From Rubrobacter taiwanensis (GTDB lineage Bacteria > Actinomycetota > Rubrobacteria > Rubrobacterales > Rubrobacteraceae): DNA of 64,000 nucleotides. Both the position numbers and the translations under genes were made by a program. Location: contig NZ_SKBU01000006.1 in NCBI RefSeq assembly GCF_004337705.1, positions 62,001 to 126,000 on the forward strand, read 5' to 3'. Below are positions 1-64,000 of this stretch, piece after piece (positions within the stretch are counted from its first letter, which is position 1; every line of letters starts with the position of its first letter). The notes beneath the pieces are model-generated. The model saw only the letters and a program-made list of their open reading frames with translations, made no database searches and was not told the origin of the DNA.

Positions 1-2
1 AC

Positions 3-173
3 ATAAGCGAGGCGCACGAGCGGGCGATCAAGAAGCGGGCCAGAGAGCTGGGCATCTCCGAAGCGGAGCTGGCGCGGCGGCTTCTGGACAGGCTGCTCTT
101 GGAGGGAGACGACGGCGACGTGCTGGCTTTGGGGCGGGCGGAGGCGGCTTTGGGCTTGTTTGAGGAAGCTTAA
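3..173 (+). CDS. Partial ribbon-helix-helix-like antitoxin (C-terminal part)
   Basis: The window opens inside a reading frame that ends at TAA 171-173, giving about 56 residues. It begins ISEAHERAIKKRARELGISE and continues with an amphipathic, Leu/Arg-rich helical stretch and an acidic tail. This pattern (IS-x-AHE-xAIK-xRA-x-ELGISEAEL) is typical of CopG/ribbon-helix-helix antitoxins, which bind their own promoter and neutralise a PIN-domain toxin. The start lies upstream of the window. Immediately downstream is a damaged VapC-like toxin fragment, the expected partner. The antitoxin end appears intact although the toxin is not. The family call comes from the helical pattern and the neighbour, since the DNA-binding strand is missing from view. 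Confidence 0.6.
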   Translation: MSEAHERAIKKRARELGISEAELARRLLDRLLLEGDDGDVLALGRAEAALGLFEEA

Positions 174-175
174 GC

Positions 176-475
176 CGCCGCTGGCTCCGGCGCGCATAGC
201 GTGGGAGGTGGAGCGGCTCTCTCTGGCATTTCCGGTGCTCTCGCTTACCGCCCCGGTTGGTGATGGAAGCGTTGCGGGGGGTCAGGGAGCACGCCTTCCC
301 CTGCTACGACGCGCAGGTGTGGGCGGCGGCGCGGTTGGGGCAGGTACCGGTAATTCTGGGCGAGGACTTCAACCCTGGGGCGGTCATTGAGGGCGTGCGC
401 TTCCTGGACCCCTTCGACCCGAGCTTGGATCTAGCCGCGCTGCAGGCCAGGGTCTGGCGGAATATCGGTGGCGGG
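176..475 (+). pseudogene. VapC-like PIN toxin remnant, frameshifted and N-terminally truncated
   Basis: The second half (from about 257) reads MEALRGVREHAFPCYDAQVW and then AAARLGQVPVILGEDFNPGA, ending in VIEGVRFLDPF. This is the C-terminal signature of PIN-domain RNases (YDAQ-W, SEDF-x-G, GVRF-x-NPF). The preceding homologous stretch (about 205-250, ERLSLAFPVLSLTAPV) lies in another frame, so a one-base shift sits near 245-255. The N-terminal half with the first catalytic Asp is absent: the fragment starts right behind the antitoxin stop. No stop codon follows the normal family end, and the frame runs into the antisense of the next gene. It is therefore a dead toxin. Confidence 0.6.
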
Positions 476-495
476 CGAGCGGGGCTTTACATGCG

Positions 496-1254
496 TCAGG
501 GCCGGATCAGGCACTCTTCTCCTACCTTTCGGGCCTGCTCAAGCGTGCGTTCGCCCACCTTCGCCGGGACGGCCCCGTACCGCTCCTGTGCCTCGGCCGC
601 AAATGCTTCTATAACATCGGTCACCTCTACCCTCGCTCCGGCCCGGCGCAGGCTGCCGACGCTCTCCGGCCGGAAGGGCAGGCTCATAGCCGCATACACG
701 CGCTCCAGCACGCGCGCCAGCTCCTTCTCGCCGGAGACGAGCACGATCCCGCCCACGCTCGTCGCCCGCCGGGTTATCCGCTGCGCGATCCCCACCAGCT
801 TCATCCCGCTCTCGTAGCTCCCGAACCGGATGCTGTGGTCACCGGGACAGAACTCCTCCCTTACCTCGCCCACCTCCGCGCCGGAGAAGCCGAGCCGCTT
901 GAAAGCGGCCAGCACGAAGTCCGACGCCTCGTCGTAGCGCTCGTCTATGCCCTGCTTCCCATCTTCTTCAGGCCGGATGATCGAGAAGCCGAAGGTGCCG
1001 GTGTCTGCCGCGATGGCTCCCCCGCCCGAGGCGCGCACCAGCACCGGGTACCCGAGCCCGTTCGCGGCCCGCACCGCACCCGCAAACCCCTCCCGGCGGG
1101 TGTCCCGGCGCGTCACCCCCACGTGCCGGGTCGAGGGAGTGATGGAGACCGCCGGCGGCCGCGCGCCGGAGGCTACCTGTTCGAACACGGTGCGGAAGTA
1201 GCCGTAGGCGGCGACCGGGCTCTCGAAGCGTCTGGCGACCAGCAACTCCATCAC
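496..1254 (-). CDS. Lipoate-protein ligase A / octanoyltransferase family protein
   Basis: A 252-residue BPL/LplA/LipB-fold protein that transfers a lipoyl or octanoyl group to the lysine of lipoyl domains in 2-oxoacid dehydrogenases or GcvH, in the cytoplasm. Visible motifs are LVRASGGGAIAADTGTFGFS (the family R-x-x-GG-x-A glycine loop), CPGDHSIRF, and KLVGIAQRITRRA, which carries the ligand-binding lysine. Its length fits single-domain LplA/LipM proteins. It follows a DUF2007-type gene on the same strand by 6 bp, so the two are probably co-transcribed. Sequence alone does not separate ligase from octanoyl- or amido-transferase. Confidence 0.8.
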   Translation of the reverse strand: MMELLVARRFESPVAAYGYFRTVFEQVASGARPPAVSITPSTRHVGVTRRDTRREGFAGAVRAANGLGYPVLVRASGGGAIAADTGTFGFSIIRPEEDGKQGIDERYDEASDFVLAAFKRLGFSGAEVGEVREEFCPGDHSIRFGSYESGMKLVGIAQRITRRATSVGGIVLVSGEKELARVLERVYAAMSLPFRPESVGSLRRAGARVEVTDVIEAFAAEAQERYGAVPAKVGERTLEQARKVGEECLIRP

Positions 1255-1260
1255 GTGCCG

Positions 1261-1494
1261 CTAGCTCCAGGAGCCCGGCCCCACGGTGTCCTCCACGATC
1301 TCGCGCGCCTCGGGCTCGGCCCAGGCAGGGACCAGGATCTCGCGCGGACCGGCGGCCAGAAACTCCGGCACGTCGAAGCCCTGGGAGCGCCGGATCAGGA
1401 CCGGGATGTGCTGCCCCTTCAGCAGACCCTCGATCATGAGCGCCAGGCTCTCGTTCGGCGCGCTGCCGACCTTCACCCAACGGTTATCGTCCAT
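1261..1494 (-). CDS. Small DUF2007-like putative signal-transducing protein
   Basis: A 77-residue protein starting MDDNRWVKVGSAPNESLALM. The order WVKV-x-SAPNE, EGLLKGQHIPVLIRRS, GFDVPEFLAAGPREILVP is characteristic of the DUF2007 family, a small alpha/beta fold often annotated as a putative signal-transducing protein because it resembles the PII fold. No enzymatic residues are recognised. It sits directly upstream (in transcription) of the lipoate ligase homologue with 6 bp between them. About 180 bp without any recognisable gene separate it from the molybdopterin oxidoreductase. Confidence 0.7.
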   Translation of the reverse strand: MDDNRWVKVGSAPNESLALMIEGLLKGQHIPVLIRRSQGFDVPEFLAAGPREILVPAWAEPEAREIVEDTVGPGSWS

Positions 1495-1674
1495 CGGGAT
1501 GAATATACCAGCTTCGGGAGAGAGTGGGTCCTAGCTCCACCGGCGCCCCGTCCTCCGGGCTGCCTGAGCCGCCTCCCCGCCGAAGCGCTCCGGATCCCGT
1601 TGGTCGGTCTCCTGCTGAGGTAGCGGAGGGCAGGGTACAGGCTACCCGCCCGGAGGAATAAGCAGCCGCAGCCC

Positions 1675-3228
1675 CTACCCTTCGACCGTAACGTTTACCG
1701 TATGGTAGCCGGTCGCTCCGGCGGGAGCGGGAGCGGAGCGTTCGGCGGTCTGGGTCTCTCCGGTGCCGTCCGTGGCGCGCACCTGGAGCGTGTGCTCGCC
1801 GGGTTCGGCCTCCCAGCGGTAGAGCCACTGGCGCCAGGTGTTCTCGCTCAGCTCGGCGGCGAGCTCGGCCTCGTCCCAGGTGTTGCCGCCGTCGGTGGAG
1901 ACCTCGACCCGCTCGATCCCGCGGGTGGGGGCCCAGGCCACGCCGCCGACGTCTACCGGACCGGCGGGCAGGGTATCGCCGCTCGTCAGGGTGTCTATGC
2001 GGGACTGAGTCTTTATGGGCCCCTCCTTGGCCCAGCCGCGCACGGTCCAGTACGCATCAAACTCCCGCCAGCCGGTGAGCTCTATCTCCGAGAGCCACTT
2101 GGTCGCCGAGACGTAGCCGTAGAGCCCCGGGACCACGAGCCGGGCCGGGTAGCCGTGCTCGATGGGGAGCGTCTCGCCGTTCATCCCGTAGGCGACGAGC
2201 GCCTCTCGGCCGTCCAGGGCGAGCCCGGTCCGGAAGCCCGCCGTCCAGCCGTCCACAGCCCGGCCGACGAGCTGGTCCGAAGCGCCGTCCAGCTCCCCGC
2301 GCCGCAGGCCGGCCTCCTCCAGGATGTCCGAGAGCAGGACCCCGGTCCAGCGGCCGTTGGAGACCAGACCGCCCCCGACCTCGTTGGAGACGCAGGCTAT
2401 AGTAATGTCCACCTCCCGCGCGGGCAGCGAGAGCAGGTCCCGGTAGGTCAGCGCGAACGGGTTGCGGACCGCCCCCGAGATCTTCAGCTGCCACTCCTCG
2501 GCGTTCACGCGGGGCGCGTAGATCGCGGTATCTATCAGGTAGAAGTCCTCCTTCGGCGTGATGAGCGGCGGCATACCCTCCACGGCGAACGAGGCTCCGG
2601 CGGGCGGCGGGGGCAGCTTCTTAACCCCGGCCGGGGAGACGGGCAGCTTCGCGCTCACCGCCGTGGCCGCCCGCCGGTCGGAGAGCATGCGCCCCGCGGC
2701 GGCCCCCGAGAGCCCGAGCAGCGCCGCCCCGCCAGCCAGCGCGAGGAAGCGCCGCCGGTTCATCGCCGCAGCCCGCCGGTACTCCGGGACGGCGTCTCCT
2801 TCGGCGGGTCCGCGCAGCATCAGGCGCACCACTCCGGCGCCCGCCGCAAGCGCGACGAGCCCGGTAGAGATAACGGCCGGGGGGCTTGCGCCCGGTTCGA
2901 AGAGCGCGGCAGCGATCCCGGCCGCCACCAGCGCCCCCGCTCCGGCGAGCGCGGCCCCGGGCCGCCGCCGGGAGAGCTCCCCAATCCGGGCGCAGATAAA
3001 CAGAGCGGCGAGCACGACGATCGAGACCAGAAGCGGCGTCGCGGAAGACCCCAGAACCCCGATAATCGCGGTGGCTATGCCGCCCGGGGCGAGCTCGACC
3101 GCGCGCTGCGAGACGGCGAGCGCGAACGAGGGTACAGCCTCGCTCAGCCCGCGCGCCAGCTCCGTTATGCCGAGCGCCACCCCGGCGCCGGCGGCACCGG
3201 CGATAGTCTCCCGCCGTCTGAGGTCCAT
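1675..3228 (-). CDS. Membrane-anchored molybdopterin-dependent (sulfite oxidase family) oxidoreductase
   Basis: A 517-residue protein. ATG 3228 was chosen over an upstream extension because AAGGGCGG lies just before it and MDLRRRETIAGAA is a natural N-terminus. Several hydrophobic helices occupy about residues 1-150. Then comes a twin-arginine-like segment (NRRRFLALAGG) and the sulfite-oxidase-type molybdopterin domain: PKEDFYLIDTAIY, and TIACVSNEVGG, whose Cys (about residue 278) is the Mo ligand. EHGYPARLVVPGLYGY and a C-terminal Ig-like Mo-co dimerisation domain follow. It should act at the outer membrane face; the substrate (sulfite, S- or N-oxides) is not determined. The fused multi-helix N-terminus is typical of actinobacterial members. 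Confidence 0.88.
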   Translation of the reverse strand: MDLRRRETIAGAAGAGVALGITELARGLSEAVPSFALAVSQRAVELAPGGIATAIIGVLGSSATPLLVSIVVLAALFICARIGELSRRRPGAALAGAGALVAAGIAAALFEPGASPPAVISTGLVALAAGAGVVRLMLRGPAEGDAVPEYRRAAAMNRRRFLALAGGAALLGLSGAAAGRMLSDRRAATAVSAKLPVSPAGVKKLPPPPAGASFAVEGMPPLITPKEDFYLIDTAIYAPRVNAEEWQLKISGAVRNPFALTYRDLLSLPAREVDITIACVSNEVGGGLVSNGRWTGVLLSDILEEAGLRRGELDGASDQLVGRAVDGWTAGFRTGLALDGREALVAYGMNGETLPIEHGYPARLVVPGLYGYVSATKWLSEIELTGWREFDAYWTVRGWAKEGPIKTQSRIDTLTSGDTLPAGPVDVGGVAWAPTRGIERVEVSTDGGNTWDEAELAAELSENTWRQWLYRWEAEPGEHTLQVRATDGTGETQTAERSAPAPAGATGYHTVNVTVEG

Positions 3229-3289
3229 AGGACCGCCCTTCGGAGGATACTGCCACCTTACAAGTATACGGCTCCGGGAGCCCGGCGGT

Positions 3290-5338
<2,049 letters not shown>

Positions 5339-5388
5339 GATTTCCTTTCGGGTAGCCGCCCTCCCCCGATTCTACCTCAGAGCGGCGG

Positions 5389-5700
5389 CTACTCCTCTGT
5401 GCGGTAGTCCCGCGACCACTGCCGCTTCATGCCGCCGCTCGCAGCCCCGCCGGCCTCTTTGTCTCCCGCAGCGGCGTCCGAACCCAGCCGGCCCACAAGC
5501 AGCTCCTTGGCCCGCTCCGAGCGCCGCCGGTTCTCCTCCTGCACCGCCCGGAAGAACTCCGCGGCCTCCCGGTCTTCCTCGCGCTCGGCGTCCCGGATGT
5601 ACTGCTCGCAGGTCTCCGCCTCCTGCAGGGCGTGGTAGAGCACGCTCACCAGATTGTAGTGCCTGTCACGGGTACCCGTGATGCGCGCCTCGTCTGCCAC
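5389..5700 (-). CDS. Small conserved helical protein of unknown function
   Basis: The best start is GTG 5700, preceded by CAGGGGGT at normal spacing; it gives 103 residues beginning M-A-D-E-A-R-I-T-G. A longer version starting at 5805 would add a low-complexity tail and has no comparable ribosome-binding site. The core (DRHYNLVSVLYHALQEAETC, then RDAEREEDREAAEFFRAVQE) looks like a helical hairpin reminiscent of ferritin-like or rubrerythrin-like proteins, but I see no complete metal-binding E-x-x-H set. The C-terminus is Gly/Ala- and charge-rich. It is divergently arranged with the nuclease gene at 5832. No function can be assigned. Confidence 0.65.
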   Translation of the reverse strand: MADEARITGTRDRHYNLVSVLYHALQEAETCEQYIRDAEREEDREAAEFFRAVQEENRRRSERAKELLVGRLGSDAAAGDKEAGGAASGGMKRQWSRDYRTEE

Positions 5701-5831
5701 GGCGACCCCCTGTTCGGTTGCCTGCGTAACGGAGTCTTGCCACCCTTTGATACCCGCATCCGGACCCGAGCTAAACGGCTTCCCCGGTATAAGATGAGGC
5801 TGCATCGCGAGCGTCGCGGAGGTATCCCGCC

Positions 5832-6575
5832 GTGCGTTTCTCCAGAAGAAGGCGCGTTACGAGACACCCGGTCTGGCTGACCGCGCCGCTGGCCCTGGTG
5901 GTCGGTGTCGCGTTCCTGAGCTTCGCGCTCGCCTTCCCCCGGACCGCCTTCCTGCTCTCCCTGGCCGCTCTGGCGGCGCTCCTCGCGTCGCGCGGCCGGC
6001 GGGGGCTGCGGGGACTCCTCCGGTGGCGGGGTTCGGAGCCCGTGTACGCGGCGCTGGTCTGCGCGCTGCTCTCCGGCGGCGCTCTGGCGGGGCAACAGTT
6101 CATATCCGGGGGGCACGAAGGGACGGTCACGGTGACCCGGGTCGTGGACGGTGACACGATAGAGGTGGCGCCTCCCGTAGACGGCATCCGGACCGTGCGC
6201 CTGATCGGGGTGGACGCGCCGGAGACGGACCACCCCCGGTGCGGCGAGCAGCCCTACGGGCGGGAGGCCGCAAACTTCGCCGCCGGGCGGCTCGAAGGCG
6301 AGCGGGTAGAGCTGGAGTTCGACGTGGAGCGCGTGGACCGCTACGGGCGGCTGCTGGCCTACGTCCGGACGGAGGACGGGGAGCTGTTCAACGAAACGCT
6401 GGTGCGCGAGGGCTACGCGCAGGTCGCCACCTTCCCGCCCAACGTCCGCTACGAGAGCCTCTTCCTCATGCACCAGCGGGAGGCCCGCGGCGCGGAGCGC
6501 GGCCTCTGGGGCCTCTCCGAGGAGGAGCTGGCGCTCCAGACCGACCGCGGCAACGGCATCGGCGGGGAGTGCTGA
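5832..6575 (+). CDS. Membrane-anchored thermonuclease (SNase-like, TNase family)
   Basis: A 247-residue protein. The GTG start is supported by GGAGGT 8 nt upstream. Two hydrophobic helices (about residues 16-52) and a third near 70-88 precede an extracytoplasmic SNase domain (about 97-230). Catalytic residues of the staphylococcal nuclease family are visible: D107 and D109 in VVDGDT, R123 in VRLIGVDAPE, E131, and R173 in DRYGRLLAYV. It should be a Ca-dependent phosphodiesterase acting on extracellular DNA or RNA, tethered to the membrane. The multi-helix N-terminus is longer than in secreted homologues. It converges with the enolase-superfamily gene about 20 bp downstream. Confidence 0.88.
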   Translation: MRFSRRRRVTRHPVWLTAPLALVVGVAFLSFALAFPRTAFLLSLAALAALLASRGRRGLRGLLRWRGSEPVYAALVCALLSGGALAGQQFISGGHEGTVTVTRVVDGDTIEVAPPVDGIRTVRLIGVDAPETDHPRCGEQPYGREAANFAAGRLEGERVELEFDVERVDRYGRLLAYVRTEDGELFNETLVREGYAQVATFPPNVRYESLFLMHQREARGAERGLWGLSEEELALQTDRGNGIGGEC

Positions 6576-6594
6576 AGCGCCGCCGGGCGGCGCC

Positions 6595-7674
6595 CTACCC
6601 CCGGTAGGGTTTTAGCGCCCGCTCGTCGAACCTCATCCCCGTGCCCGGCGTCTCCGCCGGGCGCACGTGCCCGTTTACGACCCGCTGCGGCTCCTCAAGA
6701 TACGCATCCAGCGCGAAGGCGTGTTTCTCCAGGTAGACGGGGTTCTCCGAGGCGCAGAGCAGGTGAGCGCTCAGCTCGTCGGTATAGTGGCTGCTGGTCG
6801 CAAGCCCGGCTTTATCGGCTAGCCGGAGCGCTTCGAGCGAAGCGGTTATCCCGCCGTTGGTAATGGGGTCTATCTGCACCACCCCAACGGCCCCCTCCTC
6901 CACGTAGCGCCTGAACTCATGCGGGGAGTGCAGGCTCTCTCCGGCGGCTATCGGGACGTCCAGCTCGCGGACCAGCCGGGCGTATCCGGACACGTCCTCG
7001 GGGATGGTCGGCTCCTCGTACCAGTAGAGGTTGTACTGCTCCAGCCGCCGACCGCGCTCCAGCGCCTCTTTGGCGCTCCAGGCCATGTTGGCGTCTACCA
7101 TCAGGTCGGTATCGTCGCCGATGAGCTTGCGGACGGCTTTGATGCGCGCTTCGTCTTCTTTGGGATCTTCGCGCCCCACCTTCACCTTCACTCCAGGAAA
7201 CCCCCGCTCCAAAAAGCCCTCCGTCTGCGCGAGCAGCTCGTCGAGGGATTTCGGCAGGTCCACGCCCGAACCGTAGGCCGGGATCTCGCGCGACTCCGCG
7301 CCAAACAGCGCGTACAGCGGCTTCTCCTCGCGCAGCCCGTAAAGATCCCACAGAGCGACATCCACAGCGGCGGCGGCGAAGGAGGCGAGCCCGCCACGCC
7401 CCACATACAGCAGGCGTTGCCACATCAGGTCCCAGAGTCCCCGGATATCCGTGGCGTCCCGTCCCAGAAGCAGCGGCACCAGGTCGTAGTCGACCAGAGC
7501 CTTAATCGCCCGCCCGCCGCGGCCTATGGTGTAGGCGTAACCGTGACCGGTCAGTCCCCCGGCGTGGAGCTTCAGCGTGATCAGCTCTTCTGAGTCTATG
7601 GCACCGTGGCCCGCATCTCCCATCGTCTCCAGCGGCAGGCGGTAGTAGGCGGTCTCTATGTGCTCGATCTCCAT
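6595..7674 (-). CDS. Mandelate racemase / muconate-lactonizing family enzyme (enolase superfamily)
   Basis: A 359-residue enolase-superfamily enzyme. ATG 7674 was chosen because GGAAGGGGG precedes it and MEIEHIETAYYRLPL is a typical N-terminus; the upstream extension is not family-like. Catalytic residues are visible: the K-x-K pair at K163/K165 (GVKVKVG), metal ligands D194 (MVDANMAW), E220 (WYEEP) and E246 (AAGES), and H297 in SSHYTDEL. The reaction would be proton abstraction alpha to a carboxylate (racemisation, epimerisation or acid-sugar dehydration). The specific substrate cannot be read from the sequence. It stands alone, with no sugar-catabolic neighbour on its own strand. Confidence 0.83.
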   Translation of the reverse strand: MEIEHIETAYYRLPLETMGDAGHGAIDSEELITLKLHAGGLTGHGYAYTIGRGGRAIKALVDYDLVPLLLGRDATDIRGLWDLMWQRLLYVGRGGLASFAAAAVDVALWDLYGLREEKPLYALFGAESREIPAYGSGVDLPKSLDELLAQTEGFLERGFPGVKVKVGREDPKEDEARIKAVRKLIGDDTDLMVDANMAWSAKEALERGRRLEQYNLYWYEEPTIPEDVSGYARLVRELDVPIAAGESLHSPHEFRRYVEEGAVGVVQIDPITNGGITASLEALRLADKAGLATSSHYTDELSAHLLCASENPVYLEKHAFALDAYLEEPQRVVNGHVRPAETPGTGMRFDERALKPYRG

Positions 7675-8269
7675 CCATCCCCCTTCCATCTTCCTCCGGG
7701 CAGACATCCTCCACCGGACAATCTCCGCATCCCCACAGCGCCTGAGCATCTCGATCAGCTCCGTGATGAGCCGCGCGCGCCCGCCGGCCACTGAAGGCGG
7801 CTGGAGATAAGGCTGCCCCTTGCGGTCCCGCGGTTACAGAACACCCATCCGTGCGTATTGGGGACTCCGTGAACGAGCAGGTCCCGGTGGGGAGGATGGG
7901 AGGGTACCGGAACCTGCCCAAGACATGGAACGTTGTAAGCATAGCCGGGCTGTCAGGGCGGCACATCCCCCATATGGCCTATCTTTCCGACTCTCACGGC
8001 GCTTCGCACCTTTCCAGACGGCAGAGCGCCAGACGGTTCTCAGCGCCTCCGGAACCTGCGCCAGAGGCGCACCAGCGCCCGGAAAAGGAGTAGTCTGAAC
8101 AGCCATCTTATCAGCGCTCCCACCAGATTAACCTCCTCGCAAAAGCCCGGCGGGACTCATGATACCGGAAGCGTGAGAGGCTCGCCTCTGGCGAGCCGCG
8201 CACTCCCCTAGCCTCTGTCCTCAGAGAGTGCTACTTCAACTGTGCCGATCTCCGGAATGGTAGGTTTAC
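7675..8269. other. Gene-free stretch upstream of the enolase-superfamily gene
   Basis: About 600 bp with no frame I can support on either strand. The short open frames here have no recognisable family and no convincing ribosome-binding site. It should contain the promoter of the enzyme at 7674. The only clear structure is the perfect hairpin at 8179-8197. The right boundary is the start of the insertion-sequence graveyard, so part of the stretch may be transposon-derived sequence too decayed to recognise. Confidence 0.5.
8179..8197. repeat. Perfect 8-bp stem hairpin
   Basis: GGCTCGCC-TCT-GGCGAGCC forms an 8-bp perfect stem with a 3-nt loop. No T-run follows on either strand, so it is a weak candidate for an intrinsic terminator. 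It lies about 75 bp beyond the end of the IS3-like transposase fragment and could be a relic of an element end or a transcript-stabilising structure. Confidence 0.45.
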
Positions 8270-8785
8270 CTACCAACGGGCGCACAGTTCTCGCTTACGC
8301 ACCGCTGCCTCCTCCGGTATAGCCTGCTCATACTCATGCGGTCTCAGCCAACCAAGCGAGGAGTGCCGGCGCACCCGGTTGTAGAAGAGCTCTAAGAACT
8401 CGAAGACCGACGCCCTGGCCGGCTGGCGGGCAGGGTAGCGCCTTACCCCAATCTCACTCTTTAGAGTGGACGCGAAGCTCTCCGAGATGGCGTTGTCTAG
8501 GGACGATCCTACCCTGCTCATCGAAGGCATGATCCCGGCCCCTTCAAACTTCCCTGATCCGCTCGGCGAGGGTGTCGTTCTCCCTCTTGGAGGACGATTC
8601 CTCTCGTTCGTCGGTGGTGAGCCCTTGGCGTTCTCCGTGACTATATCTCCGCTTGTTTCACTCAGCTCCTGAGAGCGTTATCCGAGACGCCCGAGTTCTT
8701 TGGCGATCCGGGAGGTGGGTTTGTCCGGAGTGGAGCGCATGAGGCGAACGGCCTCCGCTTTGAACTCCGGTGTATAGCGCTGTAA
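8270..8785 (-). mobile_element. IS3-family remnant (OrfA fragment fused by deletion to OrfB C-terminus)
   Basis: On the minus strand from about 8785, an OrfA-like piece reads YTPEFKAEAVRLMRSTPDKP and then TSRIAKELG. An extra G shifts the frame before VSDNALRS (near 8690). A TGA follows where Trp is expected, and then a leucine-zipper-like stretch containing QGLTTDEREE and RENDTLAERIREV in another frame. It runs directly into the extreme C-terminus of an IS3 OrfB integrase: SMSRVGSSLDNAISESFAST (the D-N-A-x-x-E-S-F block) and FYNRVRRHSSLGWLRPHEYE, ending at 8270. Most of OrfB, including the first two DDE residues, is deleted. No terminal repeats were recognised. Dead element. Confidence 0.82.
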
Positions 8786-9147
8786 TCGGCCAGCCGCTGC
8801 AGAATCCACACCGAGAACGGCAAACCCAGGCTACGGGAACGGCGACGAACCGCGTGGATCAACTGCTCCAGGTATCTCTCCGTCGCCTTGTGCGGGGCGT
8901 CCGGTTGCGGTTGGTCGTGCAGACCCTCCACCCCCTCGGCCAGGTAGCGCTTGAGCCAGCGCCCCACCGTCTCCTCGTTGGCACGAACGATTTCCGCGAT
9001 CTCCGCCGCGCTCAGGCGTCGCTCGGCGGCGAGCAAGATCATCTAGGCGCGCGTCCTCAGCCCCCTCACGTCGCGGGTCGTGCGGCACAGCTTCTCCAAA
9101 GCGTCGAGTTCCTCCGGCGTCAGAGGCGGGATACGAATGGGTCTCAT
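8785..9147 (-). mobile_element. IS630-like transposase N-terminal remnant with nonsense mutation
   Basis: ATG 9147, preceded by GGGGGAG, begins MRPIRIPPLTPEELDALEKL, a typical IS630-group start. TAG at 9045-9043 interrupts it where family members have a glutamine (R-T-R-A-Q-M-I-L-L), so a single C-to-T change killed the frame. Reading on gives MILLAAERRLSAAEIAEIVR and ETVGRWLKRYLAEGVEG (paired helix-turn-helix), then LGLPFSVWILQRLADY. Homology stops at about 8785, exactly where the IS3-like OrfA sequence takes over. The catalytic DDE domain is missing. The junction suggests that one element inserted into or recombined with the other. Confidence 0.82.
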
Positions 9148-9184
9148 GAAAACTCCCCCGGAATTAATCTGTTTGTACTTAGCT

Positions 9185-10549
9185 CTATATGAGACCAAAC
9201 AACCACAAGATGAACACGGCCACCATAGAGAAAACACCGCCCACCAGGGTGCCTCCTCCGTAAGAGATAAGAGCGGATCGGAGAGGCATCCGCGAGAGCG
9301 AGGTGCAAACCCAGAAGTAGCTGGAATTCATGTACTTGATGATCACAGACCCCGCCGCCGCGGCCAGTACTACAGCCTCCGGGCTGAGTCCCGTCTGCGC
9401 CATCAACGGTGCGGAGAGTGAGGCTCCGGCTATTACGCCGACCGTAGTGGAGCCGGTGATCATGTTCCCAATGATCCCCAAGACGAAGGGCAGAAAGATG
9501 ACCGGCACGCCTGAGGCGGCCACCGCCTGAGCGATCTGGTCAACGGTTGGAGTAGCTTGTAGTATCTCGCTCAGAGATCCCCCAAGTCCCGTCACCACTA
9601 TGATCATGGCCGAAACTCTCAATGCCTCCTCCACCCAGTTCGAGGTTCGCTCCTCGCGATGCTCCTCTGCCCGAGCGTTCCTGTAAGCCAGCAGAACCCC
9701 GATACCCAACGCTACCACCGGCCAGCCTAAATAAGTCATCACGGAGTTCACGAAGTGTTCTTCTGGCAGGCTCAGAGAAGCAACACTCTGTCCCGCAATG
9801 AGCAGCAAGGGGATCAATATGGGAGCGTAAGCCCAGACCGTAGAAGGCATCTTGGCCCGACTTTCCTCATCAGCTTCGAGAAGAGACTGCCCAATGAACT
9901 CCTCCGACGGCGGAGATTCAACAAAAGGCCCAACAACCCTGGCGTAAACGTAACTTGCCAGCGCCCCGATGAAGGTCGCAATCGTGCCAAAAAGGATTAC
10001 CCGACCGATGTCGGCGCCTACTACAGCTATAGCCGCGAGCGGTCCGGGTGTGGGAGGTACCATAGCGTGTGTGAGCTGCATGCTAACGACCAACCCCGTA
10101 GCCATCACGCTCATATTCGTCCCGGCAGCAACAGCGGCCGAATGTACCAATGGATTGAGCACTACGTAGCCAACATCCGAGAAAATGGCCAGACCTATCA
10201 CAAATCCGGCCAGAGTAAGCGCAAGCGGCATCCTTCTCCGCCCCACGAAACTCACCATCGACATGGTTATGCGCTCGGCGCCGCCCGTGTGCTTGAGCGC
10301 CTCGGCTATCATGCATCCGAGCACGATGACGACAGCGATGCCGCCCACTGTATCGCCAAAACCAGTCTCAAAAGCATCTATAAAAACCTCGCGGTTGATA
10401 CCCGGCAACACCGCAAAAAGCACGATCGGCACCAGCAGCGCTAGGAAGACGTGCCACTTGAACTTCGTGATGAACAGAAAGAGCAGCGCTATTATCGCGA
10501 TGAATCCAGAAAGAGCAATCACAGGATTACTGGTTACCGCCTCGTCCAT
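9185..10549 (-). CDS. GntP-family permease (gluconate/organic-acid:H+ symporter type)
   Basis: A 454-residue protein with about 12 hydrophobic segments. GntP-family motifs are visible: GFGDTVGGIAVVIVLGCMIA, SDVGYVVLNPLVHSAA, and HAMVPPTPGPLAAIAVVGAD, the hallmark PPTPGP loop. It belongs to the inner-membrane gluconate permease family, whose members import gluconate, related sugar acids, glycerate or other hydroxy-acids. Its stop lies 38 bp from the IS630 relic. A GTATACAGAATAC palindrome sits 188 bp upstream of its start and matches the operator in front of the glyoxylate operon. A small hydroxy-acid such as glycolate or glycerate is therefore a reasonable inferred substrate. Confidence 0.88.
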   Translation of the reverse strand: MDEAVTSNPVIALSGFIAIIALLFLFITKFKWHVFLALLVPIVLFAVLPGINREVFIDAFETGFGDTVGGIAVVIVLGCMIAEALKHTGGAERITMSMVSFVGRRRMPLALTLAGFVIGLAIFSDVGYVVLNPLVHSAAVAAGTNMSVMATGLVVSMQLTHAMVPPTPGPLAAIAVVGADIGRVILFGTIATFIGALASYVYARVVGPFVESPPSEEFIGQSLLEADEESRAKMPSTVWAYAPILIPLLLIAGQSVASLSLPEEHFVNSVMTYLGWPVVALGIGVLLAYRNARAEEHREERTSNWVEEALRVSAMIIVVTGLGGSLSEILQATPTVDQIAQAVAASGVPVIFLPFVLGIIGNMITGSTTVGVIAGASLSAPLMAQTGLSPEAVVLAAAAGSVIIKYMNSSYFWVCTSLSRMPLRSALISYGGGTLVGGVFSMVAVFILWLFGLI

Positions 10550-10736
10550 TACCCCTCCCCGAGCTTTATCGGATCAAGAAATAACCGAGCGCTGTAGCTG
10601 AACGCCCCGCCCCCGCCAACACCCAGCATCGCCCAAACCGCACTTAACGCCAAGCAAGCCTCCTCTCCCCAAACACAATCCGAGAGGATCCAGCACATTA
10701 CCCCCAGTAACCCAACTCCCGGATTTGTTGTGTGCA

Positions 10737-10749
10737 GTATACAGAATAC
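10737..10749. promoter_or_regulatory. Candidate GntR operator (site A) upstream of the GntP permease
   Basis: GTATACAGAATAC matches the palindromic word GTATACAGTATAC at 12 of 13 positions. It lies in the 276-bp gap between the GlcD stop and the permease start. Two more copies stand at 14955-14967 and 25451-25463, each beside an FCD-type GntR gene. Repetition at three promoters inside one catabolic island is the evidence; binding is inferred. The rest of 10550-10825 shows nothing else recognisable. Confidence 0.6.
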
Positions 10750-10825
10750 TTACACTGGTGCAACATCTCTGTTGTGTATTTCTTCTGACCTTCGCTGGCG
10801 GACGTTCGGTTTACTTGGCGATCTG

Positions 10826-12313
10826 TCAGTTCGGGAAGAGCTTAGCCGGGTTCATGATACCCTTCGGGTCCAGGGCTTCTTTGATCTGCCGCATCGCCTC
10901 CAGGGCGAGGCCGTGCTCGTGCCGCATATATGGAGAGCGAACTGCCCCCACGCCGTGCTCGCCGGTGATCGTACCGTTCATCCTGAGTGCGAGGGCGTGG
11001 ATTTCGTCTGCCACCTGCAGAACACGCCGGATCTCATCCGGGTTGCTTGCGTCTATAAGGTGGCCGGGATGAAGATTACCGCCGGCGATGTGTCCATAGG
11101 TGGCGATAGGGATCCGATAACGCTTCCCTATCTCCTGTATTTCGCGTAGGGTCTCAGGGATGCGGGAGACCGGCACGCAGATATCTTCACCGCAATAAGC
11201 GCGGTTCGAGCCGGGCCGCAGAGCCCCTATCGCGGCGCCTACGAGCGAACGTGCTTCCCACAGCGCTGCGATCCTCTGCGGCTCATCCGACCACTCGACC
11301 TTGTGGGCCAGGGGCCGCACAACCCCGGCGACCTTCTCCGCATCCCAGCGCACGCCCGGTGGGTTGCCGTCCACCTCGAAGAGGAGCATGGCTTCAACTG
11401 GAGGCAGATCCATGCCGGGTCGGTAGCGGTTGATCGCCCGGATACAGCGTTCGTCGAGAATCTCGATCGCCGAGGGACTCACCCCTGCAGCGAACGTTTC
11501 CTGCACGGCTCGACCTGCGCTCTCCAGATCATCGAACAGCGCCGTCACGATAGCTCGGGCCGGCGGAATCGGCATTAGCTTGAGCCGCAGCCGGGTAATG
11601 ATCCCCAGCGTCCCTTCTGCACCGACAAACAGCTTGGTAAGCTCCAGCCCGGCCGAAGACTGCTTGGCCCGCGAACCAGCCGAACCGGTCTCGATCAAAC
11701 TGCCGTCGGGCAGCACGACGTCGAGTCCGAGAACCCAGGCCCCCGTCGGTCCGTACTTAACCGCACGCATCCCGGCCGCGTTAGTCGAGGCCATGCCACC
11801 GACGGTGGCCATCTTAGTGGAGCCCGGGTCAGGGGGAAATAGAATTCCCCGGGGCTTAAGGGCCGCGTTCAGCTGAGCGTGAACCACACCCGGCTCGCAG
11901 AAGACCTGCAGATTAGGCTCATCTACCTCCAGTATGCGGTTCATCGCATTGAGCGAGAGGATAATTCCTCCTTTAAACGCCACCGCACCCGCCGCCTGTC
12001 CGCTTGCTGCGCCCCGCGGTGTCACGGGAATGCCCCTTTCGTGAGCGTAACGCACGAGAGCCTGAATGTCTTCTTTCGAACCAGCTATTACGGCCACTTC
12101 GGGTGGCCTTGGATTGAGTTGGGTCTCGAAAGATGCGTCATAAGCAAAGGTTTGCAACTCACCCGGTTCATCGACCACCTGGCTCTCACTCAGCAGCCGG
12201 CGTAGATCTCGCGCCACAGCACCAGTACGTGTCGAAAACGGTCCGCCACTCTCTAATGGAGCAACTTCTTGAGTACCGGCGCTTCGTCGGTGCTCCCTCC
12301 TGAAGATTCGCAT
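10826..12313 (-). CDS. glcD: FAD-linked glycolate/D-lactate oxidase subunit (GlcD-like)
   Basis: A 495-residue FAD-binding (PCMH/VAO-type) oxidoreductase oxidising a 2-hydroxy acid such as glycolate or D-lactate to the 2-oxo acid. Visible are PRGAASGQAAGAVAF, ILSLNAMNRILEVD, PPDPGSTKMATVGGMASTNA (FAD-binding block), FVGAEGTLGIITRLRLKL, and the C-terminal HIAGGNLHPGHL and GTITGEHGVG segments. ATG 12313 lies one base after the stop of glcF, which suggests translational coupling; a longer start inside glcF is possible. The expected GlcE subunit is not present, so the enzyme would be a GlcD/GlcF type with electrons going to the quinone pool. Confidence 0.87.
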   Translation of the reverse strand: MRIFRREHRRSAGTQEVAPLESGGPFSTRTGAVARDLRRLLSESQVVDEPGELQTFAYDASFETQLNPRPPEVAVIAGSKEDIQALVRYAHERGIPVTPRGAASGQAAGAVAFKGGIILSLNAMNRILEVDEPNLQVFCEPGVVHAQLNAALKPRGILFPPDPGSTKMATVGGMASTNAAGMRAVKYGPTGAWVLGLDVVLPDGSLIETGSAGSRAKQSSAGLELTKLFVGAEGTLGIITRLRLKLMPIPPARAIVTALFDDLESAGRAVQETFAAGVSPSAIEILDERCIRAINRYRPGMDLPPVEAMLLFEVDGNPPGVRWDAEKVAGVVRPLAHKVEWSDEPQRIAALWEARSLVGAAIGALRPGSNRAYCGEDICVPVSRIPETLREIQEIGKRYRIPIATYGHIAGGNLHPGHLIDASNPDEIRRVLQVADEIHALALRMNGTITGEHGVGAVRSPYMRHEHGLALEAMRQIKEALDPKGIMNPAKLFPN

Positions 12314-12314
12314 C

Positions 12315-13664
12315 CTAAGCTCGCACTTTCTCCTGGGCATCATCCGGTGCGGTTGCTTCATCGAGCAGCTCAACGATGTGCTTTACCCTCATCCCCCCAT
12401 TCTTGGCTTGGAGTTGTATATAGCAACCAGGATTAGCGGTAACAAGAACATCGGCACCGGTCAAAGAAGCATTCTCCAGCTTACGCTGCCGGAGCTGGCG
12501 TGCCTGCTTCGGGTTGGTCAAGTTGTATACTCCTGCACTCCCGCAACAGAGATCTGACTCCCCCATCTCGCGCAGTTCCAGGCCGGGAATCGCTCGCAAC
12601 AGCTCCCTAGGTTCACGCCGGATCTTCTGCGCATGCGCGAGATGACACGGATCCTGGTAAGTAACCACAAGTTCGAGAGGTCGGTAAAATCTCAGATCCT
12701 GCGGCCGCACAATTTCGACAAGATCTCTAACGCGCGCCGAGAAGGCCTGCGCACGCTCTGCCCATTCAGGATCATCACGAAAATGGTAGCCATAGTGCTT
12801 GAGCATGGCTCCACAGCCGGCTGAGTTAACCACTACCGGTACACCACCCTCTTTCTCGAAGGCCTCGATATTGCGCTTCGCCATCGCCTTCATCCCTTCC
12901 AGGTCTCCCCCGTGCGCGTTGAGGGCTCCGCAACATCCCTGTCCGCCAGTAGCCGAGACCGTCCACCCAGCCCGTCTGCAGACTCGAATGGTCGACCAGT
13001 CGATTCCCGCCAATGCAGTGGACGTTATGCAGCCGACGAAGAGACTAACCGCGCGTCCTCTGGAGCGTTCCCCGGCCGGATAGCGTTGCCCCTGCGGTAT
13101 CACGAAGCCGTCCGGCAGATCTGGTGGCAGAAGCGCCTCAGCTTCTGCGAGTCCCAATAGCCGCAGCATGCCGGAACGCCGCGCCATCCACTGCAGGCCA
13201 GAGCTCTGGTAGAGTCTCAGGGCTCGCACTAGCAGCCGGAAGAAGCGCATATCGGCGAAGATCTTGCGAAAAGCAAGCCACCGCAGTGCCCGTTCACGTC
13301 TAGATCTCCGGTCTCTCAAGTGCGGCTCCACCGCCGACCTGAGCGCAACCTGAATCGGGTCCATGTCCACACCCGCCGGACACACCGCTGTGCAAGCGTC
13401 ACAGACCAAGCAGTTCTGCTCGTGTTCGATCAGGTCGGGGGTGAGCCTTGCTTTATCTTCTACAAGCGCCCGAGCCATAGCCACACGCCCCCGGGGGCTC
13501 TCTGCCTCATGGCCGGAGAGTACATACGTGGGACACGAGGTTAGACAAAGTCCGCAGCGGACACAAGAGAGCATGTTTGCATGCTCTCTCCGCAGCAATC
13601 CTTTTCCCTGGGGGTTGATCTGACTTTCACTACTCCGGGAGTCATAATCTTCGGTCACGATCAC
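12315..13664 (-). CDS. glcF: Glycolate oxidase iron-sulfur subunit (GlcF-like)
   Basis: A 449-residue protein with two N-terminal 4Fe-4S motifs (CVRCGLCLTSCP near residue 34 and CLVCDACTAVCP near residue 85). Two CCG domains follow: GCCGALNAHGG with NSAGCGAMLKHYG, and DPCHLAHAQKIR with DLCCGSAGVYN. This is the architecture of GlcF/LldE-type subunits that pass electrons from the flavin subunit to membrane quinones. The GTG start overlaps the upstream aminotransferase stop by 4 bp, and the next gene (glcD) begins one base after its stop. All three therefore form one operon. Confidence 0.9.
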   Translation of the reverse strand: MIVTEDYDSRSSESQINPQGKGLLRREHANMLSCVRCGLCLTSCPTYVLSGHEAESPRGRVAMARALVEDKARLTPDLIEHEQNCLVCDACTAVCPAGVDMDPIQVALRSAVEPHLRDRRSRRERALRWLAFRKIFADMRFFRLLVRALRLYQSSGLQWMARRSGMLRLLGLAEAEALLPPDLPDGFVIPQGQRYPAGERSRGRAVSLFVGCITSTALAGIDWSTIRVCRRAGWTVSATGGQGCCGALNAHGGDLEGMKAMAKRNIEAFEKEGGVPVVVNSAGCGAMLKHYGYHFRDDPEWAERAQAFSARVRDLVEIVRPQDLRFYRPLELVVTYQDPCHLAHAQKIRREPRELLRAIPGLELREMGESDLCCGSAGVYNLTNPKQARQLRQRKLENASLTGADVLVTANPGCYIQLQAKNGGMRVKHIVELLDEATAPDDAQEKVRA

Positions 13665-14875
13665 ACCGCCGCTCTGTCTTGATCTCCAGCGACTTCTGTC
13701 GGTTTGCGGGTGAAAAGCTGCTGGGCGGCCCTGACACCACTCCCCAACTCAACCGGGACCCCGCTCTCAATAAGCGCCATCTCTACGCCGCCCAGCGTGC
13801 CCAGTACCTCCAGTTCATTTAGAGCTCCCAGGTGACCGATCCTAAATACCCTGCCCTTGATGCGCGAGAGTCCTACTCCCAGAGCGAGGCCGAAGCGCTC
13901 GCGCGCTACACGTATAACTTCATCGCTGTCCGCACCTTCCGGCACCACTACGGCCGTTAAGGTATTGGAGTAGAACTCCGGCTTCTCACAGAGGTTGCGG
14001 AGCCCCCAAGCCTCCACTGCCGCCCGTACCCCTTCAGCCAGAGATCGATGCCGAGCGTAGACGTTGCTCAGCCCTTCCTCTTCGACTAACATTTTCAACG
14101 CCTCGCGCAGCCCGAAGAGCAACAGTGTTGCAGGAGTGTAAGGGAAAAATCCGGCTTCGTTGTCGCGGATGATAGGGCGCCAGTCAAAGAAGTTGCGCGG
14201 AGCCCCACCCTCCGTCCCGCGCTCCAGAGCCCGGGGACTCACGCACAGCAGCGCCAATCCCGGCGGCAGCATGAGCCCCTTCTGGCTACCGGTGAGAGTT
14301 ACATCAGCTCTCCATTCGTCATGTTTGACCTCAATAGACGCGAGAGAGCTGACAGTATCTACTATCAGGAGAGCATCGTGACCGGCAGCGTCTATTGCAT
14401 CCCTGATTGCGCCTACGTCGCTCGTTACACCAGTCGAAGTCTCATTGTGCACTACCAACACCGCCGCATACGGATTCTCCCCATCATCCGCCCGGAGATG
14501 TGCTTCTACCTCTTCCGCCGGCAGCTCCTGTCCCCAGCGTAACGGAACCTCTTCTACATCGTATCCCAAGTTTCTGGCTGTTCGCGCAAATAACTCGCTG
14601 AAATGCCCGTAGTTGAAAGCCAGGATACGCTCGCCGGGCGAGAGCACGTTCACCAGCGCCGCCTCCCATGCCCCCGTTCCCGAAGAAGGATAGATCACGA
14701 CCGTACCCTCGTGCGTACCGAAAACTTCCTTCAGAAGCGGCAAGATCTCCTTCGTCAACTCCGCAAATTCCGGTCCCCGGTGATCTACCACCGGTCGATC
14801 CATAGCTCGCAGAATCCGGTCGGGTACGTTCGTCGGCCCCGGTATCTGTAGGAAATGCCGCCCGCTTATACTCAT
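13661..14875 (-). CDS. Serine/alanine-glyoxylate aminotransferase (class V, PLP)
   Basis: A 404-residue class V aminotransferase. ATG 14875 has GGGAGGAG 4 nt upstream and starts MSISGRHFLQIPGPTNVPDR, the canonical family N-terminus. An earlier start would add non-homologous residues. Further signatures are VVDHRGPEFAEL, YPSSGTGAWEAAL, VVHNETSTGV, IVDTVSSLASIE and TGSQKGLMLPPGLA, where K is the PLP lysine. It converts glyoxylate plus alanine or serine to glycine plus the oxo-acid. It is the first gene of an operon with glcF and glcD, so glycolate would be oxidised to glyoxylate and aminated to glycine. A GntR-type palindrome lies 80 bp upstream. Confidence 0.88.
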   Translation of the reverse strand: MSISGRHFLQIPGPTNVPDRILRAMDRPVVDHRGPEFAELTKEILPLLKEVFGTHEGTVVIYPSSGTGAWEAALVNVLSPGERILAFNYGHFSELFARTARNLGYDVEEVPLRWGQELPAEEVEAHLRADDGENPYAAVLVVHNETSTGVTSDVGAIRDAIDAAGHDALLIVDTVSSLASIEVKHDEWRADVTLTGSQKGLMLPPGLALLCVSPRALERGTEGGAPRNFFDWRPIIRDNEAGFFPYTPATLLLFGLREALKMLVEEEGLSNVYARHRSLAEGVRAAVEAWGLRNLCEKPEFYSNTLTAVVVPEGADSDEVIRVARERFGLALGVGLSRIKGRVFRIGHLGALNELEVLGTLGGVEMALIESGVPVELGSGVRAAQQLFTRKPTEVAGDQDRAAV

Positions 14876-14954
14876 ACACTCCTCCCTGATGCCATCACCA
14901 CCCCCCACCAGGAAGATGGCTTCTCCACAACTCGTAGACACTCAACGAAGTTGT

Positions 14955-14967
14955 GTAGACAGTATAC
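14955..14967. promoter_or_regulatory. Candidate GntR operator (site B), glyoxylate operon / gntR intergenic region
   Basis: GTAGACAGTATAC (12 of 13 match to GTATACAGTATAC) is embedded in a longer dyad, TTGTGTA-N7-TACACAA, at 14951-14971. It lies between the divergent aminotransferase (start 14875) and the FCD-GntR gene (start 15135), where it could control both. The rest of 14876-15134 is AT-richer than its surroundings and shows no other gene. Confidence 0.65.
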
Positions 14968-15134
14968 ACAAATTCAAATAAGAAGTGATTTGGGATCTGA
15001 GCGGGCACGAAGTATAGCGGGGGATATAAAATAGCGGTTAGAGTCGTTCAGTATCGTGCCGGTGGGTGGATCGGGAAGACGGGGGTAGTGGTAGTAGTGG
15101 GGTGCTTTGATCCTGAAGGAGAGACACCTAAGTT

Positions 15135-15785
15135 ATGGAGATTCAAAAAGCCCAGCCCCTTTATCAGCAAGTATACCGTCTGCTGCGCCGGAAGATTTTA
15201 AGCGGGGAGCTAGGACCTGGAGAAAGTCTGCTGGAGAACCGCATCGCTCAGGCGTTGAGCATAAGTCGTACGCCCGTGCGGGAGGCTCTACGACAGCTAG
15301 AACGAGAAGGACTGGTGGTAGGAAGGGCAGGAGATCGGGTAGTTGTAAGCCCTACCGAAGAGGAGTTCGTCAATCTATATACTTGTCGGGGAGCGCTTGA
15401 GCGCATCGTAGCCGAGCGGGCAGCCCGATTCGCCACCGAGGACGAGATTCAGACAATGGCTAAAGCTATTGAGGAAGCTCTGATCAAGATCGAAGCCGAG
15501 GACCACGAAGGAGTACTTGAGGCCAACACTCGCTTTCACGACCAGATGGTAGAGAGCGCCCGCATGCCGCAGCTGAAAATGCTAATGGAGACGATTCGGG
15601 CCCAGATCCTCGTCGCCCGGCGCCATGTACTCTCTGACTCCACTGCCGCAGAGCGAGCAATCTGTGAGGAACATGCTGCGCTGCTGAAGGCGATTCGGGA
15701 TCGAGATGCTGAGAGAGCTAGGATCTTGATGGAGGCCCACATGGAGGCCGATGTGGTACGAGGCCTTAACCGCTCCGCCGACTGA
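15135..15785 (+). CDS. FCD-domain GntR-family transcriptional regulator (glyoxylate operon)
   Basis: A 216-residue regulator with an N-terminal winged helix (about residues 8-72: PLYQQVYRLLRRKILSGELG, then SISRTPVREALRQLEREGLV) and a C-terminal FCD effector domain (RGALERIVAERAARF, NTRFHDQMVESARMPQL, EEHAALLKAIRDRDAE). FCD regulators usually sense organic acids through a metal bound by Asp/His residues such as those in TRFHDQM and EEHAAL. It is divergent from the aminotransferase-glcF-glcD operon with a palindromic site between them. A close paralogue sits at 25598-26263. A GAAGGAG box lies about 13 nt before the ATG, a rather long spacing. Confidence 0.9.
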   Translation: MEIQKAQPLYQQVYRLLRRKILSGELGPGESLLENRIAQALSISRTPVREALRQLEREGLVVGRAGDRVVVSPTEEEFVNLYTCRGALERIVAERAARFATEDEIQTMAKAIEEALIKIEAEDHEGVLEANTRFHDQMVESARMPQLKMLMETIRAQILVARRHVLSDSTAAERAICEEHAALLKAIRDRDAERARILMEAHMEADVVRGLNRSAD

Positions 15786-15828
15786 GGATAGAGGACCTCC
15801 GGCCTATACCCGCCACCGAGCTTCGCCC

Positions 15829-16449
15829 TCAAGAGAGCGGCAACATGACAACCGCTCTATAAGCCGGCCGGGCGCACAGACGCTCGTACCAGGCCTCCAG
15901 GTGCGGCATGGCGGGCCTTTCGATGTCAAGGTTGAACCAGCGGTATGCTGTAACACCGAGTGGTATGTCGGCCATGGTAAACGAGGGGCCGCCGACGTAA
16001 TCTCTGTCGGCCAGGTGCGCATCGAGTATGCTCCAGTTCTCGGCCGTCTTACGGATGGCAGCTGTGATCGAGGTTTCGTCCCTGCTTTCAGCAGGCGTAC
16101 GCACCAGACCGATGAAAACCGGCCGGAAGCAGGTCCAAAGAGTGCCCATCTGCCAGTCCATCCACCGGTCTGCGTCGGCCCGCTCCTTGAGGGTCCGCGG
16201 GCACAGAGTGCCCATCCCATGCTTGGCAGCAAGGTACCGCACGATGGCGTTGGACTCCCAGAGCACGAAACCGTCATCAGCGATGGTCGGCACGAGCCCG
16301 TTAGGATTCAGTTGCAGATATTCGGGGTCTCTGTTGCGTCCGAACTTGCCCCCGGCGTCGATGCGCTCGTAGGCGAGCCCCAGCTCTCCGCAACACCACA
16401 GCACTTTCTGCACGTTTATGGAGTTCCTCCGGCCCCAGATCCGCAGCAT
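15829..16449 (-). CDS. Glutathione S-transferase family protein
   Basis: A 206-residue two-domain GST. The N-terminal thioredoxin fold (residues 1-80) shows GRRNSINVQKVLWCCGELGL, NPNGLVPTI (cis-Pro loop) and LWESNAIVRYL (the E-S that binds the gamma-glutamyl moiety). The C-terminal helical domain contains GPSFTMADIPLGV with the N-capping box. It should conjugate or isomerise electrophilic substrates with glutathione in the cytoplasm. It is the last gene behind the TRAP transporter, 35 bp after DctM. Classical GSTs of this kind are proteobacterial in flavour and unexpected in most actinobacteria, which use mycothiol; transfer is likely. Confidence 0.87.
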   Translation of the reverse strand: MLRIWGRRNSINVQKVLWCCGELGLAYERIDAGGKFGRNRDPEYLQLNPNGLVPTIADDGFVLWESNAIVRYLAAKHGMGTLCPRTLKERADADRWMDWQMGTLWTCFRPVFIGLVRTPAESRDETSITAAIRKTAENWSILDAHLADRDYVGGPSFTMADIPLGVTAYRWFNLDIERPAMPHLEAWYERLCARPAYRAVVMLPLS

Positions 16450-16484
16450 TCTCAGCCTCTCTTAACGCTTATCGCCTGCCGCTC

Positions 16485-17855
16485 CTACGGTCCCAGCATC
16501 TGATTCGGCAACCACAGGACCAGATCCGGGAAAAGGATCAGGAGCACTATGCCGACCGCCAGCACTCCCACGTAGGGTATGGAGCCCACGAGGACGTCTC
16601 GTACGGGGATGTTAGGAGCGATGCCCTGCACCACGTACAAGTTGAGTCCAACCGGTGGCGTAATGAGGCCCATCTCCATGTTGAGGGTCATGACCACGCC
16701 GAACCATATCGGGTCGAAGCCGAGCTGCATGATGATCGGGAAGAGAACCGGCATGGTAACGAGGATGATGGCTACGGGCGGGATGAAGAACCCCAGGACC
16801 AGGAACACTATGTTCATTGCCAGGAAGATCAGCCAGCGGTTGACTTCAAGGCCGGCGACCCACTGCGCCAGTTCCTGGGGCACGCCGAGGAAGCTCATTA
16901 CCTGGCCTAGCACCGCGGAGAAGGCGACTATCATCAGGATCATCGTGCTGGTGCGGGTCGTTTCCAGCCCCACTTCCATAACCATTTTGGGAGTCACCGA
17001 ACGGTAGAAGAGAGCGACCAAGACGAAGGCGAACAGAGCACCCACGGCCGCAGCCTCGCTCGGAGTGGCGACGCCGGCGTAAAGAGCGTACAGGATACCG
17101 GCGATCAAGCCAACAAAGGGGATGACCTTGATCAGCATGACGAACCGATGCTTCCAGCTGTAAGCCTCGGCTCCGGCAACAGCGTGCAGGGCTTCGCCGG
17201 TTCCTCGCGTTGCGCCGCCGGCTTCCCGCCGGTCGAAGTCTCCTCTCCTCCTCTGCAACGACATCGCCACCGCAATCCACAGACAGAAGAGGATCGTCAT
17301 CATTATCCCCGGCACGACACCACCCAAGAACAGCCGGCCGATCGACTGTTCGGTGGCTATGCCGTACAGGATCAGGGTGACACTCGGGGGTATCAGTATC
17401 CCGAGCGTTCCACCCGCGACTATGGCCCCCGTCGCGACCGTGTTCGGGTAGCCGCGCTTCGTCATCTCCGGTATGGCTATCTTCCCGATGGCCGCAGAGG
17501 TGGCGGGACTCGAACCGGTCAGAGCGGCGAACAACGAACACGCAACCACGGAGCTCATAGCCAGCCCGCCGCGCAGCCTGCCGACCCACACGTGCGCAGC
17601 CTCGAGCAGATCCCGGCTGGCCTGCGAACGTCCGAAGACGGCACCCATCAGGATGAAGAGCGGGATGGCGAGCAGAGAGAAGCTGTTGAGCGAGTCGAAC
17701 ACGAAGTTGGCGAAATAGCCAAATTGTGCCGGGGTAAGGAAGATCAAGATAGAGATGAGCGCCGTCAGGCCCAGCGCGAAGGCGACCGGTATGCCCAGGG
17801 CCAGCAGGAACAACAGCAGCAGGCCGATGATGGCGCCTATCAATAAACCGCTCAC
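16485..17855 (-). CDS. dctM: TRAP transporter large permease (DctM type)
   Basis: A 456-residue membrane protein with about 12-13 predicted helices. TRAP DctM signatures are visible: LALGIPVAFALGL, IPLFILMGAVFGRS, ALTGSSPATSAAIGKIAIPE, GGTLGILIPPSVTLILYGI, and LNMEMGLITPPVGLNLYVVQ. The GTG start follows GGAGAAGG by 9 nt. With DctP and DctQ it forms a Na+-driven uptake system for a carboxylate-type solute. It has an extra hydrophilic loop near residues 210-240 (RRRGDFDRREAGGATRGTGE), which is somewhat unusual. Confidence 0.92.
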   Translation of the reverse strand: MSGLLIGAIIGLLLLFLLALGIPVAFALGLTALISILIFLTPAQFGYFANFVFDSLNSFSLLAIPLFILMGAVFGRSQASRDLLEAAHVWVGRLRGGLAMSSVVACSLFAALTGSSPATSAAIGKIAIPEMTKRGYPNTVATGAIVAGGTLGILIPPSVTLILYGIATEQSIGRLFLGGVVPGIMMTILFCLWIAVAMSLQRRRGDFDRREAGGATRGTGEALHAVAGAEAYSWKHRFVMLIKVIPFVGLIAGILYALYAGVATPSEAAAVGALFAFVLVALFYRSVTPKMVMEVGLETTRTSTMILMIVAFSAVLGQVMSFLGVPQELAQWVAGLEVNRWLIFLAMNIVFLVLGFFIPPVAIILVTMPVLFPIIMQLGFDPIWFGVVMTLNMEMGLITPPVGLNLYVVQGIAPNIPVRDVLVGSIPYVGVLAVGIVLLILFPDLVLWLPNQMLGP

Positions 17856-17923
17856 TGGTATTTACCTTCTCCTTTGAGGATATGCCGTTGTTTCATCCTC
17901 GCTCTCCACGAGTCCTTAAAGCC

Positions 17924-18487
17924 TCATTCGATGAGCGTCTCGTCCTCGGTTTCGTCCGGCGGCGGGCCGCCAGGCCGCCCGGAGACGAGTCTTTGGAAGA
18001 GTTCGGCCACTATCACCAGGTACTGAAGGGCTATCAGGGTCATGCCCAGCGGCAGGATGAAATACGGGTAAGCCAGCGGAGGGTTCCACGCGGTGCCGGA
18101 GCGCCGGCCCATCTGAACGGCCTCCCACCAAAGCTCGAATCCGATCACGGCTATGATCAAGATAAAGAAGAAGCCGAGGATAGCTGCCACGAACCGCACG
18201 AACAGCTGAACCCTTCCCGGTAGCCGGTTTACGACCACGTCGATCTTCACGTGGTCGCCGTGCTTGAGGCCATAGGCCCCTCCCACGAAGGCGGCGAAGA
18301 TCAGGAAGTAGATGGCCAGCTCGGTCTGCCACACGGTAGATGCGCCGAGCACGTAGCGCAGCAGAACCGCGTAGCAGATCACCAGCATGGAAGCCAGAAT
18401 CAATAAGCTGCTGGCGTAGCCCGCAAGCTCGGAGAGCCAGCCGATAAGCCTGGATAGAAAGGACTCCTGGGTCCCCGATCTATTCAC
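17924..18487 (-). CDS. dctQ: TRAP transporter small permease (DctQ type)
   Basis: GTG 18487 is preceded by GGAGGG with 7-nt spacing and yields 187 residues starting M-N-R-S-G-T-Q-E-S-F. An upstream GTG at 18532 would lie inside the intergenic hairpin and is less likely. Four hydrophobic helices are visible, with the DctQ pattern R-Y-V-L-G-A-S-T-V-W-Q-T-E-L-A and G-L-K-H-G-D-H-V-K-I-D in the first half and Y-P-Y-F-I-L-P-L-G near the last helix. It partners DctM. The C-terminus ends in a short acidic cytoplasmic tail. Confidence 0.9.
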   Translation of the reverse strand: MNRSGTQESFLSRLIGWLSELAGYASSLLILASMLVICYAVLLRYVLGASTVWQTELAIYFLIFAAFVGGAYGLKHGDHVKIDVVVNRLPGRVQLFVRFVAAILGFFFILIIAVIGFELWWEAVQMGRRSGTAWNPPLAYPYFILPLGMTLIALQYLVIVAELFQRLVSGRPGGPPPDETEDETLIE

Positions 18488-18515
18488 ACGAACGCCCTCC
18501 AACGATGTAAGGGAA

Positions 18516-18538
18516 GGGCGGGTGCCCTTCACCCGCCC
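18516..18538 (-). promoter_or_regulatory. Strong intergenic stem-loop between dctP and dctQ
   Basis: GGGCGGGTG-CCCTT-CACCCGCCC forms a 9-bp perfect, nearly all G/C stem. It starts 10 bp behind the dctP stop and lies just ahead of the dctQ start. No T-run follows. Such hairpins between a solute-binding-protein gene and its permease genes commonly act as transcript stabilisers or partial terminators, so that the binding protein is made in excess; that role is inferred here. Confidence 0.6.
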
Positions 18539-18548
18539 CCCAACCCCG

Positions 18549-19601
18549 CTACTGAGCCGACACCTGGCTGGCGAGATCTATCAGCTCTCTGCCGCCCTCC
18601 ACCTCCTCGGCGAAGCTCTCCCATACAGGCCGGGATTCTTCCTGCCACTGCCCGAAGGACTCTTCATCCATCTGAACGACGTTGACGCCGGCCTCCTCGA
18701 ACTCCTTCTCGACGCGCAGATCATCATCCTCTGAGGCCGTGTAGGCGAACTCCTGCAACTCGGCCCCGACCTCCTCAAATATCTGCTGCTGTTCGGGCGT
18801 CAGCTGCTCGAACTGATCCATACCGATTATCAACGGCTCGAACATGAACCAGAACGTGTAACCCCCCGTCGGGGAAGTGTATGATCCCACCTGCTCGTAG
18901 AGCCTGTAGGAGCTGAACGAAGAAGTGGAGGTTATCGCGCAGTCCAGAACCCCGGTCTGCATGGCACTGTAGATCTCCGATGATGGCATGCTAGAGAGCC
19001 CGAACCCGACCCTCTCCAGCATCTGCTCTACCCGGGGACCCGCAGCCCGGGTAACCATGCCGGGCCTGACGTCATCCGGAGAGACTACAGGCTCCTCCCT
19101 CTTGCAACCGATAGCTCCGGCGTTCCAGACCCAGGTGAGGATCTTGACCCCGTTCTCCTGAGTTATCTCCTCGATGCGCTGGCCGATCTCCGCGTCCTGC
19201 CAGTTCCGCGCCTGAGCGTGGCTGCGCACCATGGCCGGCATCAGCGTGATGCTGAACTCGGGCACGTCACCCGAAGCGTAATCCAACGGGAAGACAGACA
19301 TATCCTGCGCCCCCCGTCTTATGGCCTCATACTGCTGGGTGGGATCCTCTATAAGGGAATTCCCAGGATAGACCTCGATGGTAACCTGACCATCGGTCCT
19401 CTCATTTACCCGATCCGCAAACCTCTGGGCCAGCACCGCGCGGAAGTCGCCCTCACCCGCTTCATTCACACCGGGCCACTGATGACCCAATCGCAACGTT
19501 ACCTGATCATCTGCTCCCCCACCCGTCGCGAGACCGCAAGCAGTTAAGAGAAGCGCCACCGTCGAAAAGCACACCACTAAAAGGAGTCGCCCCCGTACCA
19601 C
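18549..19601 (-). CDS. dctP: TRAP transporter solute-binding lipoprotein (DctP type)
   Basis: Extracytoplasmic binding protein of the TRAP system, anchored by lipidation: a hydrophobic signal ending LLTACG provides the lipobox Cys. The mature part shows RLGHQWPG, FADRVNERTDGQVTIEVYPG, MSVFPLDYASG and the DctP ligand-binding segment around RAAGPRVEQMLERVGF, then SEIYSAMQTGVLDCAITS. GTG 19601 is preferred (AAGGGG 8 nt upstream, 350 residues). ATG 19631 is possible, but its GGAGGT abuts the codon. First gene of the dctPQM-gst run; a TGTCGAC dyad lies about 100 bp upstream. The likely ligand is a carboxylate. Confidence 0.9.
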   Translation of the reverse strand: MVRGRLLLVVCFSTVALLLTACGLATGGGADDQVTLRLGHQWPGVNEAGEGDFRAVLAQRFADRVNERTDGQVTIEVYPGNSLIEDPTQQYEAIRRGAQDMSVFPLDYASGDVPEFSITLMPAMVRSHAQARNWQDAEIGQRIEEITQENGVKILTWVWNAGAIGCKREEPVVSPDDVRPGMVTRAAGPRVEQMLERVGFGLSSMPSSEIYSAMQTGVLDCAITSTSSFSSYRLYEQVGSYTSPTGGYTFWFMFEPLIIGMDQFEQLTPEQQQIFEEVGAELQEFAYTASEDDDLRVEKEFEEAGVNVVQMDEESFGQWQEESRPVWESFAEEVEGGRELIDLASQVSAQ

Positions 19602-19704
19602 TACAATCACCCCTTGCACTCTGAGCGCCATACCTCCAAAACCCGACCTCCCTCGAATCGTAGCGTACCGCTTATCCGCCCAATCCTCGTCACCCCCATG
19701 AATA

Positions 19705-19720
19705 TGCCGACTGTCGACGG
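19705..19720. promoter_or_regulatory. Candidate operator (TGTCGAC dyad) upstream of the TRAP operon
   Basis: TGCCGACTGTCGACGG contains the dyad CGAC-T-GTCG and shares TGTCGAC plus flanking bases with the site at 28725-28737 (GTCGATTGTCGAC). That second site lies between an FCD-GntR gene and the crotonase gene it precedes. The gap 19602-19808 holds no other recognisable feature. Assignment to the GntR at 28802-29527 is inferred from the shared word only. Confidence 0.45.
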
Positions 19721-19808
19721 TCGCACGTATCAAATCACACTTAAGAATCCGAGTCAACTCAGAAATTGCTGCTACTCTATGTCACTGACCCCAGAGATCG
19801 GTCTTTAC

Positions 19809-20366
19809 TCATTCTTCGGATGTAGAAACGTCCTGCCAATCAGCCAACTTCAGTTCACGATGTACTCTGGACTTATTCAAGTAGTCATTTTTGGCAGCTT
19901 CGATCATGTTTGCGTCTGCTTCGTGAACCCGCCGGATAATCCTTGCCGGGATCCCCGCAGCGAGAGATCTTTCGGGAATTTCGGTGCCGGAAGTTACGAG
20001 CGCCCCGGCGGCGACGATTGCTCCAGAGTGTATGCGGGCACCGTTCAACAAGATAGCGCCCATCCCGATCAGGACGTCATCTTCCACGGTAGCTCCGTGT
20101 ACTATGGCCCGGTGGCCGATCGTTACGCGATCCCCCACCAAGACCGGGAAGCCGGGATCGGCATGTATCAGAGAGAGATCTTGGACGTTGGAGTCCTCTC
20201 CGACTACTATTTCCTCATCATCTCCCCGGAGCACGGTGCCGTACCAGAGGCTTGAGCGGGCTCCGATACGTACCCTACCGACTACCACGGCGGTAGGTGC
20301 CACGAAGGCGTCGGGGGCGATCCGGGGCCGGTGACCTCCGAGGATACCGAAGATAGATTCTCGCAT
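19809..20366 (-). CDS. Gamma-carbonic-anhydrase-like / PaaY-CaiE family hexapeptide-repeat protein
   Basis: A 185-residue left-handed beta-helix protein with repeated hexapeptides (AFVAPTAVVVG, IGARSSLWYGTVLRGD, ILLNGARIHSGAIVAAGALV). Putative Zn-binding histidines are visible: LIHAD near residue 70 and IGHRAIVHG near 83-90. Family members include gamma-carbonic anhydrases, the thioesterase PaaY and CaiE of the carnitine operon. It lies 12 bp downstream of a crotonase and in one operon with a CaiB-type CoA-transferase, the same company CaiE keeps. A role in releasing CoA from dead-end thioesters or as metal-dependent helper enzyme is therefore more likely than CO2 hydration. The C-terminal 20 residues diverge from the repeat. 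Confidence 0.82.
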   Translation of the reverse strand: MRESIFGILGGHRPRIAPDAFVAPTAVVVGRVRIGARSSLWYGTVLRGDDEEIVVGEDSNVQDLSLIHADPGFPVLVGDRVTIGHRAIVHGATVEDDVLIGMGAILLNGARIHSGAIVAAGALVTSGTEIPERSLAAGIPARIIRRVHEADANMIEAAKNDYLNKSRVHRELKLADWQDVSTSEE

Positions 20367-20378
20367 AGCGCCCCCCTA

Positions 20379-21158
20379 TTAGCAGCCCTGCCAGTCGGGC
20401 CTGCGTTTCTCCACGAAAGCCGATACACCCTCGTGGAAATCCCTGCTTGCGTAGGTCTCAGAGATCAGGTCCTCCATGTCAGGCAGGTTGGCCAGCATAA
20501 GGCGCCGGGTAGCTTCTTTGGTAACGCGCAAGGTGATCGGGGCGTGCTCTTCGAGGGTCGCGCACAGCTCGCTCACCCGCTCATCGAGTTCGGAGCGCGG
20601 GACGATCTCGGTCGCCAGCCCGACGCTCAGGGCCTCTTCGGCAGAGAACATGCGCGCGGTAAAGAGAAGCTGCTTGGTGCGGGCGGGGCCGATCAGGGCG
20701 AGAAGCCGGGCATAGTTCTGCGCAGAGAGGCAGTTGCCTAAGGTTCGTGCTATAGGCATGCCGAATTTAGCATCCGGTGTGCAGATTCTCAGGTCGCTCA
20801 CGGCGGCTATGCTCAGGCCGCCCCCGATAACGTAGCCATCGATCGCCGCGATCGTGGGCTTGCGCACAGCCTCCAGGCGGCTGATGATGCGCTCCATTCT
20901 CCTCTCGTAGGCTACGCCGTCCTCGCCCGACTCGAATTCAAGAAACTGCTTAATGTCGGTGCCTACGACGAAGGCTTTATCGCCCGCCCCCCTTAAAACG
21001 ACAACACGCACACGCTCGTCGGCGTCGATCTCCTCGCAGCACTCATAGAGCGCGTCGTACATCTCCCAGGTCATCGCGTTGCGGGCCTCGGGGCGGTTGA
21101 ACGTGATAAACGCCGCAGATCCCCGGCGCTCGAACAGCAGCTGGTCGGTCTCTGTCAT
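20379..21158 (-). CDS. Crotonase-family protein (enoyl-CoA hydratase/isomerase) lacking both canonical glutamates
   Basis: A 259-residue crotonase. The CoA-binding and oxyanion-hole segments are present: NRPEARNAMTWEMYDAL, FVVGTDIKQF and GYVIGGGLSIAAVSDLRI. The two catalytic glutamates of classical hydratases (GGGCE and FGQPE contexts) are replaced by S116 in GGGLS and I136 in FGMPI. Ordinary hydration is therefore doubtful; isomerase, decarboxylase, lyase or thioesterase chemistry is possible. ATG overlaps the CoA-transferase stop by 4 bp (ATGA), so the two are coupled. The second crotonase at 27587-28708 shares the G-M-P-I-A-R motif and the same substitutions in kind. Confidence 0.88.
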   Translation of the reverse strand: MTETDQLLFERRGSAAFITFNRPEARNAMTWEMYDALYECCEEIDADERVRVVVLRGAGDKAFVVGTDIKQFLEFESGEDGVAYERRMERIISRLEAVRKPTIAAIDGYVIGGGLSIAAVSDLRICTPDAKFGMPIARTLGNCLSAQNYARLLALIGPARTKQLLFTARMFSAEEALSVGLATEIVPRSELDERVSELCATLEEHAPITLRVTKEATRRLMLANLPDMEDLISETYASRDFHEGVSAFVEKRRPDWQGC

Positions 21159-22345
21159 ATGATCTTCCTCCTTCTAAGATCGGCTATCTCGGACTCAGAG
21201 TAACCTAGACGCTGCAGCGTCTCTTCGGTGTGCTCCCCGAGCAGCGGCGCGGCGTGCCGGACCTTGCCCGGTGTCTCGCTGAGCTTCAGCGGGATACCCA
21301 GGCCGCGCACAACGCCTTCCACGGGGTGTTCCATCTCGACCATCATCTCCCGGGCATGGGTATGCGGATCCTCAAAGACCTGTTTGTAGTTGTAGATGGG
21401 ACCGGCGGGAAAGCCGGCTTCGAGCAGGATCTCCACCCACTCGTCGGTATCCCTCTTCTTGAAGGTAGCTTCAAGCTCTTCGACCAGCTCGGTGCGGTTC
21501 TTCATCCTGTCCTCGTTCGTTGCGAAACGCCCGTCGTCGACCAGTTCCTCCCGGCCGATAGCCTGACACAGCCGCTTCCAGAGGCGCTGGTTGTTAGCTC
21601 CAACGTTGATGTACCCGTCACGGGTCTTGAGGGCCTGGTAGGGAGCGGTGAGGCGATGGGCGGAGCCAAACGGCTGGGGGATGCGGCCGGTAGCCCACAG
21701 TTCGGCAGTCTCCCACACGGAGAGTGCCAGAGCGCCTTCGAAGAGCGAGGTGTCGATAAACTGCCCGCGTCCGGTCTCCTGCCGGGCAACGTAGGCGGTC
21801 AGGATGCCGAAGGCGCAGAAGAGACCGGCGGAGAGATCCCCTATCGGAACGCCGCATTTGGCGGGCGGGCCACCCGGCTCGCCGGTCACGCTCATCACGC
21901 CAGACATGCCCTGCGCGATCAGATCATACCCTGCCCGTAGGGCGTAGGGGCCGGTCTGGCCGAAGCCCGAGATGCTTGCGTAGATCAGGCGCGGGTTCAG
22001 CTCCTTGAGGGTCTCGTAGTCCACACCAAGCTTCCCGGCGACTCCAGGCCGGTAGTTCTCCACGACCACGTCCGCCTCCCGGGCGAGCTTGTAGAAGATC
22101 TCCCGCCCCTCCTCCTCTTTGAGATTGAGTGTAACGCTCTTCTTGTTACGGTTGACGGCAAGGAAGGCCGCGGTGTCCTCTCCTTTCATCTTGAACCCCA
22201 TTGCCCGGCGAGCTTGATCTCCGGTGTCTACAGGCTCGACCTTGGTTACCTCAGCCCCCATGTCGGCCAGAAGCTGGCAGCAGAACGGACCGGCCATAAC
22301 CTGTGTCAGGTCGAGTACCCTGAGCTGTCGAAGTGGCAATGCCAA
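21155..22345 (-). CDS. CaiB/BaiF-type (class III) CoA-transferase
   Basis: A 396-residue class III CoA-transferase. The TTG start is supported by GGGAGGAAT 8 nt upstream. Signatures: RVLDLTQVMAGPFCCQLLAD, GAEVTKVEP, VNRNKKSVTLNLK, NYRPGVAGKLG, YASISGFGQTGPYA, and PIGDLSAGLFCAFGIL, which holds the presumed nucleophilic Asp. It would transfer CoA between an acyl-CoA donor and a carboxylic acid through mixed-anhydride and enzyme-thioester intermediates. It lies 44 bp after TctA, so it probably activates the acid imported by TctABC. The substrate is not decidable; C4-C6 dicarboxylates fit the transporter family. Confidence 0.9.
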   Translation of the reverse strand: MALPLRQLRVLDLTQVMAGPFCCQLLADMGAEVTKVEPVDTGDQARRAMGFKMKGEDTAAFLAVNRNKKSVTLNLKEEEGREIFYKLAREADVVVENYRPGVAGKLGVDYETLKELNPRLIYASISGFGQTGPYALRAGYDLIAQGMSGVMSVTGEPGGPPAKCGVPIGDLSAGLFCAFGILTAYVARQETGRGQFIDTSLFEGALALSVWETAELWATGRIPQPFGSAHRLTAPYQALKTRDGYINVGANNQRLWKRLCQAIGREELVDDGRFATNEDRMKNRTELVEELEATFKKRDTDEWVEILLEAGFPAGPIYNYKQVFEDPHTHAREMMVEMEHPVEGVVRGLGIPLKLSETPGKVRHAAPLLGEHTEETLQRLGYSESEIADLRRRKII

Positions 22346-22389
22346 GAGCTATTCCTCCCTCCGTTGACGGGTCACACAAGCAACCAGGT

Positions 22390-23898
22390 TCATTGCTGAA
22401 CTCTAGCGGTCGCCTTGCCGGCCAGCGCCTTCACCCCCCGAGCCACGAACGGCCCCAGGATGATAAGACCGGCGAGGGCGAAGAGCGCCAGAGCGATGGG
22501 TCTCTCCAGGAAGATGGCAAAACTCCCCCCTCCCATGGAGGAAGTCTGCTCCAGCGACTGCTCAAAGAGGCCGCCGAGTATGAGCCCCAGGATGACCGGC
22601 GCGGCCGGATATCCGTAGCGCTTCATGAAATATCCGATAACGCCGAATGCAAACGCCATCCACACACCCCACAGGCGGTTCTCTATCGCGTAGGCGCCGA
22701 TGAAGGCCAAAAGCAGGATAAAGGGGTAAAGGAGCGTGTAGCGGAGCCGGAGTATGGACGCGAACGCCGGAGCCAGCGGCAGGTTCAACAGGAGCAAGAT
22801 GAGGTTGCCGATATAGAAGGAAGCGATCAAACCCCAAACCAGCTCGGGCTGCTGTTCGAGCAGCAAGGGGCCGGGCTGCAATCCGAACAGCAAAAATGCC
22901 CCGAGCAGCACCGCGGTGGTCCCCGAGCCCGGAATGCCCAACGTGAGGGTGGGCACGAAAGCCCCGTTGACGGCCGCGTTGTTGGCCGCTTCGGGAGCGG
23001 CGACGCCCTCCATTGCCCCCTTGCCGAACCGCTCGGGGCGCTTGGAGAGCCTTCGCTCTATGTCGTAGCTGAGAAACGAAGCCAGCGTAGCGCCGGCCCC
23101 GGGCAAAACCCCGAGGAAGAACCCCACGATCCCTCCCCGCACGATGGGCATGCGAGACCGGCGCCAGTCTTCCCGGCTCAGCAGCATGTCTCTAAAGCGC
23201 GTTCGTATCGGCTCGCCTCCCCCGCGGCTCACTTGGGACATAACTTCCGCAACCGCAAACAACCCGATAATAACCGCCAAGAAGCCTATGCCGCCGAGCA
23301 GCTCCACCTGGCCGAAAGTGAACCTCGCGATACCGGTCTGTGCGTCGATGCCGACGGTGGCTATAGCGAGGCCGAGAGCGCCCATGGCCAGTCCCTTGGC
23401 CCGGGAAGTACCCGTGAATCCTATGACGCCGGCAAGCCCCAGGGTCACGAGAGCGACCGTCTCCGGCGGCCCGAAGTTGAGGGCGAAACCGGCGAACACA
23501 GGGGCAAGCGTCATCAGCAAGAGGATACTTATGGTCCCGGCCAGAAACGACGCTATGGCCGCTATTGCGAGTGCCGGCCCGGCCCGACCCTGGCGAGCGA
23601 GCTGGTAGCCGTCGATGGTGGTGACCACCGTGGCCGAGTCTCCCGGTGTGGAGACCAGCACGGAGCTTATCGTGGCCCCGTATTGCGTCCCGTAGTAGAT
23701 CCCGGCCAGCATGATGAGAGCGGTCAAGGGATCGAGCATGAGCGTCAGCGGCAGCAGAATGGCAACCCCGGTGGCAGACCCCAGCCCGGGCAGGAGCCCG
23801 ATAACCGTGCCGAGCAAGACGCCGATGAAGCAGTAGGCGAGGTTGGTGGGCGTGAGAGCGGCCTGGAAACCGTCGATTATCTGAGACCACAGCTCCAC
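22390..23898 (-). CDS. tctA: Tripartite tricarboxylate transporter, large permease TctA
   Basis: A 502-residue TctA protein with about 12 helices. Family blocks include LLGTVIGLLPGLGSATGVAI, GIYYGTQYGATISSVLVSTP and GDSATVVTTIDGYQLARQGR. Also visible are GAGATLASFLSYDIERRLSK and GAMEGVAAPEAANNAAVNGA with FVPTLTLGIPGSGTTAVLLGA. The start is GTG. It is the translocating subunit for citrate-like or dicarboxylate solutes driven by ion gradients, and sits 3 bp after tctB in the run tctC-tctB-tctA. Confidence 0.94.
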   Translation of the reverse strand: MELWSQIIDGFQAALTPTNLAYCFIGVLLGTVIGLLPGLGSATGVAILLPLTLMLDPLTALIMLAGIYYGTQYGATISSVLVSTPGDSATVVTTIDGYQLARQGRAGPALAIAAIASFLAGTISILLLMTLAPVFAGFALNFGPPETVALVTLGLAGVIGFTGTSRAKGLAMGALGLAIATVGIDAQTGIARFTFGQVELLGGIGFLAVIIGLFAVAEVMSQVSRGGGEPIRTRFRDMLLSREDWRRSRMPIVRGGIVGFFLGVLPGAGATLASFLSYDIERRLSKRPERFGKGAMEGVAAPEAANNAAVNGAFVPTLTLGIPGSGTTAVLLGAFLLFGLQPGPLLLEQQPELVWGLIASFYIGNLILLLLNLPLAPAFASILRLRYTLLYPFILLLAFIGAYAIENRLWGVWMAFAFGVIGYFMKRYGYPAAPVILGLILGGLFEQSLEQTSSMGGGSFAIFLERPIALALFALAGLIILGPFVARGVKALAGKATARVQQ

Positions 23899-23901
23899 AG
23901 A

Positions 23902-24399
23902 TCATATCCTCATCAACGTCTCGAAGATTCCCCGAGGCACGGGTATGTTCAAGAGCTGCGCGAAGACCAGCCACGCAAATACGGCCCCTCCAACGCCCAT
24001 TGTGAGACCGAGCCGCCACCCCTCCCGCTCGACGAACGCTACGAGCACGGCTATTAGCAAACCGAAGGAGAGGAAGAAACCGAGAACGGGAATGAGCAGT
24101 ATCGCGACCAACGTCAGCCCGAAGACCGTAGCTACAGGCCCACTCGGAACTTCTTGCCGCCCGCGCGATATCTCCGTCACCCCCGCCGGTCGCTCTCGCC
24201 TCCGCACCCGGCGCACCGCCGCCTCAACGGCTATCAGGGTGCCAAAGAACGCGAGCAAGACTCCGGAGAGGAATGGCATAAACCCCGGCCCTATGCGCCC
24301 ACCTTCTATCACGCCGTACTGCAACGACCCAAGGGCGAACGCAGCGCCGAGGGCCACTAGCAAACCCGAGCCGATGAAGTCAGGAGTCTCCTCTTTCAT
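23902..24399 (-). CDS. tctB: Tripartite tricarboxylate transporter, small permease TctB
   Basis: A 165-residue membrane protein with four hydrophobic helices. The TctB pattern is visible: an N-terminal helix with ALGAAFALGSLQYG followed by GRIGPGFMPFLSG (the G-P-G-x-x-P loop), then paired helices around LILIPVLGF-like LLIPVLGFFLSFGLLIAVLV. Pro/Gly-rich C-terminus. It lies between tctC (15 bp) and tctA (3 bp). TctB subunits are poorly conserved, so the call leans on the loop motif and on position. Confidence 0.9.
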   Translation of the reverse strand: MKEETPDFIGSGLLVALGAAFALGSLQYGVIEGGRIGPGFMPFLSGVLLAFFGTLIAVEAAVRRVRRRERPAGVTEISRGRQEVPSGPVATVFGLTLVAILLIPVLGFFLSFGLLIAVLVAFVEREGWRLGLTMGVGGAVFAWLVFAQLLNIPVPRGIFETLMRI

Positions 24400-24414
24400 C
24401 GTCTTGTAGAGCCC

Positions 24415-25419
24415 TTAACCGCCAGACTCACCGAGGACGCCTTCCAGCGTAGTCTCGTACTCTCTCAGGTACTCTTCGAACTCCTGTCCGGCCCGAATCT
24501 CCGATATCAGGTAGTTCCTCTCTATGTACTCATCGTAGCTCTGCGTCTCCGCCCACTCGAGAATGGCCTCCTCCCAGTAAGACCTCTCCTCAGGACTGAT
24601 GTCTCCGGCCGCGAACAACCCCCGGTACTGGGTGAACGTGACGTCTACACCTTCCTCCTGCGCAGTCGGAATGTCCGCCAGCTGTTCGCCCTCGTAGCGC
24701 TCGTCCGCGAACACCACGAGTGCCCGCATGTCCCCTGCCTCTAGCTGGCCTATAACCTCCCCGGGGTTCAGCATGGCGATGTCGATATCGCCGCCAAGCA
24801 GCGCGGCTACTATCTCCCCGCCGGACTCGAAGACCACCCGCTCGAACTCAACCCCCTGGTCCTCCTCCATCAGCGAGGTGACTATGGTGTCTAACCCGGT
24901 AGCACCCGCCACCCCCACCAGGACTCGCTCAGCTCCCGCTGCCTCTATAACCTCGGGCAGCGACTGGTAAGGAGCATCCTGACGCACCACCAAAAGCGTC
25001 GCGTCCTCGGCAATCTGAGCTACCGGCGTGTAGTCCGTCCAGTGGAACGGGGTCTCGGTGGTAATGGGTAGGGCAACCCCGGCCGTCTCTGAGGCCAGCA
25101 GAAAGTGGGGATCGCCCCGCTGCTCCAGCAGGTAAGAGTACCCGACCGCGCCCGATCCTCCCGACCGGTTCTCCACGTTTATGTTCAACCCCGGCCTGAC
25201 CTCTTCAAGCCCGGCCGCCATGGCTCGACCGAGAATGTCGCTGCCCCCGCCGGGATCGAAGGGCACAATCATGACAACGCTTCGAGAAGGCTCCCATTCA
25301 GCGCCATCCTCCCCCTCCGATGCCCGCCCCCCACAGCTCGCAAGCCCCAACGCATACATGCTCAGGAGTACCCCTCCACCCCTCTTCAGGAAATCCCTTC
25401 GCGAAAGCAATTCCTCCAT
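24415..25419 (-). CDS. tctC: Tripartite tricarboxylate transporter solute-binding lipoprotein TctC (Bug family)
   Basis: A 334-residue Bug-family binding protein. The N-terminus combines a twin-arginine motif (RRDFLKRGG) with a lipobox (LGLASCGG), so it is likely exported folded and lipidated. Mature motifs: MIVPFDPGGGSDILGRAMAA, NRSGGSGAVGYSYLL, and IDIAMLNPGEVIGQLEAGDM with RALVVFADERYEG. The Bug family captures carboxylates through its two beta-turns. First gene of a long run tctCBA-CoA transferase-crotonase-hexapeptide protein. A perfect GTATAC dyad lies 32 bp upstream, facing a divergent GntR gene. Confidence 0.93.
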   Translation of the reverse strand: MEELLSRRDFLKRGGGVLLSMYALGLASCGGRASEGEDGAEWEPSRSVVMIVPFDPGGGSDILGRAMAAGLEEVRPGLNINVENRSGGSGAVGYSYLLEQRGDPHFLLASETAGVALPITTETPFHWTDYTPVAQIAEDATLLVVRQDAPYQSLPEVIEAAGAERVLVGVAGATGLDTIVTSLMEEDQGVEFERVVFESGGEIVAALLGGDIDIAMLNPGEVIGQLEAGDMRALVVFADERYEGEQLADIPTAQEEGVDVTFTQYRGLFAAGDISPEERSYWEEAILEWAETQSYDEYIERNYLISEIRAGQEFEEYLREYETTLEGVLGESGG

Positions 25420-25450
25420 GTCGGTCCTTCCCCTCGATTGCCCGGATTCA

Positions 25451-25463
25451 GTATACTGTATAC
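25451..25463. promoter_or_regulatory. Candidate GntR operator (site C) between tctC and gntR
   Basis: GTATACTGTATAC is a perfect odd dyad and on the minus strand reads GTATACAGTATAC, the word shared by sites A and B. It lies 32 bp from the tctC start and 135 bp before the divergent FCD-GntR gene. This is the expected position for autoregulation plus control of the tct operon. Confidence 0.7.
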
Positions 25464-25597
25464 GCAGGCGTCAAGCGATGCAAGTTTGGATGGGAGCAAA
25501 TCCGGACTTTTTACTCCGAGTGTTATCTCACCAGGAGTTATAGTCTGCTGACAACCATTGGCCGAGGACTCGCCAAGTTCTCAGGAAGGAGGCGATA

Positions 25598-26263
25598 GTG
25601 GAACTTCAGAGGTCGGATCCTCTGTACCGGCAGGTGTACCGGCTGCTCCGGCAGCAGATACTGGACGGGAAGTACGCTCCGGGAGAGACTGTACAAGAGA
25701 GCCGCACGGCTGAGACGCTGAAGGTGAGTCGCACACCGGTGCGGGAAGCGTTACGGCAACTGGAGCGGGAGGGCCTGCTCGTCCCCCATGGAACGGAGCT
25801 GGTTGTAGCAGATCCCTCGCAGGAAGAGTTTGTAGATCTGTACACCTGCCGGGCGGCGCTGGAGCGTCTTGTGGCGGAGCGAGCGGCCCTGCTTGCTACT
25901 CCGTCAGAGATCGAGGCCATGGACGGGGCACTGGAGGCCGCCCGGGCGGCGAGCGTCGCCGGAGATGCTGCCGGGGTGTTCGACGCAAACACCCGCTTCC
26001 ATGATGTGATGGTGAAGAGTACCCGGATGCCCTCTCTGCACCAGCTCATGGACACCATCCGCGGCCGGATCCTGGTCGCTCGGCGCCGCGTGCTCTCCTA
26101 TTCGAAGGAGACTCAGGATGATATCTACAGAGAGCACTGTGTCTTGCTGGATGCGATCCGGCGGCGAGACGTGCAAGCGGCGCAGGAGTGTATGGAGGCC
26201 CACATGAGAAACGATATCGAGCGGGGGCGTGAGATCTTCGAGAAGCAAGCCAGAGGAGAGTAG
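25598..26263 (+). CDS. FCD-domain GntR-family regulator (tct operon)
   Basis: A 221-residue regulator. The GTG start has AAGGAGG 6 nt upstream. The winged helix (PLYRQVYRLLRQQILDGKYA, VSRTPVREALRQLEREGLLV) and FCD domain (RAALERLVAERAALL, NTRFHDVMVKSTRMPSL, REHCVLLDAIRRRDVQ) are nearly parallel to the regulator at 15135-15785, so the two are paralogues that may recognise similar operators. It is divergent from tctC with a perfect GTATAC dyad between. The likely effector is the transported acid or its CoA-derived product. It converges with the second CoA-transferase gene 40 bp downstream. Confidence 0.92.
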   Translation: MELQRSDPLYRQVYRLLRQQILDGKYAPGETVQESRTAETLKVSRTPVREALRQLEREGLLVPHGTELVVADPSQEEFVDLYTCRAALERLVAERAALLATPSEIEAMDGALEAARAASVAGDAAGVFDANTRFHDVMVKSTRMPSLHQLMDTIRGRILVARRRVLSYSKETQDDIYREHCVLLDAIRRRDVQAAQECMEAHMRNDIERGREIFEKQARGE

Positions 26264-26303
26264 GGTCCGGGAATCTCCGGCGCGAGCACCCGACTTCCCA
26301 AAC

Positions 26304-27488
26304 CTACGTTGTTTTCTTGCTTTCTGTGCCGCCCGCCAAGCGTCCAAGCTCCTCTTCGGTGTGCTGTCCCAGGAGAGGGGGAGCGCTCGCGGCGCGCCTG
26401 CCGGAGCGGCCATACTGCAGCGGAGAGCCCGGCAGCCGTATCCGGCCCAGAGTGGGATGGTCGACCTCATCGATGAGCTTCAGGTGCTCCAGTTGGGGTG
26501 AGGCGTAGACCTGGTCGAGGGTCCGGACGCGCCCGGCCGGCACACCGGCCTCCCCAAGACGCTCCATCCACTCGTCTACGCCGGCGGACTTCAGAGCCGG
26601 AGCCATCGCCTCTTCAAGCTCCTTCACCCCTCTGACCCGGTCTCCATTGGTCGCAAAGCGCTCGTCGTTCGGATCGAGGCCGACGAGCGGAGCGAACCTC
26701 TGCCAGATCCCTTCGGACCCCACAGCTATGTTAATAACCCCGTCGGCGCATTCGTAGGCTCCGTATGGAGCAATGGTGGGATGCCGGTTGCCGGTCCGCT
26801 CGGGAACCTCTCCGGCCACCAGCCAGCGCGTGCCCTGGAAGGTGTGGATCGCCACAACGCTGGCGAGCAGCGAGGTCTGCACCCGCTGTCCCCGGCCGCT
26901 GCGCTCCCGTTCCATCAGCGCCGAGCTCACCCCGAAGGCTCCGAACATGCCGGCGAGTATGTCAGCTATTGGGACGCCCACCTTTATCGGCGGTCCGTCG
27001 GGTAGGCCCGTGATGCTCATCAGCCCGGCCTCACCCTGAACTATCTGGTCGAAACCGGGCTTGTGGCCCTCCGGTCCGCCTTCCCCAAAACCGGTGATCG
27101 AGAGCACAACCAGGCGAGGGTTGAGCGCCTCCAGTTCAGCTTCTCCCAGGCCAATCCTTTCCATGACCCCGGGCCTGAAGTTCTCGACCAGCACGTCGGC
27201 GCCGCAGATCAATTCCTTAAGCTCCTGCAGGTCTTTTGGATCCTTGAAGTCGAGCACTACAGACTTCTTGCTCCGGTTTACAGAGAGAAAATAGGTAGAC
27301 TCCTCAGCCCCCGGGCCTCCGACGAACGGAGGCCCCCAGCCACGGCTGTCGTCGCCCTTGCCCGGACGCTCGACCTTTATGACTTCGGCGCCGGCATCGG
27401 CCAGCATCATTGTGGCGTACGGGCCGGCCAGAGCGCGACTGAGATCAATGACCTTCACTCCGCTCAGCGGACCTGAATTACGCTCCAT
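26304..27488 (-). CDS. Second CaiB/BaiF-type (class III) CoA-transferase
   Basis: A 394-residue class III CoA-transferase, clearly homologous to that at 21155-22345. Signatures: KVIDLSRALAGPYATMMLAD, GAEVIKVERPGKGDDSRGWG, VNRSKKSVVLDFK, NFRPGVMERIG, LSITGFGEGGPEG, and PIADILAGMFGAFGVS with the presumed catalytic Asp. ATG 27488 was chosen; a GTG one codon earlier is possible. It follows the second crotonase (gap about 100 bp) on the same strand, reproducing a CoA-transferase/crotonase pair but in the opposite gene order from the first module. The substrate is unknown. Confidence 0.9.
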   Translation of the reverse strand: MERNSGPLSGVKVIDLSRALAGPYATMMLADAGAEVIKVERPGKGDDSRGWGPPFVGGPGAEESTYFLSVNRSKKSVVLDFKDPKDLQELKELICGADVLVENFRPGVMERIGLGEAELEALNPRLVVLSITGFGEGGPEGHKPGFDQIVQGEAGLMSITGLPDGPPIKVGVPIADILAGMFGAFGVSSALMERERSGRGQRVQTSLLASVVAIHTFQGTRWLVAGEVPERTGNRHPTIAPYGAYECADGVINIAVGSEGIWQRFAPLVGLDPNDERFATNGDRVRGVKELEEAMAPALKSAGVDEWMERLGEAGVPAGRVRTLDQVYASPQLEHLKLIDEVDHPTLGRIRLPGSPLQYGRSGRRAASAPPLLGQHTEEELGRLAGGTESKKTT

Positions 27489-27586
27489 CACAGTAACTTG
27501 CCTCTCCTTTATAGATTCCCAAAATTGTTCAAAGTGCAGTCCCTATCAGAGGGGCAACCGCGGTGTTCGTAGAGTGTTCGTAGAGA

Positions 27587-28708
27587 CTAAGAAGGATCGT
27601 AAAACCGTGGAGATCTCCGCTCCAGGAAGGCGGCTACCCCCTCCGGAAAGTCCCTCGGATCCACGTGAGTGTAGGCCGCCGGCGCTCGCCGCGAGCCGGA
27701 TCCCCCCCACCTCTTGGCGGCCCGTACGGAAGCCTCCGACTGCCGGCGAATCGTCCGGGCTATATTCAAGGTCTCATGGAGTACAGACTTATCCGGCGGT
27801 ACCAGCCGGTCTACCAGACCCAGGCGGAAAGCTTCCTCCGCGTCGACCAGGCGCCCCGTATATACCAGATCCTTCATCTTTGACGGCCCCGTCAGGAGCA
27901 CCAAACGCCGGACGAACGCCTCGCTGAGTGTTATGCCCAGGCGTGCAATAGGCATGCCCAGGGTAGCGTTATGCTCAGCTATGCGCATATCGCAGGCCAG
28001 GGCCATGAGCAGCCCCGTGCCAAGAGCGTAGCCTCGGATACACGCTATCGTGGGTAGCGGACTCTCTTCGATGGCAGCCGCACACTCCTCGGCTTGGTGA
28101 AAGATCTCCTCCACCCGTACCAAATCAGAGTCGCTAAGCTCTTTGAGGTCCGAACCGGCCGAGAAGTGCGGCCCCTCACCGCGAAGCACGAGAACGCGGA
28201 CCCCCGGCCGCTTGGAAACCTCGTGCACCATCTTCACCAGAGTAACCCACATGTGGGAGTTGATGGCATTCAGTTTCTGCGGTCGCCGCAACGTGATCAC
28301 CGCCACCCCACCTCCCACGTGCAAACTCACCGGACTCCGGTCCTCCGACCCTCCACCCTCGGTGCCGTCGCGCAGTCTATCCGCCCTCCTGTAAGCCCCC
28401 CTGGGAATGGAGCCGGCAATCGCGGAAAACACCCTGCGAGCCCGACCAGACGTCTGTCCCGGCTCTCTCGGACGGCGCCTCAACACTAGCGGAGTCGTCC
28501 CGCCGCCGACCAGCGCAGCTATTGCAGCTCCCGTACAGATTGCCCGAGGACCGACCTTCTCCCCAGAAGACCACAGAGGCCCACCCGAAGCAAGCCTCAA
28601 AAGGCTCAGTCTCGCCGGATACAAACTAGTAACCGACCTCCCCTCCCCCTGAAACCCCAAGAGACCCTCCCACGCTCTCCATAAACGACTCGCGATGCGC
28701 TTCGCCAT
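27587..28708 (-). CDS. Crotonase-family protein with long N-terminal extension, lacking canonical glutamates
   Basis: From ATG 28708 (GGGGTGGAG upstream) the protein has 373 residues: about 125 unusual ones, basic and with a hydrophobic stretch near 56-77, and then a normal crotonase domain (VAVITLRRPQKLNAIN, FSAGSDLKEL, GYALGTGLLMALACDMRIA). An alternative GTG at 28330 (GGAG just upstream) would give a standard 247-residue enzyme, so the start is uncertain. Classical catalytic glutamates are replaced by L234 (GTGLL) and I254 (LGMPI), as in the crotonase at 20379-21158. It lies between an FCD-GntR gene and the second CoA-transferase, all on the minus strand. A TGTCGAC dyad precedes it. Confidence 0.82.
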   Translation of the reverse strand: MAKRIASRLWRAWEGLLGFQGEGRSVTSLYPARLSLLRLASGGPLWSSGEKVGPRAICTGAAIAALVGGGTTPLVLRRRPREPGQTSGRARRVFSAIAGSIPRGAYRRADRLRDGTEGGGSEDRSPVSLHVGGGVAVITLRRPQKLNAINSHMWVTLVKMVHEVSKRPGVRVLVLRGEGPHFSAGSDLKELSDSDLVRVEEIFHQAEECAAAIEESPLPTIACIRGYALGTGLLMALACDMRIAEHNATLGMPIARLGITLSEAFVRRLVLLTGPSKMKDLVYTGRLVDAEEAFRLGLVDRLVPPDKSVLHETLNIARTIRRQSEASVRAAKRWGGSGSRRAPAAYTHVDPRDFPEGVAAFLERRSPRFYDPS

Positions 28709-28724
28709 CAGCTCCACCCCATTA

Positions 28725-28737
28725 GTCGATTGTCGAC
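28725..28737. promoter_or_regulatory. Candidate operator (GTCGA-TTG-TCGAC) before the crotonase/CoA-transferase pair
   Basis: A perfect 5+5 dyad, GTCGATTGTCGAC, lies 16 bp upstream of the crotonase ATG at 28708 and 64 bp downstream of the GntR stop. It shares TGTCGAC with the site in front of the TRAP operon (19705-19720). The sequence differs clearly from the GTATAC sites, which fits a third GntR of different lineage. Confidence 0.5.
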
Positions 28738-28801
28738 AGCATTTTGCATCGATCATTGCATCATTTTCGCGTTCATATGTCAAGTGCTGAGTTTAACTCG
28801 G

Positions 28802-29527
28802 CTACCGGTCTTTCACGGTTTGCCCGCATTTGCCTGAAGCGATGGCACGACGCATCCCGTCTTCATCGTGTTTTTCAAGTATACGACGGGCTTCCTCTAC
28901 GTTCTCCTCTCTAATGGCAGCGAGCAGTTGCAGGTGTTCTCCGAAGGATTTAGGCACTGCGCCGGCTGTAGAGAACGAGAGTCGGAGGAATATCTTCAGC
29001 GGGCCTTCGATCTGGGCATAGAGGCGACGGATTAGCTGGCTGCGCGAGAGTAAGATGATCGTTTTGTGGAACGCGAAGTTTAACTCGTGATAGCGTTTGG
29101 GATCGCTCTCCGTCCGCTCCATATCACGAATGATGGGCTCGAGCGTAGCCACGCACACCTCGATCATCTCCGGCTCCTCGCAGATATGCTCTAGGGCGAA
29201 GCCTTCGAGCACACTACGGATCCGGTAGAGCTCCTCTATCTCCCTGCGGCTGTACTCTCGCACTACTGCCCCCCGGCGTGGGGCTCGTTCCACCAAACCC
29301 TCCTGGTCTAGAAGATAGAGAGCTTCCCGGATTGGGGCGCGACTGGTTCCAAACCTTTCGGCCAGAGTAGGTTCCGGTAGCTTGCTACCGGGTGGTAGCT
29401 TACCCTCAATAATCTCTGATGAGAGTACGTCCGCGATCTGTTCTGGAAGCGAGAGCCCGAACTCTACTCCACCCTCCGCTTGATAACTGCTTGCCTGTCC
29501 GGTGGGATTGTTGAAGAATTGCTCCAC
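28802..29527 (-). CDS. FCD-domain GntR-family regulator
   Basis: A 241-residue regulator. GTG 29527 (AAGGAG 6 nt upstream) is preferred over a TTG 27 nt earlier that lacks a good ribosome-binding site. Winged helix: LPEQIADVLSSEIIEGKLPP, RFGTSRAPIREALYLLDQEG, VERAPRRGAVVREYS. FCD domain: RSVLEGFALEHICEE, LNFAFHKTIILLSRSQ, GEHLQLLAAIREENVEEARR. It is less similar to the other two FCD regulators and more FadR/VanR-like. It precedes the crotonase and CoA-transferase on the same strand and is divergent from a universal-stress gene. Confidence 0.9.
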   Translation of the reverse strand: MEQFFNNPTGQASSYQAEGGVEFGLSLPEQIADVLSSEIIEGKLPPGSKLPEPTLAERFGTSRAPIREALYLLDQEGLVERAPRRGAVVREYSRREIEELYRIRSVLEGFALEHICEEPEMIEVCVATLEPIIRDMERTESDPKRYHELNFAFHKTIILLSRSQLIRRLYAQIEGPLKIFLRLSFSTAGAVPKSFGEHLQLLAAIREENVEEARRILEKHDEDGMRRAIASGKCGQTVKDR

Positions 29528-29635
29528 AGAGCTCCTTCCCTCTCGCTTCGCCAAATATCAATGAGCCTAGTTCTGCCCCTCATTTTATAATCCACCCGGC
29601 CCTAGGCGAGCAAGCACCGTGAAGCGGAAGATGAG

Positions 29636-30079
29636 ATGAGCAATATCGGCGAGGCGCTTAGACGAATCCTGGTAGCCGTAGACGGACGTTCAGTTCGGGA
29701 TAAGGCTCTGCAACAAGCCATTTATCTTGCCCGCTCCCTCGGATCGGAGTTATACGTCATAATCGTTCGCCAGAGACAGCCATGGTACGAGGTCTTAGCG
29801 ATGGATGTATCCTTCCCGCGCCCCGATATTGAGGCGAACATAGAAGAGACCAAGCACCAAGCTCTCCGGTTAGCAGCAGAATCTGGTGTGGCGCTCTCTT
29901 CGATCGTGGTAGCCAAAGGCCGCCCGGCCGCTGAGATAGTACGTCACTCGAAGAAGCTCGGGTGCGATCTCACGGTAGTGGGGCAGCGCACAAGGAGCCT
30001 CAAACGTCTCCGAACCTCTCATACTGTTCGTGAGGTAGTGTCCCGCTCGCCATGCCCGGTTCTGGTGGTACCCGTGTAA
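29636..30079 (+). CDS. Universal stress protein (UspA family)
   Basis: A 147-residue single-domain Usp. Motifs: RILVAVDGRSVRDKALQQAI, SSIVVAKGRPAAEIVRHSKK, DLTVVGQRTRSLKRL and SPCPVLVVPV. The usual nucleotide-binding G-x-x-G-x(9)-G-S/T signature is poorly kept (VGQRTRSLKRLRTSHTVREV), so ATP binding is uncertain. The 3' end overlaps a convergent TauE/SafE gene by 80 bp. Usp proteins are often placed beside anion or carboxylate transporters, and its position between the catabolic regulators and this permease fits that pattern. Confidence 0.85.
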   Translation: MSNIGEALRRILVAVDGRSVRDKALQQAIYLARSLGSELYVIIVRQRQPWYEVLAMDVSFPRPDIEANIEETKHQALRLAAESGVALSSIVVAKGRPAAEIVRHSKKLGCDLTVVGQRTRSLKRLRTSHTVREVVSRSPCPVLVVPV

Positions 30080-30860
30080 GGGGAAGATCTAGCTCAAAAT
30101 GTTCCGTCCAATCCCCCAGTCCTAAAAGCAGATAGATGGCGACGAAGACCATATAGATACCAAAGCCGATTCTCAGTGCCGCATCGGGCGCCCAGTTACG
30201 TACGCGTACACTAAGCCAGGCACCCAAGATAGAACCCGCGACCAAAAGCGGCAGGCTGGAAAACTCCCGGAAGCCCGTAGCCACGTAACCCGCTGCCCCC
30301 ACTACGCCCGTGAAGAAGGCCACAGCCAGGCTGGTGGCTATAGCCACCTTCGGTCTCAAATTCAGGCCCAAGATCATGAGCGGCACCATCAGGATGCCGC
30401 CACCCACTCCTACGAGCCCGGAGAGCGCTCCTATGCATATTCCCGCTCCAATTACCAGCAGTGTGGGAATCTCTACCTTGGCATCCATCGCTCCCACACT
30501 TCCCCGGGCGGTCGGGTAAGCCAGAGCCAGTAGCAGAAGTGCGAAGACGGCCTCCACAATATAGTCTGGAGCAAGACGGCTTATAGCCACGCCGATCAAT
30601 GCCGAAGGTGAGACGGTCAGGGAGAGTAGCATGGCAGCCCGTTTGTCGATGGGGTTGCCGCTGCGATAGCTGCGCAGGGTGCCCGAGAGGGAGCTAAAGA
30701 TAATGATCACCAGGCTGGCAGCCACCGCCTCGGTAATACCCCAGCCCATAAACATCAACGCAGGCACGAAAAACACCCCACCGCCCACTCCGATCAGACC
30801 AGCCAGCACTCCGCCGACTAGGCCCAGGATGAAAAGGATCGTGAGTTGGGTGATGTCCAT
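30000..30860 (-). CDS. TauE/SafE-family membrane permease
   Basis: A 286-residue protein with about eight hydrophobic helices. It shows the duplicated TauE/SafE signature GLIGVGGGVFFVPALMFMGW (first half) and GLVGVGGGILMVPLMILGLN (second half). The family comprises anion exporters/importers for sulfite, sulfoacetate or other organosulfur/organic acids. The C-terminal tail (about 30 residues, LPLTRVPPEPGMASG and on) is coded by DNA that is also the 3' end of the convergent universal-stress gene, an 80-bp overlap. The substrate is unknown. Confidence 0.87.
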   Translation of the reverse strand: MDITQLTILFILGLVGGVLAGLIGVGGGVFFVPALMFMGWGITEAVAASLVIIIFSSLSGTLRSYRSGNPIDKRAAMLLSLTVSPSALIGVAISRLAPDYIVEAVFALLLLALAYPTARGSVGAMDAKVEIPTLLVIGAGICIGALSGLVGVGGGILMVPLMILGLNLRPKVAIATSLAVAFFTGVVGAAGYVATGFREFSSLPLLVAGSILGAWLSVRVRNWAPDAALRIGFGIYMVFVAIYLLLGLGDWTEHFELDLPLTRVPPEPGMASGTLPHEQYERFGDV

Positions 30861-30895
30861 CGAAACAGAAGTTTAACCTAATTGCAGAAATTTAG

Positions 30896-31255
30896 GACAG
30901 GGGGAGCCGTATCTCAATCAATGTGTCGCTGAGTGATGTCGCCAACGAACCATTCATCTCGCTGAAGCCAGGCTACGATCTGAGGGAGATGCCAGATGCG
31001 GTAATGCGGCAGGCGGGATTAAACTTTCGCTTCGTTTTCGAGGGCGATAATCTGGCGGTCATTCCCAACTTGATACGTGCAGGGCTCGGAATCGGTTTTG
31101 TCCCAGCTATTACCTGGAGTACAGCTATGGAATCCTTCCGCCGGAGTTAAGCTCTAGCGCTCACTTGGTTTGTCTTGGCGAGAGGACCGCTATACCTCAC
31201 AGGCGAAGCAACTCTTTATAGACACTTTGTGATCAGTTACTTCTTGAACCCGTCT
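30896..31255 (+). pseudogene. LysR-family regulator remnant (C-terminal effector half)
   Basis: In one frame the sequence reads VSLSDVANEPFISLKPGYDL, AGLNFRFVFEGDNLAVIPNL and RAGLGIGFVPAITWSTAMES, the end of a LysR substrate-binding domain. TAA at 31148-31150 interrupts it. The same frame then continues LARGPLYLTGEATLYRHFVI SYF, the usual C-terminal stretch (W-x-x-x-RYLS-P-A-A-x-x-F-x-x-F-V-I-x-Y-F). The DNA-binding half and the first part of the effector domain are absent upstream, where an in-frame TAG stands at 30893. It marks the right edge of the organic-acid island. Confidence 0.72.
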
Positions 31256-31701
31256 CAAAAACACCGAACGCGATTACAACCTGCCCATGGGACGGTATAC
31301 GGCATCTCAGCAGATCTCACGGCAGTATTCGGCCACGATGCTGCGCCGGCTTGCCGGAAGCAAGGACAGCTCCCTGATACCGGCGGCCCGGCGTTACTGC
31401 CGCTCGGGCTCCTGCTGGCGCCCATGCTCGACCCTGTTCACCGGCACCTTCCTGGGCAGGTGAGCCGCCTCGCCGGGCCTGCTCGTGGGTTCCCCGGTCT
31501 TCGCGGCCGGGCCGGTCTGGCTCGGGTACGCGCTCTGGAGAGAGGCGCCCTCGACAGACCGCCGCCACCGGGACAGGTAGGGCACGCCGCACAGAAGACG
31601 TCCCCTCCCTCGTCGGCACGTAGACGTCTCATGCGGGTTCCCGTAGATCCGGGGGAGCGCGCCGGGCGTCGGTTGACGGCGCTCGCCCGGAGGGGGTGCG
31701 C
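31256..31701. other. Gene-free stretch between the LysR relic and the GH51 gene
   Basis: About 450 bp. The first part is AT-richer and continues the LysR relic region. From about 31390 it is very G/C-rich with several overlapping open frames, none of which resembles a known family or has a credible start. It lies just downstream of the GH51 stop and may be the decayed remainder of another gene of the arabinose operon. I see no terminator hairpin. Confidence 0.45.
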
Positions 31702-33270
<1,569 letters not shown>

Positions 33271-33280
33271 CTACCCGGGG

Positions 33281-34165
33281 CTAGCCCTTCAGACCGGTGC
33301 TCGCGATGCCCTGCACGATCTGGCGCTGGAAGAACAGGAAGACCACCAGCAACGGGAGCCCGCCCAGCACGGCCGAGGCCATTATGTCGGCGTAGCGCAG
33401 GCCGTAGGAGCTCTGCACCGTCGCCAGGCCCACGGGGATGGTCATCATGTCCGTGTTGGTCACCACGACGAACGGCCAGATGAAGTTGTTCCACGAAAGA
33501 ACGAACGTGAAGATGCCCACCGCCGCTATGACCGGTCTGGCGAGCGGCATCCAGATCTGCCAGTAGATCCGGAAACGGCTGGCGCCGTCCACAATAGCCG
33601 CCTCCTCGAGCTCGTGCGGGATGCCGTCGAAGAACTGCTTGAAGATAAACACGCCCAGCGGCGAGGCGATCTGCGGCAGGATGATCCCCTGGTAAGTGTC
33701 CACGAACCCCAGGGCATCCATCTCCATGAACAGAGGAATGATGAGTATCTGCGGGGGCACTATCAGGCCGGCGATTATCAGCCAGAACACGACGGTGCGC
33801 CCGCGGAACGGAACACGCGAGAGCCCGAAGCCCGCGAGGCTGGTCAGCAGCAGTACCGCGACGGTGATCACCGTGGAGGTCAGCGCGCTGTTGAAGTACC
33901 AGCGCAGCAGCCCTCCCGCGGACAACACCTGCCAGAAGGACTCGAAGGTGAACGCGGAGATCCCTCCCTCCGGGATCCAGGTGATCGGAACGGTCGTGGT
34001 CTGGCTCTCGGGCTTCAGCGCCGTAACCACGGCCCACAGGAGCGGTATCAGCCATAGTATCGCCGCCACGAGCAGTACACCGAAGGCCAGCCAGCTGAGG
34101 AGCGAGTCCCAGCGGTAGGTCCTAGACTTGTTTGTGGTCTCCGGAACCCCGGCTTCGGAGGTCAT
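33281..34165 (-). CDS. Sugar ABC transporter permease (MalG/AraQ type)
   Basis: A 294-residue CUT1-family permease with six helices. The EAA loop is clear: IPHELEEAAIVDGASRFRIY, then WMPLARPVIAAVGIFTFVLSW-type helix. GTVQSSYGL-like sequence occurs near the C-terminus. Its start overlaps the stop of the upstream permease by 1 bp (TGATG). Together with that permease and a binding protein it forms an importer for arabinose-containing oligosaccharides. No ATPase gene lies in the window, so a shared MsmK/UgpC-type ATPase encoded elsewhere is expected. Confidence 0.93.
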   Translation of the reverse strand: MTSEAGVPETTNKSRTYRWDSLLSWLAFGVLLVAAILWLIPLLWAVVTALKPESQTTTVPITWIPEGGISAFTFESFWQVLSAGGLLRWYFNSALTSTVITVAVLLLTSLAGFGLSRVPFRGRTVVFWLIIAGLIVPPQILIIPLFMEMDALGFVDTYQGIILPQIASPLGVFIFKQFFDGIPHELEEAAIVDGASRFRIYWQIWMPLARPVIAAVGIFTFVLSWNNFIWPFVVVTNTDMMTIPVGLATVQSSYGLRYADIMASAVLGGLPLLVVFLFFQRQIVQGIASTGLKG

Positions 34166-35094
34166 CAGGCCTCCCTCCTGCGGTTGCTGAACACGAACCC
34201 CGTGATACTGACCACGAGCACGAGCACGAAGAACACGTACGTCATGGCCGCAGCGTAGCCCACCCGGTACAGGGTGAAGCCCTGCTCGTAGACGTACATG
34301 ATGAGCGAGCGTGTGGACTGGTAGTCAAGTCCCCCGGAGGTGCTCATGATGTATATCTGGTCGAAGACGTTGAGCGATGCGAACACCGCCAGGGTGACGA
34401 CGAGAATGGTGGTGCGCTTGAGGAGGGGTATCGTGATGAAACGGGTAGTCTCCAGTGAACTCGCTCCGTCGACGGCCGCGGCGTCGTAGAGTTCCCTCGG
34501 GATCTCCTGCAGCCCCGCCAGGTAGAGGACGAAGCTAAAGCCCAGCTGCCACCAGACGGTCGCGATGACCACCGAGATCATGGCCACCTGCGGGTCCGTA
34601 AGCCACGAGACCTCCGACAGGCCGAGCTGTGTGAGGTAGCTGTTGATCAGCCCGAATCCCGGCTGGTACATCCAGATCCAGATAAGCGCCATGACCGACG
34701 AGGGCAAGACGTAGGGCGCGAAGAAGGAGAGCCGGAAGAACCACCGCGCCGGGATCGCCCTGTTCGCGAGCAGAGCAAACCCTAAAGAGAGCAGCGTCAA
34801 CAGGGGAACGGTGAGCAGGGTGAACAGGATCGAATGCCACAGCGAGCTCCAGAAGTCCGGGTCGGTAAAGAGCTCTCCGTAGTTGGAGACACCGAGAAAC
34901 TGTCCGGTGCCCGTACCCACCAGGCTCCAGTTGAAGAAGCTCATCCGTAGCCCCAGTATCACGGGCCAGACGAGGAAGGCGACGTAGAAGACGAGAAACG
35001 GCAGGACGAAGAGGAAGCCGGCTAGGTCTATGCGCCGTTGCGCCTCCGGCTTGGTGCTGTACTTGGTCTGTCTGGCTCCCCCTAGCGCTACCAT
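34165..35094 (-). CDS. Sugar ABC transporter permease (MalF/AraP type)
   Basis: A 309-residue CUT1-family permease. ATG 35094 with GGGGGAAG just upstream was preferred over a start 87 nt earlier that adds a basic, unhomologous leader. It contains LFVLPFLVFYVAFLVWPVIL, SNYGELFTDPDFWSSLWHSI and the EAA loop IPRELYDAAAVDGASSLETT followed by FITIPLLKRTTILVV. Six helices are predicted. It follows the binding-protein gene by 31 bp and precedes the MalG-type permease. Confidence 0.93.
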   Translation of the reverse strand: MVALGGARQTKYSTKPEAQRRIDLAGFLFVLPFLVFYVAFLVWPVILGLRMSFFNWSLVGTGTGQFLGVSNYGELFTDPDFWSSLWHSILFTLLTVPLLTLLSLGFALLANRAIPARWFFRLSFFAPYVLPSSVMALIWIWMYQPGFGLINSYLTQLGLSEVSWLTDPQVAMISVVIATVWWQLGFSFVLYLAGLQEIPRELYDAAAVDGASSLETTRFITIPLLKRTTILVVTLAVFASLNVFDQIYIMSTSGGLDYQSTRSLIMYVYEQGFTLYRVGYAAAMTYVFFVLVLVVSITGFVFSNRRREA

Positions 35095-35125
35095 CACTTC
35101 CCCCCTCCGAGGACTCCGCTTCCCG

Positions 35126-36466
35126 CTATATCGGCTTCGGTATGTTGACCAGCTCCTGCAGTATCGTTCGGAGCCGGACAACGGCCTGCCTCGGGCTGAT
35201 CCCGCCCGCCATCGCCGACTGGAAGGCCGCCGACGCCCGCTGCTCCATCGTGGACCCCGAGCCGCTGAACCAGGCGATGGGATCTATCACGACGTTGTCC
35301 GCCACACCGGCGTAGTTGGACTGTGGTTTCAGCTCCCGGTACTCGTCGCTGTTCGCCACGGGCAGGTAGGCCGGGATGTGCCCGCCTTTGGCCCAGATGA
35401 GGCTGCTCTTGAGCATGGAGCTGATGAACTCGAGCGCAGCTTCCATGCTGCGGGGGTCCCGCGAGCTCTGCGTGGGGATAACGAAGGTGTGCCGGTCGGC
35501 TTGCGAGACGTGGTTCTCGCCGAACACGTTCGGGAACGGGAGCATGCTGAAAGGCAGGTCCGCCTCCAGGTAGGTGGTGACCTCCCACTCGCCGTTCCAG
35601 TGGAACCCGGCTCTACCGCTCAGGAACTGCGCCACCGAGCCCCCGTAGTCTATGTTGGCTCGAACGACCTCGGCATCCTGGGCGAGAGCGACCATGAACT
35701 CCACCGCCCGCAAGGCCTTCTCCTCGTCCAGGGTTACCTCGCGCGCATCGGGCGACAGGATCGCCTCGCCGTCGAGCTGGCCGTAGAGCGTGTACCACAG
35801 GCGCCACGGTCCGGCGTCGTCAGCCGGATAGAACGAGAGCCCCAGGTCTCCCGTAACCTCCTTGGCCCTTTTGAGCGCATCTATGACCGCGTCCGGTCCT
35901 TCGAGCGGCTTAAGTTCTCCATCCGGTCCTAGCAGCCCGGCCTCCTTGCAGATATCCGTGTTGTAGTACTGCACGAAGGGGTGCGTATCCAGGGGGATGG
36001 CGTAGATCTCGCCCTCGTACCTGGAAGCCTCCAAGACCTCGGGCAAGAAGCTATCCGGGCCCATGTCAAACTCCGAGAGCAACTGCGGATCCAGAGGCTC
36101 GAGCAGGCCTGCCGGCGCGTAGGCAGCCAGCCGCGACTGGTGCAGTATCGCCACATCGGGCGGTCGCCCCCCAACCGCCGACATCGCAAGCTTCGTGTAG
36201 TAGGGGGCTCCCCACGCGAGCGTGGTGGAGTTGAGCCTCACCTCGGGGCGGCTCTCGCGAAAGGCTCTCTCCATCTCGTCCAGACGCGCCCCATCTCCAC
36301 CCCCGAACAGGTTCCAGAAGTCGACGACCAGCCTCTCAGCGGCTAGCGAAGTGACGCCACAACCACCGAGCATCAGCCCGCCCAGCGCCGCCGCCACTCC
36401 CCCCAGAAAGCTTCGTCTGCTGATGAGGCTCGCCCCCGATCCAGCGTATGCCCTCCTCCTAGGCAT
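35126..36466 (-). CDS. Sugar ABC transporter substrate-binding lipoprotein (family 1, UgpB/MalE-like)
   Basis: A 446-residue extracytoplasmic binding protein. GGAGGAAGGGGG precedes the ATG. The N-terminus has a twin-arginine motif (SRRSFLGGVAA) and lipobox LGGCG. The mature part has the cluster-1 pattern: VVDFWNLFGGGDG, FRESRPEVRL, PPDVAILHQSRLAAYAPAGL, YEGEIYAIPLDTHPFVQYYN. First gene of the importer-GH51 operon. The 14-bp word TTATCGTACCAATA lies 34 bp upstream and recurs upstream of the GntR gene at 38236. The ligand is inferred to be an arabinofuranosyl oligosaccharide. Confidence 0.92.
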   Translation of the reverse strand: MPRRRAYAGSGASLISRRSFLGGVAAALGGLMLGGCGVTSLAAERLVVDFWNLFGGGDGARLDEMERAFRESRPEVRLNSTTLAWGAPYYTKLAMSAVGGRPPDVAILHQSRLAAYAPAGLLEPLDPQLLSEFDMGPDSFLPEVLEASRYEGEIYAIPLDTHPFVQYYNTDICKEAGLLGPDGELKPLEGPDAVIDALKRAKEVTGDLGLSFYPADDAGPWRLWYTLYGQLDGEAILSPDAREVTLDEEKALRAVEFMVALAQDAEVVRANIDYGGSVAQFLSGRAGFHWNGEWEVTTYLEADLPFSMLPFPNVFGENHVSQADRHTFVIPTQSSRDPRSMEAALEFISSMLKSSLIWAKGGHIPAYLPVANSDEYRELKPQSNYAGVADNVVIDPIAWFSGSGSTMEQRASAAFQSAMAGGISPRQAVVRLRTILQELVNIPKPI

Positions 36467-36499
36467 GACCCCCTTCCTCCTAAGCAGATTATCATCATC

Positions 36500-36513
36500 T
36501 TATCGTACCAATA
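36500..36513. promoter_or_regulatory. Candidate GntR operator upstream of the arabinoside ABC operon
   Basis: TTATCGTACCAATA is identical to 38246-38259, which lies 10 bp in front of the GntR gene. The core ATCGTACCAAT is an imperfect dyad (ATTGGTACGAT on the other strand), as expected for FadR-subfamily operators. Two exact copies at the two relevant promoters support a shared regulon. Confidence 0.6.
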
Positions 36514-36631
36514 TGCCGGTTGCAAGGGCGAGAGGTGTGGTCGCAGGCCCGCGGCGTGAGCGCCTGGTGGCCGTGCTCGAGGGGAGGCCGTGGCGGGCGT
36601 CGTTCGCGGCGGCTGCCGCTCGACGGGCCGG

Positions 36632-37265
36632 CTAGCCCCTTGTGGCCGGCGCGTCGCCGGGGGCTGCTCCGAACTTGCCGCGCAGCTCCCAGCCCTCCGC
36701 GAAGAGGTTGAAGTGCACGTCCCGCTTGGGATGCGCCTCCACCACGTCCTCGTCGAGCTCTACGCCCAGACCCGGGCCCTGCGGCAAGGAGAAGTAACCG
36801 TCCACTACCTCGGGCAGGCCCCTGGCCGTCTCCTTCACCCAGTCGTCGGCAAAATCGTTGAAGTACGCCTGGATGCGGAAGTTGGTGGTGCAGGCCGCGA
36901 GGTGCAGCGCGGCGGCCGTGTTGATCTGGCCGCCGACGTTGTGCGGCGCGGCCGTCACGTAGTAGGCGTCGGCCACGCGGCGAGCTTCCTGGTCTCCAGC
37001 AGGCCTCAGATGTGGCCTATGTCCGGCTGTATCACGTCGGCGGCCTGGAGCTCGAAGAGCTCCCGGTACTCGCCCCTCTGGTGGATGCGCTCCCCGGTCG
37101 CCACCGGGACGCCCGCCGGGATGCCTTCGGCCGCCTTCTTGAGCACCTTGAGGTTCACCGGCGGCACCGGCTAATCGGTCCCCCCGAGGCCGTAGGGCTC
37201 CAGCATCCGCATCATCCCCAGCGCCGCGGCCGGGGAGAAGCGCCCGTGCATCTCCAGCAGGTCCG
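36632..37265 (-). pseudogene. Sugar-acid dehydratase (mandelate racemase/enolase superfamily) remnant
   Basis: Minus-strand reading gives VADLLEMHGRFSPAAALGMM, a TAG at 37173-37171 where Glu-Glu is expected before PVPP, then ATGERIHQRGEYRELFELQA and DVIQPDIGHI. A TGA at 37010-37008, a frameshift near 36980 and finally ADAYYVTAAPHNVGG, FNDFADDWV and LPEVVDGYFSLPQGPGLGVE complete it. This is the C-terminal two thirds of a galactonate/arabinonate-dehydratase-type enzyme. The N-terminus is missing and the break joins directly to an alcohol dehydrogenase fragment. It is inactive (two stops plus frameshift). Confidence 0.82.
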
Positions 37266-37466
37266 CTACTTCACCGGCCACTCCCTGCCGGGCACGACCG
37301 GATAACGGTAATAGCCCGGGTCCCGGATGCCCGAGATCATCTCGAGGTCCGAGCCACAGATACCCGCGGCCTCAACCCTTACGAGCACCTCACCGGGCCC
37401 CGGGGCGGGTCTCAGACGCTCCTCCAGCCGGAACCGCCCGGGCCCCTCGACGACGAAGGCCTTCAA
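37266..37466 (-). pseudogene. Zinc alcohol/polyol dehydrogenase N-terminal remnant
   Basis: A 66-residue frame begins MKAFVVEGPGRFRLEERLRP with EVLVRVEAAGICGSDLEMIS and YYRYPVVPGREWPVK. These are the GroES-like N-terminus of Zn-dependent MDR dehydrogenases, including the catalytic-Zn Cys in GICGSD; the usual GHE motif is altered to GRE. A stop follows at 37268-37266 and homology ends exactly there, fused to the dehydratase fragment. The gene has therefore lost about 80% of its length by deletion. It starts 39 bp after the GntR stop and was presumably part of that operon. Confidence 0.8.
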
Positions 37467-37504
37467 CCCCGCGCCACCCGCCGGTTGTGCGCCGCCGAGG
37501 GCAC

Positions 37505-38236
37505 CTATCCCGCCGCTTCGGGCCGCTCGCCCGTCTCGCCCTTGCCCCCGAGCGTCGCCTTGATGTCGCGCTCCGTGGTCATCATGTGCTCGCGCATCTC
37601 TCTGCGCGCCCCTTCGGCATCTCCGGCCTCCACCCGCTCCAGGATCGCCTCGTGCGCCCGCAGGGCCCTCCTTGCGTTGTCCGCCTGGGCACCGGTCATC
37701 CGCCGGCTCGCCAACAGGAGGTGGGCGACGGGCTCAATCATCATCAGGAACACGCGATTGTGGGCGCTGCGCGCCAGGAGGTCGTGGAACTCCACGTCGG
37801 CGTCCACGTAGCCCTCAGGCGCGTGGATCTTCTCTCTCATCCTCTCCAGCGCGGCGCGCATCGCGGCGATGTCTTCCTCAGAGGCACGCTCGGCCGCAAG
37901 ACCCGCCACCTCGACCTCGAGAGCCTTGCGCATCTCCATGAGCTCCCACAGCGTCCCGGGTTGCGTCCGGAGCAGGAAGCCCAGGTTCTCGTGCACGGCG
38001 CGGGCCCCGTTGGCCGAGACAACCGCCCCCCTGCCGTGCTCCACCTGCACCAGCCCTCGGTTCTCCAGCAGGTTCAACGCCTCCCGAACCACCGTGCGGC
38101 TCACCCCCATCTGCTCCACCAGAACACGCTCCGGCGGCAGACGGTCCCCCACCTCGTAATCGCCGGACGAGATCATCTCCAGCAGCCTCTCCGCTACCTG
38201 GTCCCTCAACTTCACTCGTCGGATCCGCGCCGGCAT
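37505..38236 (-). CDS. FadR-type GntR regulator (FCD domain) of the arabinoside locus
   Basis: A 243-residue regulator: winged helix (LRDQVAERLLEMISSGDYEV, RLPPERVLVEQMGVSRTVVR, EALNLLENRGLVQVEHGRGA) and FCD domain (EMRKALEVEVAGLAAERASE, DVEFHDLLARSAHNRVFLMM, RALRAHEAILERVEAGDAEG). It belongs to the subgroup that usually controls uronate/aldonate pathways (UxuR/LldR-like). It is divergent from the GH127 gene (176 bp between) and precedes the dead dehydrogenase and dehydratase. A 14-bp site immediately upstream recurs before the ABC operon. It probably represses the arabinoside genes and itself. Confidence 0.92.
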   Translation of the reverse strand: MPARIRRVKLRDQVAERLLEMISSGDYEVGDRLPPERVLVEQMGVSRTVVREALNLLENRGLVQVEHGRGAVVSANGARAVHENLGFLLRTQPGTLWELMEMRKALEVEVAGLAAERASEEDIAAMRAALERMREKIHAPEGYVDADVEFHDLLARSAHNRVFLMMIEPVAHLLLASRRMTGAQADNARRALRAHEAILERVEAGDAEGARREMREHMMTTERDIKATLGGKGETGERPEAAG

Positions 38237-38245
38237 AAGATAATA

Positions 38246-38259
38246 TTATCGTACCAATA
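38246..38259. promoter_or_regulatory. Candidate GntR operator in the gntR-GH127 intergenic region
   Basis: TTATCGTACCAATA, identical to 36500-36513, starts 10 bp beyond the GntR start codon and 154 bp before the GH127 start. The adjacent ATAATATTAT is itself a short palindrome. The position fits autorepression and possible control of GH127. Confidence 0.6.
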
Positions 38260-38412
38260 CACGGCGGGCAACGCCGCGGCGGGCGGCGAGGCGGGGGAGC
38301 GGTCGTCCGGTCCGATGGCGGACGGTTGTGGCTCGGGGAGCGCTTCCGGCGCTCTCGCCGCGGCTCGGGCCCATCGAGCACGGTTGTGGGGAACGAAGGA
38401 GGGAGAGAGAGC

Positions 38413-40314
38413 ATGGCTGGCTCGGCACGGCATCTCGGGGTGGTAGTGGACACCTCGCGGAGCCCGTACGTTCGTCTTCGGCCCGTTTCTCTCGCCCGAG
38501 TGCGTCTCTCGGACGACTTCTGGAGGCCCAGGAGAAGGATCAACCGCGAAGCCACCCTGCCGGCGCAGTACGCTCGGCTCGAGCAGACGGGCCGCCTGGA
38601 CAACTTCCGCCGGGCAGCCGGCAAGATAGACGCGCCCTTCAGCGGCGTCTACTTCAACGACTCCGACGTGTACAAGTGGCTCGAAGCGGCGTCCTGGACG
38701 CTCTGCACGGACCGCGATCCTGACCTCGAACGGATGGTGGAGGCCGCCATCGACGAGATCGAGGCCGCCCAACGGCCGGACGGGTATCTGAACACCTATT
38801 TCGCGCTCGAGAGGGCGTCCGAGCGCTGGACGGACCTCACGCACAAGCACGAGCTGTACTGCGCGGGGCACCTGATCCAGGCCGCCGTCTCCCACCACCG
38901 CGCGACCGGAGGAGATCACCTGCTGCGGGTGGCGCGAAGGTTTGCAGACCACATCTGCGACACCTTCGGCCCTGAGGAGGAGGGCAAGCGTCCCGGCACC
39001 GACGGCCACGAAGAGATCGAGATGGCCCTCGTCGAGCTCTACCGGGACACCGGGGACCGCAGGTACCTCGACCAGGCGCGGTACTTCCTCGATGTGCGCG
39101 GAAGAGGACTCCTCGGCGGCAGGGAGTACCACCAGGACCACAGACCGTTCAGGGAGATGGACAGGATGGTCGGCCACGCGGTGCGCGCCGTCTACCTGAA
39201 TGCCGGAGCGGCGGACCTCTACGCGGAGACCGGGGACCCCACGCTGCTGGCGGCCCTGGAGCGCCTGTGGCACGACATGACCACGCGCAGGATGTACGTG
39301 AGCGGGGGGATCGGCTCCCGCTACGAGGATGAGGCTTTCGGCGAGGATTACGAGCTGCCGAACGACCGCGCTTACGCCGAGACCTGCGCCGCCATAGGCA
39401 GCGTGATGTGGAACTGGCGCATGCTGAGCATAAGCGGCGATGCCCGCTACGCGGACATCCTCGAGCACGTCCTCTTCAACGCCGTACTGCCGGGCCTCTC
39501 GCTCGACGGCCAGAGCTACTTCTACCAGAACCCCCTCTCCGATGGCGGGTCACACCGCCGCAGCCCGTGGTTCGGGGTCGCCTGCTGCCCGCCCAACGTC
39601 GCCCGCCTCCTGGCGTCGCTGCCGGGATACTTCTACGGCGTCTGCGAAGACGAGATCCGGGTGCACCTCTACGCCGAGGGAGACGCGGAGATCCCGCTCG
39701 AAGGCAGAACCGTTGGCCTGCGGCAACGAACGCGGTACCCGTGGGACGGGAGCATCGAGATCGAGGTCGCCGGGGAGGGAGAATTCGGCCTCGCGTTACG
39801 GGTGCCGGCCTGGTGCCAGGACGGATCCGCCAGGATCGAGGTAAACGGCGAGACGTTCCACGGAGAGGCAGTATCCGGGGATTATGCCAGGATCCGGCGC
39901 CCGTGGCGCCCCGGCGACAGGGTGCGCCTCACGCTGCCGATGACGGTCCGGCCCGTCGAGAGCCACCCCTACGTGGCGGAGAACGCGGGCCGCGTGGCGC
40001 TCATGCGCGGTCCGCTCCTGTACTGCCTGGAGCAAGCGGACAACCCCGGCCTCGACCTGCGAGACGTCGTCGTGCCCATCGACGGCCCGTTCTCGGCCGA
40101 GTACCGCCCCGATTCGCTCGGCGGGATAGTCGCGCTGAGAACCCCGGCGGAGGTCGCCCGGCCCGACGAAGGGTGGGAAGGGCGCCTCTATCGAGAGGCA
40201 CGTCCCCGTACGGGTGAGCCACGACGCCCTACGGCAGGAGTGACCGCCGTGCCGTACTATGCCTGGGCCAACCGCGAGCCCGGCCGCATGCTGGTCTGGC
40301 TGCGCGCTCGATGA
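38413..40314 (+). CDS. GH127 beta-L-arabinofuranosidase (DUF1680 family)
   Basis: A 633-residue enzyme. ATG 38413 has GAAGGAGGGAG upstream; an earlier in-frame start adds low-complexity sequence. Residues matching the zinc-thiolate site of the characterised HypBA1 enzyme are visible: E323 and C325 (YAETCAA) and C391/C392 (VACCPPNVARLL). The (alpha/alpha)6 barrel core includes GRLDNFRRAAG, DSDVYKWLEAASW, RPDGYLNTYF and ELYCAGHLIQAA, and the end is beta-rich. It hydrolyses beta-L-arabinofuranosyl linkages such as those in hydroxyproline-rich plant glycoproteins. No signal peptide is seen, so it works with the cytoplasmic GH51 on imported oligosaccharides. An IS relic touches its 3' end. Confidence 0.92.
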   Translation: MAGSARHLGVVVDTSRSPYVRLRPVSLARVRLSDDFWRPRRRINREATLPAQYARLEQTGRLDNFRRAAGKIDAPFSGVYFNDSDVYKWLEAASWTLCTDRDPDLERMVEAAIDEIEAAQRPDGYLNTYFALERASERWTDLTHKHELYCAGHLIQAAVSHHRATGGDHLLRVARRFADHICDTFGPEEEGKRPGTDGHEEIEMALVELYRDTGDRRYLDQARYFLDVRGRGLLGGREYHQDHRPFREMDRMVGHAVRAVYLNAGAADLYAETGDPTLLAALERLWHDMTTRRMYVSGGIGSRYEDEAFGEDYELPNDRAYAETCAAIGSVMWNWRMLSISGDARYADILEHVLFNAVLPGLSLDGQSYFYQNPLSDGGSHRRSPWFGVACCPPNVARLLASLPGYFYGVCEDEIRVHLYAEGDAEIPLEGRTVGLRQRTRYPWDGSIEIEVAGEGEFGLALRVPAWCQDGSARIEVNGETFHGEAVSGDYARIRRPWRPGDRVRLTLPMTVRPVESHPYVAENAGRVALMRGPLLYCLEQADNPGLDLRDVVVPIDGPFSAEYRPDSLGGIVALRTPAEVARPDEGWEGRLYREARPRTGEPRRPTAGVTAVPYYAWANREPGRMLVWLRAR

Positions 40315-40339
40315 CCTCCGCCGGTGGTCTCCGGGCACG

Positions 40340-40670
40340 CCTGAACTGGTTGGCGATGAACCGACAGCAGATCAAGTAGTCGGCTTTTGTGTGGAGCTTG
40401 AAGTCTTTTATCCGGTTCTCGCCCTCCCCGCAGCGGCATAGAACTCGTAAAGGTCTTTGGGGGCGTCGATTCTGGTAGTCACCACGAAGCGCCGGGTGGT
40501 CCTCCGCTTCATCGCCTCGGCTTTGTAGATGACGCTCCGTGACCTTTCCCGGCTTCCCGCCCGGTAGAGATCCTCCAAGAAGAGTCTCTGCTTGGTCTGA
40601 TCGCCCTCGTAGCAGCGCATGGCTTCATCGAGCAGATCCGGAAGCCATCTTTCTTGAGGCGTGCGTTGGT
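40340..40670 (-). mobile_element. IS1380/IS4-type transposase C-terminal remnant, frameshifted
   Basis: The minus strand gives NARLKKDGFR, then after a one-base shift near 40625 EAMRCYEGDQTKQRLFLEDL and VIYKAEAMKRRTTRRFVVTT and APKDLYEFYAAAGRA. After a second one-base shift near 40430 it reads ENRIKDFKLHTKADYLICCR and FIANQFR. This is the C-terminal end of an IS1380-type DDE transposase, with the E-N-R-I-K-D-x-K block containing the last catalytic Glu. The sequence stops at about 40340, 26 bp from the GH127 stop codon. The N-terminal half and terminal repeats were not found. Confidence 0.75.
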
Positions 40671-40823
40671 TTCATGGGGGCGATGTGTAAGCTCCCTACT
40701 GGCGCCCCCTTGAAGAGTACAAACCGTACGCCGTACAAAACATCCCGACACAAATCACCGGCCCGGAAGATTGAACGTTCCCCGTTGCGGTCAAAGACGG
40801 GCGTCGCCGCTTCGAGCAAGAAG

Positions 40824-40860
40824 AAACCCCGCCGCGCTTTACCTGCAAACGGCGGGGTTT
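40824..40860 (-). terminator. Intrinsic terminator downstream of tRNA-Gln
   Basis: AAACCCCGCCG ... CGGCGGGGTTT forms an 11-bp perfect stem with a 15-nt loop, and on the minus strand ends in TTTCTT. It lies 8 bp beyond the 3' end of tRNA-Gln on the same strand, the expected position for a Rho-independent terminator. Confidence 0.82.
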
Positions 40861-40868
40861 CTCTCTAG

Positions 40869-40939
40869 CTGCCGGGCCTGGATTCGAACCAGGACTAACT
40901 GATCCAGAGTCAGTCGTGCTGCCGTTACACCACCCGGCA
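40869..40939 (-). tRNA. tRNA-Gln (anticodon CTG)
   Basis: The minus strand folds as a 71-nt cloverleaf. The acceptor stem TGCCGGG pairs with CCCGGCA, with discriminator G. The anticodon arm is ACTGA-CTCTGGA-TCAGT, with CTG in the anticodon positions after T33. The T arm CCTGG-TTCGAAT-CCAGG is canonical. The CCA end is not encoded. It reads CAG codons. Its 3' side carries a strong terminator and then an IS1380-like relic. tRNA genes are common insertion sites, but no duplicated tRNA end was found in the window. Confidence 0.93.
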
Positions 40940-40991
40940 ATATGCCGCAGGGGCAGAGTATAACCTCTATCCGACCGGTCGTCCAGTGGCT

Positions 40992-41942
40992 CTAGCCGGT
41001 GCTCTGCGGGACGCCGCCGGCCTCCATGGCGCGCAGGATGCGGATCCTGTCTTCTATGGGAGGATGGGTGGAGAAGAGGGCGAGCGAGCGGCGCTTCTCC
41101 CGCTTCCTGAGGGGGTTGGCGATGTAGAGGTGGGCCGTGGCCCGGTTGGCGACCTTCAGCGGCTTGGGGTCGCGCGAGATCTTCTCCAGGGCGTCTGCCA
41201 GGCCCTTGGGGTTGCGGGTGAGCTTGACGGCCGTGGCGTCGGCCAGGTACTCGCGCTGGCGCGAGATCGAGAGCTGCAGGAGCCTGGCGAAGATGGGGGC
41301 CAGGATGGCGAGCGCTATCGCGATCAGGATCATGACGAGCTGCAGCTGGTTCCCGCCGCCCCGTCGGGTCCGGCCGCCTCCGAACCACAGGCTGCGGAGG
41401 AAGAAGTCGGAGATGAGCACGACCGTCCCCACGAGCACCCCGACCAGCATGGCGTACCGGATGTCCAGGTTGCCGACGTGGGCCATCTCGTGCGCGATCA
41501 CGCCCTGCAGCTCGTCCCGGTTCAGCTTCCTGAGCAGCCCGGAGGTCACGGCTATCGAAGCGTGCTCCGGGTCGCGGCCCGTGGCGAACGCGTTGGGAGC
41601 CTCGTCCTCGATTATGTACACCTTGGGCATCGGGAGCCCGGCCGCGATGGACATCTCCTCCACGACGTTGAAGAGCTGCGGGTTGTCCTCGTGCGTGATC
41701 CGGCGGGCCCTTGAAGCGGCGAGCACCACCCTGTCCCCGGCGTAGTAGGTCGCGAGCCCGGAGACGGTCCCTGCGACGAGCGCCAGCACGAGCCCGAAGA
41801 TCGCTCCCACAGGATCCCCCAGCCAAGCGTAGCCCACGATGTAGCCGAAGGCGACCACGAAGAGAATGAACCCGGCGAGCAGCAGCAGGCTCTTGCGCCG
41901 GTTCGACTCTATCCTGTCGTAGAAAGAGACGGGCTCCGTCAC
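40992..41942 (-). CDS. htpX: HtpX-type M48 membrane zinc metalloprotease
   Basis: A 316-residue M48B protease. Two N-terminal helices (about 18-38 and 46-68) and two further hydrophobic segments (about 160-180 and 205-222) frame the active site HEMAH at 151-155. The third zinc ligand is E in SRQREYLADATAV. PKVYIIEDEAPNAFATGRDP is the family pre-motif. It degrades misfolded membrane proteins on the cytoplasmic side. The GTG start lies 4 bp after the LemA stop; the LemA-HtpX pair is a widely conserved arrangement and implies one transcript. Confidence 0.94.
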   Translation of the reverse strand: MTEPVSFYDRIESNRRKSLLLLAGFILFVVAFGYIVGYAWLGDPVGAIFGLVLALVAGTVSGLATYYAGDRVVLAASRARRITHEDNPQLFNVVEEMSIAAGLPMPKVYIIEDEAPNAFATGRDPEHASIAVTSGLLRKLNRDELQGVIAHEMAHVGNLDIRYAMLVGVLVGTVVLISDFFLRSLWFGGGRTRRGGGNQLQLVMILIAIALAILAPIFARLLQLSISRQREYLADATAVKLTRNPKGLADALEKISRDPKPLKVANRATAHLYIANPLRKREKRRSLALFSTHPPIEDRIRILRAMEAGGVPQSTG

Positions 41943-41946
41943 GGCT

Positions 41947-42507
41947 CTAGTCGTAGGAGACGGTCACGGACTCCCGCTCGGGACCGGCGGCCTCGAAGTA
42001 CTCGCGCTCGGTGAAGCCCATCGGACGGGCGAAGATCACGGCCGGGAAGCTCTGGATGGCGGTGTTGTACGCCCGCACCTCCTGGTTGTAGTGCTGGCGG
42101 GCGAAGGCGATCTTGTTCTCCGTCGAGGAGAGCTCCTCCTGGAAGTCCAGAACCACGGTGTTCGCCTTCAGCTCGGGGTAGTTCTCCACCGTGGCGAAGA
42201 ACCCGCTCAGAGCCCCCGACAGCCGGGCTTCGGCCTGCGCCTGCTCGCCCGGCGAGTGCGGCTTCATGGCCTCGGCCCGCGCCCGCGTGACCTCCTCCAG
42301 CACCTCCCGCTCGTGCGCGAGGTACTTCTTCACGCCCTCGAGCAGGTTGGGGATGAGATCGTAGCGACGCTTGAGCTGCACGTCTATCTGCCGCCAAGCC
42401 TCATCCACCCGGTTGCGGCGTTTGACGAGCCGGTTATAGGTCATGATCGCGAAGAGCACCAGCAGGACCAGCCCCCCGATAACGAGTACGGTCAAGAGAG
42501 TTCCCAT
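41947..42507 (-). CDS. LemA family protein
   Basis: ATG 42507 (GGAG 6 nt upstream) gives 186 residues; GTG two codons earlier abuts the ribosome-binding site. A single N-terminal helix (TLLTVLVIGGLVLLVLFAIM) is followed by the LemA domain: NRLVKRRNRVDEAWRQIDVQ, LKRRYDLIPNLLEGVKKYL, and KIAFARQHYNQEVRAYNTAI with FPAVIFARPMGF. The short acidic C-terminus is typical. Topology is type N-out with a helical domain. The biochemical role is unknown; it is nearly always linked to HtpX-like proteases. Confidence 0.93.
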   Translation of the reverse strand: MGTLLTVLVIGGLVLLVLFAIMTYNRLVKRRNRVDEAWRQIDVQLKRRYDLIPNLLEGVKKYLAHEREVLEEVTRARAEAMKPHSPGEQAQAEARLSGALSGFFATVENYPELKANTVVLDFQEELSSTENKIAFARQHYNQEVRAYNTAIQSFPAVIFARPMGFTEREYFEAAGPERESVTVSYD

Positions 42508-42557
42508 CAACACCTCCGAATCTGGCAGAGCTACCGGAAATTATATACGCTGCCCCC

Positions 42558-43349
42558 GTGAGCGGGTCCCGAAACACCCCGCAGTCCGGTTATGACTCCC
42601 TGGCCGACCTCTACGACCTGGAGTACACCCACGTCTGCGACGTCCCGTTCTGGTTGGCGCTCGCCGGGCGCGAGGGCGGCCCCGTAATCGAGTGGGGAGC
42701 CGGGACGGGCCGTATCTCCGGGCCGCTCTCCCGCGCCGGGTTTGAGGTCACCGCGGTCGAGCTCTCGGAAGCGATGCTGGAGCGGGGGAAGCAGAGAGTT
42801 CCGGAAGCGGTGTGGATCCCCGGGGACATGCGCGTTGCGAAGCCGGGGCGCACCTTCCGGCTCGCCGTCTGCGCCTTCAACTCCTTCTTGTGCCTGCTCA
42901 CCCCCGAGGACGCGCTCGCGTTCCTGGGCAACGCCCGCGAGCACCTGCAGCCGGGCGGGCTTCTGGGGATAGAGATCTCCGCCTTCTCCCCGGAAGAGCT
43001 CGCCGGGCTGCCGGAGCTGCGCCACGACCTCACCCGCGAGCTGCCGGACGGCGGCGTGCTGGAGCGCTTCAGCGTCTCCCGGTACGATGCTGCGACCCAA
43101 CTCCTGACTATGCGCCTGTTCTACGAGCTCTACGGAGAGGGCGGCGTGCTCCGGGAAAAACGAGCGCACGAGCTGGAGATCCGGGTCTACACCCGCGGCG
43201 AGCTGGAGCTGCTGCTGCGCCTCTCCGGCTTCGAGGTCGAGTCGGTCTACGGCGGGTTCGACGGCGAGCCGTTCGACTCCGGCAGCGACCACCTCATCGC
43301 GCTGGCGAGAAGGGGTGAGATCACCCCGGCAGCAGGCTCCGGCCCATGA
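42558..43349 (+). CDS. Class I SAM-dependent methyltransferase
   Basis: A 263-residue Rossmann-type methyltransferase. GTG 42558 is used; a TATATA box about 10 nt upstream suggests a very short or absent leader. SAM motif I is VIEWGAGTGRISGPLSRAGF, motif II VTAVELSEAML, and the post-I region WIPGDMRV. LQPGGLLGIEISAFSPEEL corresponds to motif III. The substrate is unknown. Similar proteins are annotated only as methyltransferase domain 25 or 11. It is divergent from lemA and overlaps the convergent gltD by 29 bp. Confidence 0.87.
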   Translation: MSGSRNTPQSGYDSLADLYDLEYTHVCDVPFWLALAGREGGPVIEWGAGTGRISGPLSRAGFEVTAVELSEAMLERGKQRVPEAVWIPGDMRVAKPGRTFRLAVCAFNSFLCLLTPEDALAFLGNAREHLQPGGLLGIEISAFSPEELAGLPELRHDLTRELPDGGVLERFSVSRYDAATQLLTMRLFYELYGEGGVLREKRAHELEIRVYTRGELELLLRLSGFEVESVYGGFDGEPFDSGSDHLIALARRGEITPAAGSGP

Positions 43350-44739
43350 GGTAGGTGTCCACCTCGCGGGCGGCCTTGCGACCCTCGGCGATGGCGGTGA
43401 CGATGAGGTCCGCCCCCCGCCGGGCGTCTCCGGCTACGAAGATGCCGGGGATGCCGGTGGCGAAACCGTTCCGGGTAGCGATGGCGCCCCGCGGACCGAA
43501 CTCCACCCCCAGGTCCTTCAGCAGCCGGTCCCGCACGGGACCGGTGAACCCGATGGCGAGCAGGACGAGGTCGGCCTCGATCTCGAACTCCGTGCCGGGC
43601 AGATGCTCGGTGCGCCCCTCCGGGGTGCGCCTGGTCCGCACGCAGTGCAGGCGCTCGACCCTCCCGTCGCCCGAGAAGCCGGTCACGGCGATGCTCCACT
43701 TCCGCTCGCCCCCCTCCTCGTGCGCCGGGTAGGTGTGCAGGACGAACGGCCAGTCGGGCCACTCCAGCGGGTCCGGGCTCTCGGGGGGCCTCGGGCCGTG
43801 CGTGATGACCTGCACGGAGGCCGCCCCCTCCCGGTGGGCGTTGCCCAGGCAGTCGGCGCTCGTGTCGCCGCCGCCGAGAATGACGACGCGCTTGCCGCGG
43901 GCCGAGATCTCGGGCCCCTCTACCGGAAGCCCCGCGACGCGGCGGTTCTGCTGCACCAGGTACTCCATCGCCAGATGTATCCCGTCGAGCTCCCGGCCCG
44001 GGACCGGAAGGTCGCGGCCCGCGAGCGCCCCGACGGCCAGGACCACCGCGTCGAACTCACTCCGCAGCTCTTCGGCCGTGGGGTTCTCGCCGACGTAGGA
44101 GTTGGGGCGGAACTCTACGCCCTCCTCCTCCATCTGCGCCAGCCGCCGGTCGATGACCCACTTCTCCATCTTGAAGTCCGGGATACCGTAGCGCAGCAGG
44201 CCGCCGATGCGGTCGTCCTTCTCGAAGACGGTCACGCGGTGCCCGGCGCGGCCCAGCTGCTGGGCCGCGGCGAGTCCCGCCGGGCCGCTCCCGACCACGG
44301 CGACCCTCTTCCCGGTACGCCGCGCCGGGGGCCGGGGGCGTACCCAGCCCTCCTCGAACGCCCGGTTGATGATCGAGAGCTCGACCTCCTTTATGGTGAC
44401 GGCGTCGTCGTTGATGGCCAGCACGCAGGCCGCCTCGCACGGTGCGGGGCAGAGCATTCCGGTGAACTCCGGGAAGTTGTTGGTGGCGTGCAGCCGGTCT
44501 ATGGCCCGCCGCCAGTGGTCCCGGTAGACGAGGTCGTTCCAGTCCGGGATCAGGTTCCCCAAGGGACAGCCGACGTTGCAGAACGGCACCCCGCAGTCCA
44601 TGCAGCGCGACGCCTGCTCCCGCAGCTCGCCCTCCGGCATCGGCCGGTAGACGTGGCGGTAGTCGTTCACGCGCTCGGATACCGGACGCTTGGGGACGGG
44701 TTTGCGGCCGATCTTGATGAATCCTTTCGGGTCGCCCAT
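43321..44739 (-). CDS. gltD: Glutamate synthase small subunit (NADPH)
   Basis: A 472-residue GltD. The N-terminal 4Fe-4S region has CMDCGVPFCNVGCPLGN and PCEAACVLAIND. The FAD site is VAVVGSGPAGLAAAQQLGRA, the NADPH site is VVILGGGDTSADCLG, and the C-terminal GIFVAGDARRGADLIVTAI block is present. It supplies electrons from NADPH to GltB. ATG 44739 lies one base after the gltB stop, so translation is coupled. Normal length for the family. Confidence 0.95.
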   Translation of the reverse strand: MGDPKGFIKIGRKPVPKRPVSERVNDYRHVYRPMPEGELREQASRCMDCGVPFCNVGCPLGNLIPDWNDLVYRDHWRRAIDRLHATNNFPEFTGMLCPAPCEAACVLAINDDAVTIKEVELSIINRAFEEGWVRPRPPARRTGKRVAVVGSGPAGLAAAQQLGRAGHRVTVFEKDDRIGGLLRYGIPDFKMEKWVIDRRLAQMEEEGVEFRPNSYVGENPTAEELRSEFDAVVLAVGALAGRDLPVPGRELDGIHLAMEYLVQQNRRVAGLPVEGPEISARGKRVVILGGGDTSADCLGNAHREGAASVQVITHGPRPPESPDPLEWPDWPFVLHTYPAHEEGGERKWSIAVTGFSGDGRVERLHCVRTRRTPEGRTEHLPGTEFEIEADLVLLAIGFTGPVRDRLLKDLGVEFGPRGAIATRNGFATGIPGIFVAGDARRGADLIVTAIAEGRKAAREVDTYLMGRSLLPG

Positions 44740-44740
44740 G

Positions 44741-47700
44741 CTAGACGGCCTCCGCCCGGGTAGCCTCCCGCTCGGCCAGCACGCGCTTGAGGTCGTGCGG
44801 CATCACCTTCACGAACCTCGGCAGGTAGCGGTGCCAGCCGTCCAGTATCCGGCGCGCCTTCTCGCTGCCGGTCCACCGGAGGTGGCGCTCGATCATGGAG
44901 CGCAGCAGCGCTATGTCCTCACGCGACTCCACGGCCTCGAGACCGACCATGTCCGGATTGCACCGGCGCTCGAACGCGCCCTCCTCGTCGAGCACGAACG
45001 CCACGCCGCCGCTCATTCCGGCGGCGAAGTTGCGGCCCGTGGGACCGAGCACCACCACCACGCCCCCGGTCATGTACTCGCAGCCGTGATCCCCGACCCC
45101 CTCGACGACGGCCTCCGCACCGGAGTTACGCACGGCGAACCGCTCCCCGGCAATGCCTCGGAAGTACGCCTCGCCGCTCGTCGCGCCGTAGAGTGCCACA
45201 TTCCCGATAACGATGCTCTCCTCCGGATCGTAGCCGGCGCCGGGCGGCGGAGCCACCACCAGCCGGCCGCCGGAGAGGCCCTTGCCAACGTAGTCGTTGG
45301 TCTCGCCGGCGAGGGTGAGGGTGAGCCCCGGCGCAGCCCAGGCCCCAAAGGACTGGCCGGCCGTGCCCCTGAAGTCTATGCGGATAGTGCCGTCGGGGAG
45401 CCCTTCGAGCCCGTGGCGGCGCGCGATCTCGCCGGAGAGCATCCCGCCGACGGTGCGCTGCGTGTTCCGGATGGGCATCCGCAGGTGCACCGGCTTCCCG
45501 GCTTCAAGAGCGTCTCGCGTGAGCCGGATCAGCTCGTTGTCCAGCGAGTGTTTGAGGCCGTGGTCCTGCTCCTCGCAGTGCCGGATAGCCACGCCCTCCG
45601 GCACCTCGGGCCGGTGCAGCACGGCCGAGAGGTCCACCCCGCGCGCCTTCCAGTGCTCGATGGCGTCCTTGGTCTTGAGCCGGTCCACCCGGCCGACCAT
45701 CTCCTCGAAGGTGCGGAAACCGAGCTCGGCCATCAGTTCCCGCACCTCCTCGGCGAGGAAGAAGAAGTAGTTGATGACGTGCTCCGGCGTGCCGGCGAAC
45801 TTCTTGCGCAGCTCCGGGTCCTGGGTCGCGACCCCGACCGGGCAGGTGTTCAGGTGGCAGACGCGCATCATTATGCAGCCGGTGGCTATGAGGGGGGCGG
45901 TGGAGAATCCGAACTCCTCGGCCCCGAGCAGCGCCGCTACGACCACGTCGCGCCCGGTCTTGAGCTGCCCGTCGGCCTGCAGGACGACCCGGCCCCGCAG
46001 GTCGTTCTGCACGAGCACCTGCTGGGTCTCGGCGATCCCGAGCTCCCACGGCAGCCCGGCGTGCTTGATCGAGGAGAGCGGAGACGCCCCCGTCCCCCCG
46101 TCGTGGCCGGAGATGGTTATGTGGTCGGCCTTGGCCTTGGAGACGCCGGCGGCTATCGTGCCGACGCCGACGGCGGCGACCAGCTTCACGCTCACGGCCG
46201 CGCGCGGGTTGGCGTTCTTCAGGTCGTGGATGAGCTGCGCCAGATCCTCAATGGAGTAGATGTCGTGGTGCGGCGGCGGGGAGATGAGCGTGACGCCGGG
46301 CGTGGAGTAGCGCAGCTTCGCTATCTCCGCGCTCACCTTGTGTCCGGGGAGCTGGCCGCCCTCGCCGGGCTTGGAGCCCTGGGCCATCTTGATCTGGAGC
46401 TGATCGGCGTTGACCAGGTAGTGCGCCGTGACGCCGAAGCGCCCGGAGGCGACCTGCTTGATGGCGCTGCGCCGCTCGTCCAGGAAGCGTTCGGGATCCT
46501 CTCCCCCTTCGCCGGTGTTGGACTGGCCCCCGATCCGGTTCATCGCCACCGCCAGCGTCTCGTGCGCCTCCTTGGAGAGCGCCCCGAGCGACATAGCGCC
46601 CGTGACGAACCGCTTGACGATCTCTTTCGCGGGCTCCACCTCGTCCACCGGGATGGGGTCGCGCTCGAAGTCGAGGAGGCCCCGCAGCGTGGCCAGCCGC
46701 GCGTTCTGTGCATCATAATGTGCCGTGAACTGCTTGAAGGTCTCGTAGCTGCCCTGCCTCACGGAGCGCTGCAGGGAGACTATGCTCCCGGTGTTCCACT
46801 GGTGGTACTCGCCCTGCATCCTGAGCTGGTACTCGCCGCCGACGTCCAGCTCCGGCGGCCCCACCTCCAGCCCGGCGAACGCCCGGCGGTGCCGCTCCAG
46901 CGTCTCCCGCGCGATGCCGCGCACCCCGATGCCGCCGATGCGCGAGGCGGTGCCGGTGAAGTGCCTGTCTATGAGCTCCCTGCTCAGACCGACGGCCTCG
47001 AAGATCTGGGCCCCGCAGTACGAGAGCAGGGTGGAGATGCCCATCTTGGAGATGACCTTCAGGAGCCCCTTCCGGAGGGCCTTGATGTAGTTCTTTTCGG
47101 CCTCCTCCACGCTCACCTTCAGCAGCCCGTCGTCCACCAGCTTCGCGAGGGTCTCGAAGGCCAGGTAGGGGTTGATGGCCGCCGCGCCGAACCCGACCAG
47201 CACCGCGAAGTGGTGCACCTCCCGGGCCTCGGCGGTCTCGACCACGAGCGTCGTCCGGGTGCGAACGCCCCGCCGCACGAGATGCTGGTGCACGGCGGAG
47301 GTGGCGAGCAGGCTCGGGATCGGCGCGTGCGCCGCATCCACGCCCCGGTCGCTCAGGATCAGGACGGTCGTCCCGCCCCTGACGGCCTCCTCGGCGAGCT
47401 CGCAGAGCCTTTCTAACGCCCGCTCCATGCCCGCCTCGCCCTCGGCGGCCGGGAACAGCGTGGAGATTGTGCGGGAGCGCTTCAGGTTGCGCAGCTTCCG
47501 CAGGTCGCCGTCGGTGAGGATCGGGTGGTCGAGCAGGATCCTCCCGGCGTGCTCGGGCGTCTCGTCGAAGAAGTTGCCCTCCGGGCCGAGGCTCATCTTG
47601 AGCGACATCACCAGCTCCTCCCGCAGCGGATCTATCGGGGGGTTGGTGACCTGCGCGAAGAGCTGCTTGAAGTAGTTGAAGAGCAGCTGCGGCCGCTCCG

Positions 47701-49186
47701 AGAGGACCGCCAGCGGCGTGTCCGTCCCCATTGAACCGTCCGGCTCCTTGCCCTCCCGGGCCATCGGCACCAGCAGCAGCCTGAGATCCTCCATCGTGTA
47801 GCCGAAGGCGCGCTGGCGCTCCAGCAGCGAGGCCGGCTCGGAAGGCGGCTCCCCTCCGGCCTCCGGCAGCTCGTCGAAGTGCACCTCCTTCTCCTCCAGC
47901 CACTTCCGGTACGGCCGCCGGCGGATGATGGGCTCCTTGGCCTCGTCGTCCTCCAGCACCCGCCCCCTCTCGAGGTCCACCAGGATCATCTTCCCGGGCC
48001 GCAGCCGCCCGCGCTTCACGACGTCCTCCGGCGCAATGGGCAGCACGCCCTCCTCCGAGGCCATGATGACGAGCCCGTCGCGAGTTATGGAGTAGCGGGC
48101 GGGCCTGAGCCCGTTGCGGTCGAGGGTGGCCCCGATGACGCGCCCGTCCGTGAACGCAACCGCCGCAGGGCCGTCCCACGGCTCGGTGAGCGCGCTGTGG
48201 TAGCTGTAGAAGGCCCGGCGGTCGGGGTCCATGTCCTCGTCGTTCTCCCACGCCTCCGGGACCATCATCATCACGGCGTGCGGCAGCGAACGCCCGGCGA
48301 GCACCAAAAGCTCCAGAGCGTTGTCGAAGGCGGCCGAGTCGCTGCCGCCGGGCTTGACGATGGGGAATATCTTCTGCAGGTCGTCGCCGAACAGCAGCGA
48401 CTCGAGCCGGCTCTCGCGCGAGCGCATCCAGTTGATGTTGCCCCTTAAAGTGTTGATCTCGCCGTTGTGCGCGACGTACCGGTAGGGATGCGCCAGCTCC
48501 CAGCTCCCTAAAGTGTTGGTCGAGAACCGCGAGTGCACGAGCGCCATCGCGCTGGCGAGATCACCGCTCTTCAGGTCCGGGTAGAACTCGGGAAGCTGCT
48601 CGCCCTTGAGAAGCCCTTTGTACACGACCGTCGAGGAAGAGAGGCTCGCGATGTAGCAGCCGCCGTTTGAGATGGCGTGCAGCCGGCGCCGGATCACGTA
48701 CAGCTTCCGCTCGAACGCCGCCCGGTCCTCCGCGTTCCGCCGCTCTATGAACACCTGCCGGAAGTGCGGCATCACCTTGCGGGCCAGCTTCCCGATGCTC
48801 CCGGGCTCTACCGGGACCTCCCGGAAGCCCAGCACCTCTTGCCCCTCCTCAACGGCGATGCGCTTCAGCTCGCTCTCCCACCGCTCCTCCGAACCGTCGG
48901 AGATAAACAGCGTGCCGACGGCGTAGTCCCCCGGAGCGGGGAGCTCGAAGTCGCACGCCCCGCGGTAGAAGGCGTCGGGGATCTGGAGCAGGATCCCCGC
49001 CCCGTCACCGGTCTCGGGGTCGCTGCCCGTGGCCCCCCGGTGCGCCAGATTGCGCAGAATCTCCAGCCCCTGGTCTACGATCTGGCGGGTCTTCTTCCCG
49101 TCCACACGCGCTACGAAGCCGACCCCACAGGCATCATGACCGTACGAAGGATCGTAGAGGCCGAGATTCTGTGTTCTCAAACTCAC
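44741..49186 (-). CDS. gltB: Glutamate synthase large subunit (NADPH-GOGAT)
   Basis: A 1481-residue GltB of normal length. N-terminal class II glutamine amidotransferase: Cys20 in [16 protein letters not shown] becomes the nucleophile after propeptide removal. Then comes a central domain, the FMN synthase domain ([49 protein letters not shown]), the 3Fe-4S Cys cluster ([19 protein letters not shown]), and the C-terminal beta-helix ([23 protein letters not shown]). It converts glutamine plus 2-oxoglutarate to two glutamates. GTG 49186 touches its GGAG; TTG 49180, with better spacing, may be the true start. No regulatory motif was recognised in 49187-49306. Confidence 0.96.
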
Positions 49187-49306
49187 CTCCCGGGAGGTTG
49201 GACGGCCACGGAAATGGCCTACTTTTTACACCAGCGCCCCGCAGGTCTCAAGGGCAGAAGGTAAACATTTTGTAAATTGCTTGGGATTTTTAATGGATCA
49301 AGCCTG

Positions 49307-49630
49307 TTACAGGTTCTTAAGCTCGTCCCGGATGCGCTCCTCCTCCTCGAGGAGGCCGGATAGTCGTACCCGGAGCTCGGCCGCCTCGGTCTCGATCTCG
49401 GCCAACCGCAGGTTGAGTTCCCGCTCGCGCGCCGCGGTCTCGGGAGTGCGCCCGCGGTAGCGTTTCTTGAGGTTCTGGAAGCGCCGGGCGGCCTCTTCCT
49501 TGAGCTTCTCCCGCTCCGACTTCAGCTTATCGTCCTGGACGTACCTGATGGCCCGCTTCACCCGGGGGTCCGAGAGCAGGTCCATCAGAATCTCCGCCGA
49601 GCTCTGTTTGAAGTCCTTGTCCTTAGCCAC
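49307..49630 (-). CDS. Small coiled-coil protein of unknown function
   Basis: GTG 49630, with GGAAGG about 10 nt upstream, gives 107 residues starting M-A-K-D-K-D-F-K-Q-S-S. A longer start would run through non-homologous DNA overlapping the recombinase gene. Almost the whole protein is charged helix: RAIRYVQDDKLKSEREKLKE, then heptad-rich NLRLAEIETEAAELRVRLSG and LLEEEERIRDEL, a predicted coiled coil. No domain is recognised. It is downstream of the Xer-like gene on the same strand, 73 bp away. Confidence 0.65.
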   Translation of the reverse strand: MAKDKDFKQSSAEILMDLLSDPRVKRAIRYVQDDKLKSEREKLKEEAARRFQNLKKRYRGRTPETAARERELNLRLAEIETEAAELRVRLSGLLEEEERIRDELKNL

Positions 49631-49703
49631 GTATCGAGATCCTTCCGCGCCCGCAATCCCATGTATTTTAATCTCATATCCGCCGGCTGTCGCGGAATAT
49701 GCC

Positions 49704-50555
49704 TCAGACGAACTTCTTGTACACCCCAATATTCGTGGTATCGCGCACGCCCATCGCTTCCTTGAGCTCGTTGAGCGTGGCACCGCGCCGCAGCAGCCGG
49801 ACGGCGAAGGTGTGACGGAGCACCATCGGTGAGATGCGGGGCAGCCCGACCTGATCGCAGCGCTTCCAGAGCGCGTTCTGCAGGGTCTTGGAGGTGGAGA
49901 TGGGCCGGGCGGCGCGCCCCACGAAGAGCTCCGGCGTGTCGTCGGAGCGCAGGCTCAGGTAGCGGCGCAGGATCTCCGCCGCCGCGCGCGAGATGCGGCG
50001 GGTGCGGGCGTTCAGGTGCGAACCCGGCCCGCCGAGCCGGACCTGTCCGGCATCCAGGTCCACGTCGTCGCGCAGCAGCGCCCGCGCCTCGCTCACCGTC
50101 GCGCCCGTCTCCAGCATGAGGACGATGACCGCCGCGTCGCGGGCGGCGGTGAGGGTGTCCGCGGGGAAGGAGAGCAGGCGCTCGGCGTCCTCGTCGTCCA
50201 GGAAGGTTATCTGCTGGTCGAGCGGCTGGTGCATGGGCTCGATGGGGTCGAACTCCAGCCCGACGTCGGTGCCGGTGCGCACCCAGTCCAGGAAGCGCCG
50301 CACGGCCGCGTCTTTGCGGTAGACGGTGAAACGCTTGCGCCGGGCACCGAGCAGGTGGTTTCGGAACTCCATCACCCGGCCGACGCCCACGTCCCAGATC
50401 TCTACCACCCCCCGCTCCTCCAGGAACCGGGCGAACTCCCGCAGGTCGGAGCGGTAGAACTCCGCCGTGCGCGGGCTGGTCCCGGCGTCGTCGGCCAGAT
50501 GATCGGCGAACTTCTCCACGAGCTCGCGCACGCTCACGCCGCTTTCGACCGTCAT
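49704..50555 (-). CDS. Tyrosine-recombinase (XerC/D-like) homologue with degenerate active site
   Basis: A 283-residue protein with full XerC/D layout. A SAM-like N-terminal domain (residues 8-95: VEKFADHLADDAG, RTAEFYRSDLREFARFLEER) is followed by a catalytic fold (115-283). The active site is eroded. The first Arg (TGLRVSE) is T153 in TGATVSEA. No lysine occurs in the beta-hairpin region 165-222. The His of HxxR is M244 (SPMVLRHTF), with R247 kept. The H/W position is V270 (AMGV). Y279 remains. Strand exchange is doubtful, so it may be a DNA-binding or regulatory paralogue. ATG 50555 lies 7 nt after a TATAAT, suggesting a leaderless message. Confidence 0.85.
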   Translation of the reverse strand: MTVESGVSVRELVEKFADHLADDAGTSPRTAEFYRSDLREFARFLEERGVVEIWDVGVGRVMEFRNHLLGARRKRFTVYRKDAAVRRFLDWVRTGTDVGLEFDPIEPMHQPLDQQITFLDDEDAERLLSFPADTLTAARDAAVIVLMLETGATVSEARALLRDDVDLDAGQVRLGGPGSHLNARTRRISRAAAEILRRYLSLRSDDTPELFVGRAARPISTSKTLQNALWKRCDQVGLPRISPMVLRHTFAVRLLRRGATLNELKEAMGVRDTTNIGVYKKFV

Positions 50556-50562
50556 GGCACCC

Positions 50563-50568
50563 ATTATA
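50563..50568 (-). promoter_or_regulatory. -10 box (TATAAT) for the Xer-like gene, leaderless start
   Basis: On the minus strand TATAAT is followed by 7 nt and then ATG 50555. Transcription would begin at or next to the start codon. No Shine-Dalgarno sequence is present. Confidence 0.6.
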
Positions 50569-50591
50569 TAGCCGCCGGACGGCTCCGGACG

Positions 50592-50597
50592 TATAGT
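50592..50597 (+). promoter_or_regulatory. Probable -10 box (TATAGT) for the sortase gene
   Basis: TATAGT, 9 nt before ATG 50607, leaves room for a leader of 0-3 nt at most. It is paired back-to-back with the promoter of the Xer-like gene, 24 bp away, so the two genes share one compact divergent promoter region. Confidence 0.45.
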
Positions 50598-50606
50598 GTA
50601 AGTGGG

Positions 50607-51305
50607 ATGCGTGAGAGATCTGGGAAACTACTCCCGCTGCTCTTCCTGGGCCTGCTGGCCGCGATCTGGGCCGCCGGAGCCCTTCGCGGCGAGACGGCCT
50701 CGGCGCAGCTCCGCTTCACAGAGGTGCGGGCGGCCGAGGAGCCGTCCACCACCTTCGTTCCCGCCAACGACGGGCTGCTGCTCGGCGAAACGAGCCCGGC
50801 CGAGCGCACGAGCGGCCGAACGCCGCCGGCGGCCGAACCCGTCCAGATCCCCCGGGAGCGAACACCAGACCCGGAGAGCCGGCATCCTGCCGCGGATCTC
50901 CGGCTCACCATCCCCCGGCTGGGGATAGCGGATCTGGCCGTTCCCACCGGATCGGGACAGGGGATGCTGGACCGGGTGGGGATTCTGCATCTGGAGCAGA
51001 GCGGCTACCCCTGGGAGCCGGGCTCGAACACGTACATCGCCGGGCACGCCATCGGCTACCCCGAGACCCGCATCCCCTACGTGTTCTACGAACTCGGAGA
51101 GCTGCGGCGGGGGGACGAGATCCTGCTCCAGGACCCTGCGGGCCGCACCTATACCTACCGGGTCTACGAGACGCTGGTCGTAGACCCGGAAGACTACTGG
51201 GTCACAGCTCCGGTCGCAGGCCGCACGATCGTCTCGCTCCAGACCTGCACCCCCATACCCTCCTTCGAGAAGCGACTGGTGGTGCGGGGCGAACTGGTCG
51301 GCTAG
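50607..51305 (+). CDS. Sortase (class D/E-like)
   Basis: A 232-residue transpeptidase: N-terminal signal anchor (about residues 8-27, LPLLFLGLLAAIWAAGAL), a Pro/Thr-rich linker (to about 95) and a sortase beta-barrel. The catalytic triad is visible: H147 in YIAGHAIG, C214 in SLQTCTPIP, and R223 in EKRLVVRG. The TLxTC-TP form resembles class E/D enzymes of actinobacteria. It would link proteins with an LPxTG-like or LAxTG-like signal to peptidoglycan or pili. No obvious sortase substrate is encoded in the window. It converges with the J-domain gene, sharing 4 bp. Confidence 0.9.
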   Translation: MRERSGKLLPLLFLGLLAAIWAAGALRGETASAQLRFTEVRAAEEPSTTFVPANDGLLLGETSPAERTSGRTPPAAEPVQIPRERTPDPESRHPAADLRLTIPRLGIADLAVPTGSGQGMLDRVGILHLEQSGYPWEPGSNTYIAGHAIGYPETRIPYVFYELGELRRGDEILLQDPAGRTYTYRVYETLVVDPEDYWVTAPVAGRTIVSLQTCTPIPSFEKRLVVRGELVG

Positions 51306-51727
51306 AGCTCGCCCCGGCGCATCAGGTAGCGCTCTATGGTGTCGTGGGCGGCATTTATCTCGGCCGTGATCTTCTCCGCGCGCCGCCGCTGCTCCGGGTC
51401 GGAGAAGCGGTCCGGATGGTACTTCTTGACCAGCTCGCGGCGGGCCTGATCCACGCTCTCAAGGCGGCTGTCCACGCGCAACCCCAGCCGGGCGTACGCC
51501 CTCCGAACCTCCTTCGGAGCGGTAGACCTGCGGGCCTTTGCGGCCTCGGTCCGCTCCCGCCACTCCTCGGAAGCCCCGCGCCAGGCCGCCCGGAACGCCC
51601 GCTTTACGTGCTCGAACTCCCGGCGGGCGTCTGAGGCGGCCTCCCTGCCGGGTGAGGAGTCCTCGCCCCGCTGCATGCCGGAGACGAATCCCCGCGCCAG
51701 ACGCCCGAGCCGCCGCGGGATGCTCAA
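51302..51727 (-). CDS. C-terminal J-domain (DnaJ-like) protein in the PspA operon
   Basis: A 141-residue protein: a charged helical N-terminal half (EFEHVKRAFRAAWRGASEEW) and a C-terminal J domain (about 75-135), with EVRRAYARLGL, the HPD motif at 104-106 in KKYHPDRFSDPEQ, and NAAHDTIERYL. It lacks the G/F-rich and zinc domains of DnaJ, so it is a class III J protein recruiting Hsp70 (DnaK) to a particular client. The start overlaps the preceding coiled-coil gene by 4 bp (ATGA), and the four genes from PspA on form one unit. The likely client is therefore PspA or its partners. Confidence 0.87.
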   Translation of the reverse strand: MSIPRRLGRLARGFVSGMQRGEDSSPGREAASDARREFEHVKRAFRAAWRGASEEWRERTEAAKARRSTAPKEVRRAYARLGLRVDSRLESVDQARRELVKKYHPDRFSDPEQRRRAEKITAEINAAHDTIERYLMRRGEL

Positions 51728-52305
51728 GAGCGCTCGCCCTCCTCATCCTCGGAGATCACCTCGGTCCTGTTCGGGTCGGAGAGAACCCGGGTGCTGTCCT
51801 CCTCCTCGAGGCCGAAGAACTCCCGCACCCGGTTCAGGTCGAGCAGACTCGCGCGGATGCGCTCAATGCGCTCCTCCTCGGCCCTCACGTCCTCCTCGCA
51901 CTTCTCCCGGGTGGCGTCTATCTCCTTGCGAAGGGAACGGATAATCTCATCCGCCGTGCGCTGCAGCTCCTCGATGCGCTCCTCGCCCTGCTCTATCTCG
52001 GACCGGAGCGCCTCCTCCCGGCCCCGGCTGGAGCGCAGAAACTCCCGGATGTCTACCCCGGCGGCCTCCAGCGTGCGCGTCACTATCTCGCGCGCGCTCC
52101 TGCGGGAGACGTCCCGGGGCAGGTTCTCGATAATCTCCACCGCCCGCTCGACGGAGAAGTCTCCCGACGCCCCGAGCCCTACCTCCTCTTCCGAGTAGTG
52201 CCTGGTCGAGCCCCGGCCCTCCTCACCCTCGGCAGAGCGGTAGAAGAGCCGGGAGAAGACACCCTCTCTGTGCCGGGTCTCGTCATCTCCTGCCACCGGC
52301 TTCAC
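51724..52305 (-). CDS. Acidic coiled-coil protein of unknown function in the PspA operon
   Basis: A 193-residue soluble protein. Residues 50-90 (SVERAVEIIENLPRDVSRRS, REIVTRTLEAAGVDIREFLR) look like a small helical domain. Residues 95-165 are a long heptad-rich coiled coil (EIEQGEERIEELQRTADEII, EIDATREKCEEDVRAEEERI), and the tail is strongly acidic. No signal peptide or membrane helix. It starts 5 bp after the two-helix membrane protein gene and overlaps the J-domain gene. No family was recognised; coiled-coil partnership with PspA is a reasonable inference. Confidence 0.72.
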   Translation of the reverse strand: MKPVAGDDETRHREGVFSRLFYRSAEGEEGRGSTRHYSEEEVGLGASGDFSVERAVEIIENLPRDVSRRSAREIVTRTLEAAGVDIREFLRSSRGREEALRSEIEQGEERIEELQRTADEIIRSLRKEIDATREKCEEDVRAEEERIERIRASLLDLNRVREFFGLEEEDSTRVLSDPNRTEVISEDEEGERS

Positions 52306-52310
52306 CCCCT

Positions 52311-53087
52311 CTAACTGCTGCCGCCCGCGGGCAGGTGCTCCGTGGCGCCGGATACCTCTCTCAGGCTCCGCCGGAAGAGCGCCACCCGGTCCCTCAGGTG
52401 CTCCAGGCTAGACTCCAGCACCACCGGCTCTTGAGCCTCCAGCGCCAGCACCTCGCCGCGCAGGCTGCTCACCAGCGCCTCGGCGCTCTCCAGCTGCGCG
52501 TTGATCACCCCTATGGCGTCCAGTGCCTCCCGGTAGCCGGCGAGCTCGCCCCGGCGGCTAGCCAGCGCGCTCTCGAAGGGCCGGCGCAGGGCGGGATCCC
52601 GCAGCTCGGAGAGATCCCGCTCCAGATCCCGGATCCGGCGCCGGAGCCCTTCGCGGTCTAGGCCTTCAAGGTAGCGCCTCAGCGCGCTGCGCCGGCGTGC
52701 CAGCTGCGCCATGCGATCGACCTCTTGCACGACGAGCAAGATCTCCTCCTCAAAGAGCGGCTCATACTCCTCCGGCAACAGCTCCAGGCTCTCCAGAAGC
52801 CCGGACTGCAGCTCGATGAGCCGCCGCATCTGCGGCGCGGCGAGCCGGTCCTCCCGCGCCACCGCCTCCAGAGCCCGCGCGTTGTGCCGCGCGCGGCGCT
52901 CCAGCTGGGTCTGCGCCCGCCTGCGAGCCCCGAGAACCCACCGCCCCGAGACCGCGATACCGGCCCCGGCCGCCAGAGCGAGCAGCGTCCACCCCTCGCC
53001 CACGGCCACGACTCCCACCGCGGAAGAGACGCCCAGAGCTCCCCACCGGGCGGCACGGCGTGCGGCGTCTACCGTTCGGCCGAACAC
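52311..53087 (-). CDS. Membrane-anchored coiled-coil protein of unknown function in the PspA operon
   Basis: A 258-residue protein with two adjacent N-terminal hydrophobic segments (about 15-32 and 34-50: GVSSAVGVVAVGEG, WTLLALAAGAGIAVSGRWVL). They form a membrane hairpin, followed by about 200 residues of charged helix (LERRARHNARALEAVA, RRYLEGLDREGLRRRIRDLE, VINAQLESAEALVSSLRGEV). No enzymatic motif. It lies 12 bp after pspA and 5 bp before the acidic coiled-coil gene. By position it could be the membrane receptor of PspA, a role held by unrelated PspB/C or PspM/N proteins elsewhere. Confidence 0.75.
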   Translation of the reverse strand: MFGRTVDAARRAARWGALGVSSAVGVVAVGEGWTLLALAAGAGIAVSGRWVLGARRRAQTQLERRARHNARALEAVAREDRLAAPQMRRLIELQSGLLESLELLPEEYEPLFEEEILLVVQEVDRMAQLARRRSALRRYLEGLDREGLRRRIRDLERDLSELRDPALRRPFESALASRRGELAGYREALDAIGVINAQLESAEALVSSLRGEVLALEAQEPVVLESSLEHLRDRVALFRRSLREVSGATEHLPAGGSS

Positions 53088-53099
53088 CAGCTCTCCATC

Positions 53100-53852
53100 C
53101 TAGCGGCCGGTCTCCTCCGGCCGCTCGCTCTCCCCGGCGGGCCGCTCGACCGTCTCCTCCTGAGGACCTTCCAGCTCCCCGGCGGACTTGAGGCCCATCT
53201 GAATCTCCATGAGTTCCAGCTCCCGCTCGGCCTCGAGCCGCTTCACGTCCACCTCGGCGGCCTGGATCTGGCGCTCCACCTCGCTGGTGCCCAGTTCGCC
53301 CACGGCCTCGGCCTCGTACAGCGACTGCCGCACGGCCTGCCGGGCCTTCTCCAGATCGCGGGAGGAGTCGGAGAGCGAGATCTGCGCCCGCGCCTCGTTC
53401 GCCGTCTGCAGGGCCCGCGCCCGCTGGTGCTCCTCCAGCAGCGCGGCCCGCTCCCGCACCACCTCGTTGTAGCGCTTCTCTTGATCGCGGAAGGCCCGCT
53501 CCATCTCCTCGGAGTTCCTGCGGGCGCTCTCCAGCCGGCCCTCGATCTCTGCGAGCTGGTTCTGAATCTCCTGCTTCTGCTGGATCACCTGCAGCGCCGC
53601 CTCCCGCTGGCCGCGTGCGGCCAGCTCCCGCGCCTGCCGCTCCCGGGCGGCGACGAGCTTGCGCTTCTCGGCCGCGTCGTTGGTGAGCATCTTCTCGTAG
53701 GCCATGGTCTTGGCCGCCGCGACCTGAAGCTTCTTCAGGTTGCTCAGCTCGTCCTGTACCGCATTCTCGAGCAGGACTTCCGGGTTGCGCTGCTCGACTC
53801 CGGAGATGAAGCGTCCGAAGAAGCCCCGGATAACTCTAAGTAGTCTGCCCAT
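53100..53852 (-). CDS. pspA: PspA/IM30 (VIPP1) family membrane-remodelling protein
   Basis: ATG 53852 gives 250 residues; a TTG six codons earlier is an alternative. An amphipathic N-terminus (MGRLLRVIRGFFGRFISGVE) is followed by the long helical hairpin of the PspA/IM30 family: NPEVLLENAVQDELSNLKKL, KMLTNDAAEKRKLVAARER, and further coiled coil to about residue 215, then a Pro/Glu-rich tail. PspA/VIPP1 proteins are bacterial ESCRT-III relatives that polymerise on stressed membranes. It heads a tight operon with two coiled-coil proteins (one membrane-anchored) and a J-domain protein. A TATAAT box lies about 50 bp upstream. Confidence 0.9.
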   Translation of the reverse strand: MGRLLRVIRGFFGRFISGVEQRNPEVLLENAVQDELSNLKKLQVAAAKTMAYEKMLTNDAAEKRKLVAARERQARELAARGQREAALQVIQQKQEIQNQLAEIEGRLESARRNSEEMERAFRDQEKRYNEVVRERAALLEEHQRARALQTANEARAQISLSDSSRDLEKARQAVRQSLYEAEAVGELGTSEVERQIQAAEVDVKRLEAERELELMEIQMGLKSAGELEGPQEETVERPAGESERPEETGR

Positions 53853-53905
53853 CGGCCCTGCTACCCCCAAGGATGGTAGAGATCTCTACGGCCCGTCCGG
53901 CTGCG

Positions 53906-53911
53906 ATTATA
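53906..53911 (-). promoter_or_regulatory. -10 box (TATAAT) of the pspA operon
   Basis: TATAAT on the minus strand, 53 bp ahead of the pspA ATG. The -35 region about 17 bp upstream (TTCGGC) is a poor match to TTGACA, so activator or alternative-sigma control is possible. Confidence 0.5.
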
Positions 53912-53950
53912 CCATCAGGGGCCGGGCTGCCGAATGGGGCGAAACCCGTA

Positions 53951-54919
53951 CTACTGGGCGGCCCGGCGGGCGGGCTCCGTCCCCCGGCCGGCGACTACTA
54001 TGGCGCTCGGGGACTCCATCTCGAAGGCCGCCTCCAGCGCCCGACCGGCGGCGAGCAGCAGCTCCTGCGGGGTGCGCGCATCCCGCGGGTAGATGGCCGC
54101 CCCGGCCCGCGTCTCCCTGGATCCGAGCGAGCTGGCGGCCGCCAGCACCCTCCGCGCCGCGCTCTCGACCACCCGGTCGTCCGCGCCGCTGAGGACGAGC
54201 CCGAACACGTCGCCCTCCCCGAGCAGGATGGGGTCCTCCACGCGCTGGCTGACGCGCTCCAGCAGCATGTCCACATCCTCCAGCTCCCGGCCGGGATCTA
54301 CCAGGATTACGGCCACCGGAACTCCCCGCCGCTCCGAGAGCTCGTAGGTTACGCGCTCCAGCAGCAGCGAGCCGTCGGGGTCGAAGGCGAACTCATCTTC
54401 GAGAGGAGCCTCTTCCTCCTTTTCCCGAGCGGTTAAAAAACCCAAGGTCCCGGCCGCAGCGAACGCCACTAGCCGGAAGAGGATCAGGCTCGGAGCCACC
54501 ACACCGCCGGCGAGACCGGGCAGCATCGCCAGAGCGTAACCCACTAGCGTCGCGCCCAGAGCCGCAAGCGGAATGATGCGGCTCCGGTGCAACGCCGCGG
54601 CGAGCAGCAGCGGGAAGAAGAGCGCATACAGCTCGCTGGAGGCTCCGCCGGTGAAGAAGGTCAGTGAGGCGAGCAGCGCCGCGAAGTACGCATAGCCCAC
54701 CGCACAGGCCACATCGGAGAACTGCTGCTGCGGCAGGAGCCCGGCGGCGACCGCCGAGGCTACCCACAGCGAGACCAGCGTGTAGAGCGGGATGTAGGCG
54801 ACCGCCGGAGTGTACGCGGGCTGGTGCACGAGGAAGACCGCAACCCCGATCAGCGCGAGCGAGAGCAGGGCGAAACCCTTGAAAACCCTCGCGTTCTGCT
54901 GGCTTCCTGCCGCCATCAT
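53951..54919 (-). CDS. Membrane protein with degenerate GGDEF-like domain
   Basis: A 322-residue protein from ATG 54919; a GTG or the ATG one codon later are alternatives, and no ribosome-binding site stands out. Six hydrophobic helices (about 13-180) resemble a MASE-type sensor. A short acidic linker precedes a GGDEF-fold region (about 195-315): LLERVTYELSERRGVPVAVI, VILVDPG, and the signature position reads GEGDVFGLVLSGAD instead of GGDEF. Synthesis of c-di-GMP is therefore unlikely. It could be an inactive receptor or have another nucleotide ligand. It follows a lipoprotein gene by 43 bp. Confidence 0.75.
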   Translation of the reverse strand: MMAAGSQQNARVFKGFALLSLALIGVAVFLVHQPAYTPAVAYIPLYTLVSLWVASAVAAGLLPQQQFSDVACAVGYAYFAALLASLTFFTGGASSELYALFFPLLLAAALHRSRIIPLAALGATLVGYALAMLPGLAGGVVAPSLILFRLVAFAAAGTLGFLTAREKEEEAPLEDEFAFDPDGSLLLERVTYELSERRGVPVAVILVDPGRELEDVDMLLERVSQRVEDPILLGEGDVFGLVLSGADDRVVESAARRVLAAASSLGSRETRAGAAIYPRDARTPQELLLAAGRALEAAFEMESPSAIVVAGRGTEPARRAAQ

Positions 54920-54962
54920 CGCCGGAACATGATACGCTCCTCCGTATCCCCGTTCCACCCGC

Positions 54963-55559
54963 CTACCCGGCGGCCGCCGGGACCCGCTCCTCCAGCCGCT
55001 CCCCATCCCGGGTGGTGGAGAGGATCCAGACCGGCTCCCCGCCGGAGAAGGAGTCCAGCCCGGCAGCGGCCTCCGCTCCCGGGTTCTCCCGCAGGTGCGG
55101 CCCCACATCCTCGCTCTGCTCCAGAGCCTCCGGGCTGTCTACCAGATCTTCCGGGGCGGGGAGCGCGTTGCTCCGGATGTGCTCCACATCGGGCTCCGGG
55201 AGCTGCTGGATACCGCTCTCGGGGTCCAGGTCCGGACGGCCCCCTATCACGGCGACGCTGGCCACGGCCCCGGCAGACTCCGAGACGTAGGAGTAGAGCC
55301 AGCCCTGCGCCGTTCCTCCCGCATCCACGGAGGCGAGCGAGGCCACCGAGTAGAGCTCGGCGTCTTGCCGCCAGTCGGCGGCGAGACCGTCCGCCGCCGG
55401 AAGCCACTCCAGCGCCGTCCCGCGCGGAGCGTCGGCCGGGATCTCCGGCCCCATCACCCCGTACTGCTCCTCCCCGCCGGGCTCCTCGGGAGCCTCCTCC
55501 CCGGCACATCCGGCGAGCGCGAAGACGAGCAGCGCGAGTACCGCTACAATCCTGAACAT
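54963..55559 (-). CDS. Putative lipoprotein of unknown function
   Basis: A 198-residue protein starting MFRIVAVLALLVFALAGCAG: a short signal peptide and lipobox LAGC. The mature part is acidic, with segments ALEWLPAADGLAADWR, ASVAVIGGRPDLDPESGIQQ and GGEPVWILSTTRDGERLEER. No domain is recognised. It lies upstream of the degenerate GGDEF gene on the same strand and is divergent from another lipoprotein gene with 36 bp between, so both promoters must be compressed into or overlap the coding starts. Confidence 0.75.
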   Translation of the reverse strand: MFRIVAVLALLVFALAGCAGEEAPEEPGGEEQYGVMGPEIPADAPRGTALEWLPAADGLAADWRQDAELYSVASLASVDAGGTAQGWLYSYVSESAGAVASVAVIGGRPDLDPESGIQQLPEPDVEHIRSNALPAPEDLVDSPEALEQSEDVGPHLRENPGAEAAAGLDSFSGGEPVWILSTTRDGERLEERVPAAAG

Positions 55560-55595
55560 GGCCGGAGATTCTACCGCAGAACCGGACCCGGTGGA

Positions 55596-58917
<3,322 letters not shown>

Positions 58918-59037
58918 AACTCCGCTAGCGGCCGCTTACCGGGGGGAGGCTGATGACCGCCCCACCCTCCCGGGCCACGCCGACCGTGAACAACATCCCG
59001 ACCACGCGCATCAGCTCCGTAGGGTAGTGCGGGACAC

Positions 59038-59820
59038 CTACCCGCGCGGCACGAGCGCGAACGCCCGGATCGGGCTGCCCGTACCGCCCACCAGCTTCAG
59101 CGGCGCGACGACGAGCAGGGCCCCGGCCGGCGGCAGCTCGGCGAGGTTGGCGAGCTGCGTTATGCCGTACTTGCCCGCTCCGAGCAGGTAGTAGTGGACC
59201 GGGAAGGGCGGGTCGAACTCGCCCGCCATGCCGGCGTCTATGCCGACCGTCTCCACCCCGACGCCCACCAGCGGCGACTCCTCCGCGATCCAGCGCGCGC
59301 ACTCCACGTCGAAGCCGGGCGATTGCGGCCGACCCGAGCCCGCGTTGAGAAACAGCTCCTCGTCGTGGGCGCGGGCGTCCCAGCCGGTGCGCAACAGCAG
59401 CCAGCCGCCCTCCGGGAGCGGGCCGTGCTCGCTCTCGAAGGCTCTCACGTCGTCCACGGTGAGCAGGTAGTCCGGATCTTCGGCGGCCTCGGCGGAGCGG
59501 TCTATGACGGCGGCGGGAGCCACGAGGTGCTGTGGGGAGACCTGCGAGACGTCCAGGCCGTCCCGGCCGGTGATCCAGTGGATGGGCGCGTCGAAGTGGG
59601 TCCCGACGTGCTCTCCGATCTCCAGCCAGTTCCAGGCCCAGGCGGGGCCGCGGTCGTCGTAGGCACTGATCTCGTGCACCCTCAGCCCCGGCGTGTTCAC
59701 GAACGGCTCGGGGAGCCGGATGACCGGCGTCTTCTCGCTCAAAGGCTGCGTCAGGTCCACGACCTCCACCGAGCCGCCCGCCAGAGCCTCCACCAGTGAC
59801 GCAACGGGATTCCCTGCCAT
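59038..59820 (-). CDS. Cyclase-family metal-dependent hydrolase (kynurenine-formamidase-like)
   Basis: A 260-residue cyclase/KynB-family protein. Motifs: VVDLTQPLSEKTPVIRLPEP, the metal-binding H-x-G-T-H-x-D (EHVGTHFDAPIHW), LLLRTGWDARA, and VGVGVETVGIDAG near the C-terminal third. Members hydrolyse formamides, lactones or isatin-type amides. The precise substrate is unknown; no tryptophan-degradation gene is nearby. It follows the ThDP enzyme on the same strand, separated by a strong hairpin. Confidence 0.87.
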   Translation of the reverse strand: MAGNPVASLVEALAGGSVEVVDLTQPLSEKTPVIRLPEPFVNTPGLRVHEISAYDDRGPAWAWNWLEIGEHVGTHFDAPIHWITGRDGLDVSQVSPQHLVAPAAVIDRSAEAAEDPDYLLTVDDVRAFESEHGPLPEGGWLLLRTGWDARAHDEELFLNAGSGRPQSPGFDVECARWIAEESPLVGVGVETVGIDAGMAGEFDPPFPVHYYLLGAGKYGITQLANLAELPPAGALLVVAPLKLVGGTGSPIRAFALVPRG

Positions 59821-59843
59821 CGTCCCTCCTTCTCGCAGGCTTC

Positions 59844-59876
59844 GGGTCTTTAGGCTTCAGCGAGGCCTAAAGACCC
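59844..59876. terminator. Strong hairpin between ThDP enzyme and cyclase genes
   Basis: GGGTCTTTAGGC-N9-GCCTAAAGACCC is a 12-bp perfect stem. It starts 5 bp after the ThDP-enzyme stop (minus strand). On the plus strand it is followed by CATTTTC; on the minus strand no T-run follows. It may terminate or partly attenuate read-through into the cyclase gene. Confidence 0.6.
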
Positions 59877-59881
59877 CATTT

Positions 59882-61525
59882 TCAATGCGCGCGGAACGCC
59901 TCCTCCAGCCACCCGGCCCGCACCGCGGGGTTGACCTTGGCATCTATCACGAGCGGCCGGTCTCTCCGGCCAAGCCACTCCTTGAGTGGTGCGAGGTCTT
60001 CCGGCCTCCTGACCGTGACGCCCTCCGCTCCGGCGGCGCGGGCCAGAGCCGCGAAGTCCGTATCGGGGAACCGCGTGTGCTCCACCGGGTGCCCCATCGG
60101 GCCGAAGTGGTGGACCTCCGCGCCGTAGGCGGCGTCGTTGTAGATGAGGATCACCATCCCCAAACGGTAGCGGGCGGCCGTCTCCAGCTCGCCGAGCGCC
60201 ATGAGCGCCCCACCGTCCCCGAGAGCAGCGACCGCGACCCGGTCCGGCCGCGCGACCGCGGCCCCGATGGCGCAGCCGAGCCCCAGCCCCACCGACTGGA
60301 AGGCGTTCGGGAAGACGAACCCGTGGGGGTCGGGCACCCGCAGGTACATAGCCGGGTAGCCCAGGAAGTGGCCGGAGTCGGTCGCTACCGTGCGCTCCGG
60401 CGGCAGGAGGTCGTCGAGCGCGATGCTGAGCGTGCGGGGGTCTATATACCCGTCCGTGCCCTCGTCCCGGTACGGCTCGTCGCGCCAGCGGCGGCGCGGG
60501 ATCTCCCGCCGCACCTCTGCGGTGCGGAAGCCCTCCTTCCGCACCCCGCGCCGCGCGAGCTCGTCCGCAATGGCCTTCGCGGCGGCCGCCGCATCCCCGA
60601 CCACGCCCACGTCCACCCGGTGCAGCGCCCCAACGGCCTCCTCGTCCAGATCCACCTGCACCACCCGAGCCCCGGGCGGGAAGAGCCGCCCGTGGCGCGT
60701 GGTCCAGTGGTTGAGCGTCGCGCCGAACGCGAGCACGACGTCCGCCCGGCTCAGCAGCTCCACGGCCAGCGGCGAGGCGAAGCCGCCCGCGATCCCCACC
60801 GCGTACGGCAGCCCGGAGAAGAGGCCGTGGCCCATCGCGCTCGTCGCCAGCAGCGCCCCCACCCGCTCGCCGAGCCCCTCCAGCTCCGCGCGCGCTCCGG
60901 AGAGCGCGGCCCCGCGTCCGGCCACGATCACGGGCCGCTCGCAGATCTCCAGCAGGTCCGCCACCCGCTCGATAGCGCCCGCCGCCGGGCGCGGCGGCTC
61001 CAGGTCCGGCCAGCCGGGGATGTGCGGGCTGTTCGAGGACTCCTGTCCCACCAGGTCTATCGGGATGTTGAGCACCACCGGGCGGCGCTCGACTCTCGCC
61101 CGCCGCAGCGCCCGCGCGGTGTCCGCCGCGGCGCTCTCGGGGCCACGCACCCGCTCGGGTATAGCGCCGAGTGTCCCGGCCACGCCGCCCTGGTCTATCT
61201 TGAAGTTGGACCACAGCGTGCCCGGCGGCGTGTCGGCCGCCAGGAGCAGCAGGGGCGTCCGGTTCTTGGCCGCCTCGGTGAGCCCGGTGAGCGCGTTGGT
61301 GAAGCCCGGCCCCTGGTGCGTTGTGCACACCCCCACCTTCCCGCCGGCGCGCGCGTAGCCGTCGGCCATCGTGATCGCGCCGTTCTCGTGCCGGGCGGCG
61401 TAGAAGCTCGCCCCCGCCGCGTGCAGCGCGTTGACCACGGTGAAGTTCCCGCTGCCCACGAGCCCGAAGAACGTATCCACCCCCCGGTCGGCCAGCGTCC
61501 GCCCGATAGCCTCAGAGACCCGCAT
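59882..61525 (-). CDS. Thiamine-diphosphate enzyme (acetolactate synthase / decarboxylase family)
   Basis: A 547-residue three-domain ThDP enzyme. PYR domain: FFGLVGSGNFTVVNAL, ARHENGAITMADGYAR (catalytic Glu), GVCTTHQGPGFTNALTGL. Middle domain: ERPVIVAGRGAALSGARAEL, SAMGHGLFSGLPY. PP domain: SVGLGLGCAIGAAVARPDRV and GDGGALMALGELETAARYRL with GMVILIYND, the GDG-x(n)-ND cofactor motif. It decarboxylates a 2-oxo acid and either releases the aldehyde or condenses it. It is not clearly IlvB, oxalyl-CoA decarboxylase or Xsc. A CoA-binding-protein gene lies upstream. Confidence 0.88.
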   Translation of the reverse strand: MRVSEAIGRTLADRGVDTFFGLVGSGNFTVVNALHAAGASFYAARHENGAITMADGYARAGGKVGVCTTHQGPGFTNALTGLTEAAKNRTPLLLLAADTPPGTLWSNFKIDQGGVAGTLGAIPERVRGPESAAADTARALRRARVERRPVVLNIPIDLVGQESSNSPHIPGWPDLEPPRPAAGAIERVADLLEICERPVIVAGRGAALSGARAELEGLGERVGALLATSAMGHGLFSGLPYAVGIAGGFASPLAVELLSRADVVLAFGATLNHWTTRHGRLFPPGARVVQVDLDEEAVGALHRVDVGVVGDAAAAAKAIADELARRGVRKEGFRTAEVRREIPRRRWRDEPYRDEGTDGYIDPRTLSIALDDLLPPERTVATDSGHFLGYPAMYLRVPDPHGFVFPNAFQSVGLGLGCAIGAAVARPDRVAVAALGDGGALMALGELETAARYRLGMVILIYNDAAYGAEVHHFGPMGHPVEHTRFPDTDFAALARAAGAEGVTVRRPEDLAPLKEWLGRRDRPLVIDAKVNPAVRAGWLEEAFRAH

Positions 61526-61589
61526 AGCGTCCAGTCCTTTCCCGCTCGCAATTCCCCTGAAGAACCTTAAAGTAATCCGCCGGGGGCGT

Positions 61590-62006
61590 CTACCCCACCA
61601 GGGAAGCGTGGTCCACCTTGATGCAGCGGTCCATCACTACGGTCAGGCCGCGCTCCGCGGCGTAGCGGGCCGCCGCCTCGTTGATGACGCCGAGCTGCAT
61701 CCAGAGAACCTTCGCCCCGGCCGCCACCGCGTCTTCGGCGACCGGACCGACGAACTCGCTGCGGCGGAACACGTCCACTATGTCTATCTCCTCTTCTATC
61801 TCGCGCAGCGAAGCGTAGGGCTCCTCGCCGAGCACCGGCCCGCTCAGGTTCGGGTTGACCGGCAAGACGCGGTACCCGGCAGACTGCAGGAAACGCGCGA
61901 TCCTGTGGCTCGTGCGGTGGGGTTTGTCCGAGAGCCCGACCACGGCGATGTTCTTGGCGGCCTGGAGTATCTCGCGGATCTCGGCGTCGGATGGGTTGCG
62001 GTGCAT
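61590..62006 (-). CDS. CoA-binding domain protein (YccU family)
   Basis: A 138-residue Rossmann-fold protein of the small CoA-binding family: NIAVVGLSDKPHRTSHRIAR (glycine loop), YRVLPVNPNLSGPVLGEEPY, IDIVDVFRRSEFVGPVAEDA and LWMQLGVINEAAARYAAERG, ending MDRCIKVDH. The ATG at 62006 gives the usual size; longer readings run into non-homologous sequence. The domain resembles that of succinyl-CoA synthetase alpha, without a catalytic partner. Role unknown. It is divergent from the aminotransferase gene. Confidence 0.9.
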   Translation of the reverse strand: MHRNPSDAEIREILQAAKNIAVVGLSDKPHRTSHRIARFLQSAGYRVLPVNPNLSGPVLGEEPYASLREIEEEIDIVDVFRRSEFVGPVAEDAVAAGAKVLWMQLGVINEAAARYAAERGLTVVMDRCIKVDHASLVG

Positions 62007-62135
62007 GAGACGGCTCCTTTTTCGCCCATGGTACCCCTCCGGGCAGCCGCTTGACATCCCCCGCCCCTGCACTACAGTGACCTCGCAAGGCCAGAACGAC
62101 AACCTTCTCCGGCGGGAGAAGGGGAAGGAGGGTGC

Positions 62136-63473
62136 ATGATCGGGGAGACGCAGCAGTGGGTGGAGAAGGACCGCAGATACGTGTGGCACGCGCTGGCCGG
62201 GTACGACCCGAACTCCTCGCCGCTGACCATCGCAGAGGCCAAAGGAGCGTGGGTCACGGACATAGAAGGCAACCGCTACCTGGACGCCATGAGCGGGCTG
62301 TGGTGCGTCAACGCCGGCTACGGCCGCGAGGAGCTGGCCCGCGCTGCCTACGAGCAGCTTAAGGTTATGCCCTACTACCCCCTCACCCAGAGCCACCTGC
62401 CGGCGATAGAGCTGGGGGAGAAGCTGAACGAGCTGCTCGGGGACGAGTACACCTTCTTCTTCTCTAACTCGGGATCTGAGGCCAACGAGGTGGCCTTCAA
62501 GGTGGCCCGCCAGTACCACCAGCAGCGCGGCGAGCCCTCCCGCTGGAAGTTCATCTCCCGCTACCGGGCCTACCACGGCAACTCCATGGGCGCGCTGGCG
62601 GCGACCGGACAGGCGCTGCGCAAGTACCGCTACGAGCCGCTCTCCCCGGGATTCGTGCACGTCGAGCCGCCGGACACCTACCGCGGGGAGTACGGCGGGC
62701 CGGACGCCGGGAAGAGGTACGCGGAGAAGATAGAGCGCGTCATTCGCTGGGAGCTGCCCGAGACGGTGGCGGGGGTGATCATGGAGCCGATCATAACCGG
62801 CGGCGGCGTCCTGGTGCCGCCGGAAGACTACATGGGCGAGGTGGAGCGCATCTGCCGGGAGAACGGGGTGCTCTTGATCTCAGACGAGGTGATCTGCGGC
62901 TTCGGGCGCACCGGCGAGGCGTTCGGGTTCATGAACTACGGCGTGGAACCGGATATCGTGACGATGGCCAAGGGGATAACCAGCGGCTACCTGCCGCTCT
63001 CGGCCACGGCCGTAAAGCGCGAGCTGTTCGAGGAGTTCAAAGGCGAAGACTACGCCCGCTTCCGGCATGTCAACACCTTCGGCGGCAACCCGGCGGCCTG
63101 CGCGCTGGCGCTAAAGAACCTCCGGATTATGGAGGAAGAGAACCTCTTTAAGCGTCCGGCGGCCCTGGGGGAGCAGCTGCTTGGAGAGCTCTCGGCGCTG
63201 GAAGACCACCCGCACGTCGGGGAGATAAGAGGCAAGGGGCTGCTCATCGGCATTGAGCTTGTAGAGGACAAGGCGAGCAAGCGCCCGGCGGGCGGGGCGC
63301 TGGTCGGCCAGATGATAAGCGCCTGCAGGGAGCGGGGTTTAATCGTGGGCAGGAACGGCGACACGGTGGCCGGGTACAGCAACGTCATCACGCTCGCCCC
63401 GCCCCTGAGCATCACGGAGGAAGACCTGCGGTTCATCGCCCGCACGCTCAGGGAGTGCATCGGCGAGCTATAA
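62136..63473 (+). CDS. Class III aminotransferase (omega-amino acid:pyruvate type)
   Basis: A 445-residue PLP enzyme with GGAAGGAGG before the ATG. Signatures: GAWVTDIEGNRYLDAMSGLW, NSGSEANEVAFKVARQYH, YHGNSMGALAATGQ, ISDEVICGFGRTG, and DIVTMAKGITSGYLPLSA containing the PLP lysine (AKG), then NTFGGNPAACALAL. The sequence resembles the beta-alanine/taurine:pyruvate group, judging from the LWCVN and PYYPLTQSHLPA segments. It would move an omega-amino group to pyruvate, giving alanine and an aldehyde such as malonate semialdehyde or sulfoacetaldehyde. Specificity is inferred. Confidence 0.88.
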   Translation: MIGETQQWVEKDRRYVWHALAGYDPNSSPLTIAEAKGAWVTDIEGNRYLDAMSGLWCVNAGYGREELARAAYEQLKVMPYYPLTQSHLPAIELGEKLNELLGDEYTFFFSNSGSEANEVAFKVARQYHQQRGEPSRWKFISRYRAYHGNSMGALAATGQALRKYRYEPLSPGFVHVEPPDTYRGEYGGPDAGKRYAEKIERVIRWELPETVAGVIMEPIITGGGVLVPPEDYMGEVERICRENGVLLISDEVICGFGRTGEAFGFMNYGVEPDIVTMAKGITSGYLPLSATAVKRELFEEFKGEDYARFRHVNTFGGNPAACALALKNLRIMEEENLFKRPAALGEQLLGELSALEDHPHVGEIRGKGLLIGIELVEDKASKRPAGGALVGQMISACRERGLIVGRNGDTVAGYSNVITLAPPLSITEEDLRFIARTLRECIGEL

Positions 63474-63729
63474 CCCGCTCCACCTCGTGCGGCTCGCCCC
63501 GGATCTCCACCGGCGAGCTCTCAGGCCGCATGTGCTGCGGGCTCTTGAGCCCGGTGCCGGTCACCAGCACCACGATTCTCCCGCTGCGCCCGATCAGATC
63601 CGCCCCCAGCGCAGGCCAGCCCGGCGAACGCCGCCGCAGGCCGCCAGCGTCCGGATCGCCCGCAGCAGGAGTTCGACGCACCCCTCGCCCGAATCTACCC
63701 GTTCCGGGTCGTCGTAGCGGATCGCGCAC
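63448..63729 (-). pseudogene. Threonine-synthase-like PLP enzyme C-terminal remnant
   Basis: The minus strand reads GADLIGRSGRIVVLVTGTGL and then KSPQHM, which matches the end of threonine synthase family proteins (L-I-G-x-x-x-x-V-V-V-L-T-G-x-G-L-K-D-P). The preceding residues (PDAGGLRRRSPGWPALG) are only loosely similar, and a better match to the helix before it may lie in another frame. No start, PLP lysine or N-terminal domain is present. The fragment overlaps the aminotransferase 3' end by 26 bp. Family call tentative. Confidence 0.5.
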
Positions 63730-63774
63730 CGTCTTCTAGCACCACGGCCGCCGACGCGACTTCCCCCGCCCTCC

Positions 63775-64000
63775 TCACTCGTAGCCGCACCAGTCCATGG
63801 CCAAGAGCGCGTAGGTTTTGGTTGCGGTAAGCAGCTCGTCGATCAGGACGTACTCATCATCCCCGTGGGCCACCCGGATGTCGCCGGGTCCGTAGCTGAT
63901 CGCGGGAACACCCCCGGCGTTGAGGAACGCCGTGTCTTCGACCGCAGCGAACCCCTGAACGGGGGGCCGGCCGGCGAAGCGCGTGCCCTCTGCCGCCTGC
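63775..64000 (-). CDS. M20-family metallopeptidase / amidohydrolase, C-terminal end (partial)
   Basis: From the window edge to TGA 63777-63775 the minus strand encodes about 75 residues. They include GFAAVEDTAFLNAGGVPAIS and YGPGDIRVAHGDDEYVLIDE, ending TYALLAMDWCGYE. The G-P-G-x-x-x-x-A-H-x-x-D-E-x-V motif with its metal-ligand His is the C-terminal signature of ArgE/DapE/ACY1 (M20) enzymes, which cleave N-acyl or peptide bonds with a two-zinc centre. The rest lies beyond the window, so substrate class cannot be judged. Confidence 0.83.
   Translation of the reverse strand, partial: QAAEGTRFAGRPPVQGFAAVEDTAFLNAGGVPAISYGPGDIRVAHGDDEYVLIDELLTATKTYALLAMDWCGYE

Follow-up and report, generated by a model that had tools for sequence, protein, structure and literature searches.

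Xer-type tyrosine recombinases, such as the dimer resolvases XerC and XerD and the archaeal enzyme XerA, carry the catalytic set R-K-H-R-H/W-Y and a C-terminal helix, alpha-N, that is used in recombinase assembly. This helix mediates the XerC-XerD and XerA-XerA contacts, and in XerA deprived of it recombination is prevented and higher-order complexes are weakened. In the tyrosine recombinase family, the loss of R-I, of the Lys and of both His makes strand exchange very unlikely. The 'XerD-like' proteins of streptococci (NCBIfam PRK02436) are Xer homologues encoded on the chromosome and believed to be inactive in recombination. Phage repressors, MrpR among them, already show that recombinase chemistry can be lost while the DNA-binding fold is retained. 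In MrpR, R-I, H-II and H/W are replaced (H/W by Val), recombinase activity is absent, and the Tyr that has been kept matters for DNA binding (PMC10516654).

In this study we focus on a degenerate Xer-type tyrosine recombinase, referred to as dXer, encoded in a window of 64,000 nucleotides (the whole stretch of DNA that was analysed, C49:62001-126000 of a 3.04-Mb assembly). The coordinates assigned to this gene in a preliminary description are correct, and the open reading frame runs on the minus strand (50555..49704), from a likely ATG at 50555 to a stop codon at 49704-49706, while the plus strand of the same interval is interrupted by an in-frame stop. The full-length two-domain XerC/D layout proposed there is borne out as well: both Xer domains are recognized above the Pfam cut-off (Phage_int_SAM_1, PF02899, E=1e-9; Phage_integrase, PF00589, E=1.2e-20), the protein can be aligned over its full length to XerD (1a0p, residues 13-279), and its predicted fold matches. 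XerC and XerD are also its best curated-model matches, at 114 and 107 bits respectively, far under the equivalog cut-offs of 335 and 330. The features of the locus are collected in Table 1.

Table 1. Position and strand of dXer, its conserved blocks and its immediate surroundings in the window.
Feature	Coordinates	Strand	Basis
dXer (degenerate Xer-type tyrosine recombinase), 283 aa	49704..50555	minus	Pfam and structure-sequence matches, orthologues, catalytic columns
Near-invariant basic stretch RKRFTVYRKDAAVRRFLDWV, residues 73-92, N-terminal core-binding domain	50280..50339	minus	Alignment; model helix 75-95
Interdomain linker DPIEPMHQPLDQQI, residues 103-116	50208..50249	minus	12/14 positions invariant
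dXer -10 box TATAAT, 7 nt before ATG	50563..50568	minus	Sequence and 29-locus comparison; TANAAT in orthologues
Sortase gene, divergent from dXer	50607..51305	plus	51 bp from start codon to start codon; locus comparison

Four of the six Xer catalytic residues are replaced in dXer (R-I by T153, K by P177, H-II by M244 and H-III/W by V270), R247 and Y279 being the ones retained, which leaves the R-K-H-R-H/W-Y set incomplete. The alignment to the intact Xer set thus returns the residues read in the preliminary description, including the lack of a hairpin Lys. The R-K-H-R-H-Y residues are complete in every one of the Xer proteins sampled for comparison, the 33 that come from other families of the phylum and the eight intact Xer-like ones of Rubrobacteraceae. 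With R-I, the Lys and both His gone, strand exchange by dXer is very unlikely. Moreover, the protein ends with Y-K-K-F-V, four residues past the Tyr, a point absent from the preliminary description; its orthologues have the same end, and at least 19 residues follow the Tyr in every other Xer/integrase protein compared. Because dXer stops so early, helix alpha-N is absent from it.

Orthologues of dXer, 67-76% identical over nearly the whole length, all belong to Rubrobacteraceae (the named records are from Rubrobacteraceae and Rubrobacter MAGs). The gene is present in 35 of the 39 genomes of the class examined, all from one family, and in all 22 of good quality (completeness of 90% or more, contamination of 5% or less); completeness is 60-79% in the four genomes that lack it. 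Across the phylum sample of 346 genomes, matches at E<=1e-45 came only from Rubrobacteraceae and no dXer orthologue was found elsewhere. A phage or plasmid origin was also considered and dropped: no close relative was found among viral contigs, and the matches listed from phage and plasmid collections all lie below about 33% identity. T153, M244, V270, R247 and Y279 are invariant across 30 aligned orthologues, and P177 is found in 28 of them. The dN/dS of close pairs is about 0.09-0.20 (Nei-Gojobori, one near-identical pair left out), a range that overlaps the 0.07-0.20 obtained from six sequences of the family's intact Xer-like gene.

These data bear directly on whether dXer is merely a recombinase in decay. 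The absence of the C-terminal helix and of four of the six catalytic residues could point to a pseudogene; however, the identical changes are fixed in 30/30 orthologues (28/30 at the Lys position), every frame is open, the promoter is conserved and dN/dS lies far below 1. At the dXer locus, homologues with a complete pentad, the finding expected from simple decay, were not found. Since the substitutions are fixed, the orthologues near-universal in the class and dN/dS low, the pseudogene reading is refuted for Rubrobacteraceae and the probability left to it is negligible. Strong purifying selection maintains dXer throughout Rubrobacteria, and the proposal that it is a functional protein and not a pseudogene is supported by the comparisons that the preliminary description had called for among homologues.

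The most conserved of the dXer blocks compared is the basic stretch 73-93 (mean majority frequency 0.98, vs 0.86 in the intact Xer-like family), followed by linker 103-116 (0.96 vs 0.88). Over the catalytic box 240-283 the order is reversed, with 0.91 in dXer and 0.97 in the intact family; in this comparison the column holding the Lys of the intact family is out of register, the residue itself being visible in the catalytic-column alignment. The basic stretch 73-92 is the expected DNA contact region. Linker residues 104-113 have a pLDDT under 50, and because the linker is invariant yet devoid of predicted structure, sequence and model together suggest a contact site. The structure model of dXer as a whole has a mean pLDDT of 83.2 and a pTM of 0.65. 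Its top structural match is XerA (5hxy, Z 21.4), which is also a significant sequence match; XerH-DNA (Z 18.7) and Cre are matched as well. Over the whole length the rmsd is large, which a different relative placement of the two domains would explain; for single-domain matches it is about 2-3.3.

Over the catalytic domain, the dXer model also matches MrpR/YopR of the Bacillus prophage SPbeta (Z 13.6-13.8) and the repressor SroF of phage phi3T (Z 14.2-14.4). Like MrpR, dXer combines a tyrosine-recombinase fold, predicted in its case, with an incomplete set of recombinase residues, a Val at the H/W position and a retained Tyr. The repressors differ from it in belonging to phages or prophages and in their length of about 320 aa, and MrpR keeps the Lys, whereas dXer is chromosomal, fixed in a bacterial class, closer to XerC/XerD by sequence and without C-terminal helix. 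Identity between dXer and MrpR in the structure alignment is 11-12% over about 160 residues, and MrpR is not among the PDB sequence matches. XerC and XerD themselves resemble dXer in two-domain layout, length and predicted fold, but have the R-I, K, H-II and H-III residues and the alpha-N helix that dXer has lost. XerA differs in being an active recombinase that needs alpha-N for recombination. The match to the streptococcal PRK02436 proteins is marginal (20 bits, for a cut-off of 178); kinship with dXer can be claimed at the level of the common fold.

Since the strand-exchange residues and alpha-N are lost and MrpR provides the precedent of a repressor with a kept Tyr, the reading we favour, with moderate confidence as a whole, is that of an Xer-fold protein without recombinase chemistry that works as a regulator in the manner of MrpR/YopR. 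Its parts are not equally firm. dXer is very probably non-catalytic, and its sequence, its model and the analogy with MrpR make DNA binding likely; by the same analogy, its main job may well be the regulation of transcription. In the proposed mechanism, dXer, having permanently lost both the recombinase chemistry and the helix that builds the recombination tetramer, would clamp a specific DNA site through its N-terminal core-binding domain and its catalytic-domain fold, without cutting, as a monomer or small oligomer. Y279 would be retained for the fold or for DNA contact, not as a nucleophile, and dXer would act as a transcription regulator like MrpR/YopR. The first candidate target would be its own promoter together with that of the divergent sortase gene. 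The sortase cannot be the sole target, because one genome (G003, locus L162) keeps dXer without an adjoining sortase gene. The universal presence of dXer in the class fits a role in chromosome maintenance equally well.

The other Xer proteins of the family raise the question of whether dXer could instead be the non-catalytic accessory or regulatory partner of an intact Xer-like recombinase, either by occupying one arm of an atypical dif site or by timing the action of the intact enzyme. In the genome of the window, six Pfam integrase matches were found, five of them over the cut-off, these five being a 328-aa Xer-like protein with an intact catalytic set, integrases of 383 and 398 aa, dXer and a 78-aa fragment. 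The search for canonical xerC and xerD elsewhere, proposed in the preliminary description, gave a separate gene for this intact Xer-like protein, but not a canonical pair. Among intact Xer-like matches in Rubrobacteraceae genomes the protein is the principal one, and in several of these genomes its gene lies amid der-, apt-, hflX- and miaB-like genes (names read from translations). Nearly all members have two Xer-like proteins, which recalls the XerC/XerD pair. Against the XerD model the intact protein scores about 130-160 bits; against XerC and XerD together it reaches about 147-159, compared with 297-359 for the phylum Xer proteins scanned and 107-114 for dXer. In none of 36 Rubrobacteraceae genomes does any protein pass the XerD cut-off of 329.6, a strict threshold passed by only 4 of 14 control genomes. 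The standard dif core without mismatch was found in 0/7 Rubrobacteraceae genomes vs 43/73 genomes of other families in the same run; one such match to the canonical core is found in Rubrobacteraceae, in G030. With one mismatch allowed, the Rubrobacteraceae counts are near control, and the dif search in the family does not clearly exceed what the reversed pattern gives. However, the missing dif says little, since several other families lack the standard pattern too, although their Xer genes are intact. The genes for dXer and the intact protein are moreover unlinked, dXer lacks the helix through which XerC-XerD and XerA-XerA contacts are made, and the intact protein may need no partner, like XerS and XerH. 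A partnership of this kind is unlikely, though it keeps some credit. One pair of similar candidate dif sites, in G005 and G012, was dropped, having no flanking similarity. In the tree, the 33 phylum Xer proteins exclude both dXer and the intact Xer-like family, each of which sits on a long branch of its own; descent of dXer from XerC or from XerD was dropped as a placement, the deep join being unsupported (40/0) and subject to a long-branch warning. Searching the literature for Rubrobacter and XerC brought up no study of a Rubrobacter Xer system. As a separate observation, the intact Xer-like protein L001 (G000:C6:7349-8158) is divergent, at about 150 bits against the XerC/XerD models, and has an unusual box SPHSIRHT(A/V)G with RYIRR.

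That dXer might be a chromosome-architecture protein, for instance a sequence-specific barrier or unloader of SMC, has a precedent in Bacillus subtilis, where XerD unloads SMC at the terminus according to a work cited in PMC12322038. The universality and high conservation of dXer in the class would suit such a role, with the invariant linker as a possible contact site, but no smc, scpAB or parABS link was seen at the dXer locus, and we regard this role as rather improbable. A lingering ability to cut DNA in an unusual manner, for example by supplying its Tyr in trans to the catalytic centre of the intact Xer-like protein, would account for the invariance of Y279 and R247. Flp shares its Tyr in this way between its own subunits. 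However, XerA uses cis cleavage, the residues after the Tyr are missing from dXer, and MrpR equally keeps its Tyr, for DNA binding, with no recombination seen (PMC10516654), all of which makes cutting by dXer highly improbable.

Compared with the phage repressors, what sets dXer apart is that a chromosomal gene of this kind has become fixed in an entire class in which no match passing the XerD cut-off was found. This makes it a test case for the recruitment of Xer-fold proteins as regulators or as inert subunits in chromosome-dimer resolution. It is doubtful that the class has swapped the canonical XerC/XerD pair for one divergent active Xer and one obligate non-catalytic Xer; if it has, the dead subunit would mark or gate the dimer-resolution site or the terminus.

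The clean TATAAT promoter noted upstream of dXer is confirmed. In 28 of the 29 loci compared, a TANAAT box, which reads TAAACT in one of them, precedes the start codon with its end 6-8 nt away; the count is made up of 27 loci with an ATG/GTG aligned to residue 7 plus the ATG of the window, and the start of L162 is ambiguous. Because the box ends so close to the start codon, the dXer transcript is likely a leaderless mRNA. A lipoprotein-like open reading frame (window 55559, minus strand) has an CGGTAGAAT promoter just before its ATG, similar to the box of dXer orthologues, and for this reason the dXer box looks like an ordinary leaderless promoter. Comparison of the dXer-sortase intergenic region across loci in search of an operator revealed nothing conserved beyond the two -10 boxes, whose spacing varies, at about 20-28 bp where both are seen; this variable spacing argues against a fixed dimer site in the region. 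The divergent sortase gene adjoins dXer in 22 of 23 loci, L162 being the exception. It is followed in nearly all of the 23 loci compared by a DnaJ-domain gene, two coiled-coil-like genes and a PspA gene, and conservation is partial for a small coiled-coil-like open reading frame and gltB downstream. The DnaJ-domain/coiled-coil-like/PspA cluster (window 51302-53870) is itself conserved near the sortase gene across Rubrobacteraceae, its middle two genes being without confident family match.

Follow-up and report, generated by a model that had tools for sequence, protein, structure and literature searches.

The presence of a gene for a small J-domain protein in a tight array with pspA in Rubrobacter taiwanensis raises the question of what a co-chaperone might do alongside PspA, a bacterial relative of ESCRT-III. 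In the window, the stretch of 64,000 nucleotides analyzed here (positions 62,001 to 126,000 of contig NZ_SKBU01000006.1), the genes pspA (53100-53852), cc1 (52311-53087) and cc2 (51724-52305) and that of the J protein (51302-51727) follow one another on the minus strand, on which all window features described below also lie; the first two intergenic gaps measure 12 and 5 bp and the last two genes overlap by 4 bp, an arrangement that a first-pass annotation had given correctly. Note that the open reading frame listed for pspA spans 53100-53870, while the true start is the ATG at 53852, supported by a probable ribosome-binding site, GGGGGTAG (53861-53868), that sits upstream of it and is kept in many relatives. 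The start codon of the J gene is TTG.

As evidenced by its conservation across loci, an extended -10 promoter element, TGGTATAAT (53906-53914), precedes pspA. TATAAT was found 5' of this gene in 33 of 34 Rubrobacteria loci, 29 of them with the form TGNTATAAT (shuffle mean 0.24), and it did not occur 5' of cc1, cc2, the J gene or the upstream gene. Because such a promoter precedes pspA and none the other three genes, we consider the array to be one transcription unit. An ECF site, GAAAC-N15..18-CGTA, additionally stands 5' of pspA in 24 of the 34 loci (0.06 expected), and all 4 of 4 genomes have the same site 5' of a gene pair for an ECF sigma factor and its anti-sigma. It is absent 5' of the window's own pspA, a copy that, judged by its upstream sequence, has only a housekeeping-type promoter. 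Of the classical Psp operon types (PspB/PspC, or PspM/PspN/ClgR), the one with PspC encoded alongside pspA was found neither in this genome, where PspC is encoded on another contig (C15), nor in the relatives, where it likewise lies away from pspA; membership of PspC in the same regulon was rejected, with no ECF site in 20 loci.

The product of pspA, 250 residues long, is a divergent member of the PspA/IM30 family, scoring 60.6 bits against PF04012 (curated cut-off 33.9), and the genome has no other PspA. Solved Vipp1 chains match it by sequence over residues 3-214 (best E 7.8e-5), and at its N-terminus lies an amphipathic helix, alpha0, of sequence GRLLRVIRGFFGRFISGVE and with a hydrophobic moment of 0.68 over residues 3-20.

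The two genes that follow encode new families. The 258 residues of cc1 comprise an N-terminal hydrophobic hairpin (residues about 4-55; 52923-53078), delimited from hydropathy, model helices and our alignment A1, and a cytoplasmic helical bundle. In the AlphaFold2 model (mean pLDDT 82) helices were placed, at low confidence, at residues 4-28 and 34-79. The protein had been described as a two-helix membrane coiled-coil protein, and while hairpin and bundle bear this out, the hairpin is weakly hydrophobic, and with a best 17-residue hydropathy of 1.4-2.2 it is a borderline case for transmembrane segments. Basic residues flank it on both sides, so that both ends are probably cytoplasmic. As such a hairpin leaves no extracytoplasmic domain, the role of membrane receptor formerly ascribed to cc1 is plausible only in the sense of a docking anchor, and a membrane anchor for PspA is what cc1 likely is. 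Searches with cc1 gave no convincing match in Pfam/NCBIfam and nothing at E<=0.001 in a fold search of the PDB; weak matches to BAR-domain and designed-bundle folds, with TM-scores around 0.2-0.3, were not used.

In cc2 (193 residues), a small helical head and a long coiled coil are framed by disordered N- and C-terminal tails, as seen from alignment A2 and an AlphaFold2 model with helices at residues 52-60, 68-81 and 86-164, the last being the coiled coil itself (51814-52050; pLDDT about 88-98 per block). The net charge of -18, with a family mean of -23, agrees with its earlier description as an acidic coiled-coil protein. Its acidic C-terminal tail (51727-51810) carries two threonine motifs, DSTRVL (T172) and NRTEVI (T181), degenerate forms of the D[DE]TQV[IL] found in relatives. 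The strict motif is absent from the window's own cc2 and occurs 48 times in the relatives (0.23 expected in shuffles), a relaxed form is present in cc2 of all 29 loci, and the T181 column is invariant in A2. These motifs resemble, in sequence, sites for kinases and FHA domains. Pfam/NCBIfam yielded no convincing match for cc2 and the PDB fold search nothing at E<=0.001. Across the Pfam searches made for the array, weak matches to V-SNARE, PqqD, Mis14 and DUF3340 were dismissed as coiled-coil noise.

The J protein consists of 141 residues, with an N-terminal basic amphipathic helix, a variable linker and, as had been recognized, a C-terminal J domain (PF00226, 30.1 bits, cut-off 27.8) with its HPD motif at residues 104-106 (51410-51418), invariant in the 25 aligned relatives of alignment A3. 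Outside the J domain the best conserved region is the N-terminal helix, SIPRRLGRLARGFVSGMQR (51668-51724), with a hydrophobic moment of 0.81 and with R6, G8, R9 and G13 invariant in A3. One full-length DnaK and three other J-domain proteins are encoded elsewhere in the genome, as is PspC, and to call the module self-contained, as was initially proposed, is too strong.

Within Rubrobacteria the order pspA-cc1-cc2-J is kept in all 29 readable loci (intact in 28, with cc1 and cc2 fused in 1), and the intergenic gaps inside the array range from -11 to +39 nt while the flanks vary. We found cc1 in 34 and cc2 in 32 of 39 Rubrobacteria genomes. Rather than occurring mostly without pspA, which would have counted against the initial proposal, cc1, cc2 and the J gene track it throughout this class, with a single lone cc2 paralogue as the exception, an outcome that favors that proposal. 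In about 357 other Actinomycetota genomes there was no convincing match to cc1 and none at all to cc2, and 80 other actinobacterial pspA neighborhoods held no J domain. In the Actinomycetota sample, both new families are thus confined, by sequence search, to Rubrobacteria.

The pairing of PspA with a J protein is nevertheless not unique to Rubrobacteria, as a similar one exists in a second, distant phylum. A PspA profile built from Rubrobacteria had proved too narrow, recovering 4 of 80 other PspA proteins, and it was its broader replacement (80 of 80) that brought the pairs in Bacteroidota to light; since the seed set of the latter included some non-PspA frames, key PspA matches were re-checked with Pfam. 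In Bacteroidota, in the order of Cytophagales, a similarly built small J protein is encoded directly upstream of a lower-scoring PspA paralogue (group B) in 13 of 20 sampled neighborhoods, an arrangement that differs from that in Rubrobacteria, and next to group A PspA in 0 of 20. Where loci were collected on the J sequence alone, PspA adjoined it in 5 of 51 loci outside Rubrobacteria, the 5 being in Bacteroidota. Most PspA genes have no J neighbor. This type of J protein co-occurs with PspA in 15 of 15 genomes, a count without a matched control and only suggestive. Outside Rubrobacteria, 14 of 19 N-termini of the J proteins score at least 8 bits against a profile of PspA alpha0 (decoys 0 of 1822). 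In Rubrobacteria this N-terminus scores at the level of shuffled sequences against the general alpha0 profile and fits the Rubrobacteria alpha0 profile only modestly (mean 4.1 bits versus -0.1 for shuffles), and as the relation is only suggestive there, we do not claim it for this class. The proposal of a dedicated J protein that recruits DnaK hence gains from the recurrence in Bacteroidota and the alpha0-like N-terminus found there, but not from a general alpha0 match in Rubrobacteria.

In chloroplasts, both assembly and disassembly of VIPP1 are carried out by HSP70B-CDJ2-CGE1, with E. coli DnaK able to stand in for HSP70B (PMC6882379). There, a specific J protein and an Hsp70 act on a polymer of the PspA/VIPP1 family, as may be the case here given the strong genetic linkage of the J gene to pspA; here, however, the J gene is bacterial and lies in or beside the pspA operon, and its product has an amphipathic helix first and the J domain at the C-terminus. 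Likeness to CDJ2 is established for the J domain only. The pspA-ydjGHI operon of Bacillus subtilis likewise opens with pspA, followed by genes for membrane and soluble partners, and shares a sigma-W-type promoter with most relatives of the window (strict site in 24/34, absent in the window), but the partners here are a J protein and members of two new helical families, with no SPFH protein of the YdjI kind, as cc1 and cc2 are without a Pfam match. In LiaIH of B. subtilis the gene of a small membrane protein, probably a docking anchor, also adjoins that of a PspA-family protein; unlike LiaI, cc1 continues into some 200 residues of cytoplasmic helical bundle, and no sequence relation was found. 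Published surveys of PspA contexts link PspA to partners of chaperone-like or membrane character (AAA+, CesT/Tir, band-7, PspC), and their main texts contain no DnaJ, J domain or Rubrobacter (PMC11237479, PMC9239133).

From gene linkage and protein anatomy we infer, with a probability of roughly 60%, a PspA module in which DnaK is recruited by the J protein to the coated membrane and there remodels PspA polymers. The array would then be a membrane-protection operon of the phage-shock type that produces PspA together with its three partners and whose induction under envelope stress would depend, in most relatives, on an ECF factor of the sigma-W type. Through its alpha0-like helix the J protein may bind the same membrane surface as PspA or insert into the PspA coat and recruit the cell's one full-length DnaK, which would loosen or disassemble PspA polymers, the job of Vps4 on ESCRT-III. 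cc1 would anchor PspA at the membrane, much as LiaI does for LiaH and YdjH for PspA in Bacillus subtilis, and cc2 could be a soluble adaptor that ties the PspA coat to cell-wall signaling, with Ser/Thr kinases phosphorylating its disordered tails and FHA proteins recognizing them. The interpretation in the first-pass annotation was upheld in part; promoters, the acidic-Thr motifs of cc2, the amphipathic N-terminus of the J protein and the parallel in Bacteroidota were missing from it.

The same proteins could also serve membrane quality control, with J protein and DnaK acting on damaged or mislocalized membrane proteins at sites that PspA marks without being itself the client. A membrane-type amphipathic helix in a J protein that has no separate client-binding domain would suit this role, as would the envelope-stress control of the operon in relatives. 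Outside Rubrobacteria, however, the linked gene is that of PspA itself, and most of the J proteins there carry a PspA-type alpha0, which points to PspA or the surface that PspA binds, and we hold this reading to be unlikely. Less probable still is a signaling scaffold in which cc1 and cc2 form a complex regulated by kinases and FHA proteins, with PspA and the J protein as accessories and J-DnaK regulating cc2 or the complex instead of the coat. The conserved acidic-Thr motifs in the tails of cc2 would fit it, and FHA domains and a FhaA/FhaB/phosphatase-like cluster are present in the genome, but the PspA-J pair exists in Bacteroidota while cc1 and cc2, in the Actinomycetota sample, are found only in Rubrobacteria, and the J protein therefore goes with PspA rather than with cc1 and cc2.

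Plain synteny, in which four envelope genes with neither kinship nor a common function would have been passed on as a block, has to be weighed as well, since the neighboring ligA, GGDEF-like, xerC and gltB genes also stay in place and the conservation of the array inside one class is therefore partly inheritance. Overlapping genes, a single promoter region and an invariant interior between variable flanks are nevertheless hard to reconcile with it, as is the finding of PspA-J pairs, differently arranged, in another phylum, and we regard it as very improbable.

A remodeling role for the J protein and DnaK may extend beyond this genome. We give an even chance to the broader proposition that small J proteins joining a PspA-type alpha0 membrane helix to a J domain, whose genes accompany pspA in at least two phyla, are dedicated disassembly adaptors that place DnaK on the PspA coat, there to fill the part played by Vps4 for ESCRT-III. 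The pairing suggests a way in which PspA coats could be dismantled in bacteria that have no dedicated disassembly engine, and a J protein encoded with PspA, in one phylum with a PspA-like membrane helix, offers a concrete and testable answer to how PspA polymers may be disassembled.

The four minus-strand genes pspA (53100..53852), cc1 (52311..53087), cc2 (51724..52305) and J (51302..51727) were confirmed in the places reported by the first-pass annotation; the first two intergenic gaps are 12 and 5 bp, and the last pair of genes overlaps by 4 bp. PspA, the sole one in this 3.0-Mb genome, and the J protein exceed the Pfam cut-offs for PspA and DnaJ, respectively, and the family search gave no convincing match for cc1 or cc2. 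PspA in this class is divergent, near-complete Rubrobacteria matches scoring about 43-69 bits versus mostly 76-187 in other Actinomycetota. One PspA above cut-off was found in 34 of 39 genomes of the relatives, the Rubrobacteria, and 34 pspA neighbourhoods were read, five of them interrupted by a contig end. Order and orientation pspA-cc1-cc2-J are kept in 28 of the 29 readable loci, with intergenic gaps of -11 to +39 nt, a range excluding a 152-nt gap at locus L097 that is a start-codon miscall. In the 29th (L108, genome G034) a single frame comprises cc1 and cc2, lacking the end of the former and the start of the latter, which may be a gene fusion or an assembly deletion. Two of the five interrupted arrays resume with cc1-cc2-J on other contigs. 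The flanks are variable: 41-668 nt separate the upstream gene from pspA, and J and xerC lie anywhere between almost adjacent and a few kb apart, with 0, 1 or 2 sortase genes. Note that the flanking genes are syntenic too, so that conservation of the array within the class is by itself no proof of function. The upstream gene (53951-54919), kept in most relatives, encodes a membrane protein whose GGDEF-like domain is degenerate and scores below the cut-off for PF00990.

A co-occurrence of cc1, cc2 and J with pspA across actinobacteria, suggested earlier as a check, holds for Rubrobacteria (28/29 and the joined L108), to which cc1 and cc2 are virtually confined among the Actinomycetota searched. 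Sequence searches found cc1 in 34/39 Rubrobacteria genomes, with just one weak coiled-coil match (E 1.2e-5) in about 357 other Actinomycetota genomes, and cc2 in 32/39, with none in the other Actinomycetota searched. A J domain lies near pspA in 29/34 Rubrobacteria neighbourhoods versus 0/80 from other Actinomycetota, read for about 4.5 kb per side where the contig allows. One MAG has a second, lone cc2 copy with eroded Thr motifs near a tatC-like gene (L190, G033 C363, 1477-2163), on a contig without pspA, cc1 or J.

Outside the class, relatives of J were gathered on J sequence alone, and with a broader profile PspA was found to adjoin the J gene in 5 of 51 non-Rubrobacteria loci. The two genes are divergent in L010, L018 and L026, and in L034 and L025 J precedes PspA with a 4-bp overlap; the PspA identity was confirmed with Pfam in all but L018. 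We then sampled PspA genes from the order to which one such genome belongs (Cytophagales order, Bacteroidota) and read 70 neighbourhoods. A small J gene lies directly upstream on the same strand in 13/20 neighbourhoods of a lower-scoring paralogue (group B) versus 0/20 for a higher-scoring one (group A); as the sampled genomes are related, the 13 cases are not 13 independent events. Among the best 30 PspA matches of the order, two have J, both already in the set gathered by J sequence. The arrangement nonetheless varies: J before PspA, divergent, or fourth, as in Rubrobacteria. The two paralogue groups (L377-L396 and L357-L376) often occur together in one genome, with J directly upstream solely of the lower-scoring one in the sample.

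All J proteins are short, and in each a variable linker joins an N-terminal helix to a C-terminal J domain. For alpha0, the N-terminal amphipathic membrane helix of PspA, a profile built from 132 PspA N-termini scored at least 8 bits on 14/19 non-Rubrobacteria J N-termini versus 0/1822 decoy N-termini of the same loci; examples are MFDRIFKIIRANIGDALSQ (J, L393) and MGIFSRIADIFKANINDTLDRAEDP (PspA, L348). Rubrobacteria J N-termini gave no match to this profile and a modest one to a Rubrobacteria alpha0 profile; they are strongly amphipathic, with a hydrophobic moment of 0.81 in the window's J. Similarly built small J proteins, some alpha0-like at their start, also occur in Wallbacteria, Deltaproteobacteria and Cloacimonadota records (L006, L013, L029, L051, L052), with no PspA nearby and PspA elsewhere in those genomes.

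A TATAAT element lies 45-87 nt 5' of pspA in 33/34 Rubrobacteria loci, most commonly as TGNTATAAT (window: 53914-53906, minus strand, TATAAT-type), and is absent 5' of cc1, cc2, J and the upstream gene in the 34 loci. As read from sequence, pspA, cc1, cc2 and J are a single predicted operon. The window's pspA leader also holds a perfect 14-bp palindrome, GTAGAGATCTCTAC (53876-53889), between promoter and ribosome-binding site, which is not obvious in relatives. GAAAC-N15..18-CGTA, which corresponds in layout to a sigma-W-type ECF promoter, occurs 5' of pspA in 24/34 Rubrobacteria loci versus 0.06 in shuffles, and nowhere 5' of the other genes in these loci. Three further loci carry a one-mismatch version; the window's pspA has no such site even allowing two mismatches. 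The N16 form lies about 31-38 nt 5' of an orthologous ECF sigma factor gene in 4/4 genomes tested (L274, L275, L276, L277), including the window's own (L275, G000 C15); in each, the next gene overlaps the sigma factor gene by 4 bp and encodes a zf-HC2 anti-sigma-like membrane protein. Stray matches occur at 2 of the other ECF loci scanned, and PspC, encoded apart from the array, has no ECF-type site in 20/20 loci. We infer that the ECF sigma factor with the same 5' element would control pspA. Sigma-W controls the pspA-ydjGHI operon of B. subtilis (PMC8581546, PMC3498285).

In the structure predictions, cc1 has a hydrophobic hairpin, modelled at low confidence, and after it a helical bundle modelled confidently, and cc2 consists of a small head and a single long helix, its ends being disordered. 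Acidic-Thr motifs, DETQVI and DDTQVL among them, occur in the cc2 tails. The strict form was counted 48 times versus 0.23 in shuffles, a number that overstates independence since the members are related, and the motifs of the window's own cc2 are degenerate. Such motifs are reminiscent of ETTS in GarA, a phosphorylated motif of that protein's disordered tail (PMC5448819). The window's genome encodes FHA domains, and its FhaA-like protein contains the similar GETRIF. Outside the window on the same contig, a 925-aa frame bearing two FHA domains (G000 C49:43079-43726) is a possible reader of cc2 phosphothreonines. More tentatively than the role proposed for J below, cc1 might be an anchor and cc2 a phospho-regulated adaptor.

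The co-chaperone principle for the PspA/VIPP1 family is already known. The chloroplast/cyanobacterial system was the one case of J-domain proteins with PspA found in the literature, and the main text of two genomic surveys of Psp systems does not mention DnaJ (PMC11237479, PMC9239133). In agreement with the first-pass annotation as to the bacterial gene set, we found no description of it, nor of the alpha0-plus-J-domain design, in the literature searched, supplements and subscription papers lying outside it. VIPP1 is both assembled and disassembled by HSP70B, acting together with CDJ2 and CGE1, and the DnaK of E. coli is able to replace HSP70B (PMC6882379); this precedent makes J/DnaK remodelling of a PspA coat reasonable. 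In the best-supported reading, the N-terminal helix of J would bring the J domain to the PspA-coated membrane, where DnaK, whose gene is present in the genome, would then remodel the coat.
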